The position numbers and the translations under genes were made by a program. From Hyaloscypha bicolor E (lineage: Eukaryota > Ascomycota > Leotiomycetes > Helotiales > Hyaloscyphaceae), in the NCBI RefSeq assembly GCF_002865645.1, contig NW_020194557.1, forward strand, positions 1,178,001-1,242,000: a DNA stretch of 64,000 nucleotides, given 5' to 3'. Below the pieces are notes generated by a model. The model searched no databases, had not been told where the DNA came from, and saw only the letters and a program-made list of their open reading frames with translations. This document shows positions 1 to 64,000 of this stretch, one piece after another; positions within the stretch are counted from its first letter, which is position 1, and each line of letters starts with the position of its first letter.

Positions 1-1232
1 CAAGCCCTCACTTTGGACCCTGAAAAACCCACCGGGCTCTGTGCTATGAACATCTACCACTGCCTGTCCATGGTCGCAGCCGGCTCGAAAGACAACAACC
101 TCGCAGCGTTCTGTCAAACCTTGGGTTTCGACGCCGATGGTCTGAAGGCAATGGTGGACAAGACTGTTCAGCTGGACGCCTACTCCAAAAAGAATACTGC
201 CGTGGACTTGAGCAGCGGCAGCTCGATTTGGCATCGCGACGATTTCATCCTCGAGAAACCGTGGCTGGAAACCATCCAAAACACATTCGGAGCGACCATT
301 GGGCCGCTGGAAATCAAACCTATCAACGACTTCATCTACCGTGAGACGAGAGGGAAGTTCAAGGACTTGATCAAAGATCGTGATTTGGCCGGTGCCGTAT
401 TGATGCTCATCACATGTTTGTACTTCAAAGCAAAGTGGCAGAATCCATTTGAGAAATGGAGAACGATGGACAAGAGCGTTTTCCACACTTGGGAGGGGAA
501 GACGCAGGCGTGCGCAATGATGAACAAGGTGGAAAGGATGGAATATGCCGAGGATAAGGAGATGCAAGCTTGCTTTCTGCCGTATGACAGTGAGGCGGGG
601 AGCTCTGGGCCAGAGTGGAAGGCAGCTGTTATCCTCCCGAAACGTTACGGAATGGACGCCATGCGGGATATTCTGAGGAGCTTCTCCAAAAGTCCTGACC
701 TTCTCTTGGCCCTTCTCAAGGGCGGTGGCGGTGGTCAGGCTGCCGCATCTTCATCTTCACGCCCCTCTATGTCCACTTCGTCTCCCCACCCATCTGCAGC
801 AGCACGTACACAGAAGATCTCTCTCAGCTTGCCCCGCTTCGCTCTAAGGCTCAACCTCGATTTGATTCCCGCTCTCAAGACACTTGGACTCGGGCCTGCC
901 TTCGTGGCTTCGGAACACTTTGCGCCAATCAGCACCGGGCCTTTGAGGATCAGTCGGGTGACGCATGATCTCTTCCTTGAGGTCAACGAGGAGGGCACTG
1001 AGATGGCAGCGGTTACTGTTATTGCTATGAGGTGAGCTTCGCTCTTTTTTTTTCTGTGTAAATTTCACTTTTTTGGTCCAATGTTAAGGATAGACTTAGC
1101 CGGAGCATCGAGGACTTTCCAGAGATAATTGTCGATAGACCGTTCTTATTTCTGGTCTTTGATGGTGTCACTGGATTGGTGCTTTGTGGTGCGGTTGTGA
1201 ACTCCATTCCGGGAGGGAAGAAGAATGCCTGA
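1..1232 (+). CDS. Serpin-family protease inhibitor (5' partial), isoform using the proximal terminal exon
   Basis: A serpin whose 5' end lies outside the window; the frame is open from base 1. Exon 1 ends at 1031 (donor GTGAGC at 1032), and the intron closes at a TTAG at 1098-1099. The terminal exon 1100-1232 encodes the distal reactive-centre loop and the C-terminal motif VDRPFLFLVFDGVTGLVLCG. Serpin hallmarks seen in order: a helix-B-like N-terminus, the LITCLYFKAKWQNPF strand, the M-containing FHTWEGK segment, and the hinge EVNEEGTEMAAVT, whose small residues permit loop insertion, so an inhibitory serpin is likely. A Gly/Ser-rich insert near bases 720-800 is unusual for the family. No signal peptide can be judged because the start is missing. 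Serpins are sparse in fungi; family assignment is secure, target protease unknown. A second terminal exon follows at 1301. Confidence 0.9.
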
Positions 1233-1300
1233 GGATTTCTTCCCAAGTTGCATGCTGCTTGGAGTTCTGAGAGTACTGATACTGAGAGCAGAAAAAGTAG

Positions 1301-1418
1301 GAGCCGACCAGTGATCAAAGAAATGCGAGTTGATCGACCGTTTCTGTTCTTGGTGTTTGATAGTACTTCGGGCCTTGTACTTTGCGAGACCGTGGTGAAC
1401 TCAATCAAGGAGGCGTGA
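1301..1418 (+). CDS. Alternative 3' terminal exon of the serpin (second reactive-centre loop cassette)
   Basis: A second copy of the serpin terminal exon lies 68 bp after the stop of the first. It has its own acceptor (GTAG at 1297-1300) in the same phase, so exon 1 can splice to either. It would give the loop end R-SRPVIKEMR in place of S-RSIEDFPEII, then VDRPFLFLVFDSTSGLVLCE and a stop at 1416-1418. The first eleven codons of the shared block (VDRPFLFLVFD) differ only synonymously between the copies, which suggests both are under protein-level selection. Alternative loop exons are known in insect serpins; use here is inferred. Confidence 0.8.
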
Positions 1419-1798
1419 GGAAGGAGACTGAGGAAGGAGCCAACTGGATCCTAAAAGCAGCAGCGGCTCAAGCGGGGTCGACAAAGGGGAGATGTGGAAA
1501 TGGGTGTAGTATAAACAAAAAAAGAGAAGTCTCTGGCTGAAGAGACTTAAACTATCTGAATAGAAGAGATCAAGACAGGACAGGTACAATTGGAACAAAT
1601 TGAAAAATTAACGACCCATGATTACAAGATCCAAGTGCCGACCTGTTCAGAATCCATCGCCGCTTTGATGGACCTTAGATCCGCTAACGTTATCACTAAT
1701 CGAAAGTCCTTACAGGGGTTGAAGATCTTCAACCGCTCATCTTCCCCCATCTAGCCTTCTTCCGTCAACGACCTCAATCCGCACAATCTCTTTTCTAT
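1419..1798. other. Intergenic: serpin 3' end and upstream region of the next gene
   Basis: No third loop cassette, RNA gene or repeat is visible. The stretch must hold the serpin 3' UTR and the promoter of the DUF1992 gene. Confidence 0.5.
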
Positions 1799-3529
1799 AT
1801 GCACGTAACAGGATCCCGACTGCCATATACATGCGTCCGCTGTATGCGAGCTTCTCAGCTCTGGAATGGATCTCGACTCGATTCCGGAGCTCCAGTGCGG
1901 AGATTCTCCAAGCTTCTGCCACTCCGAAATCCCCAGCAGGATGCGACGAAAGTAGAAGAGAGGGAGGATATTCCATCCACCGAATTACCAAATGCCAATA
2001 ATTTGAAAGCTTCAGCTGAAAATCATGCAGAACCAGAGCAAGGCGCAATGTCCAGACGTCTCGCCGAAGCCACCGAAGATGCACTGCTCGAAGGCGGAAG
2101 AGCAGGACGAAAGGCTGTTGAGGAAGCTGGGTTCTCAGATGAATTGAAGAGCAAACTACTGGAAAGGATCGAAGCCGCCAAATTTAAATCGGAGCATGCA
2201 GCAGCCTTCTCGGAAGTTGGGATGACATCAATCGTTGGACGAGAATCAAGAGACATTGCCACCGGGCAGGCATGGACAGGAACAGAAGCTCCTGAAGACG
2301 CAGTACTGCGAATGCTTGACGATGCTCGAAAGCCGCTGAAGCCTGGTCTGCGGGGTCCATCCAAGCTTCCAGTTGTTGACCTCAGGCCAAAGGGCCAACC
2401 GAAACAACGACCTGGGCAGAGATTGGCCAATGCCAGGGACAAGACATCGATATATACTACCTCGAAGGATTCAGGTATGACAGAGAAAGAAAGGGAGGAG
2501 ATGCGGAAGGAACTGAAGGAGAGATTTTCCCCAGGGGCGAGGGCCATTCCGAATTCGATTCGGGGCTTGGCTGCACTGGCGAATGAGAGGATTGAGGATG
2601 CAATTGCACGGGGGCAATTCAAGGTAGGTATCTTCTACCCGAGAAAGGGTCTGTTCTAACATTCTATATAGAACATCCCACGAGGGAAAGCTATTCAAAG
2701 AGATGCCCGAGCCGATAATCCTTTTCTTGATACGACCGAATACATCATGAACAAGATGATTCAACGCCAGGATATTGTACCGCCATGGATCGAGAAGCAA
2801 CAGGAACTTGTCAAGGCAGCCAATGTGTTTCGAGCGAGACTGCGAAATGACTGGAAAAGACATGCGGCGAGGACGATTGCCAGTCGAGGTGGAAGCCTCC
2901 AAGAACAGATGGGACTCGCAGATCGATATGCGGAAGCAGAGAAAGTTCACAACCACAAGAGAAAGGCTGTGGAGCAGATCTCTATTCCTACAAATGCCAC
3001 CAGTGATCCAGTCATGGTGAAGATTACTCAGGAAGCTCCTTCTACGTCCTCTCCTGAGAAGCCAGCGATCCAGATATCTTCGGAGACTAAGAATGGAGAG
3101 GCCACCGTGTTGGAGCCAACAACAGATACATCCACACCAATACTGGAAACCCCAAGAGCACCCCTCCCCGCTCCCTTCCGAATCCCCACTTGGGAAGCAG
3201 CAGAGTTATCCTACCTTAAGCTCGCCATCACGAACCTCAACAGCCTCACCAGATCTTACAACCTCATGGCCCCCGAGCTTGCCAAGAAACCTTACTTCTC
3301 TCTCGAGCGGGAGTTGAAATCTTGCTATGCGGATGCCGCACCCCAACTAGCGGAAGAGATTAAGGAAAGGGCCACGAGACCAGTGAAGGAACTGGTTGAG
3401 AAGATCGGGCATACGCCTGGCTCTGTTTTGGATCGATTTGCCGGCGAGCGGGCGAATGTGTATGACTCGAAAAAGCCACTGTATGGGTGGAAAGAGTTCT
3501 GGAATGATTTATGGGAGAAGCGGGTTTGA
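1799..3529 (+). CDS. DnaJ homologue subfamily C member 28-type protein (DUF1992), probably mitochondrial
   Basis: Two exons, 1799-2623 and 2672-3529, joined over a 48-bp intron (GTAGGT...ATATAG, phase 0), give 560 aa. The DUF1992 / DNAJC28 conserved domain spans the junction: RGLAALANERIEDAIARGQF before it, NIPRGKAIQ, then NPFLDTTEYIMNKMI and a PPWIEKQQELV block ending in RLRNDWKRH. There is no J-domain HPD motif, as in many fungal members. The N-terminus is rich in Arg/Ser with almost no acidic residues for the first 40 positions, as in a mitochondrial presequence; location is inferred. A Pro/Ser/Thr-rich linker separates the domain from a C-terminal helical block. The role of the family is poorly known (Golgi or mitochondrial chaperone-related). 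The start at 1799 is the first in-frame ATG. Confidence 0.85.
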
Positions 3530-3761
3530 ATGGGTCTATCAGGAAACAACTCGCCGCTCTTAATGACCCCTTAGTTCGTCTGATGGTTAGTCGGGGAAAC
3601 TCGATTCGTGCCGATTTCCCGTGTTTTGATCGTTCCTTCCTAACTTTGGCCTCACTGCAGGTCGATATCTACATCTTTTTCCGTTGCTCCTTCAGCCTAC
3701 CATCCTCAAATGCAACTTTGAATACTCCAGCATCCTTTCTTTCACGAGCCCTTACATCAAT

Positions 3762-5609
3762 ATGTCGGAGCCCCCCCGAGCGATCTCGACGGATACTACA
3801 CCGCAGCCCCCTCTTGGGCGCTTTCGACCCCGTGATACGCGGCGATTGACGAATCGGCTTCGAGAGTCGCTCGAGGATGGAGAATACAGTCCAGTCGCAA
3901 GTCCCAGCAGGTGCGATGACTCGGGGTATAATGGCGACGAGGTTCAAAAGGATAGGAAGGCATTTGATAACGTTGGGAGTGGAGTTAATGGGGAAGTGGA
4001 GGCCCACGCGAGCACACAACAAACACCCAACCACTCTGGCATCAGTGTTCTTAAGGCAGCCTTGAATCGGTTACCCTCCTACCTCAGAGACATTACGGAA
4101 TCGGTTGATACTTATGGGATCGATAGTGACGTGAAGACTCAAGATGGCGATAAACAGCAATATAGCTTTTCAGCAGGAACACAACTGGCAATACACGACT
4201 CTGGCATCGATGTCTCTGAGGAAGTTACTAATTTGCTAAACCACCCCAATGGAGAGTGGGAGGATTCGACCGACGTTTCTGGAGTCGACGAAGACGTGGA
4301 ATATGTGGGTACGGCCTACACAATACCGTTAACTGGCGCCAGCAGAAAGAGATTCAGATACAGCCTAACCACCAAGACGCTTCATGAATATGAAGTGGAT
4401 TTTGATGAGTACATTCAAGAACCTGTCAATCTAAACTTCTCACAATACGTGGACCAGCCGGACAGTCGGCATGAAGTGCGTACTGGGAAGAGGCAACGCG
4501 CAAACATCACCATTGATGACCACGCGCACCCATCTTCTGTCGCAGCAATAACGACGCCACGTAGCTCGCCAGAAACACGATTGATAGATCCAATGTCGAA
4601 GCCCGGCAAAAAGTCCAATCGAGTACAGCAATTGGACGACAACGGTGTACTCCGCGCATCCAAATCAACCCAAACTCCATCATCTAGACCGATTTCCAAC
4701 CCACCGGTCCCATTGACAACACCCGACCCAAATCCACTCTCGTTTGATGAGTTTGCGACCTTCGCAAATGCCGACTACTCGACATTGCAGAGATCGTGGG
4801 ATGGAACAGACTTTTCCGGAATCCAGCTTACCGACGAACCACTCTCACGCCAAAACTGCACAACCGACTTGCTTGACCCGGACACTACTTGGATGGATGC
4901 GAGCCAGGATGTTCAGATGCATTCAGTTCCTGAGATTGGCAAGCAAACAAGTGACAAGACACCGGAAGAGATATTGGATGAGTCTTGGCAGGCACAACTC
5001 GAGGTATACGATCAAGACAAGAGACCCCTCACGGTGGGTGGTGGTAACCCGCAGTGGGAGAATTGGCGGCGAAGTGGGGATCCTTCGTGGGACGAGGATT
5101 CTCAGGCCGAAGACCCATCTACTTTCGTGAATCCTTTCAACAAATTACTCGGCTACAAATTTGGGGGCAGATATGACTACGACGAGGACCTCGTCAGGCA
5201 AGTTAAACTACACTATGGCCACCCTCCAGAATTTTCGGGCGATGATGGCGAGGAAGAGACTCCAGGAATGAGACTGCGTGGTGGGGCTTTGCCGAAACCA
5301 CAGGGCGAGAATGGCCTGGATGAACATGATCTGGCGGCCGTGGAAAACCTCGTTCAGGATCATCCGCGTCTGGAGGAAGAACAAAACGACGAGCATGCTG
5401 AGGAAGGACAAAACAGAGAGCCTGTTGAGGGAGAACACAGTGGACAGCGTGACGGACATACCGAAAAGCATGTTGAGGATGGACCCATTGGACAGCGTGT
5501 CGAGCAAAGCCAGCAAAACCCCTCGAACGGCGTGGACGTCTCCAGGCATTTGCGCATTGGTGAAGTGGACGATGGTGTTTGTTGGTGCGTCAGTATGCCA
5601 GAAATTTAA
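3762..5609 (+). CDS. Hypothetical acidic, low-complexity protein
   Basis: One uninterrupted frame of 615 aa from the ATG at 3762 (MSEPPRAIST); the frame is open further upstream but without an ATG. I do not recognise a family. The sequence is Ser/Thr/Pro- and Asp/Glu-rich and probably mostly disordered. It has an N-terminal Arg patch (RFRPRDTRRLTNRLRESL), several SGxDVSEE-like acidic patches and a C-terminal tract of imperfect repeats built on E-H-x-E-x-GQ (about residues 540-590). A GGNPQWENWRRSGDPSWDED block near residue 430 is the most conserved-looking part. The last residues after GEVDDGVCW coincide with a possible donor (GTGCGT at about 5585), so the true C-terminus may differ. Low complexity fits a nuclear or scaffold protein, but that is a guess. 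Confidence 0.7.
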   Translation: MSEPPRAISTDTTPQPPLGRFRPRDTRRLTNRLRESLEDGEYSPVASPSRCDDSGYNGDEVQKDRKAFDNVGSGVNGEVEAHASTQQTPNHSGISVLKAALNRLPSYLRDITESVDTYGIDSDVKTQDGDKQQYSFSAGTQLAIHDSGIDVSEEVTNLLNHPNGEWEDSTDVSGVDEDVEYVGTAYTIPLTGASRKRFRYSLTTKTLHEYEVDFDEYIQEPVNLNFSQYVDQPDSRHEVRTGKRQRANITIDDHAHPSSVAAITTPRSSPETRLIDPMSKPGKKSNRVQQLDDNGVLRASKSTQTPSSRPISNPPVPLTTPDPNPLSFDEFATFANADYSTLQRSWDGTDFSGIQLTDEPLSRQNCTTDLLDPDTTWMDASQDVQMHSVPEIGKQTSDKTPEEILDESWQAQLEVYDQDKRPLTVGGGNPQWENWRRSGDPSWDEDSQAEDPSTFVNPFNKLLGYKFGGRYDYDEDLVRQVKLHYGHPPEFSGDDGEEETPGMRLRGGALPKPQGENGLDEHDLAAVENLVQDHPRLEEEQNDEHAEEGQNREPVEGEHSGQRDGHTEKHVEDGPIGQRVEQSQQNPSNGVDVSRHLRIGEVDDGVCWCVSMPEI

Positions 5610-7753
5610 CGAGTATGGGCGTTGGTGAGTGGATGGGTGAATCTGGGGGTGGCGGGGCTGGGCTGAAGTGGTGAGTGGCTGCCTTGGATGAGAGAGCCTG
5701 CAACTCACGGATCATTGCTTTTTGGAGTATGGGTACAATTGAGCCTTTGCGTTGCTTTGGGGAGGAAAGACAGAGGCGTGCTTTGTATAGATACACCAAG
5801 TCACCTGACAACACTCAACACATTTTTTCTCTTTCATACTTCACCTGTCGTGCCAAGCTCTCGAGGATTAATGTGCGACGTTTGTTCTACGTTCTACTGC
5901 GTGGGAAACCAGGGGACGTTCCGCAAGCGTATTGGGCACAAGCTCGAGGGCTAGCCAAATGACCTTTCCCATGTTGTACTGGTACAACTTTGGACAAGCT
6001 GCGAAGCATACTTCTTAAGCCCACTACCTAGGATCCCACCTTGCCTCGCCTTCTTTCCACATGACTAGTCTCTAACTAACAAGTTCGTCTGAGTCTTGCG
6101 GGACATGGCAATACCGGAACATCGCATATTTTGCAATGGGTGTTCAGGGCCGATCCACAACCAGCTCCCAATTTACTGTACAGTACAAGTACAAGCTGGT
6201 GCAAGTACACCCTTTGAGTTCAACGCCACAACCTTCTCACGCACGGGTCACCTTCCTCATCTTCTCCGTCCACTTTCGCAACCTCTTCCTCATCCTCATC
6301 CTCATCCTCATCCTTTCCCCCCTCCTCGGCCCCGCACCCAACCCCCTCCATACCCTCCATACCCTCACGTGCGCTGCCTCATCTCAGTCCCTCGCTTGCA
6401 CGAGCCCCTTTTTCCCCTCGCACGGCATGAGCCAGGTTCTCCCAGGGACATGGTTCGGGAAGGAAGGGGATTAACCCGAAGGGGCTTAAATTCTCCGCGA
6501 ATGCAAGGTTTGCAGGCGTCCGGGATGCAAGCCGGGCGAGCGTGCGATCCAAGCAACGGGCCGGGGCCGCAGCCAATAGGGGGGCGCATCACAAATTGTG
6601 ACGGGCCCCTGAAATAGACGACCTGGGAGGGAGCTGGGAAGAGAGCTCCCCGCCGGCAGCGGGCAGCGGGCAGCGCCGTTGGAGGAGGCCATGGCCCATG
6701 GAGGAGGCCAAGATTAGGGCCAATTTGGCGGCCGTGGGCCTGCACGGGCGGACTAGTGAAAAGGCTGCATAAAAAATGGAATTGACGAGTGAAAGAAAGG
6801 AGGGAGGGAAGGGGAGGGGAGGGGAGTGGAGGGGATCAAAGAACCTGCTCGTGAGGTGTTTGCGCTGCTGACAGGCTGCTGACAGACAAAGAAGGAAGGA
6901 ATCCATGCAGCAGAGGAGCAGAGGAGCAGAGGGGCAGAGCAGAGCAGCAGAGCAACAGATCAGCAGGGCACCAGGGCACCAGGGCAACAGAGCACCAGAG
7001 CACCAGATAGATATGTAGACGTAAAACCCAGGAAAAAGAAACCCCAACCTCACCGCGCTAGAGCCCGCCAACAGGTTTCACGATTCACGAATCCCCCAAG
7101 AAACCCAAACCTTCTCACGCCTCATCCTCTAATCCCATCTTTTTTGGGCCATCGTGCTACAGTAGCTTTCGGCCCTGCTCTGGCACATCCCCTCCAACCA
7201 AACAACGGCAGGCCTCCTCCATCATCCAAAGGCTGCTTGCTGCAAGTGCCGTGGGAAACACCAACTGCCTGATCTTCTCTGCGCATATCTTGCTGGGGCG
7301 AGCCGCCTCTGTCCTGCATCCTGCATCCTGCATCTTCCCTCCTTCGATACGTTCTCTCTCACCTTCGACTGTCTCACTCGCCGGCGCACTGCATCGCTGC
7401 TGCACGATGTGAAAGCCGACAAAACCACCACAGCAGCCATTTACACCGCATCCCAGCGATCTGCCATTCATTCGCATCTGCGCTGTAAATTACAATTGGA
7501 AAGGGGCCCGCGTTGCTGCAGGCGAGGCGGCTTCCACCCTCTCACCGCCCGACGAAAGACCAGGAAGCCCAGGAAGCCCAGGAAGACCCTTCGAATTATT
7601 GCCAAACCCGCGATCATAGCAAGCAACATCCCAGTCCACGCGCAAGCGCTGCCACCATTCCATTCTGCCACCGACGTATTTTGCTCTGCCCCGGAAACAA
7701 CAAACAAAACGCAAGAGAGAACTCAGAGAATACTATTCGCGCCCTGGACCAGC
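5610..7753. other. Long gene-free stretch with low-complexity tracts; upstream region of the coiled-coil gene
   Basis: About 2.1 kb without a convincing gene. It contains a TCATCC microsatellite (about 6287-6314), GA-rich runs (about 6785-6835), a CAG/GAG-rich imperfect repeat (about 6903-7008) and CTGCATC repeats (7313-7335). The reading frames here have biased composition and no recognisable domain. The base composition is not RIP-like, so a long promoter and 5' UTR for the gene starting at 7754 is the simplest reading. Confidence 0.5.
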
Positions 7754-10139
7754 ATGGAGGACAGCAGCCAAGGATCCAGACGGAGTCGCGCTCCTCGGCC
7801 AGAATCGAGCGCCAGCAGCCATACCAGAATGACGCCTACGTCGAGCAATAACTCGGCTGCGCATCTGCCAGCGCGGTCACAGAATCCTTCGACGCGAGCA
7901 CCGTCTGGAGGCGCGAGTTTACTGCAGGAGAGATTGAGGGAGAGGAAGGTGGAGAGCGCGCGTCAGAGTCGGAGGAGAAGCATTGACATGGACGCAGAGA
8001 GGGGTGTGCAAAGCTCACCGGTGCGGGCGAGAGAGGAACGCAGACCAAGTTCGAGTGGCATTGCTGCTGGCAAGGGAATGGGAGTTAAGCAGATCGAGGA
8101 GGTTGGTTCGTTCGTTCGATCTGTCACAGGCAAATGCTAACATTGCGCAGCAAGTATCTTCCCTACACAAGCAGAACTTCGATCTCAAGCTCGAGCTATA
8201 CCATCGCCGTCAACGACAAGAAACCCTCGAGGCACGATTGGAAGCATTGGAGAAGCAGGTGGAGGAACAGGCCGAGCTACAAGAGGTCAATGAACAATTG
8301 TTGGCGGAGTTGGAGAAGAGGGATCAAGCGGTCGAGGAGGCTGTCGGGATCATTGTTGGGCTGGAGGATAAGGTCGAGCGGTTGATGCAGGAGAGGGAGC
8401 ATGTCAAGGATTTCGACAAGCAGTTTGAGGCCAGCTACTTCCGCCCGAGCAATGATGATGGACCACCGAGCTCGCCACCAGAACTCAAGGACCATCAGCT
8501 GGTTGTGGCAAAGAATGGGCTTACCAGGATGCCATCGTTCTTGTCTGAGACTACCGAGGGGACGGAGGCACTGCGAAGCCTTTATCTTCCACACAGCCAA
8601 TACAGCGATGCAACTCTGCCGAAGTTGCAGGAGGAGGAGACCATGAGTGGAATGGACAGCCCCCGTCTAAGTGTTTTGAGCAAGAGCTCGTTCTTGAGTG
8701 TATATGGAGATAAACAGTTGTCACTCGATGCCTCTGAGGATGCACAAGATACCCCACGACGACATCGAGCATCTTCCTCCATCGAAAAATGGGTTGGTGA
8801 TGGACCTGCTAAGGAGACTCCTGTCCGTCCTTCGCCTGCCCTCCGAAAGAACCAGTTTCTCTCAATCAATGATGTTCTGGAATCCCCCTTGCAACGATTA
8901 GAGAAGTTGAAGCATACACTAGAAAAGCACAACACCAGCTTGGCATCTACCCGACCTCAGCCAGAACGAGCAGTCAGCGTCCAGGATAAACGCAAGTCAC
9001 GAGATGCCCTTCGACGAGTCTTCACGGATCAAGCAAGCTTTGAGCATCAACAGACACTACCTCCAACACCTGACACCATCAGCACGAGCACATTAAGACA
9101 TTACCAATACTCCAATGACACACTGGCTGGAGATCACAGAAAACAAGGAACACTCCTCCACAGCACATCTACCGTCCCCGTCTCGCGTACCACCCGGAAT
9201 GCACATCAATCTACAATCTCTATTCGCCCACGAAGTGCTGGTGAGACGGTGACTTCCAGACGTGAAGGCCATGGATGGGATACCGAGACGCAAGACGACA
9301 TAACCGATACCTGTAGCCAATCCAGCAACGCAAGTGCCTCCGGTTACTACCGCTCTAAGAACGACATGAGTCCCAGCTTCTTCAACTTCTCTACCCACAA
9401 TTCCTGGGGACGGGACATAATGTTCAACAATGACCCCAGTCTACCTTCTCACCGGACAACTCGATACGAGGAACTCCGAGGATCAAGCGTGGTGGACCCC
9501 CTCAGAAGCGACGGCACAATTGTCCCATCCCACAGCAATGTTGTCGCCAGATATGTCGACACTCCCCAATACGGCACCATCCCCATTGACACGTCACCAA
9601 AGCCTCAACCACCAGATCGCCGCTCCTCCCTCTCAGCATCTACCAAACTCCGCCTCACCGCTGGTTCTTCGTCTGCACAAGCCTCAGAAACCTCACCTGC
9701 TTCATCCAAAGACTCGAAGAAGTCCCGACTTCCGAGCCTGCGGATCTTTGGACGAAGCGAGACAAGCCCGACTGTTAGTAGCTTCCAGCTGTCTGCACAG
9801 CATAACGTGCGACCAAAGAACACTGCTGTCAGGGGTCAGACTTACTTTGGTGGAGGTGCAAATGGGTATGAGGAAGAGGAATTGGCACGCGCTACGCCAC
9901 CGCCGATTAAGCGTAGTCGAGGACCGCAGGGGAGTGGATATAGACCTGTGTCTGCGGGAAATGGTGCGGTGGGGAGGGATAGTATTGCCTTTGACACTGC
10001 TGGTCCTGGACAGGGGATGAGACAAGGCCAGGCGAGACGAGGGAGTGTGAGTGAGAGTGCTGCTGCCGAGGTTGAGGAGGCGAAGGGAGGGAGAAAGTGG
10101 TTTAGTATTGGACGGGCTAATTCTTTGCGCCGAACCTGA
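7754..10139 (+). CDS. Coiled-coil protein with a centrosomin N-terminal motif (CM1)-like segment
   Basis: Two exons, 7754-8101 and 8151-10139, flank a 49-bp phase-0 intron (GTTGGT...GCGCAG, branch point GCTAAC); 778 aa. Residues 1-116 are Ser/Arg-rich and disordered. Exon 2 opens with QVSSLHKQNFDLKLELYHR followed by heptad-rich coiled coil to about residue 205, the pattern of the Cnn_1N/CM1 motif that in Mto1-, ApsB- and Pcp1-type proteins recruits gamma-tubulin complexes. The remaining 570 residues are Ser/Thr/Pro-rich with basic patches and end in KWFSIGRANSLRRT. A role at microtubule-organising centres is inferred from the motif only. It is shorter than typical ApsB/Mto1, so a different member of the Cnn_1N group is likely. 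The ATG at 7754 is the first Met leading into the Ser/Arg tract; the frame is open upstream. Confidence 0.75.
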
Positions 10140-11129
10140 AATTGAATATCGCGATGGGGAAAAGTTCGTTTTTCTTTCTGTTTTCGGATGGGGGAGGTCA
10201 ATCTGCTTTACTTTGGAGTTTGGGGAATTGGGTGGACGGATGGGTTGGGCGGGGTTTTTGATTTACATATCGTTTGCCTGCGAAGGCTTTGCGTGGAGAG
10301 AAAAGAAATGGGGTGACTTGTATGATATAGGAGAGATGGTCACGCGCGAGCGTTTTCTGTACAGTACCTTTGGTTTTTCGAGATCAGAGGAGATGGGGGG
10401 GATGCTTGGACTAGCTTTGCTTCTGCATAGGAAGATGAGCTGAATGTACAACATTTATATCTACCCTTGACCTCACCTGCATCCACGACTGTGATGGTGA
10501 AGGATGTAGAAAGTTGAGTGGGTTTCGGAGAGCGTCAGGGGAGTTTCGTCAGGGCGGAGCACTGGTTCCAGCAATGGATGTTTTGTATTATTTTCAACTT
10601 ATTCTTTATTCCTCGGCTTGGGTTTGACCGTTTGAGGGGATGCCAGATGGGCCTTTCTTTCTAGAATGAGATTTGTATTCGTGGTATGAATTACGAGGTT
10701 ACGGGTGTTAGTTAATTCTAGCAGTTTAAAAATTAGATACTCACGAAAAGATTTTACTACCCCCACGGACTCTCAAGTAGAGAGCATTCGGAGGGGAGGC
10801 AGAAGACGTGCCTTGATACAAGATTAATTCCCCTTTCCGGCTTGAGATTTGTAGTAGTGGCTAGAATTGTGGATGTTGGGGTTAAGAGTAGCGATTTTGA
10901 CTGCTGCAGATGATGCTGATCGATGCTTTTCCACCCCTATAGATCCTAGAGTGGACTATGAAATGAAAGCGACCCTGGGATATGACGAACATTTGAGATT
11001 CGTTCTTGTTTTGAGTATCATATTTGTGGTAGTGGTGAGAATGGCCATTGTTAGGTCGATGGTAGTGATTTTGACTGCTACAGGTACTGCGCATCGATCC
11101 TCACCACAGGGTTTCCCCCTCCATCATGC
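10140..11129. repeat. Gene-free stretch with degenerate repeats
   Basis: After the 3' end of the coiled-coil gene, a degenerate unit recurs about every 170 bp: the block near 10845-10915 (GAGATTTGTAGTAGTGG ... GATTTTGACTGCTGCAG) is echoed at about 11010-11090 (ATATTTGTGGTAGTGG ... GATTTTGACTGCTACAG) and, more weakly, near 10668-10735. Differences are mostly transitions. The repeats do not encode a recognisable protein; a decayed transposon end is possible. Confidence 0.45.
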
Positions 11130-11600
11130 ACTTTGAAGCGCGTATTCGCATCGAGTTCGAGGATGAAGCGGGCTCCGTGCAGGAGGAAGCGTACTTTCGC
11201 AAACACCTCAAGAGACCTCCGCACTTTCTCTTGCCAGCATCACACCTGCGTTGAGCATGATCCATCCCAAACTCCGGATCCGTACCTGGCGACCCGCTTC
11301 CTTCCCAGTGGATCATATCAGCCAGGGGTTTCTCTCCACCTAGCCAAATTGGCATCCAACGTAGGCACAATATCTCCCCATCTGCCACCCGGGTCGTAGT
11401 GCTGCTTGCAAAGGAGTGGGGCTGTAGTGATCTTTTCCTAAAGGCCTCTCATGGCCTCTTTCTCTTCATCGCCTTACACCCAAGGTTTGTTCTCCTTTAA
11501 CAACCTGTAGATGGGTTCCGTAGTTAGGCTATAGTTCTTGATCCAGTTACGGTAGTACACACAAATCCCGAGGAATGCTTTGGTTATACATATCATATCA
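11130..11600 (-). mobile_element. Ty3/gypsy retrotransposon relic: reverse transcriptase end and RNase H
   Basis: Read on the minus strand, bases 11600-11474 give KAFLGICVYYRNWIKNYS and EPIYRLLKENKPWV, the standard junction between gypsy reverse transcriptase and RNase H. The frame then breaks but homologous residues continue: PWVWGDEEKEAM, ITTAPLL, a decayed D/E catalytic strand, RVARYGSGVWDG, and VRFLLHGARFILELDANT near 11170. Stops and frame changes make it a pseudogene. Homology ends abruptly near 11600, next to a GC-rich terminus described separately. No LTR was found nearby. Confidence 0.8.
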
Positions 11601-11630
11601 GTGTGCCCCTGCCAACCCCTGCCAACCCCG

Positions 11631-11689
11631 CCCCAATCGACACCCCAATCGACACCCGGGGGGGGTGTCGTTTTACACATTCCCACAAA
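11631..11689. repeat. Solo transposon terminus (same motif as the 50.4-51.0 kb TIR element)
   Basis: The run AATCGACACCCCAATCGACACCC, then G-rich bases, then GTGTCGTTTTACACATTCCC matches both ends of the TIR element at 50368-50995. Only one end is seen here; the other end may be lost. Confidence 0.6.
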
Positions 11690-12289
11690 GAGGTTTTTTC
11701 CTGGCAGTGGCTCTCAGCCAGCTCACAAAGGACTTCCTCAACTGGCTTAACACCCTGAATTCCTACCCGCACCTTTTCAAAACATACGGGCTAGCAATTA
11801 TTTACTAGGGGGGGGGGATAGTAGTTGTCCAAGGCCGTTCTTGATTCGCTCGGTTAAACAGTGCCGCACGATTATTCGCTGGTAGCCCTACCATAGTTAT
11901 GTATCCCAGGTGAGGCTCGTCCCGCACCTACGAAGTAATTGCATCCCTGGTCGCTGGAAATTGCGAGCCGAGGCCACCGAGTTAACACCACATTTCTTAG
12001 GACCGTTGCGGCCATGGAGTTAAACCACTAACCTTAAGCTTGCCCTTTACGTTTATAACACCGCTCACTTAGCCCACCGCCCGTCGGAGATAGTCTCAGC
12101 TCTGTTCAGCTAAACCCAATCACAGGTCGACACGTAGCACATCGGATTGTGTAGTTTCAGAAGTTCGGCTGAAGATAAGGCTCTGAATTCGATATACAAT
12201 GCAGATTTCATTTGATTTGCCTTTATCGCCAAGAGGTTGATCCTAAATCCAAACCATACCTTTCCGGCATTTGAGGTAGCACACGAACG
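11690..12289. other. Gene-free stretch upstream of the broken NACHT gene
   Basis: About 600 bp of non-AT-rich DNA with a G10 run at 11810-11819. No coding frame, RNA or repeat with a partner in the window could be supported. It probably contains further retroelement debris and the old promoter of the NACHT gene. Confidence 0.4.
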
Positions 12290-14852
12290 ATGGATCCACT
12301 TAGCATCAGCGTGAGCATCATCGCCATCCTTGAAGCATCTCACGCCGTTCTATCTATCTGTTACGATTACCGCGCCGGCGTGAAGGGGCTCTACCTGGGG
12401 ACTAACCCGCGTAATCGAAGAAGCAAAATCTCTTCGCACCGTAGTCGAAACTCTTGGAAGTCTCACGCCAACCGCCTCAGTCACCTCGGAGGAACACAAT
12501 GCAAATAAAACTACAGCGTCACGACTCCCGACATTATATCTACTCTGCAAGCCCAATGGCGATAGAAGAGCATTATTAGACCTTTGTCTAGAGGAGCTCA
12601 AAACGATCGAGAGGAAGCTAACGCCACCAGGATGGGCAGGACCGGCGGGTTCGAAGAGGTTGGCAATCGTTCGGGCACTAGGCTGGCCGTTCCAGGAGAA
12701 TGACTTCACGGAGAGGTGTTAGTATAATGATTCATTATCTCCCAGTTCCCGTTTCTCTCTCCCTTTACAGTTTATTTTATACTTCACTTGCTCTTGTTTC
12801 TGCCCTCGTGAATTGCTTTTGCTTCTCTTCCCGAAGGAACGTTTAGTAGAATTGCTGATCTAATGTCTCAGTGGAGACAATTGGGAGGTATAGGGATACA
12901 TTGAATTTCGCTATCACTGCAGATGAAACGTGAGTTTTAGATCTTTCCACTACCTTTCAATTGAATGATGCCAAATTGGTAGGAAAGTTGGAAGACTTCC
13001 GTTTTTAATAGAGAAGTTCAAGTATTGATATATCCAAGACCCAGCGGCTCCCTGACCAGGCTTTCCAAGGGGTAACTGCTCACACATTCCCTAGGGCCTT
13101 CGTGCTAAAGATTGACGAAGTGGTGCAAGCAATACGGGAGGAGACATTGGGGGTCCATAATGAGGTTGGCAGGGCGATCAAATCAATTAATAGCATCAAG
13201 ATCGGTACCTTTAAACCCTCCATGTTAGAAAATTCAGCACGGTAAAGTGACAAACACAAGATAGCCACCTCCAAAAGATACATGACTGGCTTGCTGCACC
13301 AGATCCATCCTCGAATCACGTCGATGCACTTAGAAAACGACAAGCGACGACAGGTTCATGGTTCATTGGGGGCGGAAAGTTTGCCTATTGGAAGACAACC
13401 CCGAATTCATTTCTATGGCTTTACGGAATTCCTGGGTGCGGCAAAACTATTCTCACTTCGACGATAATCGAAGAAGTACGAACTCATTGCGAGCTGAATC
13501 TTGATATAGGGGCTGCTCCGAAACCACCTCCCACTTGGGCAGTCGCTTACTTCTACTTCGACTTCAGCAGTCAAGGTAAGCAGAATCAGGAGACAATGAT
13601 CCGGTCGCTCATCAAACAGTTATCCGAGCAAAATTCACACACTTCGGAGGCTCTGGACTCACTGTTCTCTTCATGCACCAATGGGAATCGTCCACCAACG
13701 ACCGAAGCTCTTCGAACTTGCTTGGGACTAATAATTGCGGAATTTGACCGTGTATTCATTATTCTCGATGCTCTTGACGAATGTGCCAACAAGGACGAGC
13801 TTATGAACAGTATTCAAGAAATTGTCGGTTGGGATCTTGAGATGCTGCATGTGCCAGCCACAAGTCAGAAGAAGAAAGAGATCGAAGATGTACTTGATCC
13901 CACCCTTACAGACGAGCAAAAAGTCTACATCCAAAGTGGTTTGATTGAAGGAGACATTCGTGCATGCATCTATGCGCGGCTTCAGACTGATAGGAAGTTG
14001 AAGAGATGGCAGAAAGATGAGTATTACTTACGGATGATCGAAACGACATTGATAGGAAGAACTGACGGAATGTAAGAGATATTTCTTCTCTTTTTGGTAT
14101 GAAGCCGTGACTGAAATCACTGATCAGGTTTCGGTGGGCTGCGTGTCAGCTCGATGCGTTGGAGAAATGCATTCAACCACGCCAACTTCGACTCGCACTC
14201 GCGTCGCTGCCGAAAACGCTTCATGATACATACGCGAACATACTATGCAGCATTGATCAAGACAGCACTGAGAATGCATTGAAAATACTTTAATGGCTAG
14301 CCTACTCGGCTCGACCCCTTCGAATTGAAGAAGTCGCCGACGTAATTGCTGTCAACGTCAAAAGCAAACCTCGAGCTGATCCCGATTCCATACTCCCAGA
14401 GCCGCGAGACATACTTACCATCTGCTCCAGTCTCGTTACAACATATGAGGATGCAGCATGGCATTCTATTGGGAAGAGTGTAGGGGAACAAATCAGACTA
14501 GCACATCTGTCTGTCAGGGATTATCTTACCTCAAAACAAATCTTGGATGGCAAAGCTGCTCACTACAGCATCCAGGAAACTCATGCCCACGAGGCTATTG
14601 CTGAGATATGTCTTGCATATCTCCTGCAGTTTGACAAACCCGACTCGTTGTCTCGGGTAGCCGCCAACGACTACCCTCTTGCCCAGTACGCAGCAGAGTA
14701 CTGGGCCCATCATGTTCGAGCGTCTGGAGCTGAGAAAAGCCAAATTGTTCTACTGATCATGGAACTATACTCTGATTAAGACGCGTTTTCCAATTGGCTC
14801 CAACTGTTTGATCCAGACGAGGCTAAAACTTACGCATTACTCCGGAACATCA
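12290..14852 (+). pseudogene. Broken NACHT (STAND) NTPase gene with fungal NLR N-terminal domain
   Basis: The start MDPLSISVSIIAILEASHAV (12290) is the usual opening of the fungal NLR N-terminal domain. The frame shifts within 100 bp, and homologous sequence continues in another frame (VIEEAKSLRTVVETLGSL ... AIVRALGWPFQENDF), then after introns resumes at about 13080 and 13290. The NTPase follows: P-loop FLWLYGIPGCGKTIL near 13420, DRVFIILDALDECAN (Walker B) at about 13745-13795, and the winged-helix-like AYSARPLRIEEVADVIAV near 14300. Lesions: the early frameshift, a TAA at 14291-14293 (KIL*WLAYS, where CAA/CAG is usual) and a TAA at 14777-14779. No ankyrin or WD repeats are seen before the Zn2Cys6 gene starts, so the C-terminal part is short or lost. 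Its original role would be in non-self recognition. Confidence 0.8.
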
Positions 14853-14856
14853 ATTA

Positions 14857-16671
14857 ATGCGCTCCGTTTTCAGCTGGTCTCAAACACATCACCTTGGCCT
14901 CTTAAATTGGCCAAGCCAACTCACTTGGTCTGCATCTATTCCCTCTCTCTCCAGCTCAAGAGTGAAGTGTGCAAGTCGACCAGCACCCAAACTGCGAACC
15001 AGGGCCGGTTTTATGTGTAGAAAACGCCGGAAGAAATGCGATGAGCGAAAACCTCGGTGCTCAGGCTGCGCAAGCCAAGACTTCGACTGTGTGTGGCCCG
15101 CGCCTGGGAATGCAGCAGCAGAACATGGCAGGTGTAGGGGGGAGAATGCAGTTCAGAGGGTAGGCCAAATAGTATCACAGGATATGTCCACTTCGCCATT
15201 CTCGGATGGCTCGACTAAATTTGGACTCGCAAGCTGTGCAACTTATGGTCTGCCGGGAATCACAACATCAATAGATCATTATTTGTCTCTCTATCTCAGA
15301 GAGAGGTTCCTGCCTGGAGTATTCAGGGCCAATGCCCATCCTACTACTTTCCACGACTGGCGCCATTTGATTACGGCGGGAACGGAAAGCACCACGGCGA
15401 TGGGTGCTTTCTTGGCTACGGCCGCTATACATACATCATGGACAAACCGGAGCCTCAAGCTGGTGGCGACGAGATACTACAATTCCGTAGTCAAGGCCTC
15501 GAGGAGAGGCATCGCCGACGGGGAGGTAGATGGAAGTGAGGATTGGGTTTTGCACGCGACGAACTTTTTGTGCTTGTTTGAGGTTTGTGGGTTTTTGCCT
15601 GCATAGCCATAGTGCTAGCCCGTGACTAATGAATCTGTCCGGAAATTTCAGATAAACCAGGGCTGGAACACTGGTCACAACCCGTCAGGAGCGGCTCCAT
15701 ACCTTGAGGGCATGGCCCGGATCCTCAAGATCAGAATTGCTAAAGATTCCAAGCGACCCACCGATTTTGTGCATCCCCCAAACCGCGTAGCCGCTGAATC
15801 ACTAGTACTATTCACCTGGACCCTCTCCTTCTACTATTCAGATGTAGATCGTGCCGGTGAGGCGATTGAGTGGGATAGTCTCAGTGTCTACCTCGAGCCA
15901 AACGTCTTTTCGGGCGCATCGATGCAGACTAATTCACCCCTTCTCGGCTCGAATTGGGAATTGTATAGAATTATCATCGAGATTGTTCGGCTTAGCCACA
16001 ATGTTCCCTTCGATAGCATCTCCTGGTGCCATGGACGGGAGCTCGAGCTCGAGCTCAATCGGCGAGAAGAGGAACTCTACGCTGAAAGAGACAAGGTAGT
16101 CGACGTCACAGAACGCTTCGAAGTTGTTTTGGAGCAAACGCTGCTCTATGTCCTTGTCACTTAGATCTTGGTTTTCAAACCTCTTAAACCAGAGATTCGG
16201 ACGTGCGATTCAAACACTGGAAAATTTGTTGCAGACGCCATATCAATTTTACGATGTCTGATTATCGAACCCAAATGTGGACCATTCTTTTGCTGGCCGC
16301 TAGCCGTTCTCTGTTGTTCGATCGAAGAAGATGAGGATGGCTCGTCCTTCAGGAATGCGCTCCAGAAGCTGTGGCTGGCCTCGTACTGCGGCGAAGTGCA
16401 ACGAGTAATGAAGGCAGTGGAAGTCTTTTGGCAAAAGGTTGATAATGGCAGCAACCTACTTGATTTGTTAATCCATCCAAGGGGGTTATTCAAAGATCCC
16501 TATATGGAGTCAGGTTGGGGGGAAACCACTGTGAACAAAAGCGTGGGGGATTATGTATGGGGGTTGAAAGTTGCCGCCATTGAAATGAGGCTCGGAGAAG
16601 AACTAGCTAGATCTTTGCCTGGCTGGGGTTTTGGGAATACCTTGTTGGTGCCCTGTTTTAAAACAAATTGA
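14857..16671 (+). pseudogene. Zn2Cys6 fungal transcription factor, damaged; candidate cluster regulator
   Basis: Exons 14857-15582 and 15652-16671 are joined by a 69-bp phase-0 intron (branch GACTAAT). The DNA-binding motif reads MCRKRRKKCDERKPRCSGC ... FDCVWP: the Lys/Arg-rich loop and the later cysteines are intact, but the first Cys of the usual C-x2-C pair is missing (AGF-M-C). The rest matches the Fungal_trans_2-type regulatory domain (ATAAIHTSW ... ARYYNSVVKASRR ... LESLVLFTW-like blocks). An in-frame TAG at 16162-16164 interrupts LYVLVT*ILVFKPL, where CAG (Gln) is expected. Function may be lost unless the stop is an assembly or RIP allele. Position, 125 bp from the first hydroxylase gene and convergent with it, suggests it was the pathway regulator. 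The true start may lie in an unseen upstream exon. Confidence 0.75.
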
Positions 16672-16796
16672 TGATCCTATGGGAATTCCTAAGTACAATG
16701 GTGCCAGGCTAAATAAACATACCATACCAGGTTCTTACGCAGACCAGACTGAAATGCACTCAGATTTACTCCTTCACTACCTTCTAAAGCTCAAAC

Positions 16797-17714
16797 CTAC
16801 ACTATCTCTGGTCTAACCCAAGCGGAATCCCACGACCATATATTCAATCCTACCTTCATTCCTGACCTGACCGGTAAGCCGGCATGATAGACGCCCTTGT
16901 GCCCGGTCCCATTAGGGTGAAAATTCTCCCAATATATGGCTGATCCCACAATCGGCTTGAAAATCACGCCCTGGTAGCCGTCCCTCCCTTCCTCGTCACA
17001 CTCGATGACATCGCACCAGCGTGTATCTCTAGGTTGCGGCAAAAACGGGAAATTCGTCCCTCCTCCGGTGCAGTTGCCCACCAGGTAAGCCATAAAAGTC
17101 GTAGCCCGGTTTCCCTGGGCCAGAGATTCGTCCCAGTCGAAGTGATAGCTGTAAAACCCGTCGACATTGTACCGCTGGACCAACAGGGGCTCGATGAGTG
17201 TGGCATTGCCGCGCCAGCCTTGGAACTCCCTGGCCCGCTTTGAGATGCGGCGAACCACCGGGTCCTTGCGATGCATGAACGCAGACTCGGAGACTCGCGT
17301 CTTTTGGTCGATTGGCCTCTCATCCAAGCCGCCGTAGACCCTGGATGGCTCGTATTTGTCCTCACTAACGGTGTGTACGAGTTAGTTGATTGCTCCATTT
17401 GTACAAAAGTAGTCTATTATATATACTCCATACCTGATATCGAGCAGGTAAGCAATCTCGTCGCTACTCACGAAATTCCGGATGTAAACAATGAGTGGAT
17501 CTCTCGAGAAGATCTGAACTTGATATTTCTGCTCGTCGTGGTTCAAATTTGGCGTGCAAAGGCTGGCCATTTGTTTGCAAACTGTTTGGCCAACTGCGGA
17601 GCTCGAAATACTGAAATCAGGTAGGAGGTGACCAAAAAGGGCAAACATGGCTCCAGCAATAGCTATAGAGAAATAAAACGTATGCAAGAAACTCAAGCCT
17701 GACATTGAAAACAT
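16797..17714 (-). CDS. Prolyl 4-hydroxylase-type 2OG-Fe(II) oxygenase (P4H-1), membrane anchored
   Basis: Two exons on the minus strand, 17714-17434 and 17364-16797, with a phase-2 intron of 69 bp (GTATGG...GTTAG); 282 aa. An N-terminal hydrophobic segment (about residues 8-30) looks like a signal anchor. The P4H alpha-subunit-type core follows: an entry block SRDPLIVYIRNFVSSDEIAY, then the iron ligands H168 and D170 in YHFDWDES and H254 in YHAGLPV, with K264 in GMKVGLNIW to bind 2-oxoglutarate. All catalytic residues are present. Such enzymes hydroxylate Pro in secreted or ER peptides; the Pro-rich microexon peptide encoded 0.7 kb upstream on the same strand is an obvious candidate substrate (inference). 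A paralogue lies at 20368. Confidence 0.9.
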
Positions 17715-18408
17715 TTTGAATAGGGGGATGGGCTTTGAGGGCTGTCAAATGTGTTTTGTTGAGCTCCTTGGGAGATTTGACTGAATTCCTGCTGGGGCGG
17801 GGAATCAGGTAAAGATATACATAGCCACTAAAATATTACGTACCTTTCCAGATGGGCGATTGGTTAATTAAGCGGCGCTGCACCATTCAGATAGCATATT
17901 CGCGCATATGCATGTAAATATACCCCTGTGTCAGATGTGCATGCAGTCTAACTGGAACAGCGGCACCGCGCTGGAGATACCCAATTCAAGTTTTGGGGGA
18001 TGAGTGGATAGCAGAGCAGTGAAATCGCCACAATAGAGAAATGGGAATACGACGCGTGTGGACGAAGACTTGATGCTCGATCGATCAGCACAACCTGGGG
18101 CGAAAATGGTAACCCCGCCGTCTCGTCGCCGAGTATACGACACAACAGGATTTCGAATATCTTCACACAAGACAAGATATGAGGCTCTCTCCATAAACCA
18201 TCACGAGAAGAAGGGAGTTAGGCAACCTCCTCCTGATATACATAAATCACATGTACTGCGAGAGAAAGACATTAATTGTTATCAGGCCTTTGCATTTGCA
18301 CGAAGATTAGGGAAACCTCATAAGAGGACAAAACCTAACCAAGGCGAATTTGACCAACCAGCCCCGATGCGTGTCCTGATTCTTGAAAATGGACCCATAT
18401 CTCTTCCT
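17715..18408. other. Intergenic between P4H-1 and the microexon peptide gene
   Basis: It contains the P4H-1 promoter and the 3' end of the peptide gene. On the minus strand a pyrimidine-rich acceptor (CTTTCTCTCGCAG, near 18258-18270) could serve a further 3' exon of the peptide gene, so the last exon assignment is not final. No protein frame here has recognisable content. Confidence 0.4.
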
Positions 18409-19335
18409 CTACTCTTCTTCCTAGCATACCCATCGCATAAGAGTCGTTGCTTCAAAAAAACGTAAAGAAGTACTTACGGGAAGGGAAACTCCGGGAGGCT
18501 AGTTTGCAGGTCAGCGGCGTCGCAAAAAAATAGAGAGAGGTTACTTACGACCTGGATTAGATTCATAGTATTAGCATCTGCATCCCGAAGCATCGTGTCA
18601 AACGGCTAAGATACACTTACAGGCTAAATCTAGTATTACCACCGCTTCTAGTAGCAGTAAATCTCTCAACACAAACGTGATATTACTTACGCACTGTATC
18701 GCAGCCATTACGTTAATAATTGTATCATATACGGCAGTTAAAATACACGCTTGTAAGGATTAACTCACGGCCTAAACAAATGTCAGTTACATCCGTAGGT
18801 ATTCCCAATGGCCATTCCAAGAGGAAAAGAAGGTATACTTACGGGCTGGTTATGTCCATTATATTAGTACACCTGTATCCAGCAGTCTATATTGAAAACT
18901 GGTTATGAAGCGACTCACGCCCTTCGTCATGCCAATCATGTTAGTAACCTGTGACCTCGTTGCTATCAAGCACCGAAGGAGGATTCACTTACTTGCTATA
19001 CCACACATATCGAATTAGCATGGCACTCCAATAAGGGTAACTATCTCAAGCAATGGGTGGAGATTTACTCACAGGCTAAGTTGTAATAATTGTGTTAGTA
19101 TTCTGTGATCTAGTAACCGCCAACCGGAGGAGATTAGAGGGGCTCACAGTAGGATCCTTTAGAGCGTGTTAGTATGAATTCCTTGAGTCGAAATCTAATT
19201 GAAGAGAAAACGCACTCTGGAATCAAGAGGGACTGGGACTCTTCTAATCAAGCCCGAAGTACATCCGTCAGGCACAAGAACGGCCGCAGTCGCTAAGGTT
19301 GCGAAGAGGAAACTCAGGAAGATGTTGATCTGCAT
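18409..19335 (-). CDS. Secreted Pro-rich peptide with eight consecutive 3-nt exons; candidate RiPP precursor
   Basis: Minus-strand gene of 12 exons (61 aa). Exon 1 (19335-19216) encodes signal peptide MQINIFLSFLFATLATA and a stretch with one Cys and an RR dibasic site. Then: exon 2, 19156-19148 (DPT); eight single-codon exons at 19075-19073 (P), 18995-18993 (Q), 18921-18919 (G), 18845-18843 (P), 18771-18769 (A), 18693-18691 (C), 18623-18621 (P), 18551-18549 (V); exon 11, 18498-18478 (PPGVSLP); exon 12, 18420-18409 (EEE, stop). All introns are phase 0, 50-77 bp, with GTGAGT/GTAAGT/GTGAGC (intron 1 GTGCGT) donors, YAG or AAG acceptors, and mostly clear CTAAY/CTGAC branch points. The peptide is Pro-rich with two Cys; the prolyl hydroxylases and UstYa-type oxidases around it suggest it is their substrate (inference). 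Exon 12 is the least certain. Splicing needs RNA proof. Confidence 0.85.
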
Positions 19336-19437
19336 GATTGCTTTTGTAATTGAAGTAAAAAATTCGAGGTGAATTTTGAAGATAGGAGTGCGAAGGTTGA
19401 AAGATGATCTGAAGTTGTTTTAATGTCAAAACATGTG

Positions 19438-19444
19438 TTTTATA
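19438..19444 (-). promoter_or_regulatory. TATA box of the microexon peptide gene
   Basis: TATAAAA on the minus strand about 105 bp upstream of the ATG at 19335. Position and sequence fit a fungal TATA element. Confidence 0.45.
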
Positions 19445-19732
19445 AGAAAGGGGAGCTGCTATTCATCTATCAGATGAGCGAGAGTCATTTCCCATGTCTT
19501 CCTCTAACTCCATCTGATTATTCCTTCCGCGACTCCGATGCTCACATTCTCTCCTCCGCCAGGGGATATAATAATAGTGCCGATACTACGCCGTGTCAGA
19601 CGCAACCCTATTTTCCCCGCAGCCTTCAGAGACCCTTGTACTTGATCAGCTTTTGATCACACTGTCAAATAGATTGGCAAAAAGTCATTAAATAGGCCGG
19701 TAGTATGGCTAGTACTTCCTGCCTGACAGTCG

Positions 19733-20006
19733 GTGTGTAGAGCATGCAGGAGCATGTGGCAAGTCGTATTACACACTCACTAACATTTGGGCCGTAGCAA
19801 ACGGGAGCCAGCCTTTGTCATAGTGGGCAGATCATGCAGTGAGCATATAGCTAGTGTTACACAAACACCAATTGTCGGGCAGTGACAAATGTAGCCGGTC
19901 CTTTTTAAAGTCTACAGAGCATGCGGTGAGCATCCATCCAGCTTTGTTCTACACTCAATAACAGCCAGGGTACGCGCATTTAGCAAGTCCTTGTCTTGGT
20001 GTGTAG
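19733..20006 (+). repeat. Three degenerate 88-bp tandem repeats in the divergent promoter
   Basis: Units start at about 19740, 19831 and 19918 with AGCATGCAGGAGCAT, ATCATGCAGTGAGCAT and AGCATGCGGTGAGCAT. They share a TTACAC/CTACACTCA block and a late TAG-CAA/CCG ... CCTTGTC block; a partial fourth unit begins at 20007. They may be regulatory, or decayed intron-exon units like those of the peptide gene. Confidence 0.55.
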
Positions 20007-20367
20007 AGAATACAACCAGCCCTTGTCAAAATCCAAATAAGAAATCTGGGAGGCGTTGTGGTATACAACTAACATACGATAGGTTGAAGGTGCAAAGGAC
20101 AATTAATGCCGAGTTTCAAAGGAATGTCCAGTGCTTGTCGGGTCCCTTTAGTCCTCGTACCACCGAAATAGGAAGGCCAAGTAGGGACTAAGGCTTTTTG
20201 ATCTCCAACACTCACCTACCCTGCCCAAGTTTTGGCCTCAGGTGTGACAAAGGTGCAAAAATCTGTGGTATCCATAGTCAGACGTCACTTGCCAGACTGG
20301 ACGTGTTTTCGTTTCTCTATGCCCCAAACCAGTGTTTTCAAAACAACTACAAACACGAAGTTGGCAT

Positions 20368-21363
20368 GCCTTCAGCTATGGTAAGAATAGTGATGCCGAT
20401 ACTTTTCACTTATAGAATATTTCTAATGCAACGAGAATGTTAAGGAACCTCAGACGAAATACGCAATCCTGCTTGTGCCGATTAGCATAATGATGCTCAG
20501 TATCTTGCGCTGCGGACAATTTATCTCCGAGCATAGCAGCAGCATCTTCAATGTTGCCATTCCGGGACATCTTGATACGGACTCCTACAGCTGTGACCAG
20601 AGCTACACGATTGAGCTCCTTTCAATTGATCCACTTGCTATATACATCAACAATTTCTTACGTGATGAGGAGATAGAACATCTCCTAGAATTGGGGTAAG
20701 TATTCTCTACGCTGGGGAACCAGTGTCTGTCTCTTGGAAGCTAACATTGTGACTTCTAGAAAGGATAGCTTTCGCATATCCCTAGTATTCACGGGCTCCG
20801 AGGGCTTTACGGAAGTCTTGAATCAGACACTTCGCAGCTCTCAGACCGCCGTTCTACCTAAGGAAGACATTGTATGTGAGTGTTTGACGAAAAGAATGAA
20901 ATCCATCCTCGGCAACGTCCAGCACATGGAGGTCGAAACGCTGCAAATTGTCAAATACGACGCAGGTGGTGACCATTATAAATCCCACACGGACTGGTTC
21001 GACGCGCCAAAGAACGATCTCCCATATGGCTCAGAAGGCGGATCAGAAAAGCCGAGCAATCGCCTAGGAAGCATCTTTGCCTATCTCGATGATGATTGCG
21101 AGCGCGGTGAGACTTATTTCCCATTTCTGCCGAGCGTATTAGAGTCGGCAGATGTAAACAAGTTCGCTCTAGCAGCTGGGGACACCGGGTTGCTTGTTAA
21201 ACCTCGACGAGGGAATGCTATCTTTTGGAACAATCTGCATGGGAACGGATCTGGGGATGAGAGAACGGCTCATGCAGGCATCGCGGTGGAGTCGGGAACC
21301 AAGATTGGTCTCAATATATGGAGCAGGTACTTTTTGGATGAACCAATGGTTGGAGGGGACTAG
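20368..21363 (+). CDS. Prolyl 4-hydroxylase-type 2OG-Fe(II) oxygenase (P4H-2)
   Basis: Proposed exons 20368-20382, 20436-20695 and 20760-21363 (292 aa). The first, encoding MPSAM, is tentative: it joins in frame to NVKEPQTKYAILLVPISIMM and so gives a membrane anchor; otherwise translation starts at the ATG at 20490. The second intron (GTAAGT...CTTCTAG) is secure. Core features: SIDPLAIYINNFLRDEEIEH entry block, iron ligands H168 and D170 (SHTDWFDAP) and H263 (AHAGIAV), and K273 (GTKIGLNIW) for 2-oxoglutarate. All catalytic residues are intact. It is a diverged paralogue of P4H-1 with the same architecture, transcribed away from the peptide gene. Two P4Hs beside one Pro-rich peptide suggests site-specific hydroxylation (inference). 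Confidence 0.88.
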
Positions 21364-21452
21364 GAAACTTATGCACACCTCAACGTTCAATCTAACATGC
21401 CGCTGGTCAAGAAAATTAGAAAGAAGCGATAGTCTTGATTCTTCTCAGATCT

Positions 21453-22498
21453 CTAATCTACAATACGAAGGCTGCCGTTAAGGAAACTTTGAATGGTCTC
21501 AAACCGAGTACGTTGTGAAGTTGCCCAAGCATGAATCTTGTCAAAATTTCTGCAAGTGTGGCGAGTATCCGTCTTCAAAATGATTTTAGACCCAACGAGC
21601 CTCCATTCCATAGGCGTTAGGTCTGCGTGACATTGGAGTGACTGCCGGATATGGTTAATGCAGTGATCTACTTTGATTAGCTGCAAGACTATCTAAAGTA
21701 TCAGAATTTTTTGTAACACAAACCTATGTGGTTAACGCGTGATGGATCCATTGGCCTGTCGAAAACATGGGTGTAGTAATCGGGATACATCGCCTGACGG
21801 AGACGGTTCTAGTAAAGGCTATTAGCTGCTGTGTTCTTGGAGAACAGTTAGAGGGAAAGACGTGTATACCAAACAATGGAGTGAATGATATACATCCAGC
21901 CCGCTGAAGTAGAAGCCTGATTCTGGCCATTGGAACGTCGAGTCTGCTAGATTTACTTCATTTTTATCGAAGTCAAGATTCAATCCTAATGAGCTATCAG
22001 CAAAGATTTGTGTTTTCAACTCCTAATTATTTATACTGACCTCCTAGAAGCATTTCCCACGCTTCATCAACTGCTGATTCGGGTGGTCCAACGTATTCGT
22101 GTCCCCCCTGATCTGTGAAGAAGTGGCCTTCGCTATTCAATTCGACACCCCCTGAGAAACTTTTAACGACTAATTCAATTTCGCTCCGGGCAGGTTCTAA
22201 AGGAAGGAGTTAGTCAAATGGTATAAAGAATCTAGATTTAAATGCTATTTTGTATGTACGTACCGAGATCCGAGGGAAATCCATTTTCGTATGATGCCTT
22301 AGCGATTGAATCTTGTTTATGAGTTGAAGTAAAGAAGCCGAGAAACGCAAAAAAAATATTAAATGAGACAGAAATAATGAGAAGGAGGGGCAGAAGCTGT
22401 AGGTCCCTCTTCGACGACTGTGACGATATCTCGGTGGTTTCCAGCAGATTTTCCTCCTCTTCTTTTCCCATATTGTTCTTGTATGGGACACCAAACAT
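21453..22498 (-). CDS. UstYa-family (DUF3328) oxidase, copy 1
   Basis: Five exons on the minus strand: 22498-22264, 22196-22041, 21985-21870, 21808-21724 and 21670-21453; 269 aa, all junctions in phase. An N-terminal acidic cytosolic part is followed by a transmembrane segment (LLPLLLIISVSFNIFFAFLG). The DUF3328 body then shows EYVGPPESAVDEAWEMLL, the first motif HSLHC (H164, H167, C168) in VYHSLHCL, then NRLRQAMYPDYY, and a second motif HIVDHC (H196, H200, C201) followed by INHIRQSLQCHAD. The second motif has one more residue than the usual HxxHC. UstYa-type proteins catalyse oxidative cyclisation or side-chain oxidation of RiPP core peptides (ustiloxin, phomopsin, asperipin pathways), so it is a strong RiPP marker. 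It is divergent from the HxxHC gene at 23036. ATGs at 22498 and 22471 are both possible starts. Confidence 0.88.
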
Positions 22499-23035
22499 GA
22501 CTACTGTTAGAAAAGACAGTCAACGCCCGAGAGAAAGAAGCTTGTCGACAGTAGAGCTGTCTTAGGTGCAATGAAGGTTATTTTGCGTAGACATCTCCTG
22601 TGGTGGCCCCGGCCGGTCGAACCCTAGCAGAAGCCCCGAACAGGAAATTGCTTTTTCGGCGGGTCTTCTGACTCCGTGTTAATCGGTCGCCATAATCGGA
22701 GACGGAGGCGGCATAAGCATGCAGCAAAGCTGCATACTCTGTATACAACGGCATCAACTAGGGAAAAGCAGGAAACCCGGCAGATGGAGGCGTGTGACCT
22801 TCCAAACCTGGACTAGCCCTATAATCCTGTTGTTTATAGAAGTTGTTATTGAGCTGGAAGATTTTCCTGTCCTACGTACCCTGGAAAGCATCCTATGTCG
22901 AAAGCACGATTGGCCTCTGAAGGAAGTGAAATCGGCTAAACCGCGTTGTCCCTTCCACAACCTCTTTCACAAACTATTCTCAGATTCACATCGTTCCTCG
23001 CTTTCTCTGAAAGCTCGATCATTATCACCTCTAAA
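22499..23035. promoter_or_regulatory. Bidirectional promoter between UstYa-1 and the HxxHC protein gene
   Basis: A 537-bp divergent intergenic region. CGG half-sites of the kind bound by Zn2Cys6 regulators cluster at about 22655-22715, including CCG-N7-CGG (TCCGTGTTAATCGG) and CGGAGACGGAGG. Binding by the local regulator is speculative. Confidence 0.35.
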
Positions 23036-23749
23036 ATGAAATACGACAAAGTTGAAGGGACAGAAGACGCTAACTCGGATCACGACCTAACTGAGGGCTT
23101 TCTCTATGACGAGACACCTTCCGCACCAAGACCGCAACGTTTCGGTCGTTTTTTATGGCTCGTAATCACTGAGAATGTTCTCATCGCCCTCGCCGTCTTC
23201 GCCTTATGGAAGACATTTGTTCCACCGCGTACAAACCTCCACTATCAAGTCCTCACCGCGGACAACAAAACTTATCCATCGGGCCCGCTGTCCTGGTCGC
23301 AGCACTTCGAGGCACTGCCGTGTGGCAAAACGCCTGAGGAGGCGCGAGCCCGAGGATGCGAATTTGACATGCTCGTCACCGCATGGCTACCACCAAAATG
23401 TATCGATCGCGAGCTGGTCGATGAATTTTTGGAATTGGGCAACTGGGACTTCTACGCAAGGCAGGACGGCACGGAAAAGGACAAGTTAAGCACCTACGAC
23501 CCCGACTTCCTGGGATCGGTCAACAGAACCATCTGGACCACAAGACGCTGGCATGTCACTCATTGCCTCTTCATGTTCAAGAAGCTGAGTCGAGCATTGG
23601 TAAATGGCTGGACGGTGGACGCCGAGGCTGTCTCGGAGCCGCACATGGAGCATTGCATGAAGACGTTTATTGAACAAGTGTTGTTTGGGCCCAGTCTTGA
23701 TCCAAATGAGATAGAAACCTACCTGGAAATCATCTACCCACCATGTTGA
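23036..23749 (+). CDS. Single-pass membrane protein with paired HxxHC motifs (UstY-like)
   Basis: Single exon of 237 aa from the ATG at 23036. An acidic N-terminal tail precedes a transmembrane segment (about residues 38-58, FLWLVITENVLIALAVFALW). The lumenal part has CEFDMLVTAWLPPKC, a WDFYARQDGT block, and two HxxHC motifs: HVTHC (H173, H176, C177) and HMEHC (H203, H206, C207). Topology and motif pair match the UstYa/UstYb group, though the sequence between is a different subfamily common in ascomycetes and often annotated as hypothetical. It shares a promoter with UstYa-1, which fits the paired UstYa/UstYb arrangement of dikaritin clusters. An oxidative role on the peptide is inferred; the biochemical function of this subfamily is unknown to me. 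Confidence 0.8.
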   Translation: MKYDKVEGTEDANSDHDLTEGFLYDETPSAPRPQRFGRFLWLVITENVLIALAVFALWKTFVPPRTNLHYQVLTADNKTYPSGPLSWSQHFEALPCGKTPEEARARGCEFDMLVTAWLPPKCIDRELVDEFLELGNWDFYARQDGTEKDKLSTYDPDFLGSVNRTIWTTRRWHVTHCLFMFKKLSRALVNGWTVDAEAVSEPHMEHCMKTFIEQVLFGPSLDPNEIETYLEIIYPPC

Positions 23750-23868
23750 GTTTCTCGAGGGAGATGTTGGCGGCATGCGTGGAGCTCAAGGCGAGGGCTG
23801 TTAGGTGTTGTCGGTTTTCTCGGTGTATTATTGGATCAGAGTATTGTATATGAGTAGCCAATCATAAG

Positions 23869-24128
23869 CGAACTGTCTCCGGACAGATGGATCGAACTTA
23901 AGGTTTCAGATCGATAAGAAGGCGGCGAGGCGTGTTTCGGAGCTTTGACAGAACGCCAAGATATTATAATTAATAATTCAAAGTATTAATTTTTGCGTAA
24001 GCGGGAAGTAGGTTTGGGTAGTAATTGGCGGGTAATCCCTTTTAGCGAAGCGCGCTGGAAGATGCGGCAGAATTAAGCTTATCGGATCTGAAACCTTACG
24101 CTCGATCCATCTGCCCGGAAACAGTTCG
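23869..24128. mobile_element. 260-bp MITE with ~47-bp TIRs and 9-bp target duplication (Mutator-like)
   Basis: The ends are inverted repeats: CGAACTGTCTCCGGACAG... at the left and its complement CGAACTGTTTCCGGGCAG... at the right, continuing through GGTTTCAGATC(C)GATAAG. Differences are mostly transitions. Immediate flanks AATCATAAG (23860-23868) and AATGATAAG (24129-24137) form a 9-bp duplication with one mismatch, the size made by MULEs. The interior has no coding capacity. Confidence 0.75.
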
Positions 24129-24137
24129 AATGATAAG

Positions 24138-24782
24138 CTTTTGGGCGGCTGCGCTCTCGGTGTTACCTCGTATGCAGCCATGTCATAATCTGCAGTACCA
24201 CAAGCGTTTGCCGTTATCTAAGAGGACAATGAGCACCGGCATAAAGAGCCGTGCCGCCTTCTCGCTGTTCCTGCAGTCCCTGTCGCCATCAGCCGCATTA
24301 CAGTACATGCATTCACATATCCGAGCTAGGGTGGAAGCCGGGCTGGTCTTACTTGCATATCATTGGGATACATTCTACAGCCCTGCAAGCATACGACAGT
24401 TGAATACCACCGACATCTGCATATCTTTCTATCCCCTTGAAGGAGCAGCGAAGGACTGCGGCGACGTTGCATATTTCTTCTCGGAAGGCTAAACCTTCCA
24501 GCACCTCGATCACCAAAAGTTACGCAAAAATTCAAGGCCCAGACGCGCGCTGTGATGTCGCATGCAGACGCCAGTGGACGAGGCGGCACATTGAAGCGTA
24601 ATGCATAAGTAAACTCGACATGGCTTTTGCGTCCAACAGCCCCCCTGTTTATCAAACGAGGGAGCATGAGTCACTGTCATGGTCATCATCCTCCTCCTCC
24701 TCCTCCTCCTCATGTTCAATCCCCTTTCTAGTCGTTGACGCCTCGTCCTCAACTACAACACTACTCGGAAGTACTGCGGCCA
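24138..24782. other. Gene-free stretch upstream of the transporter
   Basis: A 120-codon frame (24130-24492) has no recognisable domain and begins inside the MITE, so it is not called. A CTC trinucleotide run lies at 24688-24711. The transporter promoter, or an unseen first exon, should be here. Confidence 0.4.
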
Positions 24783-26077
24783 ATGGCCATAGATTCAGGG
24801 GTCCCGTCCTTCATCGAGCGGTGTCGTCCGTCTCTGTTTGTCTTAGTTTCGCAAGTGGTCGCTGCTACGCTGAATACCGTGGCAAAGTTCAGTGAGACAA
24901 GACCCGAGGCAGTCCATCCGTTCATGATCCTACACATACGGATGCTGATCACGGGACTCGGATGTACACTGTATCTTTGGCATATCGGATCCTCAAAGTT
25001 AGAGGTCTTGATCGGAATACCAGATGTGCGAGGTCTTATCTTATTGCGGGCCTTTGGTGGAGTTTGTGGTGCTACGGGATTCTTTTGTACGTTTTGTTGT
25101 CCATCTCTCTCATTCCGAGAATCTTTTCATCATGCGAGTTTAAGATATTTGACTTGTTGGTCGTTACACTAACTCACCAACTTCACACTAGTCTCCATGA
25201 TATACTTGAGTCTCAGTGAAGCCACAGCTTTGAATTTTCTGGGCCCTCTAGGATCGTTGATCCTAACGAGGTGCCTGTCCTTCGCCACGGTCCATTGGAC
25301 TGACTGCATCGGCGCTGTAGGCGCGCTTGTAGGCGTTGTGCTCGTAGCCCAGCCTGAAGACATATTTGGCATGACAGAGACCGGTTCTGATGTCTCTGGA
25401 AAGGTGCACGGCCACTTGAAAGGCTTGGCTTTTGGTGTCTTTGGAGTCTGCGGAGGTGTAGTAAGTGATGATAGCTTTCATTGCGATAGATTTGGAATTC
25501 TTGACTGCTGAAGGACTAATATCTCCATAGATTGCACTAACGTCAATCCGTCGGATTGGGACGCGGACTCATCCACTAACAAGTGTCAATATGTTTGCGT
25601 GGAGCCTGGTGTTTGTGAGCGGGATCGCCCTTATGGTAATTCCAGAAATAAAATGGCCGAGGAGTCCATTTATATGGGCTTGCTTAATATATATAGGCAC
25701 CTGCGGCCTCGCGATGGTAAGTTAACTGCATCTTATCTTTTACCCTCCTCTTTGGAAGGCTTCCGACTCAAAAACCTTCTTAGGAATATCTCCTCACAGT
25801 TGGAATATCGAGGGACTCATCTTCAGCTGCTACGCTCATGATCTATACTCAGATAGTTTGGGCTCTCGCAGTGGACCGCGCTTTATTCCAAATTACAACC
25901 AACGCATGGGCCCTTTTCGGTGCCGCAACTATCATCAGCAGCCTGTGTCTTGTCACTGTAGTTGGGGAAGGCGGACAATTCGGCGGCGGCATTTATACAC
26001 ATCTAACGAGTGAAGAAGACGAATACGCAGAAAGGTTGAGTTTGGATGAACTCCACGCTGAACAGATTAGTCTTTAG
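24783..26077 (+). CDS. EamA/DMT-family membrane transporter
   Basis: Four exons, 24783-25086, 25192-25460, 25531-25716 and 25784-26077, with all junctions in phase, give 350 aa. About ten hydrophobic helices are arranged as two EamA repeats: the first contains ALNFLGPLGSLIL near the end of the first half, the second IALTSIRRIGTR ... TLMIYTQIVWALAVDRALF. Both carry the repeat pattern of the drug/metabolite transporter superfamily. The hydrophilic C-terminus is acidic (SEEDEYAERLSLDELHAE). In a peptide cluster, export of the product or a precursor metabolite is likely, but the substrate cannot be read from sequence. The ATG at 24783 begins the first homologous block; an additional short 5' exon is possible. 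No stops or frameshifts are seen. Confidence 0.85.
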
Positions 26078-26673
26078 AAAGAAATCGACCCAAAAAATAA
26101 ATGTGGCTGTCCCAAAGTGTACTTATTCTTCATCTGTAGTGATCGATTCTGTGAGGAGACGCAATTGCATACATGACATCTTATTTCCAACACTCCAAGT
26201 AGTCAGAATATGACCTGGGGGACTTTTGGAAGCTAATAGAAATGGTGCAAGATGTGATGCTTGGGCGTTTAAACACTCACTACTAACAACGCTACTGAAG
26301 ACCTAGAATCTGAAGCAGTCCCAAATTTCACTCACTTTGCTCAGATCCTCCGGGATGTGTTTACGGATCCGCGGCATTAAAAGCCTCAATCTTCTTGCGA
26401 ACATGTAGGGGCATCATCCGTGGTAACTGCCTTGGAAAAGCCATTATGAGTTGCCTAGAGTGGATAGAACTGGCGTCCCTGTGTCTTGGCTTACTTCTCT
26501 GTGGCCAGGAGCTATTCTTCCTCTTGGCCACCTTCCAGAAAACCAACTGAAGGCATATGTCCGTAAGCATTGAATCAAGGCTGATCGTCGGGAGGCGTCG
26601 GCATGATGGCTGCAAAACGATACTAGGATGTTTATCCCGCGCCTGGCAGCGGTCTGGCTCAACCCTGAAAAGT
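26078..26673. other. Gene-free stretch downstream of the transporter
   Basis: A 118-codon minus-strand frame (26361-26717) overlaps the TIR of the next element and has no domain, so it is not called. Nothing else is seen. Confidence 0.4.
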
Positions 26674-27697
26674 CCAACCCTTTCGGGGCAGACACTTTTG
26701 AAGGCTGCCTGCCCCATAATATTATCGGTGAAATGATTCTGCCGCCCGTAAAGGCGCTCGGACAGAAATACTAAAAACCAAGCTTAAATTAAAAAACCTA
26801 AATATTTAATAATTTATAACTTAATAATAAGCTTAAGAAAGCCTAGAAATTTAATAAATAAGTCTTTAAAACTAAATATACAAGCGTTATAAGGCTTAAA
26901 AAAACGAAACTTAATTAATATTAATATATAAACTTTTTTAAATTAAGTTTTTTTTCAATAAATTATAAAAGAAAAGCTATTTAATATTATATTATTATAT
27001 AATAATTAAAAGCTAATTATGTAACTTGTTTTTATATAATTAAAATTATTGTATTTGAGCTTAAGCCTTTTATATTATATATAATTAACTTTATTAAATT
27101 AAAAATTTAATAAATTATAAGATTTAATTTTATTTTCAATTATAAAATAATATTAAATTATTTAAAAACTCAAAATTTATATAAGCTATAAGCTATAATT
27201 ATATTATAATAATAAGAATAAAGTAATAAAATAAATTTTAGAAACTTAAAATTCTAGTATTTTTAAAATTTAAGGCTAAAGAAAAAGAAAGAAAATAAAA
27301 TATAATAATAAGTAAGTAAGATATAACTAAAACCCTTAAAATGCTGAGTATAATTTAAATTTTAGCTTGAAATTAAGTTTATATTAATTATATAATACTA
27401 GCTATTATATATATTAATTACTTATATTTTCTTTTTATTTAATTTAGATCTTAGAGACACTAATACTTTAAGTTAAAATAATTAATACAATATTTCTAAC
27501 ACTTCGAGTATTATCTAAGAACTTAAATTTTTTAAATTTTTAATAAAGTAAATATAAGCGTAAGCAAGAAGGGGATTTAGGCAATTATTAGTGAATAACC
27601 CCTTCTAAAGTTCAGCACACCCTTTACCTCCTTGAGTTTCGCCGATAATATTACGGGCCAGGCAGCCTTTCAAAAGTGTCTGCCCGGAAAGGGTTGG
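26674..27697. mobile_element. 1.0-kb non-autonomous TIR element, RIP-degraded
   Basis: Inverted repeats of about 55 bp bound the element: 26674-26728 (CCAACCCTTTCGGGGCAGAC ... ATATTATCGG) and 27642-27697 (its complement with a few changes and indels). The interior is almost pure A/T with no frame, typical of RIP. A target duplication could not be resolved, so the superfamily is unknown. It separates the transporter from UstYa-2. Confidence 0.75.
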
Positions 27698-27944
27698 TTA
27701 CATGGCCCGCTACCTCCGAACCTCCGTAACTGTTCAGAGGGAGGGGGGCGGCGGTGGGGAAACAGTAGGTATTCCTGGGTCCCCCGTTAGCGTAAGTTGA
27801 ATCACTCAACGATATTCTATACACCTCGTTGATATATACTTGACTTCCATCGAAGGCCGAGGCTCAAACCAAAAATTGAAGATATACCCCAGTCGTTTCA
27901 ATAAAATCCTCTTATCACGGGATCTCCGTACGCATCAGTTGAAA

Positions 27945-28799
27945 ATGGCGTCCAAAGAGATTGCATACCAGCCTCTAGAGAGGTCCTCTGATGATATCCG
28001 CGATGAGGTTCTGCTTCAACATTATGCCACAAGCACTGGAAAGCAGCGCTGGGAAAGAATTGTTTGGACATTGTGTATTCTTGCCATCGTGATCAGCAAT
28101 GGAGTCTGGTTCGGTGTTTACAAACACCAAAAGAACGTTCCTGGTAAAACGTCAATCTATTTTGCTCGTCGTTGGTAACTTTGATGGCTGACTTTGTTCT
28201 CGCCTGCTTCTAGCTGCCAAAGAATATCACGTACTCTCCCCCTATGAATACGCAACGCCATACGTTGACGGTAATCTTACGGAGATGAATCAGCTTTGGA
28301 CAGACCTTTTCCCGCGTAAGAAAAGCCCTCTTCTCGTCATATTAAGAAGACTCCAGTTGTCTGACAGACCAAAAACGCTTAGGAGGTGGCGGAGCGGTCA
28401 AAGTAGATCCCCAATGGGCCATTGACAGTAACCTTCAACAAACACAAGGGTATGCCGCAGACGGGAAGGCTATATATGTTGTTGCAATGTACCATCAGCT
28501 TCACTGTGTTGTAAGCCGCCAGTCGAAAGAGTCCAGTGAATACCGTCTAGAAACTGACAGAGACCAAGACCGTTATCCGCACCAGCCTTTACCAACAATA
28601 CAACGGACGCAAGCAGATCGATAATTGGGGTCATATCACCCATTGCATTGATACTTTACGACAAGGGATACAATGCTTAGCCGACCCAACTCTTGGTGGC
28701 GTTGGTGCGAACCATGAGTGTCGAGACTTCGAAGCACTCAAGAGATGGACGAAGGAAAATGCGTACACGGACAATCTGGACCTTTTGAACATCGAGTAA
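27945..28799 (+). CDS. UstYa-family (DUF3328) oxidase, copy 2
   Basis: Four exons, 27945-28143, 28214-28315, 28368-28510 and 28563-28799, give 226 aa. The last acceptor must be GAG (CAGAG|ACC) to keep frame, which is unusual. After a cytosolic N-terminus comes one transmembrane helix (about residues 39-58, IVWTLCILAIVISNGVWFGV). The DUF3328 body has YATPYVDGNLTEMNQLWTDL, the first motif HQLHC (H143, H146, C147) and a second, HITHC (H172, H175, C176), within GHITHCIDTLRQGIQCLADP. Both metal/redox motifs are canonical, so this is the most typical UstYa homologue in the window. It lies past a TIR element, so cluster membership is likely but a little less sure than for copy 1. Role: oxidative cyclisation or modification of a RiPP core (family knowledge). 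Confidence 0.9.
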
Positions 28800-30421
28800 T
28801 GCTGATCGCATCTCATGACCCTTGGACTTAGACTGGAGTCCCTCCCCTTTCTTCTATTGTTAAGAGTGAGCGAACACAAAGGTTATGGGTGTCTGGACAA
28901 TGGATTGATTGAGGGCATATATATATCTGATTTATTTCCCCGCTGAAATGTCCCTTTTTTCTGTACTTTTTTTTTGTATTAGGCATTCTTCGTGTTTTAG
29001 GTTATTGGCTATGGCTGTTTAAGATAGTCAACGCTCAAAATATTTCTATCCTAGAGCGAACCCACGCTGCTGGACCCTCAACATACTCCTTATAATCCTT
29101 CATTTCATCCAACGTCTACCAGACACTAGTGGACTATTATTGTAGGATACTCTGTCGTCAGTCAGGGTTTCAAGTCTTGTAGTCCCACATGCCTTTCCTA
29201 AACTGTAACAATCATTGAATAGAACTGCATTTTTACAGGCCTGATTTCACCTGATGTAGGTATCTAAGTAGGCATCTATACCGCGGGGGAATGCTGCCTA
29301 TGCGTGTCTCTGTGTTTTATTAGAGAGGATGCCGATATTCCTGTGAGTAAATTCCAATAGTTTGACTCAAGGCCGCTATAACCGGAGTGCCTCACCCAAT
29401 TAAAGCAAACCATGGCATCTCATGAAACTGGTTTGTTTATCTCTACCAGATAGCACTTCTATTATATCAATACATGTACTCGTAAGCCTCGGCAGCACTA
29501 TAGAATTCTCGCACTTTAATAAGGTTGCAAAGGCATAGTTATCTAATGTATTTATATAAAACTGTATTAGAATTTCTCTTATTACTAAAAGTTTAAAGGT
29601 CTTTAAATTAAACTATTATAAGTTTTATTAAGTTCTATTGAATTCGAAGAAATAAATATAAATAAATTAAATTATATATATATAATTTTAGTATATTTTA
29701 ATCTATTTAAAAGTATAATAAAATCGGCTTATTATTTAAATATATTTAATTTCTTATTTAAGTTATTTTATTATTATATATAAAAATAAAACTTTTTATT
29801 TTAATATTTTTTTTTAATTATTTTTATTAAAAATTAATGAAATTATATATATATATAAAGAATTATAAAAAAAATCTAAAACAAATTTTAATAATATTAA
29901 TTTAATAAGAAAGTTATTTATTATATAAATTAATAATTAAATATATTTTTATTAAAATTCTGGTTTAAATAATATTTAATTAATAAAAAGATAATTCTTA
30001 AATATAAATAATTATTATAAGAGAAATTATAAAAGAAAAATTAATTAAATTTATTATTATCTTTAATTATAATTAATAATAATATTTTTATATTAGTATT
30101 AAATATCTGCGCCCGTTATAAGGCTCTCTTTATATAGTTTATAAGGGAAATTATAAATAACGAATATAATAAATTATTCGAATATTTCTAATATATCTAG
30201 TTCCTTTGTTTTTGAGGCTTGCAGCTGTCTTTGGCAAGCGGCGCTGCTTTTTCACTTAATCAGGAGCTGAATGGTATAGAGCTGATACCCAAGTCGGTGG
30301 AATGAGAGTAATGATTTATATTGCAAAAGTAGTAATTACCTCTGAGACTTGCAAATTTTATTTTCATTGACTTTTCCCATTTTGAGTTGTTCTTCACAAC
30401 TCACGATCGCTTGTTCTTACC
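28800..30421. other. Gene-free stretch, AT-rich from about 29.5 to 30.2 kb
   Basis: The first 700 bp have ordinary composition but no gene; the next 700 bp are RIP-like A/T sequence without readable protein. It marks the right edge of the biosynthetic cluster. Confidence 0.5.
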
Positions 30422-30995
30422 CAGTGTGTCAAATGAGTAGAGTAGAGTAGAGTAGTGGGTCCTACTCATACTCTACTCAACCAATTATAGCGCTACTCAT
30501 ACTCTACTCATACTCTACTCAAGCTACTCATAAGTAGTATGAGTAGTGTAAGTAGGCACCCACGTAACGGTTACACGTGACAGGCTAGCCTAATTAGGTA
30601 AACCTCTCATCTAGCGCAGCTCTAGCGCCAAGTTTCTACCCAATTAGGCAATGGCATTGCTTAGTAAGCGAGCCAAAGGTCAGGGGGAAATCAAGATTCT
30701 AAGAAGCATAACTAGTTTATTATTATAGAAAATTAATATTTAGCTAGTCCTATACAAGCCCTAGCTTACCTTTACTGGGGCTACTTAATAAATATTTTTA
30801 TTATTTAATTATTATTAAATAAACTTTAGTTTATTTTTGTCACGTGACGGCTACTTATTACTACTCATACTACTCATGAGTATATACTCTACTCTACTCA
30901 AATTTTTAGGACATTACGCTACTCATATTCTACTCACGCTACTCATGAATATTCATGAGTAGTATGAGTAGCATGAGTAGTTCTTTGACACACTG
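30422..30995. mobile_element. 574-bp hAT-like MITE with perfect 8-bp target duplication
   Basis: The ends read CAGTGTGTCAAA and TTTGACACACTG, and the direct flanks are TTCTTACC at both sides (30414-30421 and 30996-31003). An 8-bp duplication and CAGTG termini are typical of hAT. The subterminal regions are packed with inverted and direct copies of ACTACTCAT / ATGAGTAGT, the sort of array that hAT transposases bind. No coding capacity. Confidence 0.9.
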
Positions 30996-31021
30996 TTCTT
31001 ACCGAGGCCTCCAACCCTTAT

Positions 31022-31974
31022 CCTGCCAAAACCCCGATTTTTCATGACATTGCGCATTTCCGCATTGCACATTATGCATTCGCACATTGCACTTGAATTC
31101 GGAGATTTTTAAATAAACTAATTATTTCAATTCCTATTAATTTATTTAATTCTTTATTTAATTCTTTATTAATTAGTAAGAGCTATTTTAAAAAATTCTT
31201 ATATAAGTAATTAAATTTAATATTTTCTTAAATAAAGGCAAATAATAGTTAAAAGTATATAAGCTATTTAAGGCATATAAGCCTTTAAAGTATACCAGCC
31301 TTTAGGATATATAAGCCTTTGCAGCCGCTTTGCTTAAATCTTACTAGAGTCTGTAAGGCACGTAATAGCAGGGTGATGCACAAGTAGTCAAGGTAAGTAA
31401 GCTGCGGAGTGACGCTTGCAAGTGTAACTGATTCCAAGAATTGATTCCAACAAGAGACTAATCGATGCCCCTTCCAAAGCTAGGAGCGTCTCCCTATATA
31501 TTCCCTAGTGCTTAGCCAGGCATGCGAAGCCCTTTACTTAATTAGGAAATCCCATGCGATCCATACGATTCCGATCGCAAGCTGTACCCAAAATAGGAAA
31601 CTAGATCCACGACATCTGACACCTGTCCATACGCCATCACGTGTGCCCATCACAGAGTCTTTCCAAAAATCTTTCTTTCATATATTAAGCTTATTAAAGC
31701 TCTTATTAGTCTTAAAAAATAGCCTCAAATTTCTAAGAAGAAAATAATATTAAAAGAAGAACTTGAAAATTTTACAATGAAAAAAAATCTAATTAGAAGA
31801 ATTCTAATTAATCTAAATTAAAGAAAATAATTAAAAAAGTATAGGAGCTATTTGCAAGCTTATAAATATCTTATATTATAAGTGATTTATTATATATGAA
31901 GTAAAAAGTTGCGAAAATATCAAGTGCAATGTGCGCAAATGTTGTTTGCAATGTTTTTTCGGGGTTTTGGCAGG
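31022..31974. mobile_element. 0.95-kb TIR element, RIP-degraded, non-autonomous
   Basis: Inverted ends CCTGCCAAAACCCCGA (31022) and TCGGGGTTTTGGCAGG (to 31974), with a second matching block CGCACATTGCACTTGA inside each end. The interior is AT-rich without a frame. No target duplication seen. Confidence 0.65.
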
Positions 31975-32658
31975 AGGATCGCTATCGGGTGCAAGTAGCT
32001 CGACAGCAATGACATGTGGCACAGCGTCGATCATTGGTGAATCTCCGGATCCCAAGATTTTTCACGTCTTGCTCCTTTGTCGAGCATTTGAAAATGGTCG
32101 AATATTCCTATTGACGTGACGCGTCTTCTCTAGTGAAGAGCCACACATCAAGTGAAGTCTGTTCTCTTCAAAGTTGCTGAAGACACCTTTGCTTCTTGCT
32201 AAGCACCGGGTTTGTTTACTTTCGAGGTTTTGGCATGTGATCGCGTCAGGGAGAAGAGTTGTCTTGAAGCTGTATCTGCTGACGATGGCAGGTACGGCGA
32301 CAAAGTTGAGTCACAGATATGAACATCGTGCAGAGACGATGGGAAGGTCGTGAGCAGTATCACAGATTTGTTTTGAGTGGGAACGGAGGGTTCGGGTTTC
32401 TCATGCCCCTTTTCCAGTTGTTAGTGCTGACAAATACGCAGCATAAATTTCTCAGAACGCCAGGCCCCCCTGTATAAACCTCCGGCCCTACGTTTGTATC
32501 AAATAGTCCCCTAATAAGTTCTCAAATTGAAATTATTGCAAATAGCAAGGAACAGTGATTTGCATGAATGGTTGTCTGATTAAAAGAAGCTCTGAAGGGA
32601 GCCTCTAGATCTAGCTAAATAAAAGGGAGCCGCTGAGTAAGCGAAGCTAAGCTCCCTA
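31975..32658. other. Gene-free stretch between two transposons
   Basis: Ordinary base composition, no supported gene. A short frame that begins inside the neighbouring element was not called. Confidence 0.4.
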
Positions 32659-35600
32659 CAGTCGGTCCGATCCAAAAGCGACGAAAAAAAAATAAAAACC
32701 ACCACAATACTAATTGATATAAATTGTATTAATTAAAACTATACTATATACTATAGGAAATAATTCTATGTTCTCAAAATTATAATATTTTTATTATTAA
32801 GAAAGTTATAATGCACGTGATTAAGCGAGCAAATATTTTTGCGTTTTATATAGTCGTTTTTTTACTTTGGTTATCACGTGACTGCCCCCCTCAGTTAACC
32901 GCTCTTCTATAATTATATTAATATCTCAATAACTATAAACCCAATTAAGTACTTCTTTTATATACTTCCAATAGCTACCTCTATAAGCCTTTAGAAACGC
33001 AAGCGAGCTAATTCGACTCTTGATTTAATTATAGTTCTTATTATAGCTAAAGAAGCTATAATTCAAGTATCTATTAATAAATGGTATAGGAAACCATCTA
33101 ATATAGAGAACGATTCTAATAAATCAGATATTGAATAAAATAATAAAGTAGAGCTTGAAGATTTGACTTTCTTTTGGGCTTAACGAAAGCTTATTATTAG
33201 TAGTAATAAGATAATTATTTTAGAGAAGCCTATCTTTATATAGCGAGAGTAAAGACTTATAGAATAGGCTAGTAAGTTTCTTATTTTATTTTCTTATTTT
33301 TATATTATAATATAAGTATACTAATATTATTTCTAGCTTCCAGAGGCTTATATATCTCTAAATTAATAAAGGAATTAGTAAAGTTATTAAGAACTTAATA
33401 AAAACATATATATAATTAGAGGGCAAAAGATACTCAAGTTATAGAGTAATCTAGTAGGTTTAAGACTCCTATAATTATACTATCTTTTAAATAAAAGAAG
33501 CTATAATTCAATATTATTAGGGGGTTAATTAATATCTCTAGGGATATATAATTAAGGAAAGAGTAAAGGCTTAAAGATAAAGATAATAGAACGAATAAGC
33601 TACTTTTAAATACCTTTATTAGAAACGCTTACAGAGATAATAAAGCTCTAGATATATAAATGACTTATTAAGAAGTCCTTAATAATATAAATATTAAGCT
33701 AGCCTAAACTAAAGAGCTATATACTTTATATATAATTACTAACTTATACTTATTCCGGTAATATACTTAATAGCTTCTAAAGCTAGGGTAATATTGACTT
33801 AAAAGGGTTAATATATTACTCTTAGTAGCCTCTAGTAATTATTACTTAAATAATAGAAAGATATTAGCTCGGCGAATTAGGGGGCTATTTAATTACTATT
33901 AATAGTAGTATAGTATTCCGTAAGAAACTAGAAGTAATAAAAGAGAGAGTGTCTTTTATCTAGATAATAAGGATATTTTTTTAGCCTGCCGTACTTGGTT
34001 AATTAATTAAGAGCTTGAAATAATATTACTAAATAATTTCCTGAATACTATTAATTAGGAGATTTTATCTCGATTATTATTAATAATAGAAAAGCCTATT
34101 GCCCGTACTATAGCTTACTTATAGCTTTTTAGACTCGGCTTTTATTACTATAAGACTAAAAAAGGGCTTTATATAAATGGATATAAATAACCTAATATAA
34201 TTTAGTATTATTAAGAGATATTTTTACTATTAATAAAGGAGCTTTTATTATATATAGTTTAATATAAGAAGAATAAAGCTAGTATATAGTATATAATTTA
34301 ATCTTTACTTCTAATTAGAGTTCAGGTATACATAATATACTTCTATAATAAGAGCTGTTTTTATGGATTTGACTATAAAAAGAGCCTCTGGCTAGCAGAT
34401 AATTAGTAAAAAATGCCCGGAAAGAGTAAAGGGAGGCTAATTCACGATTCTGAATTCGTAGGCCCTGAGGGGCGTATTAGGGTACCAAATAATAAAGGCA
34501 TTTTTATTCCGGATAATTCTAATTTGAATGCCCGTCAAATTATATATCCAGGCTTAAATAGGGACCCCTGGTGGGATATAAAACAGCTACTGGTACAGAT
34601 TACTAGGATGCTTAATATATTTGAATAGAAGTACCCAAATTATATAGCTATTCTAATATTTGATTAGTTTTCTATATATACTTCATATAGCAAAGGTGTA
34701 CTGAATGCCTTTAGTATAAATAAGGGATTAGAGGGAGTTAAAAAGGGTAATATTAAGGCCTATAGAAGGAATATATACTTTTCACTAAAGTATATAATCC
34801 CGGGGTTATAGGGCACTATTTAAGTCCTTTAATAACTTAATTCGAATAGAGAAAGAGAGCCTAAGGGTATGGAACAGATTCTTATTAAGTAAGGTTATAA
34901 TATATCTGGCTTAAGATTTAAGTATCTAAAGGATACTAAGTATACTGCATCTCTTGAATACCCTTCTGATATTGAATAAACGTGCTGTTTAGCTTATATA
35001 CTATTGAATTACTAAGACTTCTTTAAAGAGAAGTCCCAAGTTAAAGAGCTTATTACAGATCGGGAATATAAGGCTGTATTTTTACTAAAGTTCCACTGCG
35101 AAATTAACCTAATTAAGATATACTAGGGGTATAGTAAAACTCGATATCGTTAAGTAAAGAAGACTAGCTTTCCAGATGCCAAGATTAAGGTAATAGAGGC
35201 ACTTGAAGCTTGTTTAATTGAGACTATACAGAGGTTTTATAACTATATATTCTGCTGAATGGATGCATATTAGAAGGAATTAAGTATTAAATAAGCTGCT
35301 TAATATATACGGAAGCAAAAACGCTATAGAACGATATCTAAAAAGGTAATAGATAAATGGGATAATATGTAAAAGTAAGGGAAAGAAGGTAGCTAAGTAA
35401 TAAGTAAGGTTTATGGATTTAGTTTGGCCAAAAATTAGCTTGAAACCTATATAATTAGGGCCCTACTATATATATAATATATATAGTACCAGAAAAAGCT
35501 ATATTTAGTATTTAGGAAGGCTTACTTAAGCTTATAGGGCTTAATTATTATTATTATATTAATAATAAGGCTGGTGAGATGCCGCGATCTCCCCTTAAAG

Positions 35601-35862
35601 CCCGGGCTCACGTGACCTTAGCAAGCAAATATATTTGCGTTTTGTATAGGGAAAAATCAAAAAAGTAAAAAGGGTCCGTGCACTTTAAGCCTCGATTATT
35701 AATGAACCACAAATTATATTAAAAATCTGATTAATAGGTATTTTTCGCCTGGTTCTATTCTATAATCGCATTACTTAGAATAAATTAATTGGGGTTGTGG
35801 TTAAAAAGTTATTATGGGCGTAAAAGAGCGACCGTTTTGTCGCTTTTGGATCGGACCGACTG
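32659..35862 (+). mobile_element. 3.2-kb Tc1/mariner-pogo-like DNA transposon, RIP-inactivated
   Basis: Inverted ends begin CAGTCGGTCCGATCC and continue AAAAGCGAC on both sides; the element is flanked by TA (32657-32658 and 35863-35864), the target of Tc1/mariner elements. A transposase reads on the plus strand through many TAA/TAG codons (separate entry). Confidence 0.85.
33000..35400 (+). pseudogene. DDE transposase of the 3.2-kb element, full of RIP stops
   Basis: Readable blocks on the plus strand: DSEFVGPEGRIRVPNNKGIF and PDNSNLNARQIIYPGLNRDP near 34440-34570, then WWDIKQLLVQI, AILIFD followed by SYSKGVLNAF and MNKG-like residues near 34650-34740, and KAVFLLKFHCEINLIKIY with TRYR and VKKTSFPDAKIKVIEALEAC near 35070-35220. 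The LIFD and FHCEIN blocks match the second and third acidic positions of fungal DDE-superfamily endonucleases. Stop codons replace Gln and Trp codons as expected of C-to-T change. The start is not defined. The protein is dead. Confidence 0.75.
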
Positions 35863-37013
35863 TAGTACCCGTATATACGACAGAAATAAACACTGTGCAG
35901 ATTGCATCTTTGTATCCCTATTTAATATAAGCTTCCTATAATACTAAATAAAACTCACTAACTAATACGGTCGATGTTTTGGTGTCTCCTCTGGAGGTGT
36001 GCGTGCGTTTGGTTTGCACCTTGACTTTGCTCTAGTCTGCCCATAGAGAGCGTCCGGATCAAGCTTCTTAAAATTTGAATTCCAAATCCAGCCAACTTCT
36101 TGCGACGGGCCATCTTGGCTCGTAGCAAGCCACAGTATAGTCTTTTGTCCAAAAATAAGAATTTCCTTTTCTTCAAAAACATCGAAAAGATACACTCGAA
36201 TCGGTAAAGTTTATTTTCAGTGTCATCATCACTCACTTCTCCAGCCTGGAATGATAGGAATGGGTATCCTACTTCAAATTCCATGGTAGTGCGGTTGAAT
36301 ACGAATAGAGTTGCAATGAGGTACAAGATGCTACGCGCTAACAATGTGTCGTCGCTCTTCCATTGGACCCAGGGGTAGCTCGAGTCGTACCTGGCACATC
36401 GGGGGTAGTAACAGTTTACTCAGGATCTGGAAAATGATGATTAACAGAGTTCACTGTTTCAATGGCCGATGTAGGTAATAATTTGAGCATCGAATTACCC
36501 TACAATCATGAAAAACTGTCAAACGGGAGCGAGAATTCAAACTTGTTGGGGGATTCTTCAGTAATATTCGGCATCATCTCGATCTCCTGTAGTTTTTGGG
36601 TGGAATGAAAGCTAGGAGGCATTGATCGAAGACCAGAAAGCTACACATAGAAATCTTCCACAACAGCTCTTTTCCGCCTTTTCTCTGGCGTTTAACCTCG
36701 CCAGAGTCGAGGCTTGGTGGCTGTGAGCCATTAGCAGACTACGTTACACAGCGACGTGCACAACTACACTAATGATAGAAATGAGTAACTGACGGTAGAA
36801 TAAGTTTCGAGGAATCGCAGGTGCTGATTAATAGATGAAAAGAAATGGATTAAGTGAGCTTCATCACCATCCCCTCGCCTTTTAAATTCCCACGAACGCT
36901 CGAGGGTTAACATGAGCAGCACATGTTTCAAGAATTTAAGGGCTTTTGGGTAGTCTCATACAGTTGTGATTGTCTTGGAGTGGACGGGGTGTTGCGTAGC
37001 TATCCTCGTGGGT
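35863..37013. other. Gene-free stretch upstream of nothing certain; possible small minus-strand ORF
   Basis: A 128-codon minus-strand frame (35958-36344, MLARSILYLIATLFVFN...) starts with a hydrophobic segment and could be a small or remnant gene whose second half continues in another frame. I do not recognise it. The rest, to the end of the HET gene, shows nothing. Confidence 0.35.
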
Positions 37014-38963
37014 TTATTCGAAATGCAAAGTCTCAACTACCATCTTTCCTTCCTCCACTTCTGCTAGAATTTCCCCGTTCATCAAACCATAAATATAACA
37101 TTTGCCTACTACCAGATACTTTTCTCCAATGGCTCGAATGACTAATGGTTTATCGCAGCCGAGCACAACACATATCTTGTCCCCAATTTGACTGTCCGGC
37201 GGACCCATCCCCATGTATCCTTTAGCGGTAATGAAAAGGGCTCTGTCACTAGAAGCAACTTCGAATGTGAATGCCCAATCTTGAGCATGTTGAGCAACAC
37301 CAGATTCGTCGTAGGGTTCCGGCCACTGAAGTTCATCTTCCGGTCTAGTGGCCGCGAGGAATGGATCCAGCATCTCTTTCTTTGACGGGATACCGGTTTC
37401 CACAAAGTCCAGTGAGGAGCATCTCCAAACAGTAAAGTTTTGTGCGAACAAACTCCCACTTTTATCGCCTTCTATAAATCTCTCTATTTGTTTTACAAAC
37501 ACCGGATCATTTTTACGACGCACTAGGCTGCCAGCCCCGACTATATACATGAAGCCGGCAGCTTCGTCGAAGAAATCGCTTTGCCTATTTCCGTGAACCC
37601 TCACCGAGTCGTCAGTGATTGTTGTTCGGAAAAATACTTGATACTGTGAGATTCCTGTAGGATGGGGGACCTCGGCATGACTCAAAACTAGGTCTTGCCA
37701 ACTTCTTTTCGGCCAACGCTCATGTTGTCGTTGGGACGTGATCGTATCAACTACTACACCATCGCAATTCAAGATTTTCGATCCTGACGAGGAGCTGAAA
37801 ATGCTTTTGCGCCCACCAGACGCACGATATTTACCTAAGCTCATGCTTTGGCCATGTCTGTTACCACTTCTAAAATCAGGGACCCACGAAGGTGTATCCA
37901 GAGGGTATTGGTCGCCTAAAATGCCAATTCCCGCAAACGAAATAATGGAAAGGTCAAGATATGCCATGATATATTTCATGGTAAACTCTGCGTAAACCTC
38001 AGAGATCGGCTTATCATAGTCCGGCACCAGAAGTAGATTTTTCAGTTCTGCGACACCGAGCAGAGCATAAACCAAATCTCTCGGATCTGTTGATTTCAAT
38101 CGAGTCATCAGATGTATAGGGGAAAAGTTCCACAAGTCGCCAAGTTCTCTGCTTTCGAAGTACCTGGGGAGTTTGACGTGGATAAAGTCCATGGGAATCG
38201 AAAAGTTTGCAAGAATGAGGTAGATCAGCTGGTCCCCAGTTAACAGACTTCTTAATGGGCTGCTCACAATCCTTCCATGCGCCACCGAAGCGGTGCTAAG
38301 ATCCAACCAGTCAAAACGGTCAGGGCCGCATCGAAATACCGCAGCCTTGGAGACTATGAACTCCTGGAATACCCAGACTCGGGTCCACCATGGCCTTTCA
38401 AACAGCCTCCTCACTGCTAACCAGGCAGTTTCATCCAATAATCCCGGATTTTGCTCATATAGGTTCGAAACAATAGGTATTATCTCAACAGCTTCGGTCG
38501 CGGCGACCAAATTATCGACCAAGTTTGTATCAGTTAACATCCTAATCAACTCCACAGCCAGCGAACTATCCTCCCCTTCCTCGCCCAGCCAGACATCCAC
38601 AAATTCGGCCCTGTGGTATAGATCCCTCATTATAGTAACCTGATGACTCTTCTCTGGGTTGTTCGTTTGATCGATGCAGATAGCATCGATCCAGTAAACT
38701 CGCGACTGGTCCGCATGCCTCAACCTTCGCAGCGCATGACACAAATTGACCGTTACCGGAAACGAAACTCCATCAACGATGATAGGAAGGCGAACAGACG
38801 CGTCCCCCCAGCAATACGACAAGGCGATGTATTCTATTGCGTCTTCAAGGTTTGTCTTAAATGCCTTGCATTCCACTGGAGCGGAGAAAGTGGGGGACGG
38901 CTGGATCTCGAGCAAGCGGATTTCACGCCGGCGGCGGTCGAGGGGTTGGTACTGATACGACAT
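37014..38963 (-). CDS. HET-domain (heterokaryon incompatibility) protein
   Basis: Intronless minus-strand gene, 649 aa from the ATG at 38963 (MSYQYQPLDRRRREIRLLEI). The HET domain occupies about residues 40-195: EYIALSYCWGDAS, then VYWIDAICIDQTNNPEKSHQ with IMRDLYHRAEFVDVWLG, then ARRLF-like ERPWWTRVWVFQEF. These are the three classic HET blocks. The C-terminal two thirds are the variable part common to such proteins, ending in GLMNGEILAEVEEGKMV. HET proteins trigger programmed cell death on non-self fusion; the partner is unknown. No lesions are visible although both flanks are RIP-degraded. Confidence 0.92.
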   Translation of the reverse strand: MSYQYQPLDRRRREIRLLEIQPSPTFSAPVECKAFKTNLEDAIEYIALSYCWGDASVRLPIIVDGVSFPVTVNLCHALRRLRHADQSRVYWIDAICIDQTNNPEKSHQVTIMRDLYHRAEFVDVWLGEEGEDSSLAVELIRMLTDTNLVDNLVAATEAVEIIPIVSNLYEQNPGLLDETAWLAVRRLFERPWWTRVWVFQEFIVSKAAVFRCGPDRFDWLDLSTASVAHGRIVSSPLRSLLTGDQLIYLILANFSIPMDFIHVKLPRYFESRELGDLWNFSPIHLMTRLKSTDPRDLVYALLGVAELKNLLLVPDYDKPISEVYAEFTMKYIMAYLDLSIISFAGIGILGDQYPLDTPSWVPDFRSGNRHGQSMSLGKYRASGGRKSIFSSSSGSKILNCDGVVVDTITSQRQHERWPKRSWQDLVLSHAEVPHPTGISQYQVFFRTTITDDSVRVHGNRQSDFFDEAAGFMYIVGAGSLVRRKNDPVFVKQIERFIEGDKSGSLFAQNFTVWRCSSLDFVETGIPSKKEMLDPFLAATRPEDELQWPEPYDESGVAQHAQDWAFTFEVASSDRALFITAKGYMGMGPPDSQIGDKICVVLGCDKPLVIRAIGEKYLVVGKCYIYGLMNGEILAEVEEGKMVVETLHFE

Positions 38964-39285
38964 GCTTCTGTGAAATAAAGACGCGAGCGAGTGCAAAATA
39001 TTTGACTCCTTGTTCTGGACTCTTCCTAGGAGGCACAGTTTGTCGAGAACAGAAGTTGAGTGTGTGTGGGGTCGCGATCTCTTGAATTGGTGTTCTGTTG
39101 TGAGGCAGTGCTGGCTTCCGGCGTGTACCGAGCCTCTTTAGTACGGGTGACCATAGCGACCAAAAGGGTCAATGGCTTTTTCCGCAAAATCGAATTTTTG
39201 GAAAATCGAATTTTTGACCCATTACATATTACTTACTTGAATTATTCCACTTTTAACATATTGCACGCATTATACGGCACTAAAA

Positions 39286-40460
39286 ATGCCTCCAAAGATT
39301 GATCTTGAGCCTTATAAAAATGAGATTCTTAGTTGGATCTCTGAGAAGCATATAATTCCTGAGATTTTAAGTAAAATAAGAGGAATTCTATAGATTAAAT
39401 ATAGCCTAAAAATACTGAAACAAGCTCTCTCTAATTAGGATATATCGCATAATAGAAAGAATGGGTCTCCTGAGATTAAGAGAATTAAATTATATATCTC
39501 TAAGTTATTTGCAAGTAATTATAATAATAATATAATTCTCTAAATACTTTTAGTTAAGGAAATATCTCTCTACTACTAATAGCTCGCATAATATAAGCTA
39601 GATCTTGGCCTTGTTCGGAGAATAATAATAGAGAAGAGGAAATAAAAGTACTAATAGCTTATAAATATTATATAAGAGAAGCTAGACTATAGAAGAATTA
39701 AAGGCTATAAAGTAGACTTAATTAAGATATATTTCTATTAAATAGAAATTACTATTTTTTATAAATTAATCTATAATATTATTAAAGGCTTAGATAATAA
39801 AGGCTATAAATATTATATAAATAATATATAATATAAAAAGCAAGAAATAGTAATTAAAGGCTCGAATTAGAAGTAATTTCTTAATTAATATAATAAGCTA
39901 GCTCTATAGGGCTTCTAAATCTATACTATTATTAATATTTATTCTTATAATATTATCTTATATTATATAGGCATTTCTAATTATATAGTATATAATATAC
40001 TTAGCTAGTTTCTTTAAATACTTAGAAAGCTTAACTATTATTCCCGAGTAATTTCCTCTAATAAAAAAAAAGAGATTTCTTTTATTAATAAAGTCTAATA
40101 TACTTTCTCTTATATAATAATACTAATTTCTTCTTTTAAGAAAATCTATTACTTTAGAACTAATATAAAGAATTAAAGAATCGAGTTTTAATAAAGTTAA
40201 TTTGAGAAATCCCGGCTATATTACTAGTATATTTATATTTATATCTATTTATATAATTCTTTTATTTAGGCTAATCTAGTATAGGACTTTTTTTAAGCCC
40301 TTATAATAGCTAGGGACTTTAATAGTACTTTTATAGACCGAATTACTATATTAGCTATTTATATATTTATTATATAATATATTATAGTATTATATATAAA
40401 TATATAAAATTACTACCGGATCTAAAAAAATCTAAAAAGAAAATACTATATAATAGGCAT
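39286..40460 (+). pseudogene. Integrase-core (DDE) transposase, RIP-inactivated
   Basis: Begins MPPKIDLEPYKNEILSWISE and continues KHIIPEILSKIRGIL*IKY, the opening of a widespread fungal integrase-core transposase (pattern recalled from such proteins). Later blocks, read through stops: LYYIGISNYIVYNIL, LRKLNYYSRVISS, YYFRTNIKN*RIE, FNSTFIDRITILAIYIFII and near the end N-YRI-K. These fit the catalytic core and the region after it. Stops stand where Gln, Trp or Arg would be. The protein belongs to the 9.7-kb TIR element. Confidence 0.65.
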
Positions 40461-41826
40461 TTTTATATTTCTTTATAAATATATAATTATTAAGTAATAT
40501 AAGCTTCTAGTAAATAAGGGGCTCTTAGCTAAATTAGAATAAGTTATTTCTATAATTTCTTTTTTTTTCTAATTTAAATAATAGCTTATAATATAGCTTA
40601 ACTTAAAAGTTTATATAATTTTTATTTAAATAAATAAATTAAACTCTAATATCTTTTTATTACTAGTTTCTTTTCTTAGTTCTAAAATCTCTTAGTTAGC
40701 TAAACTATAAATACATCTTTATATACTAAGATTATTAGCTATAAATATTAATAAATATTTTCTATATAATATTTTAATATAATATAAATTAGAGTTTATA
40801 GATATTAAAATTAATTCTTTAAGTCTTATAGAAGAAACTAGTAAATTAGATAATTCTAGACTTTATATTAAAATATATTACTGCCTTTAGTTTACTATAT
40901 AATATTATATTACTAGTAGAAACTCAAGCCTATAACTAGAACTTATTTTAAAAATTAAAATTAGTATTAAGGAAATATAATAAAACGAATCTTGCCTTAA
41001 ATAACTAATTTCAGAAAACTAGAAGTTTATAAAAACTATATAATTCTAATAAAAAGAGATTAAAGAAATAAATATTAGTAAAGAAAGTAATTTAAATAAA
41101 TTAGATAAGAAAGAATAGAATAAGAAATAGCCGAATAAAAGAAATTTATTAGAATAGAAAATCTAAAAGAAAAAGTAAATCTTTATTTAAGAATTTTATT
41201 ATATTTTTATTTTTATTATATAATTTATTTATAATTATATCTTCTTTTTTTATTTATTTTAAAATACTTTCTAGAAAGATTTCTGGCTTTCTTTTAAGGT
41301 ATTTTATATATAGAAATACTTTTAATAAATCTAGCTAGTTCTAATATAAATAATATAATATAGAAGTTCCTTATTTATTTAATTTATATAATTTAAGACC
41401 TTAATATTATAGTATTTCTTTAGTTAATCTTATAATATCTTTTCCTATATTATAAAATATAAAAGAAACTACTATTAAGATTTTAGATAATAATTCAATA
41501 TTTCCTATTAATAGCTTTTATTATATAGCTTTCTTTTCTTCTCTTTTATTAAGTCCGAATTAAGCCTAAATAAAAAGTCTTTTATAGAAAGGAAACTATA
41601 ATAAAATAAAAGCCTATATAAAGTATATTAGAATATAAAATATAACTTAATAGTAAAATAATAAATTAAAAATATAAATAGTAAAGTATAAATAGTATAT
41701 AATATATAAAAGCTTAATTAATTAAATACTTAAAAGAAATTATTCTCTAAAACTATAGAAAAACTAGTATTTTTATATAATTTCCGTAAGTTATATAGTA
41801 AAGGCTATAGCCTTTACTATATAACT

Positions 41827-42073
41827 TATTATAAATATAAGATCTAGGGCCTAAAAGGCAGAGTTAAACTATCTTTATTCTAATAATTTAAAGCTAAAAA
41901 AAGAAAAGAATTTTAAAAAAGCCTCGGATCTAAATAATTATAAGCTATATATAGACCTATATATTAGCTTAAACTCGGGGTTATATATAATTATTAGGTA
42001 ATTATAGATACCAGATATCTTACTAGTTCTGGTTTAACCCTTACTAGTATTATATATTATAATAATTATAATA
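41827..42073 (-). repeat. LTR, downstream copy relative to the element's orientation
   Basis: Matches 47566-47812 along its full 247 bp; differences are mainly transitions. Confidence 0.8.
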
Positions 42074-45000
42074 TTACTTCTTTCTTTAAAGTAAGCTTAT
42101 CTCTAAGCTTTAAAAGTTCCTATTAAATTCTCAAGTTATAGGTTATATATTAAAGGTCAGGGCCTTTTATATATAACTTTAAAGGATTTCTGTTTATATT
42201 ATATAGTTCCGGTAATCTATTTTTTTGGTATAGTCTAACTAATAAAGAAGGTTCTAATACAATTCTAGCTATTCGGGATTCTTATTATAGAAGCTTTAAA
42301 AAGCCAGAGTACTATTACTTAATAAGAATATAAAATATTACTTCGAATCTAGATTTTATTTTTTTTACTAGATCCGGTATTTTAGCTTCCTATAAAGTAG
42401 TTTTACTACTAATATTTTCTAAACTTTATACTTTATTTCTCTGTTCTATAGTTCTAATAATAGAGGCTTTAGATTTATTTATCTAGAAAAGAAATTATCT
42501 AGATCTTTATATAGCTTCTCTATATAAAATACCAGATATATTCTATTAATTCTAGTAGCTTAAGCCTAAAAAAATACTTTATTTATTTCAGAATTTCATA
42601 TAGTTCTTCTATTTAGTAAACTAGCTTATAGCTCGAATAATTATTCTTCTAGTATTTAGTAATAATTTATATCTTATTTCTTATTCTAAAGTCTACTAAT
42701 TAGTAATACTTATTAGCTTAAATAGTATAATATTCTTATATTTATATTATATTCTTTTATATCTTTTATTATAATTCATAAAGCTATATTATTAGAGCCT
42801 TTATTTCTTATTTATTTAGCTCTTTCTTTAGAATATCTAATTATATCTGAATTTTCTAGTTAAATAAAATTCGCGATTTATAGCCCTTTTCTATAAGAAA
42901 TAGAATCTGGCCTATAGTCTTATAGATTAGAGCTATTTATTAATAATTAATTATTATTATTTATTTATTCTAATTATTCTAGTAATAGTTTATATAAGGA
43001 TATAGCTATTAGTTTAGAAATAGTTAGTAATTAATAATTTAAGCTTTATACTAATATATTTATAGAACTCGCTCTAGAAATCTAATATAAACTAGAGTTC
43101 TTAATTAGATACTAGAGTTTTTAGAATACTAATTTAGTAAACTATATAAATAAGAAAAAGAAGTACTATTTCTTTAGCTATAACTATATCTCAAATAGGA
43201 ATTATAATAAAGTATTTACTTAAATAATTAATAAAGATTATTACTATATTATATTTATTTCTATTTATTAGATACTTCTTAAAATCTACTAATATATATT
43301 ATTAGAAGTAGTTAGAAACTAGTAATAGATATAAGAAACCCGGTTTTTTATTTCTAAAAATATAGAATTATTAATAAGTATAATAGTTATCTTTATACTA
43401 ATTAATATTTGTTTTCTAGTCTAGCTAATAGTAGCGGGCCTAAAGAAGCTATTTAAGCTTAGTTCTTCCGAAAATTTTTATTAGAAGCTATATATATACT
43501 TTTTAAATAAAAGTAATATATAAAAGTATCTCGAGTATTATTATATTATTAGATATAAATAATTTATTATATTATAAGAAAAAACTGCCTTATAATATTT
43601 AAGTATATTTTTTTTTATTTCTTGCCTTATTTTATAGCTTTTCTAGCTCTAGTAATTCTCGGTTTTTACTTAATAGCTTATTTATAAGCTAGAGATTATT
43701 ATATTAGGTTTCTTTCTAAGCCGGGCTTACTAAAGCCTTAATTAGAGCTAATTAGAGATCTCGTATAATATTATTATTAATCTTTTATTATAAGAAGAGA
43801 ATTTGAATCTAGTAGGCTATTATTATTTTATTTTAGGTAATTATATTCTTATATTTCCTATTTAGAATATTTGCTTATTTATTTAACTTATTTATTTAAT
43901 ATATAAACTTAAAATAATAATAAAAAAAAAAATTTTATCTAATAAACTTATTTTACTAAAAGCTTCTTTATAGTTATAAAATACTTGAAAGCTTAATAAT
44001 CTAAATAAATTATAAAGAGTACTTCCTATAGGCTTTTTAGTTCTACTTACTATTTAATTAAGGAAGAAATAATAGTAAATATCTATTTATTATAAATATT
44101 ATAGTTTAGTTTTACTAACTATATAGTTTTAAAAAGAAATACTAGCTATAACTTTATTTAATATATCTGTTTTAATTATAATAGAGAAATTTGGATTATA
44201 GTAATATAAAATTAGTACTAAAAGTATAACTTACTTTAGCTTAGTAAAACCTTTTTAATACTAATCTATTTACTTAAATTGAACTCTCTTATATATTAGA
44301 GCTATTAAAAGCTTTATTATATAGCTATATTTTATAATAAAGTATTAATAAAAGTTATAAAAGCCTAGAAAGCCTTATATTTCCTTAATTATTATTAGTA
44401 ATTACTAGTTTTTAATAACTACTATTTTATTTAAATCTATTTTAATATTTTTAGTAGAAATAATAAAGCCTAAATACTTTATATAAGTAATCTTAAATTC
44501 TAATTTCTTAATATTTATTTAGAAACTAGTATTTTATAATTACTAAAGAATCTTTTATATATAGTCTTTATATTTTAGGAAATTATTTGAATAAATTAGA
44601 ATATTATTTAAATAAACTATATAAAAGATATTAAAATAATTAAAAAGAATATTATTTATATATCTCTAATATAATAGAACTATTAGTTAGGCTTTCCCAA
44701 AAAACTTTATATTTATAAGCCCTATATTTTATATAAAATATTATAAGTTCTTCTAATTCTAGATCTATTCGAATCTAATAAAATACTTACTAAATATCTA
44801 GCTTTATATAAACCTTAGCTTAAGCTAGTTATATAAGAATCTCGTAAATAAAAGAAAGAAAATAGTAATTCTTTTATATTAAGTTATTTAGCTTATAATA
44901 GTTAATATAGAATTAGAAAGCTTTATTAGTCTTTTTTATAAAAAGAATTAGAGATATAAAAGAGAACTAGCTTGGCTTAATAAAGCTTTATTAGAGGTTC

Positions 45001-47565
45001 TTTTTAAAGAAATACTTAATTTTCTATAATTTATAGGTTAATTATTAATAAAGCAGGAAATATTTTAGGCTTTCTAGGCCTTTAGAATTATTAATTTAAA
45101 TTTTATAGTTATATAATTAATATAAAAATAAAATATTTAATACTTTCTTTAAAAAAATATTTATAAATTTCTTAAATTTCTTTAGTAAAACTCTTATTAG
45201 CTATTATAGCTTTATTTCTTCTAGCTATTACTTGCCTGAAATAAACTTATTCTTTTACTATAATTCTAGCTTTTTATTAATCTCGAAAAATAATATTATA
45301 AAGAAAAAATTCTTTTTCTTTTATAGATTTATCTAGAAAATAGCTAGTAAGATACTTATAATATTAATTATAGGCCTTAACTAGATCTTATAGCTTTCTT
45401 TTAGATAATATAATTTTAATATTTCTATATCTAGCTTAGAAGAAACTTCTATATTTCCTAAGGCTATTTGTATTTCTTTATAATATTAAGCTTAATTCTT
45501 TTATTATATATGGGTTTCTAAATCCGGCTTAGAAAGAAAATAAAGGAGTTTTCTTTTTATAATTTAAGGTTTCTAGAACTTATTTATAGCTATAGCTTTA
45601 TTTCTTTTATTTATATCTTTTTAGTATTAGTTACTTTTTTTAGATTTTAAATTCTTATATATAATAATTAGAATCTTATTTTAATTCTTTTTTCTAGGCT
45701 AATTATCTAGCTAGATTAACTTTCTATTCTTATAATTAATTAGAATACTAGTATTTATAAACTATTATTATTTCAAAATTATATTATATTTATCTAGCTT
45801 TATAACTAGTATAAATACTAGAACTTTCTATTTATTAATTAAAAGTATAAGCTTAATATAGTAAGTAATAGATATAGTTTACTTATTATTAAACTCTCTT
45901 ATATTATAAGGTAATATTAATTAAATAGGCTTAATATCTAGAAATTATTTAATTATTTTTATAAACTTGAAATTAATAAAAGTATATCTATTTACTCTGG
46001 TATTAATAAGAGAAGAAATCTTAATATCTAATCTATTATTACTAATTATATAAGGAAGTATAAATACTTTATTTTCTAATAGCTAGCTCAAATTAACTTC
46101 TATTATATTAATATAATATAGCTCTAAAAAGAAAACTTCTTTTAGAAGTTCTCGTTTTTCTATTTTATATCTTTAGATGGCTTACTTATAATAAATACTA
46201 TTAGCTTGGCTACTAAAACTTGCTTTATATATTTGGTTTTAAGCTCTAAATAATTCCTAAATATATAACTAAATTTATTATAGTTATAATACTTAAGATC
46301 TAAAAATTCGGGCTTTAAAGTAATAGGCTTATCTATTATTAGGGCCTTAAAAGCAGGCTTTATATAAAGAGCGCCTTCTAAGCTTGGCTTATTTATATTT
46401 TTATTAGCTTTCTTAAATACCTGGTTTTTCTTTTTATAATAAGCTCGAATTTACTAATTATTTATAATATAAATAGCCGGATTATTATAATATATAGCTA
46501 TAGCCTCTTAGAGCTTCTAGATAAGCTTATTATTTAAGTTATCTTTAAGGTTTTATAAGTTAATATTTCTATTTACTATATATTTTAGAAATAGAATATA
46601 GAACTTCTAAATAATCTAGCTTTTTTTTATAGATAGTTTCTTAAATACTTGCCAAGTATTATATTTCTTATTTAGATTACTATATAGCTTCTCTAAATAG
46701 ATATATAGTTCTCTAATAGTCTTATATATATATTAATTATTTTAGTTTAGGTAAAAAGAGATTAATATAAAAATATAGCTACTTATATAGCCGGATATAT
46801 AAATAATCTTGAGATTCTTTATTTAATAAATATTAGAGTTATTATAAAGCTTATTTTTAATCTAAACTAACTAATTATTAAAGATAATACTATTCTTAGT
46901 TATATTTTTAAAAATAGAAAAGTTAGAGAATTTAATTAAATATTTACTTTCTAGAATAAAAGAATTAGTTATTCTAGTAGGCTATATAATAAGCTTTTTA
47001 ATAATAGCTTTATTCTTTTATAAGGCTTACTTAGTTTCTTTTAGCTAATTATAATAATTTTTATTATAGATAAGAATATTATATATCTTTAGAATTAGCT
47101 TAATAATCTCTTATATAAATTCTCTAGATTTCGAAATAACTCTTAGAACTTTATTTTTAATAAGGCAAGTTCCTCTTTTTTCTTTACTTTCTAATAAAAA
47201 GTATCTTTTTTATTATAAATATTAATGAAATACTCGAATCTCTTAAAAGACTTAATAAGAGGCTCTAGTCTATTTTCTAGTAATATACTAGTAATCTCTT
47301 ATATTATAGCTTCTTCTAACTAGCCTAGTTATTTCGAAACTTACTTCTTTATATCTTTTTTAGTAATAAGGTTACTAGCTTTTTTACTTGCCTAGCTAGT
47401 CTAAAGCTTTCTTATCTAGTTATTCTAGAGCTTTCTTTTATTCTAATATTAGTTAATTAGTATAGAAATAGCTATAGTATATTATATTTATACTTATTAA
47501 AAACTAATTAGATAAGTATTATTTAAATTCTTTATAGAATTAAGAAATAAATAAGCTTTAAATTA

Positions 47566-47812
47566 TATTATAAATATAAGATCTAGAGCCTAGAAAGTAA
47601 AGTTAAACTATTTCTATTCTAATAATTTAAAGCTAAAAAAAGAAAAGAATCTCGAAAAAGCCTCAGGTCTAAATAATTATAAACTATATATAGATTTATA
47701 TACTAGCTTAAGCTCGGGGTTATATATAACTATTAGATAACTATAGATATTAGATACTTTACTAGTTCTAGTCTAATTTCTACTAGTACTATATATTATA
47801 ATAATTATAATA
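47566..47812 (-). repeat. LTR, upstream copy relative to the element's orientation
   Basis: Partner of 41827-42073; followed by the TAACT target duplication. Confidence 0.8.
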
Positions 47813-48569
47813 TAACTAAAACCTTAAAACTACTAAAATAATATAATTTTTAGAGAATATAACCTACTATACTATACTACTTTATATAATTTAAGAAGGT
47901 TTAGGCTATTCTCTATTATTACTTTCTTTTCTATTATTATTAATATCTCGAATATTATATTAGGTTATATAACTATAATAAATATAGTTATTATATACTT
48001 TATATTACTTTTCTTCCAGAATTCTTAAATACTTCTTAAAAATGCCTTAATTATTTTAGTAAATAGTATAAGAAGTTTAAATATTAACTTGGCTATTATA
48101 TTACTTAGTATAAATTATATAAATTTAGAAGAAGTAACTTATACTTATTAGATTAAAATTATATTAATAATTTCAGAAAGAAGTAAAATATTAAAAATAA
48201 TAGTAATATAGGAACTCTTAATTATAATATCTAAAAGTTCTAAATTATTAATATTAAAGATATACTTTTACTAAGGGCTATTATTAATAACTAAGGGCTA
48301 GAGCTTATTCTTTTCTATATAAAAAAAGTACTAAATATTATTAGAGATATTTATATAAGTTCAGATAACTAGATCTTATTAAGCTTAGGCTATTATTATA
48401 TATATATAAAGTATTATATATAAAATATATATAGAAAAAGAAAGTATATAAATATATATATATATAAGAAAATTAGAGAGAGGATTGGGAGCTAAGAGCC
48501 TATTTTATAGATATCTGGGGCTAAAAATAACTCAAATAGAAGCCTAAATAATTCAGATTAAGCTATAAA

Positions 48570-48815
48570 TCAAGCTATAAATCATATAGTTATTTGGTAT
48601 AGTTCAGATAATACAAGTAAAATAATTAGTTAGGGCCTTAGAAATAAGGCTATAAAGCTGTGAATTATATAGTTATTCAGTATAGTTCAGACTATAGGGC
48701 TAAAATAATTGGCTGGGGCCTTAGAAATAGTTATATGAAGCTGTAAATCATATAGTTGTTTAGTATAGTTCAGATAATGGGGTCAAAATAATTAGGTATA
48801 GCCTTAGAAATATGG
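48570..48815. repeat. Three ~83-bp subterminal tandem repeats of the 9.7-kb element
   Basis: Units share AAGCTRTRAATYATATAGTT, TAGTATAGTTCAGA, AAAATAATT and GCCTTAGAAATA in the same order. Such repeats near a TIR are often transposase binding sites. Confidence 0.7.
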
Positions 48816-48854
48816 CGAAAATGGCGAAAATCAGGCATTGACCCTTTTGGTCGC

Positions 48855-49205
48855 TATAGTCAACCAGATTTAGGGCTTGGTGGCTGCGGCCACTGGAAAA
48901 AATATGGCAATGCATTATTCATGATTCATGACTGGAGCGGATAGAACAATATTAATTTTCCCGTCTCTGATTAGAACCCTTGGATTCGTTATTATCTGTC
49001 CTCTTAATCTTCGCTTCCTTGGTCTGGCTGGTAGTGTGTAACCCCTTTGGTAGGGAAAGGAATAGTATATTTGAGTTGGTGCATTCTAAGAGCCAAACGT
49101 TGATCTCCACTCGCCGAAGTTCTGATGTGTCTTGACCACGATCCCTGAGCGTGCTGGTCCATCCGCGTTATCCTTCATACGGGGATATTGTCTTTCCGGC
49201 TCTGG
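48855..49205. other. Intergenic between transposon and STAND-type gene
   Basis: Ordinary composition, no feature seen. Confidence 0.4.
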
Positions 49206-50203
49206 TCATGGCTGGCCCTCAGGAGAAGTGGAGGAATTCCTAGCATCTTCCCACCACGGGACCTCCTGGTCTGTTGAAACATTCACCGTAACAGGATCCC
49301 AACCGCTCACCTTCGTCAAATTCCCTCCGTCTTCATCCTCGGTCCACATTTGGGTCTGGGAATTTCTACCAGCTTTTGACTGGGCAGGTTCCACCTTCCA
49401 TTCCTCGTTTCCCCATCCTTGCTTGCTCTCCTCGCCATTCCATTTCTCACCCTCCTTCCACTTCTCCTTCTCCTCCCATCGTTGGGTCTTCCACCCTTGG
49501 TCTTCCCATTTGTCGTCTTCCCATCTCTCGCCATCATTAGATGTATCGTGGGATTTCCATCTCTGGTCGTCGTTCCATTTTTCGTCCTCCTTCCATACCA
49601 CTCTTCCATTCTCCGTTTTGATATTGATCCTGTGGAACAAAATCTAACTGCTTCGTCGTATCAGGATGGCTGGGAATGTCCTTCTGGTCTTCATTGCCCT
49701 TCCGATCTCTCGATGAAAGGTGAAGCTCTCTGTGACCATTGTGAATTTCTTTTCTCGTCATTCTCTGTTTGAACTTACAAGCTCTTCAACTGAAGGGACA
49801 GCAACAGCGTGGTTTTGTTGGACTCTGGACTAGAACGCATCTTTTGCAACTCCGTCCGGGTTAATGACCAAAATAACCCAACCATTGACTTGTTTATCGA
49901 GCCTTGCGATGCAGACCGCCTGATATCTTTGCATTTTGCTTTGATTGCTTTTAGCGTTGCGTAGCAGGTGTTCAATGTGCTGATCAAATGTTTATCATCT
50001 AGTGGTGCTGCGAGTGTCGATTTCCCTTCAACATACTTCTCGAGGCTATTTATTACTAAACTCAACGATTGAAGCTCTGCAGCTAGAGTCTCTAGTTTCG
50101 AGAAAGCTTTGTAATCCTGCGCGAGGCTGTTTAAGGAAACGAACGTTGCCTGAACCAGGGTCCCCAAGGCTATGGCACTGGCGGTGATGGAGAGGGGGTC
50201 CAT
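49206..50203 (-). CDS. STAND N-terminal-domain protein with Trp/Lys/Glu-rich tail
   Basis: Exon 1 begins at the ATG at 50203 (MDPLSITASAIALGTLVQAT) and runs to about 49785. It encodes the helical fungal NLR N-terminal domain: YKAFSKLETLAAELQSLSLV, LISTLNTCYATLKAIKAKC, then MVGLFWSLTRTELQKMRSS, the hydrophobic heptad pattern of death-inducing fold domains. A donor GTAAGT lies near 49780. The following sequence, in other frames down to 49206, is a low-complexity tract dominated by W-K-x-E/D units (KWEDQGWKTQRWEEKEKW) and ends EVPWWEDARNSSTSPEGQP. One or more introns are needed to join the parts and their exact limits are unresolved. No NTPase is present, so this is a stand-alone signalling domain or a truncated receptor. 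Confidence 0.6.
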
Positions 50204-50367
50204 TTGCACTAAAATTCAACTTTTCTTCTCAGCGTTCCGCACTTGCTGTGAAGTAAACCGAGATCGATCAGCAATCAAAGACATTGGGGTGCGTGATATG
50301 CAGGAAGGCAAGACAGATGGGGGATGCAGGGTGTCATAGCGTTTCAGTAGATTAGCATCGTAAAATG

Positions 50368-50995
50368 GGGAAAATGTAAAACGACCCCCCACCCCCCCCC
50401 CCCGGGTGTCGATGAGGGGTGTCGATTGGAATTTGGGGTGTCGATAAACTTGTAATTAGCTACCTAAGCTCTTCAAAAATCTTAGGTTATATTTTTTAAT
50501 ATAAGTATAAGCTAGTATATTATAACCCTAGTATTATAATTACGTACTTTCTAACTTATAATAAAAAGATTTCTTAAAATAGAATTTTAATTTAAGGAAG
50601 TTTATATACTAATTAATTAGGTTCTAGTTTTTGAACCCTATAAGGCCCTATAAAATAGGGGCTTATAGGGCTCTTATATTTGGTTTTAGGGACTTATTCG
50701 CTAAATTTCTAGGCTTTCTTAAGCTTATCTTTAGGCTATAAAATATAAAATTTTTGATTTCTTTAATTAAAAGAGCTATTACTAATCTAAAGTCTATAAA
50801 AAGCTTATATTTAAATAGTACTTAATTAGCGCTATAATAAAATAAAATAAGTATTAAATTATATTAATTCCTTATAAAATTGAATTAAATTATAGAAATA
50901 GCCAAAGTTTTGGTGTTCCTGTCCGAGCGCCTCTACTTTAGGTTAGTTCGGCCCCCAATCGACACCCGGGGGGGGGGGTCGTTTTACATTTTCCC
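50368..50995. mobile_element. 628-bp TIR element enclosing a gypsy integrase fragment
   Basis: Inverted ends start GGGAAAATGTAAAACGACC and continue into a C-run and GGGTGTCGAT. Flanks GTAAAATG (50360-50367 and 50996-51003) form an 8-bp duplication; 9 or 10 bp are also compatible. The interior is AT-rich with a retrotransposon integrase tail. Confidence 0.85.
50480..50900 (-). pseudogene. Gypsy integrase C-terminal fragment inside the TIR element
   Basis: On the minus strand, through stops: KFYIL, SPISPYFIGPYRVQKLEPN, LVYKLP, IFLL and VRKY, the GPY/F module that ends Ty3/gypsy integrases. RIP-degraded. Confidence 0.7.
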
Positions 50996-51010
50996 GTAAA
51001 ATGGTTCTTC

Positions 51011-54000
51011 TTATCTGTTCCGCCTCGGCAAGTCGAGCCGAAAATACCTCCAACCCCACTCAACCACAATCCTGCCCACTAGTTCGGTAGCTACACCGTT
51101 AAAGATAGTCCTGCCCATAGCCGTTTCCCATCCATATATCCAGCTCCGAGACAACAAGTACCTCGCCATCAGCGGAAGGCCAGCTAAACCATACAAAGCG
51201 CAGCCGATCGGAATCCATATCAACCAGCGTCGCGGAAACTGGTACGATGGTTCGATGTCGAGCCTCGTCGGCTGCTCTGTGGCCTCTAGGTCTTCGACCG
51301 AAATTTTATCGAGGGATTTTGCAAGCCGCTCGTATCGAACTCGCTCAGCCACGGCCTCTAGTCGCGGAACATCGATCAGGTAATATAAGGCGCGCCTGCC
51401 GCGGAAGAACGCCGAAGACATGGTGATCCGTGCATGGGGCATAACCATTTGAGTGAATTTGTAATACCAACTAAGTCCCGGAATCGTTGCCATCCACTGC
51501 ATGAGCGGAGTGCCTTTGAGCGGATCGACGTGCGACCAGCAGGGATCTCGGTATAATGAGACTGCTGCATAAGCCCAAACTACTCCTATGGTAATACCGA
51601 TTGGGATTCGTAGACTACCTTGCAGGCTTTCAGCAATTGGTCTCCTGTATCTTGGCTTCAGTCCATCTGGAGTATCTAAGGTTGCGAGTTAGCGGCGGCC
51701 TAGACGAAGCCGGCAGAAGCCTTACCACAACTTAAAACGCAGATACGGTCGGTGATAATGCTCCCAGGTTCCAAATCCACAATATCTCCGCCAGCGTTCG
51801 ATTGGATACCTCTGGTGGTAGATTGCAATTCCCATGTCAACGGGCAGATGAAATTTAACCGCATTCGAGCATCTACATCGTTTTCCTTATCAGATAGAAA
51901 GCAGCACGCCCCGAGGTTTGTTCGTGCGTGTATAAGAATACAAAGTGTAGATCCTGCTGGCACGCGACGTAAATTTTCCAACGAATTGGGGTTCAAGAAG
52001 ACAGATATCGTGTTGACACCTTTCTCATTGTTAGGCAAATGTGTCGTGCGCAAAAGGCTCGGGCTTGAGAAAATTGTTCCGTTCAGAGTTTCTACGCTGG
52101 ACTGTGTCATCACCGCCTCCAGATTAGAATTTCGTAGGGAAAAACTCAGTCCACCGATCTTATCCAGTCCGCTGCAGTCCCATCTCATGGTCCCGAACTC
52201 TAGATCCAATGATCCAGTTGGGAATCGAGGCATCCAGTCATTATTGTTACACATTGGCGTATTTGGAGGAAAAGACGTGAATATCATTGACAACGGCAAG
52301 GATGCTTGTGACAGATACACTGCCAGCATCCGCTCAGCCGAGCTTCGTGTTTTTTGGTCGTCGTATGCCGGCACCCTCTTATCTTCGCCGGCGTCTGACT
52401 TGTGTGATCGCATTTGCGGATCAAGAATTTCTTGTGCGCTTAAACCGAGCAGGACGGCGAGGAGACCGTGCAAATCATCCGGTATGCTTGTCCTTCTGGA
52501 CGCGAGATCATTCCATATCTGGACAAAGAGTGCCGGTTCCTGTGGCGATGAGCCATGGACGCTTCTGTTTAGTAAGTCTGGCATATCATTGAGTCCATCA
52601 AGAAATTCTCTCATGAGAGCTTTGACGAAGGTCCGTGGCGGCTTCCGAACAACACCACCGGCGTTGAGCAATGACAGGTGTTTCGGGTTGACCCACCCAT
52701 CCATCAAGAGGAAAGTTGTCTGGCGTGACAGCGAGCCTTCCTGGTACGTCCAACTGCGTGTCATCCACGGACAGCTCATTAGCTCTGCTGCAAGTGAGAG
52801 CCCAGTTTCTGTCTGTACTGAGAGCTCTCTGACTGACTGATCGATTACCAAGACTTGCATTGCCATGGAGTATACTAGAGCCATGCTGTCGATTGCCTTC
52901 CTTTGAAGACGTTTTTCGTCCGGCGCTGGGTTGGCTGGAATGCATAGTGTGTCTATCCACAGGTATATTGTAGACGTGTCTTCGCCAGTGGCACCGAGAA
53001 CGACACGCTCTAATGCATTTTGAAGCCAGAACCAGCCTTTTAAACCATAGTAGAGGGGAAGCAGTGATATATCGCCTTCGAGCCAGTCAGTGGTTTCCGT
53101 TAGATCTCTACCACCATCGCGATTGCCATAAGATATGTCGTGCTTGTTGGCCTTTGCTCCATACAATTTCTGCCTGCAGGAACGAGCGCTCCGATAGAGG
53201 AAGTCTAGCTGGCACTGCGGAAGCGTATTTTCCGAGAAATTGCCAAGACCACCAGACCACACATGAGAGATGGCGATATATGGTTTGCCATAAGCATGCT
53301 CTACGACTTCAATGTCAATATGAGCGCTCGGGCTGTCGTCTCTCGGCCGTAGTCGAATAAGTGGAATGCCGCCCCGAGAGATTATCGAAGATAAATCATC
53401 AAGTCGCCTGCCATCAACGCCGCGAAAAGCACAATCTGTCTTACTGCAGCTCGTTGCATGCTTTGTCTGATAGGTCGCATATTCGACGTCGTAGACTGTG
53501 CAGGGCCCGGCGGGTGGACATTCACCGTGGCCAGCGTGACGTACATGCGGTATACCAGACATGTAGTACAGCTGAATGGGTGAGAGCTTTTGAGCGTAGA
53601 CACGTGTCCAGTACGGGCACCAACCAGCCCCTATCAGTCGATGCTCCGGCCATTGAGCCCCCGTACGTCGACGGAATTCATAGAATCGCGACGTTCTTCG
53701 AGGGGATACTGACCATAGAAGCGCCCAAATCGAGAAACCGATAGTCCAGCAGGGCGGCTCGAACGTCTCAAGCAGGGCCACACATTGGAAAAACGCGGAC
53801 GTAGCGTGTTGATTTCCGCGAAACAGGTCCTGAAGAAGCTGCTGAAATACCTTATCCCTGTCGAATAACCACTTCTTGCTCCAGCCGCAAGATTCATTCA
53901 ACCTCCTCAGTGTGATGACTCGTAATCCAGGGTCCAAGGTGCCAGTGGTGACGAAGTCGCGAACGTCAAAGCTCTCACCGACGAGCTCGCGAAGAACGCG

Positions 54001-54210
54001 TAGGTAGATGCCTGCCTGCGCAAGCACAGCAATCTCGAGCATATCGTTTGATTCAGCCATTTTCAAAAACAAATAATCAATGATGGAAGACGGGAAGTCA
54101 ACAGAAAAGGCTTCTGGAGGCACATATCGTGCCAAGTTCGCGTCAGTGCAGAAAAACGGAACCTCGATGCCCGCTTGCGCAGGGTCATCAGGATATGGAA
54201 GAAAGTCCAT
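51011..54210 (-). CDS. Large HET-domain protein with C-terminal membrane segments
   Basis: Exons 54210-51726 and 51675-51011 on the minus strand with a 50-bp phase-1 intron (GTAAGG...CCTTAG, branch GCTAAC); 1,049 aa. The N-terminal 300 residues hold a Cys-rich stretch (HAGHGECPPAGPCTVYD ... CSKTDC). The HET blocks follow: KPYIAISHVWSGGLGN, IYLWIDTLCIPANP, then AMQVLVID and ELMSCPWMTRSWTYQEG. The intron joins the main body to a tail with two hydrophobic segments (RIPIGITIGVVWAYAAVSLY and WLIWIPIGCALYGLAGLPL), so the protein may be membrane-bound, a less common HET architecture. Intact. Role in non-self recognition or cell death is inferred from the domain. Confidence 0.9.
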
Positions 54211-55142
54211 CGCAGGAAACTAGGCTGCACGCAGAGCGGAGGTGTTAGTCGAGCGTTAGAAGTAGCCGATATTAAAGAGTCTCTTTCGCAATACGTCACG
54301 AGTATTCATGCCGAAAAAATACGCTGCCGGGGCGGCGGTAGTGCATTTTGCCGGTCACGTGATTACGCTTTACTATTTATAAATGTTGAAATTAGGGCCC
54401 GAGGCCCCTAATGGGCTTAGTAAGCCCCGGAACGGAACGCCATGGGGCTGTGCACTATGGGGATTAGTACCCTGTACAGCTGGAATGCCCTGTATAGCTG
54501 GAATGCCCTGTATAGCTGGAATACCCTGTACAGCTGGAATCGGTTCAGCTGGCATAGGGTAACTAGTGCATGTGATTTAGGGGGTTCAGGGCTATATATA
54601 TGGGCTACTTTCCACTGTAGAACAGCAGTCAATTCAGTACGTTTTACTTGATTTACATTGCAAGCACGTGACCCTAGCTTTATTATTAAGCTAGTTCAAC
54701 AATAAATAGCTAAAGTTAAGACTAACGATACTAGCCGCCGCGCCGTGACTTGATACAGTCTAAGAGCTAAATATTATAGTCGTTTGCAAAATCAGCTTCG
54801 TTTCCTTTCGGCTAAAAAAATTCTAAGTATAAACTATATTAGTATAATACTCACATTGCTTAGTACAGTGAACTTCGAAACCGGCTTGGCTTGGTAGTTT
54901 ATTATGTCGAGAATAATAGTCACTCCTCACGTGAGATTAGTTATCATGGCGCTATATCTTCAAGCTATAGAGCTCACTTTGTAAACCAGTTCAAGACCAT
55001 TTGACAGTTTGCTCATTGGCCTGAAACTGTACTTTTGTTTTCCTATTATCACTTTCTAAGAGACGTAACAAGCATGCTGGAAACAGTCTGCTTCTTTCCC
55101 CTTTATCTCTACTAATAATGCCATCTTCACTCTATGTGCTTG
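54211..55142. other. Gene-free stretch with an 18-bp tandem repeat and transposon debris
   Basis: Apart from the tandem repeat listed next, the stretch contains AT-rich sequence with CACGTGA motifs near 54355 and 54665 and no supported gene. Confidence 0.4.
54470..54541. repeat. 18-bp tandem repeat, four copies
   Basis: Units are CCCTGTAYAGCTGGAATG with single transitions, followed by a partial copy. Both strands are open across it: LYSWNA on plus, IPAVQG on minus. No start or larger gene encloses it. Confidence 0.75.
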
Positions 55143-55430
55143 TTAATAGTTGATTTCGTTGGAAAATTGTAGCCGCTCATCAGATTGAATTTGGCCAGGA
55201 GTAATATTGCGGTTGTTGATTACTGAGGATCGGTGATGGCTTTTAAGATACCACATAGAATGAGAAGGCTTGAAGTTGTAGTGGGTTGTTGGCGTACAGG
55301 TATGTGGATTTTTGATTGTAACTCGTATGCCCTTTTTCATGCCGGATGCTCGAATTCTGAACTTGCAGCTATTGTCCTTACAAAGCAATACAAATCGTTG
55401 ACTGTCTGATTTAGGGGGAGGTTCAGTCAT
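55143..55430 (-). mobile_element. Mutator-like transposase N-terminal fragment
   Basis: A 95-codon frame reads FVLLCKDNSCKFRIRAS, then VTIKNPHTCTPTTH, the C-x-C ... H-x-C zinc-binding N-terminal domain of MULE/FAR1 transposases. The catalytic domain is missing. It may be the relic of the autonomous partner of a MITE such as that at 23869, but that link is untested. Confidence 0.65.
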
Positions 55431-56124
55431 TTGCCGAAATTTTAATTATTTTCAGGAAACCAAGTTAGCTATTCCCCGGCCCAATGACTCTTTCGTAAAT
55501 AATCAAGGAACTTAAACAGGTTGAAGTAGGCTCACGAACCTAGAAGCCACCACTTCACAGGGGCTGGTAATACTGGAGCTACGATTTGATTTGAAATTCC
55601 TCAATTTTCAATACCTATCCAGAGCTTAATATAAGGTATAGCATTTCACTCTCCCAACTCAACGCCCTCTTCAAATTAATATTAAAGTCGGTAACCAAGT
55701 TCCCAGACATCTTTTTCTGGGATGCTTGGGGTCTGTAGAGAATCCCACGAAGTGCCACTTTCTATACGAACCTCGACTTCGGCTAATGAGCCTGGACGGG
55801 TGCTTTAACACGAGCCTCGCTAAGGCTCAAGAGAAGCTTTTGAAGTGGGCAGTTAGTACTACGGCAGCCCGAACGCCCAGGCTTCGGGAACTCCGGATGC
55901 TTATACAATTAAGATCGAGGAGTATAATACTAGGCAGTTGGCCTACGGGGGAAAAGCAAGCTTGAGTTTCATTTCTAATTAAGGACCTGGACTTGAGCAT
56001 AATACTACGAATCGTACACAGCTACTTCTTTGCTATATTGTGATCCCTCCTATTGCCCTCTCAACAGCCCTAGGGTTGTTACACTCGTAAAGGTGGTCTA
56101 TAATGTAAGAAAGAACGCTTTTAA
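55431..56124. other. Gene-free stretch
   Basis: No supported gene; an 80-codon plus frame at 55726 has no recognisable content. Confidence 0.4.
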
Positions 56125-58332
56125 TTAAACTAGTGAAACTATCTCCCAGGCCCAATTTTCGATAGAAATGTTCGGGTTTTCGAAAGATGCTATTCCAACA
56201 CGACGATAAACGCTCGGCTCTCCCTCAACCAAATCAATGATCAAAGCATTCCATTTGCTGTGTTCCCTCTGCGTTGGCGAATTTGTTGAATCATGATTCC
56301 TTCCATCGTCCGGGGATTGAATGGTGGATCCGATGAGAAGTAGCTTGTATGCCTGCTTGCGGAGGTTTTTAGGATCATACCTCAGTATGCAATTACTAAC
56401 ATCTTCAGGCAATTCGAACTTAATTGCGCCCCAATTGTAATCATAATCACCTGGCTGAGGTCAAAATAGTACAAGCCGGCTAAAGGAACCGATTTATCGT
56501 ATTGCCTTTCGCTCCGAAATAGTGACTGAGTACGCCCCTTTACCCGAAGTCTTCCCGACTTAACTTCACCGAAAGGGTTCTGCTGAACCAGGCCGATATC
56601 ACATGTTATGAATTCTGCATCATCGAGTGTCGCCACCCGTCGATAAAATGGACGCGCAAAGTGGATCTCTCCTTCGCAGGATGCCCAACTCCATGAAGGT
56701 GCGCGAAACGCTTTTGTTGGCCTTGTTTTCGACCAGCTCTTCCATAGCAACCCCAGGTGCAGATCGTTACGCCACAACCCTGCCAGATAAATATCATTGG
56801 TGAGTTGATGGATATATGAAGCTAGTCCGGAAAGAGCAGGAAATTTATCTTTCTCGAATGTTAATTCTCGGTTGTCGCAGTAGAGGGAAAGTACACTGTG
56901 CCACAGGTTGTAGATGTCGTCTCCTCTTGCTTCAGAGTGGGCTACTATGTAATTTGAGGTCGCCCAAAGCGTTGTGAGTGATAGAAAGTTGACGAAGAAG
57001 GATTCGATGACTGGAGAGTCTTGTTCTCCATCAGCTGCATGGTGTCCTCCTTGGCACTCCCAATAGATTTGCCTCTTCCCGAAATAAAGAGTCCTGTGAG
57101 ACAATAGTCGTTCTTGCAGTGTCCAACTTCGCTTTGCTAATGGTGCGTCAAATAGGCAAAAGAAGAGGTCCTCCTCTCTCCAATCAACTCTTGTCAGAGA
57201 GACTGTATCTCGCGAGTCGGAGTTCGCATGAAGCTTGAGCTGGCAAGGCGGGTCTAATTCTTTGGATGCCTGAGGTGGTACACTTAAAAGTCCCGTGTGA
57301 CTATTTGGGGCACTTGCAGCCGCAATTGTAATGGCAGCTCGTCGATATATCTCTCCCATCGCGCCTGACTCCCTGTCCCAGTCGTCTGGACAGTCTTGAA
57401 GAATGCACAAAGAGTCAATCCATAGGTATGAAAATCCAAGTCTGTGTGCAACAATCACGGCATCTCTAAACATGGCTGGCATACTAGCGAGTGCGATGCC
57501 TCTTGACATTTGTTCAGTCGTTGCCTTAGTTGCTACCAGTGAATTTTGCCCTCCCCAGCAGTAACTCAGCGCGACATATTTGCCCGTCTAACCCTCTGAG
57601 GTTAAGAGGTGAACGTCTTGCAGATCGATTGTTGTCCCGAAGTAAAGGATCCGTGTTGGGAGAACGACATCTTCGATATCTGGACATCCCAGGGATCGGT
57701 GTTCTCTTTGACAAGTTGATAGCCATTGTCTCGCGAGATCCAAGTTCGAAGTTGATCCAAGGTTGGCATCTAAGTCAAACCGCCCTACTCTATATTGTCC
57801 CAGGCTCCTAAGTGGAACTGAGATAATCAGCCTAACTGAAGTAAATCAGTTTCATGCATTTGAATGCATTTCACGTACGTCTTGGTGCACTCAGCCGAAA
57901 AACAACCAGCATATCTTCAGGTAATGCGCTCGCAAACTGCAGATACAGAGCATCATTTGCGGGAGAAAGTCCATGTTCACGCGTTCCGTGATAATCTCCT
58001 AGACAGATTCTCACGTCTACCCTCTGTCCTCTGGCAAGTGCTTTATATATCATCTCTTCAATCGTCTTCTGAGACCTAAATGAGTCTAGGCCACCGTTCC
58101 ATCCATCCCACAAGTCTGGTCGTCCAAAGCACTGGTACTGAGAGCATTCTTTCCAGATAGCATGGCACAGCTCACAGCCAGCTTTAGCTGATGTAATGAG
58201 ATCTTCGTAGCTCGGTTGGTGTTGGTAATATCTCTGAGGGAACGTGAGAGGATATGCATATATATAGCCAAGTTTCTCGGCTATCTGGAGAAGGCCAGTA
58301 ATCGTAAGGTTGTCACAATAGCTACAGAGCAC
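56125..58332 (-). pseudogene. HET-domain gene with one stop and one frameshift
   Basis: Minus strand. The first part (58332 to about 57890) has a Cys-containing N-terminus LCSYCDNLTITGLL and AGCELCHAIW; an intron follows, then SLGQYRVGRFDLD, and the HET domain KYVALSYCWGGQNSL, FSYLWIDSLCILQD and APLAKRSWTLQERLLS. Lesions: a TAG at 57590-57588 (LLTSEG*TGKYVAL, Gln expected) and a 1-bp frameshift at about 56450-56465, after which LPEDVSNCILRYDPKN continues to the end at 56125. No ATG is found at the 5' end, so the start is missing or in an upstream exon. Architecture matches the common HET family with C-terminal SWSWAS motif (RAPSWSWASCEG present). Loss of function is likely. Confidence 0.82.
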
Positions 58333-59066
58333 CTTGAGGGCAGGGTACGACAGGGTGGGTTAAAAAAGGAAAGAATCGACCGTTATCAATCAAATGAAAA
58401 CTGTGATCAAACATCGAGCTAACAAAATTGTTCGCTTAGCTCTGTTGCGAGTAACCGAGTTTCACACTCAGTATATAAGGGTTTAGGGTTAAGCTAAGGT
58501 CAGGGCCATTCATTCCGAAAATAAACGTTGCCAAGGCGCAGCGTTTTTTTCTGCCGGTGCACGTGATCAGCACGTGCCACACGCGAATAGCTATATTCTT
58601 CACTAGATAAAAGAATATATTTAGAAAGGCTATATAAAGATTACTAGTAAAGGAAATAAGGAGGCTACTTAATAAGTAATTAATTAGTAAGTAATTAATC
58701 AAGCATACGGGATCCTTATTAGTCAGCTTTCCCCCACTACCCAAATTTTCTAAACAAGGGGTAATTTTCTTAAAAACGCTGCCACTAGCAATAGCGTTTT
58801 CAGTTACGGGATAAGTAGTAGTTTTTATTATAATTTGAGATAACTTGCCCGCAATAAGGTATTTCTTTAAACGGAGAACGAGAAGCTTCCATTAGTACAT
58901 TGTACTATAACTCTATTAATTTAATTTATAAGAAAAATGCTTGTTATTATCGTACTAATTAATTAAAGGGGCCTTGTAACCGGACCTAAGCTTTACTCGG
59001 GCGGTGAGGGATATGCGCACTAGCCGTATCTGGGGCGAAGGTGCGGCAGCGTTTTTTTTGCGGGGA
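58333..59066. other. Gene-free stretch with AT-rich repeat debris
   Basis: CAGCGTTTTTT near 58539 and its complement AAAAACGCTGCC near 58773 could bound a 245-bp MITE; a third copy occurs near 59048. Nothing coding. Confidence 0.35.
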
Positions 59067-59790
59067 TAATCTTACGAGCCCAACCTCATAGGTCTGTGCG
59101 TACAGGGCATTTTAGTGATAACGAATATTTTAGAACTTTTAAATTTTGAGAATTAATTCATAGAACTATACTTTACCTACTTTAATTCTCAAAGCCCGGA
59201 TCGTGGGCCGTAATTATTTGTTGCTGTCTTGTAACAGTTACGAGCCTGCGACCATGGGTCTGTGCGCACAGGCGCTTTTTCAGGCTTCACTCAACCAGCC
59301 CCCTAAACAACCCACCATAGCCCTGAACACACCCCCACCGCTCAATTTTCAGCACGAGAAAGGCTATGAGATCCCTACGAAACATAAGGAGGCTATGCGC
59401 CAGCTTCGCTGGTTTGGAAAGGTCCCCGTTTGCGCCCTAATAGTACGATACAAGCTCAGCGATACCACGGTCCGCAAGATCCTTAGCTACCCTTACCCAG
59501 AATGACGACGCCCTAATAAGCTGATTTTAAGGCAAGAGCATTGGGTACAAGTACTTATGTAGCGGCATGGGTAGTCAACTCCTAATTAAACGCTACTTTA
59601 ATACCTAACTTTCGTGCTTTTTTGATGAAAATGCCCTGTGCGCACAGACCCATGGTTGCAGGCTCGTTAAGTGATTGTGAAGACTTTTGCTATTCGAGAC
59701 CCTGAAGTAGTCTTCGCGTAGCCTGAAAATGCCCGGAAAATGCCCTGTGCGCACAGACCCATGGGGTTGGGTATCGTTACATTCTATCAC
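59067..59790. mobile_element. Nested inverted repeats around a transposase fragment
   Basis: The block CATGGGTCTGTGCGCACAGG with flanks occurs four times: plus orientation near 59092 and 59250, minus near 59632 and 59742. Outer and inner pairs face each other, as if one element sat within another or the ends were duplicated. Confidence 0.6.
59203..59505 (+). pseudogene. Transposase N-terminal (helix-turn-helix) fragment
   Basis: Read from about 59344: YEIPTKHKEAMRQLRWFGKV, then CALIVRYKLSDTTVRKILSY, resembling the HTH region of fungal mariner-like transposases. It lies between the inner inverted repeats; no catalytic domain follows. Confidence 0.5.
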
Positions 59791-59956
59791 GTTTAAGAAT
59801 ACAAAATCTGTCATTATTCATCGTCCCTCAATTGCGCGCGATTGAGTAAAGCCTCGAATGGTTATCCAACTTGGATATCGTTTTTGCGCCGGAAATATTC
59901 GAGCAGTGAATCTGGACAACCCACTCGGTGCGGTCACGAAGTCATTCCACAAACGA

Positions 59957-60871
59957 TTAATCCATCCTTTTCGTCTCTACATCAAAACTTAGCCCGTTCC
60001 ACCCAATTTTAAGGTCCTTTGTATCCAACCCACCACCAAGCTCAATTTCGTCTTCCTGCATAGTTTCATCCTCCGAGTCTTCCTCTTCCTCAATCACTTC
60101 ATCTTCATCTCTTCCCATAGCAAGATGCTTCGCCTTTGCATACTTCGCCGGTCCCAGAACAACATCGTCTCTGAAATAGCCAGGGACTGATTTATCGAAA
60201 GGCCTTTTCACCTTGACGACATCATACGCAACCGCAAAGATCAGAGGCTCCTTCGACGAAAACTTTTGTCCGCGCACATTGTTGTCTGATGCCGATAGCT
60301 TGACACTCAAATCGGGTCCAGGAATTGGTCCAAGAGCGATAGTTGATAATGGAACCTGTCCTTTGATGCCAGCTGAATGTCCTCGCGTCCGCTCACGAGT
60401 CCAAACGGAGCCTTCTGTGGTGATGAATCCAACGACGAAGTAAGCTTTCCGGACACCATGCTCTTTCAAAAAAGCTCGAACCTCGGTGTTGTAAGCATCA
60501 TCTTTCATCAGTCTACCGAAGGAATCTTTGGTCTGCTCCAGCGAGTATCTTTTGACCACCTTGCTTTCCAGAGTCAACTTCTCCTCGTCGGTCCTCGCGA
60601 CGTTGAACCCGAAGAACTCGGTGAGACCAGTCCGTGCTTCCCCCGAAATGTTATTTTGGATGAAATCTTTCCGGTTTGTCGACAGGAGGGGACTAGGGAG
60701 CAGATTTGGGATGATGTCTTGTGGATTTCGTCCTGATGAGGTTTCCTCCACAGCCTCTCTGGGTGCGAATGCTTGCAGCGGTGAGGCTATATCTAAGACG
60801 ACACGACCAATCAATTTCCCAGCATTACTTTCAGCAATGGACTCGTCGAGGACGAAATGGCGGGCTGGCAT
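59957..60871 (-). CDS. Candidate fungal gasdermin-like protein
   Basis: Single-exon minus-strand gene, 304 aa. The N-terminal 240 residues look like one alpha/beta domain (FVLDESIAESNAGKLIGRVV, LTLESKVVKRYSLEQTKDSF, VRKAYFVVGFITTEGSVW, PLIFAVAYDVVKVKRPFD), followed by a strongly acidic stretch (DEDEVIEEEEDSEDETMQED) and a short C-terminal tail. Length, the AYFVVGF-type strand and above all the position fit the fungal gasdermins (HET-Q1 and RCD-1 type), which are commonly encoded beside a protease gene; here the divergent neighbour has a CHAT protease domain. In that family, proteolytic removal of a short C-terminus unleashes pore formation and cell death. I assign this from general pattern and context, not from alignment; it could be another uncharacterised family. 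Confidence 0.6.
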   Translation of the reverse strand: MPARHFVLDESIAESNAGKLIGRVVLDIASPLQAFAPREAVEETSSGRNPQDIIPNLLPSPLLSTNRKDFIQNNISGEARTGLTEFFGFNVARTDEEKLTLESKVVKRYSLEQTKDSFGRLMKDDAYNTEVRAFLKEHGVRKAYFVVGFITTEGSVWTRERTRGHSAGIKGQVPLSTIALGPIPGPDLSVKLSASDNNVRGQKFSSKEPLIFAVAYDVVKVKRPFDKSVPGYFRDDVVLGPAKYAKAKHLAMGRDEDEVIEEEEDSEDETMQEDEIELGGGLDTKDLKIGWNGLSFDVETKRMD

Positions 60872-61250
60872 GTTGAACAGGTAGAGCTCTGGTCGGTGGT
60901 GCTGGCGTCGTGACCCTCAAGCCTGAAGCTGCGGGGTTGGGCACGCCTTTTCAGCTTCGAGTCAAAAGAAAAACTTCTAAAACGCCACGCTCGTGGTATA
61001 GTGGCTATTGGCATATTGGTAGCACTAAATCGGGCCTGAAACATGACCTAAGGGGCATTGGTACAAGCGCGGTGGCTGAGTGCCACAACATCCAGGGCTG
61101 AATCACGAGGATGTGTCACAGTGTCACTGACCTGACCCCAAGAAACACAGCCTCCATCCTAAAGATGTGAACTCTTTTGCTATCTCCATCAACTTAAGTC
61201 CAGTCCCCGAACAATTCGTTCACCAACACTCGTCACGCTTGTCCACAGCA
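60872..61250. promoter_or_regulatory. Divergent promoter of the gasdermin-like and CHAT genes
   Basis: A 379-bp head-to-head intergenic region that would co-express both genes. No TATA box stands out. Confidence 0.5.
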
Positions 61251-64000
61251 ATGGGAGAAGCCTCGGGGACAACAACCTATCACCTGAGAATACTCGCTGA
61301 AGCCTCGAAGACGGACGTGCCTGGATGGGGAGTCGCTGTGTATCTCGGCGGGGCCTGTTTTGCCAAGAACATCACACTTTCAGACCCCTTCACAAATATC
61401 GAAGAGGATGAGTGTCGGTGGTATCTGGAAGACTATCTCACCAAATCCCCTTTCGAGAAGGGCAGAGCAGAGCTCGCTGTCGAGTCCCTGAATTCGTATG
61501 CAGACAGTTTGTTTGAACAGTTGCATCTGAGTCGAGTCTGGAGGAGGCTGAGTGACAAGACAAATCACTCCAACAAAGTCCTCGAAATAGATATTGTGGA
61601 AGACACCAAAGACTCCAGCTCTGTCTCATCGGATACAATCCACCGACTTCATTGGGAAGTTCTCGAGTGGCCACGACTATGGAAGCATATCAGGCTGCAA
61701 ACATTACTCCGGCGTATCATCCCGCAAAATGAAGCAACGAATCTCACCATTAACAGAGTTGAGTCTTGGTCGAGAGGGGTGCCGTCGGTCAACGTGCTGC
61801 TTGTGATATCACGGAGACTTATCAATCAGGGAGCAGATGAGGTGGATCCGAACTTGGCATTACAAAGCCTCCAAACTCTTCAAAAAGATTTGGAGACTCG
61901 AGAAGCACCCTTCCGCCTTAACATTGAGACCGTTCGTCCAGGCTCATTCAAAGCCTTGAAAAGACACTTGGAAGAAAGATCTGAACGTCAACACAGCGGC
62001 GATGTTCATATTGTTCATTTCGATGTACATGGCCGAGTGGGTCTTCGAAGCGTGAAAGGGGAAGACAAAGCAACAACGGCAGCTTTCCTTTATTTTCAAT
62101 CTGGAAAGGGCGACGGCAGATTGTCCCCAACTCGAGCTGGGTCCGTTGCGGACCTCTTGCGGAAACACAACATTCGTATTGCCGTCCTTAATGCTTGTGA
62201 ATCTGCCAAGGCAAACAAGGGAGACGAGGCGAACCTAGCAAGAGTCTTCACCAAAGCCGGCGTTCAGAATGTACTTGCTATGGCGTATAGGACCCTTGGG
62301 AGCACATCAACGGAATTCATGCGTGCCTTTTACGAGGCTCTCATCGCCAGAGGCAAACCATTTTCGACGGCTATACGTATTGCACGAGAGCACCTACGCG
62401 CATCACCAATTAGAGACGCCCGTTTCGCTCTCAGGAGATCACTAGAGGACTGGATCGTACCTGTTGTGTACGCAAGTGGAAAAGATGTTGAGCTTCATAT
62501 TTCCTCTGTTGAGAAAGGTGTCCTCGCCCTCGAGAATCCAACACTTACCACAACAACTCCCAAAGACCAACTTACAACTCCTCTTACGCTCTTTGGGCGC
62601 GGTTTTGACGTCCTCAGGTTCGAAACTATTTTCCTTGCCTCAAAGCTCATTGGAATTTCAGGTCCTGCAGGAGTTGGAAAGACTGCGTTCGTTCACCACC
62701 TTTTGCGCTGCTGGAAAGACACGCGACTGTACGAAAAGACACTTTATGTGGACTGTGCGTCAATCGATGTGAGTGAAGTCGATACTCCCGGAGCGCTATT
62801 TCAACGAATCTTAAGTGATGAAAATCCGGGGAAGAGTGGCCAATTTGAGGAAGACGAGACCGTATATCGATCCAACTTGTCAGAACTTGGGAGCCATTTT
62901 CAAGTCATCGTTTTCGATAATCTGGAAGCAAGCCACTCGGCATTCAAAGAAATGGACGAACATGGTCGCTGGCCAGAAAATGCAAGAATTGCTTTGGTAA
63001 CCCTGATAAGAGATATCATCAACAGCAGATCACAGTACGAAGAAAGCCCGTCACTGATTTTGGTTGGGAGACGGGATGACGATGACTGGTGGGCGGGGCA
63101 GTTCCCAGACCTGCCTGGATTTCCCCGCTATAAACTGAGGGATTTGTCCCATCCGGATGCCATAGAGCTCTCTCATAATGTTCTTGAAGATTTAGGATTC
63201 GACAGAAGTCAGTGGAACAATGAGGATGAGAATATCTTGTCACAAGTTCTGAACATACTTCAATGCAACCCATTGGCCATTGATATCGTTCTAAGAACAG
63301 TTGTCTCCAAGAATCATCCCTGGAAAGAATTGTTCAATCAGATATTATTCCACCAATTCACCGGAGCATGGCTTTTGCATGAGTACCAATGCCGCTTTCA
63401 AACCCGAGACATAATGTTTGGTAGTAACACGGGACCCCTTTCGGAATATTATGCCAACGTCTACTGCAATTTGACCCTTTACTGGCACGAAGGACCAGTA
63501 AAGGATGTTTTTCAAAACTGGTTGGATGCTTCTCTAGAGGGAGGTGGTTGCAAAGCGATCGAATTTGGGGTCGATAGGGGATATTTCTCTTTGAATCCCG
63601 AAGGACGTATCGAACAGATCCACCCATTGTTCACTCTTCTCGGGCGCTCCATATTTCCTTTGGTACCTGGAATTCTTGCAGTGGGGCTTGTGTGGGCGAT
63701 GGCAGCGGAGGAAGAATCATTGCCAGATCAGTTTGTCGAATAGTTCGTCGCGTTATTCTTCCAGGGGATGTGGAGTCGAAACTTAAATGAACCACTACGT
63801 TCAAACGTCGTCGATGGAAAGTTCACAGAGATAGAGAAAGATGCGAGGCCGGCCTTCTACAACATTCTCACCTGTCTAAAACTCTGCTCGATGGGTAAAG
63901 ACTTCGTCTATCCAAGTATCTGGCCGGAGGATCTAATCGTATACGTCACCCTTGGAATATATTTTCTTTCCGTGGACGAGATGTCTCTTCTTATCAAACA
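61251..64000 (+). CDS. CHAT protease-NTPase (STAND-like) protein with in-frame TAG; 3' partial
   Basis: Starts at the ATG at 61251 (MGEASGTTTYHLRILAEAS) and is open to a TAG at 63741-63743; the same frame then continues open to the window end (FVALFFQGMWSRN ...). The CHAT caspase-like domain spans about residues 150-400, with catalytic His260 (VHFDVHGRV) and Cys316 (IAVLNACESAKA). A P-loop NTPase follows: Walker A GPAGVGKT at residues 471-478, a Walker-B-like FQVIVFDNLEA near residue 550, and SLILVGRRD. C-terminal repeats, usual in such receptors, would lie beyond the window. In fungal gasdermin modules the protease activates the pore-former; that role here is inferred. The TAG sits where CAG would fit (DQFVE*FVALFF), so the allele may be truncated at 830 aa. 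Confidence 0.85.

Follow-up and report, generated by a model that had tools for sequence, protein, structure and literature searches.

Eight consecutive probable single-codon exons in a predicted secreted-peptide gene of the fungus Hyaloscypha bicolor E

On the minus strand of a 64,000-nucleotide stretch of the Hyaloscypha bicolor E genome (82 Mb, 76 contigs), hereafter called the window, eight three-letter segments lie in a row, each bounded by a splice acceptor and a splice donor. The locus raises the question of whether these triplets are exons of a gene and, if so, what kind of product such a gene would make. An initial annotation had proposed that they are consecutive single-codon exons of a small secreted-peptide gene, and all eight, each with its acceptor and a GTAAGT or GTGAGT donor, were found where that annotation had placed them. 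Joined to their neighbouring segments, they form an open reading frame of 61 residues plus stop codon that occupies exactly positions 19335 to 18409 of the minus strand, and a segment-by-segment check placed all 12 coding segments in phase 0 at both ends, as had been claimed for the triplets. In the direction of transcription, the features of the gene model are:

19438 to 19444, minus strand: TATAAAA, about 100 nt 5' of the ATG, read by eye and a consensus match only
19216 to 19335, minus strand: exon 1, 40 residues, with the ATG, a signal-peptide-like segment and an RR (Kex2-type) site read from the translation
19157 to 19215, minus strand: intron 1, 59 nt, GTGCGT...TACTAAC...AAG
19148 to 19156, minus strand: 9-nt exon GATCCTACT, encoding DPT
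19073 to 19075, minus strand: single-codon exon CCT (P), bounded by acceptor and donor
18993 to 18995, minus strand: single-codon exon CAA (Q), bounded by acceptor and donor
18919 to 18921, minus strand: single-codon exon GGC (G), with an AAG acceptor
18843 to 18845, minus strand: single-codon exon CCC (P), bounded by acceptor and donor
18769 to 18771, minus strand: single-codon exon GCC (A), bounded by acceptor and donor
18691 to 18693, minus strand: single-codon exon TGC (C), bounded by acceptor and donor
18621 to 18623, minus strand: single-codon exon CCT (P), preceded by intron 8, which has the weakest branch point
18549 to 18551, minus strand: single-codon exon GTC (V), bounded by acceptor and donor
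18478 to 18498, minus strand: 21-nt exon, encoding PPGVSLP
18409 to 18420, minus strand: last coding segment GAAGAAGAGTAG, EEE and stop, which requires the removal of intron 11, with its GTAAGT donor and weak branch point

The 9-nt and 21-nt exons that flank the run, and the AAG end of intron 1, go beyond the initial annotation. Together the ten internal exons (9 nt, eight times 3 nt, and 21 nt) supply 54 of the 186 nt, and exon 1 most of the remainder. The hydropathy peak of exon 1 reaches 2.46, slightly below the 2.60 and 2.66 of two repeat-type precursors encoded in the same genome, and the tail of the peptide carries seven prolines in its last 21 residues and no tyrosine. A bacterial promoter and terminator scan was also run and is uninformative for fungal DNA. 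A small secreted-peptide gene with eight consecutive single-codon exons is the best reading of the sequence.

The splice signals around the triplets were examined one intron at a time. Four of the eight triplet acceptors are TAG, three are CAG and one is AAG, and every triplet is followed by GTAAGT or GTGAGT as its donor. The regularity of 67-77 bp noted at the outset proved to be that of introns 2-9, which measure 67-77 nt (50-77 nt over the whole gene), while the distances from triplet to triplet are 80, 74, 76, 74, 78, 70 and 72 bp. Branch points matching YTRAY are found in introns 1-7, 9 and 10, in a TACTAAC context in introns 1, 2 and 4, so that the earlier statement that most introns have one stands at nine of 11; introns 8 and 11 are poor in this respect, the candidates being TACTAGA 6 nt from the end of intron 8 and AACGACT in intron 11. 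With the motif list widened to take in these two introns, no AG intervenes between the assigned branch point and the acceptor in any of the 11; in intron 9 the assigned motif sits 5 nt from the 3' end, and a TGCTAAT further upstream yields the same acceptor. GTRAGT donors occur in nine of the 11 introns against eight of 34 in the control set (Fisher p 0.001). The control introns were predicted by fusing open reading frames, and only those with G at position 5 and a good branch point had been admitted.

Sites of the form HAG-NNN-GTRAGT were counted in order to ask how often such a series arises by chance. The window contains 11, eight of which belong to the chain; outside the array region it has three, and the longest chain is one. 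Fifty other loci of the same genome, totalling 288,078 bases (loci overlap, and one, L026, lies inside the window), hold ten sites and no chain longer than two. In 300 dinucleotide shuffles of the window the longest chain was two in one shuffle, one in 267 and zero in 32, and an estimate that assumes independence gives about 1e-19 chains of eight per genome. Under looser settings (exons of up to 30 nt, weak donors) the array scores 10 and chains elsewhere reach five. When a model built from the eight junctions was applied to 19 records (244,000 bases), it returned those eight and two further matches at E 2.4-2.5. The initial annotation had called a chance origin implausible; with a chain of eight against at most two in the shuffles and the other loci, chance as the source of the array is excluded.

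Searches for relatives of the peptide and of its DNA returned little. A protein search gave two candidates, none at E<=0.001, in a comparison with predicted proteins that an unpredicted microexon gene would escape, and exon 1 searched against its own genome matched only itself. Two loci that had come up as possible paralogues, L003 and L004 (E 0.006 and 0.08), were rejected: both matches vanish when exon 1 is used alone, and L003 on reading has no such gene. A DNA search of the genome with the 927-bp region likewise found only the region itself, at a sensitivity that diverged or very short copies would escape. Introner-like mobile introns were rejected as a source of the array, as near-identical copies of the introns were not found outside the locus by this search.

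The introns of the array do, on the other hand, resemble one another, a similarity that the initial annotation had not seen. The mean z score of intron-interior alignments was 1.73 for introns 2-9 (28 pairs) and 1.27 for all introns (55 pairs), compared with 0.21 for controls (561 pairs); z exceeded 3 in 4 of 28, 5 of 55 and 12 of 561 pairs, respectively, and in 6 of 55 with an earlier set of shuffles. Taken as a whole the difference from controls has a Mann-Whitney p of ~2e-8, with the qualifications that the pairs are not independent and that the similarity is weak pair by pair. A block of CAG, 2-4 nt and CTAAY is common to introns 2, 4, 5 and 9, and the branch point lies 18-19 nt from the acceptor in introns 2, 3, 4, 5 and 7. 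Because introns 2-9 are more alike than the control introns, the sequence suggests that the array grew via tandem duplication of an intron-plus-codon unit, each duplication adding one residue; this would explain in one step why the introns are similar, the spacing is even, the phase does not vary and single codons come in a run. Tandem Repeats Finder reported no array at the locus, so the duplications, if real, would be old.

The same resemblance, together with the lack of a peptide relative in the protein and own-genome searches, might be taken to mean that the locus is a decayed pseudogene or a non-coding tandem repeat with only the look of introns. We regard this as very improbable, since GTRAGT donors in nine of 11 introns, an AG at every unit and phase 0 throughout are not expected under decay, and the blank result of Tandem Repeats Finder indicates that the units diverged while their signals persisted.

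If the triplets belong to a gene, the fungus must be able to splice such exons, and other genes of the genome bear on this point. A scored scan was run over 53 records (359,125 bases, overlaps included) for high-scoring introns that follow one another with no more than 12 nt of exon between them. It listed five rows of at least three introns. The array itself accounts for three of these (the window and two overlapping copies), at a count of seven introns owing to the weakness of intron 8, and the other two are genes elsewhere:

L037, 5519 to 5383, minus strand: laccase-like gene with consecutive 3-nt exons ATG and TTG, followed by a 16-nt exon
L039, 6284 to 6201, minus strand: PDI-like gene in which two 8-nt exons follow each other and supply FVAPW of the thioredoxin domain

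The joined product of the laccase-like gene reads NPYVDSPNTGVLRKYDLTVGR and aligns without gaps to the multicopper oxidase structure 5lww across the tiny-exon stretch. When the ATG and TTG exons are dropped, scores against the nine best PDB laccases fall by 2.0-3.4 bits (5lww from 144.9 to 141.6), while chains that align only after the 3-nt exons keep an unchanged or slightly higher score. Two introns of this gene end in AAG, and the AAG ends of introns 1 and 4 of the array are therefore no objection to the model. In the PDI-like gene, skipping both 8-nt exons would remove 16 nt and so shift the frame. The 10-kb stretch that carries this gene also holds a prolyl 4-hydroxylase paralogue. Homology thus supports retention of the tiny exons in the predicted proteins of both genes, and with two such homology-backed cases, splicing of 3-nt and 8-nt exons in this fungus is very likely. 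The reading of the window locus as a secreted-peptide gene with single-codon exons, put forward in the initial annotation, gains support from them.

These two genes also bear on a different view of the triplets, namely that the AG-NNN-GTRAGT sites are way stations of recursive splicing, or of a nested-intron (stwintron-like) arrangement, and that the region is removed stepwise as one complex intron with most triplets lost from the main mRNA or skipped. An acceptor-donor gap of 3 nt does resemble a ratchet point, and since every triplet is frame-neutral, skipping would be harmless. Each intron is, however, complete and of ordinary size (the control introns measure 48-95 nt), the 649-nt segment between the 9-nt and the 21-nt exon would require no ratcheting, and in both control genes homology favours retention of the tiny exons. 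We consider recursive removal improbable.

Eight successive 3-nt exons would hardly be spliceable unless their introns are recognised independently and removed in sequence. Each short intron may be recognised whole through the donor, branch point and first AG that it carries (intron definition), in which case the exon itself would need no signal; as 3 nt cannot hold two spliceosomes, neighbouring introns would be removed one after another.

The surroundings of the gene suggest what its product might be for. Neither the prolyl 4-hydroxylase-like genes nor the UstYa genes listed here had been seen in the initial annotation:

16797 to 17714, minus strand: prolyl 4-hydroxylase-like gene (domain at 16800-17381), about 0.7 kb downstream on the same strand; gene ends placed by eye
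20366 to 21363, plus strand: prolyl 4-hydroxylase-like gene, about 1.0 kb upstream and divergent; start codon placed by eye
21516 to 22498, minus strand: UstYa gene, PF11807 62.8 bits at 21516-21944, above the curated cut-off; start placed by eye
23036 to 23749, plus strand: UstYa-like membrane protein, PF11807 19.1 bits, below the 25-bit cut-off
24816 to 26077 (approximate), plus strand: EamA-like transporter gene of several exons, PF00892 18.4 bits on one exon, cut-off 28.2
28572 to 28760, plus strand: second UstYa match, PF11807 44.9 bits

The downstream hydroxylase-like protein matched PF13640 at 33.1 bits and the PDB prolyl 4-hydroxylases 7zsc (E 1.6e-10) and 5c5t (E 2e-10), and the upstream one matched PF13640 at 32.9 bits, 7zsc at E 5.9e-10 and 2jig at E 2.8e-7. 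For the upstream protein, 70 proteins were found at E<=1e-10, the best match at 97% and the best named ones being the ascomycetes Xylaria grammica at 82% and Ustulina deusta at 81%, both members of the Xylariales. An HxD, an H and a K are conserved in all seven rows of an alignment that includes both flanking proteins; we take HxD...H to be the catalytic residues and K to bind 2OG. With a 2OG-Fe(II) domain that carries these residues, the flanking genes are predicted to encode prolyl 4-hydroxylases. The UstYa gene lies about 2.2 kb upstream of the peptide start codon, and its N-terminal part scores 23.5 bits against a cut-off of 25.

Further out, positions 26000-50000 of the window form an AT-rich island with a GC content down to 0.17, perhaps a block of repeat-induced mutation, which has a HET-domain gene inside it, others beside it and the UstYa match at 28572. 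A CHAT-NACHT protein gene lies at 61131-63740 and a NACHT gene at 13251, both resembling fungal immune receptors.

A proline-rich secreted peptide between two prolyl 4-hydroxylase-like genes and near UstYa points to a RiPP pathway. We consider it likely that each of the eight triplets is an exon of one codon, in a gene whose predicted product is the secreted precursor of a UstYa-type ribosomal peptide with hydroxylated prolines. Most likely this would be a fungal RiPP precursor of a new form, with a tail written codon by codon. Its precursor would enter the ER and might be cut after RR; both hydroxylases could then hydroxylate the proline-rich tail, and UstYa could oxidise it.

Compared with known dikaritin precursors, the locus has a UstYa/DUF3328 gene nearby but lacks tandem core repeats separated by Kex2 sites, the 61-residue product having a single RR and no repeats. 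Typical Kex2-repeat precursors, with KR-separated repeats, do lie beside other UstYa genes of the genome (L008, minus strand from 694; L051, minus strand from 4439). As Kex2 repeats and a tail tyrosine are both absent, we do not file the window peptide as a dikaritin, although it is likely to work like one.

The same two absences would also suit an ordinary secreted effector or other small protein outside RiPP biosynthesis, in which case the microexon gene would be real and the hydroxylase and UstYa genes coincidental or active on other substrates. UstYa genes are common in the genome (60 exon-level matches), which adds to this view, and we give it a minority share of our belief; against it, two of at least seven prolyl 4-hydroxylase matches in the 82-Mb genome (E<=0.01) directly flank this proline-rich secreted peptide.

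A bolder extension of the RiPP reading is that splicing itself builds a peptide library. Since the ten internal exons in a row are all frame-neutral and eight consist of one codon, skipping could give up to 1024 in-frame precursors, duplication of the intron-plus-codon unit would lengthen the peptide residue by residue, and promiscuous prolyl hydroxylases would modify the mixture. We hold this to be unlikely.

A second candidate for a small secreted-peptide gene was found in another UstYa locus:

L042, 4423 to 3853, minus strand: exon 1 ending RDPNGTGLYVIYRYYF, a 16-nt exon, then three 1-nt exons, and a tail with PEPATV at its end

Its peptide resembles that of the window in its MQ start and in an RDP at a comparable position, in a model that was picked by demanding the tail and the RDP motif, other models ranking higher when unconstrained. 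The rule of the first AG after the branch point gave no model at this locus, and under a looser rule models arose in 0 of 200 shuffles. Exon 1 is 93% and 91% identical to two 56-residue open reading frames (ena, jgi) with the same frame end-point. The use of 1-nt exons by this gene is tentative.

If confirmed by cDNA, the window gene would mean that splicing can assemble a protein residue by residue. It would be an extreme test of minimum exon size and a compact natural substrate on which intron definition could be tested, would represent a peptide natural-product architecture in fungi that is invisible to mining for Kex2 repeats, and would suggest that peptides can grow codon by codon through intron duplication.

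A run of single-codon exons was not found in the literature searched, which left aside most subscription papers and all preprints outside PMC. The micro-exon genes (MEGs) of Schistosoma encode secreted products through many short exons, mostly multiples of three in length; these exons are mostly 15 bp, the smallest having 6 bp according to the text and 3 according to the abstract, and the introns range from 100 to almost 5000 bp (PMC10526429). The window gene, with ten internal exons in phase 0, has the many tiny frame-neutral exons in common with MEGs but differs in its introns of 50-77 nt, which fall outside that range, in its eight 3-nt exons in a run, and in being fungal and beside modifying enzymes. 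Aphid bicycle genes, putative effectors, also have many unusually small internal exons, almost all in phase 2 (PMC9168663), whereas the window gene is in phase 0 and belongs to another organism and another protein; the portion of that paper available mentions no single-codon exon. Among exons of 1-3 nt, 1-nt ones are known from Arabidopsis APC11 (PMC4674806) and from plant VPS55, where the tiny exon has GTRAGT donors (PMC8831610), and homothorax of Drosophila has a 3-bp exon (PMC7392893). As described in these sources, such exons are isolated, while those of the window gene form a consecutive run that would encode a peptide tail.

Among filamentous fungi, Trichoderma virens Xlr2 has a microexon that gene models missed, and the paper that reports it states that functional microexons had previously been undescribed in these fungi (PMC11121469). 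That case is one 20-nt switch exon, against eight single-codon exons here. The precursors of UstYa-type peptides (the dikaritins ustiloxin, phomopsin and victorin) consist of a signal peptide and tandem Kex2-bounded repeats (PMC7329392, PMC9632046); the window gene shares with them a predicted secreted precursor beside UstYa genes, and differs from their published descriptions in its single, non-repeated, microexon-encoded proline-rich tail and its two prolyl 4-hydroxylase-like neighbours. Set against the sources consulted, the microexon gene as a kind is known, while its form as a run of single codons and its link to peptide biosynthesis appear to be new.
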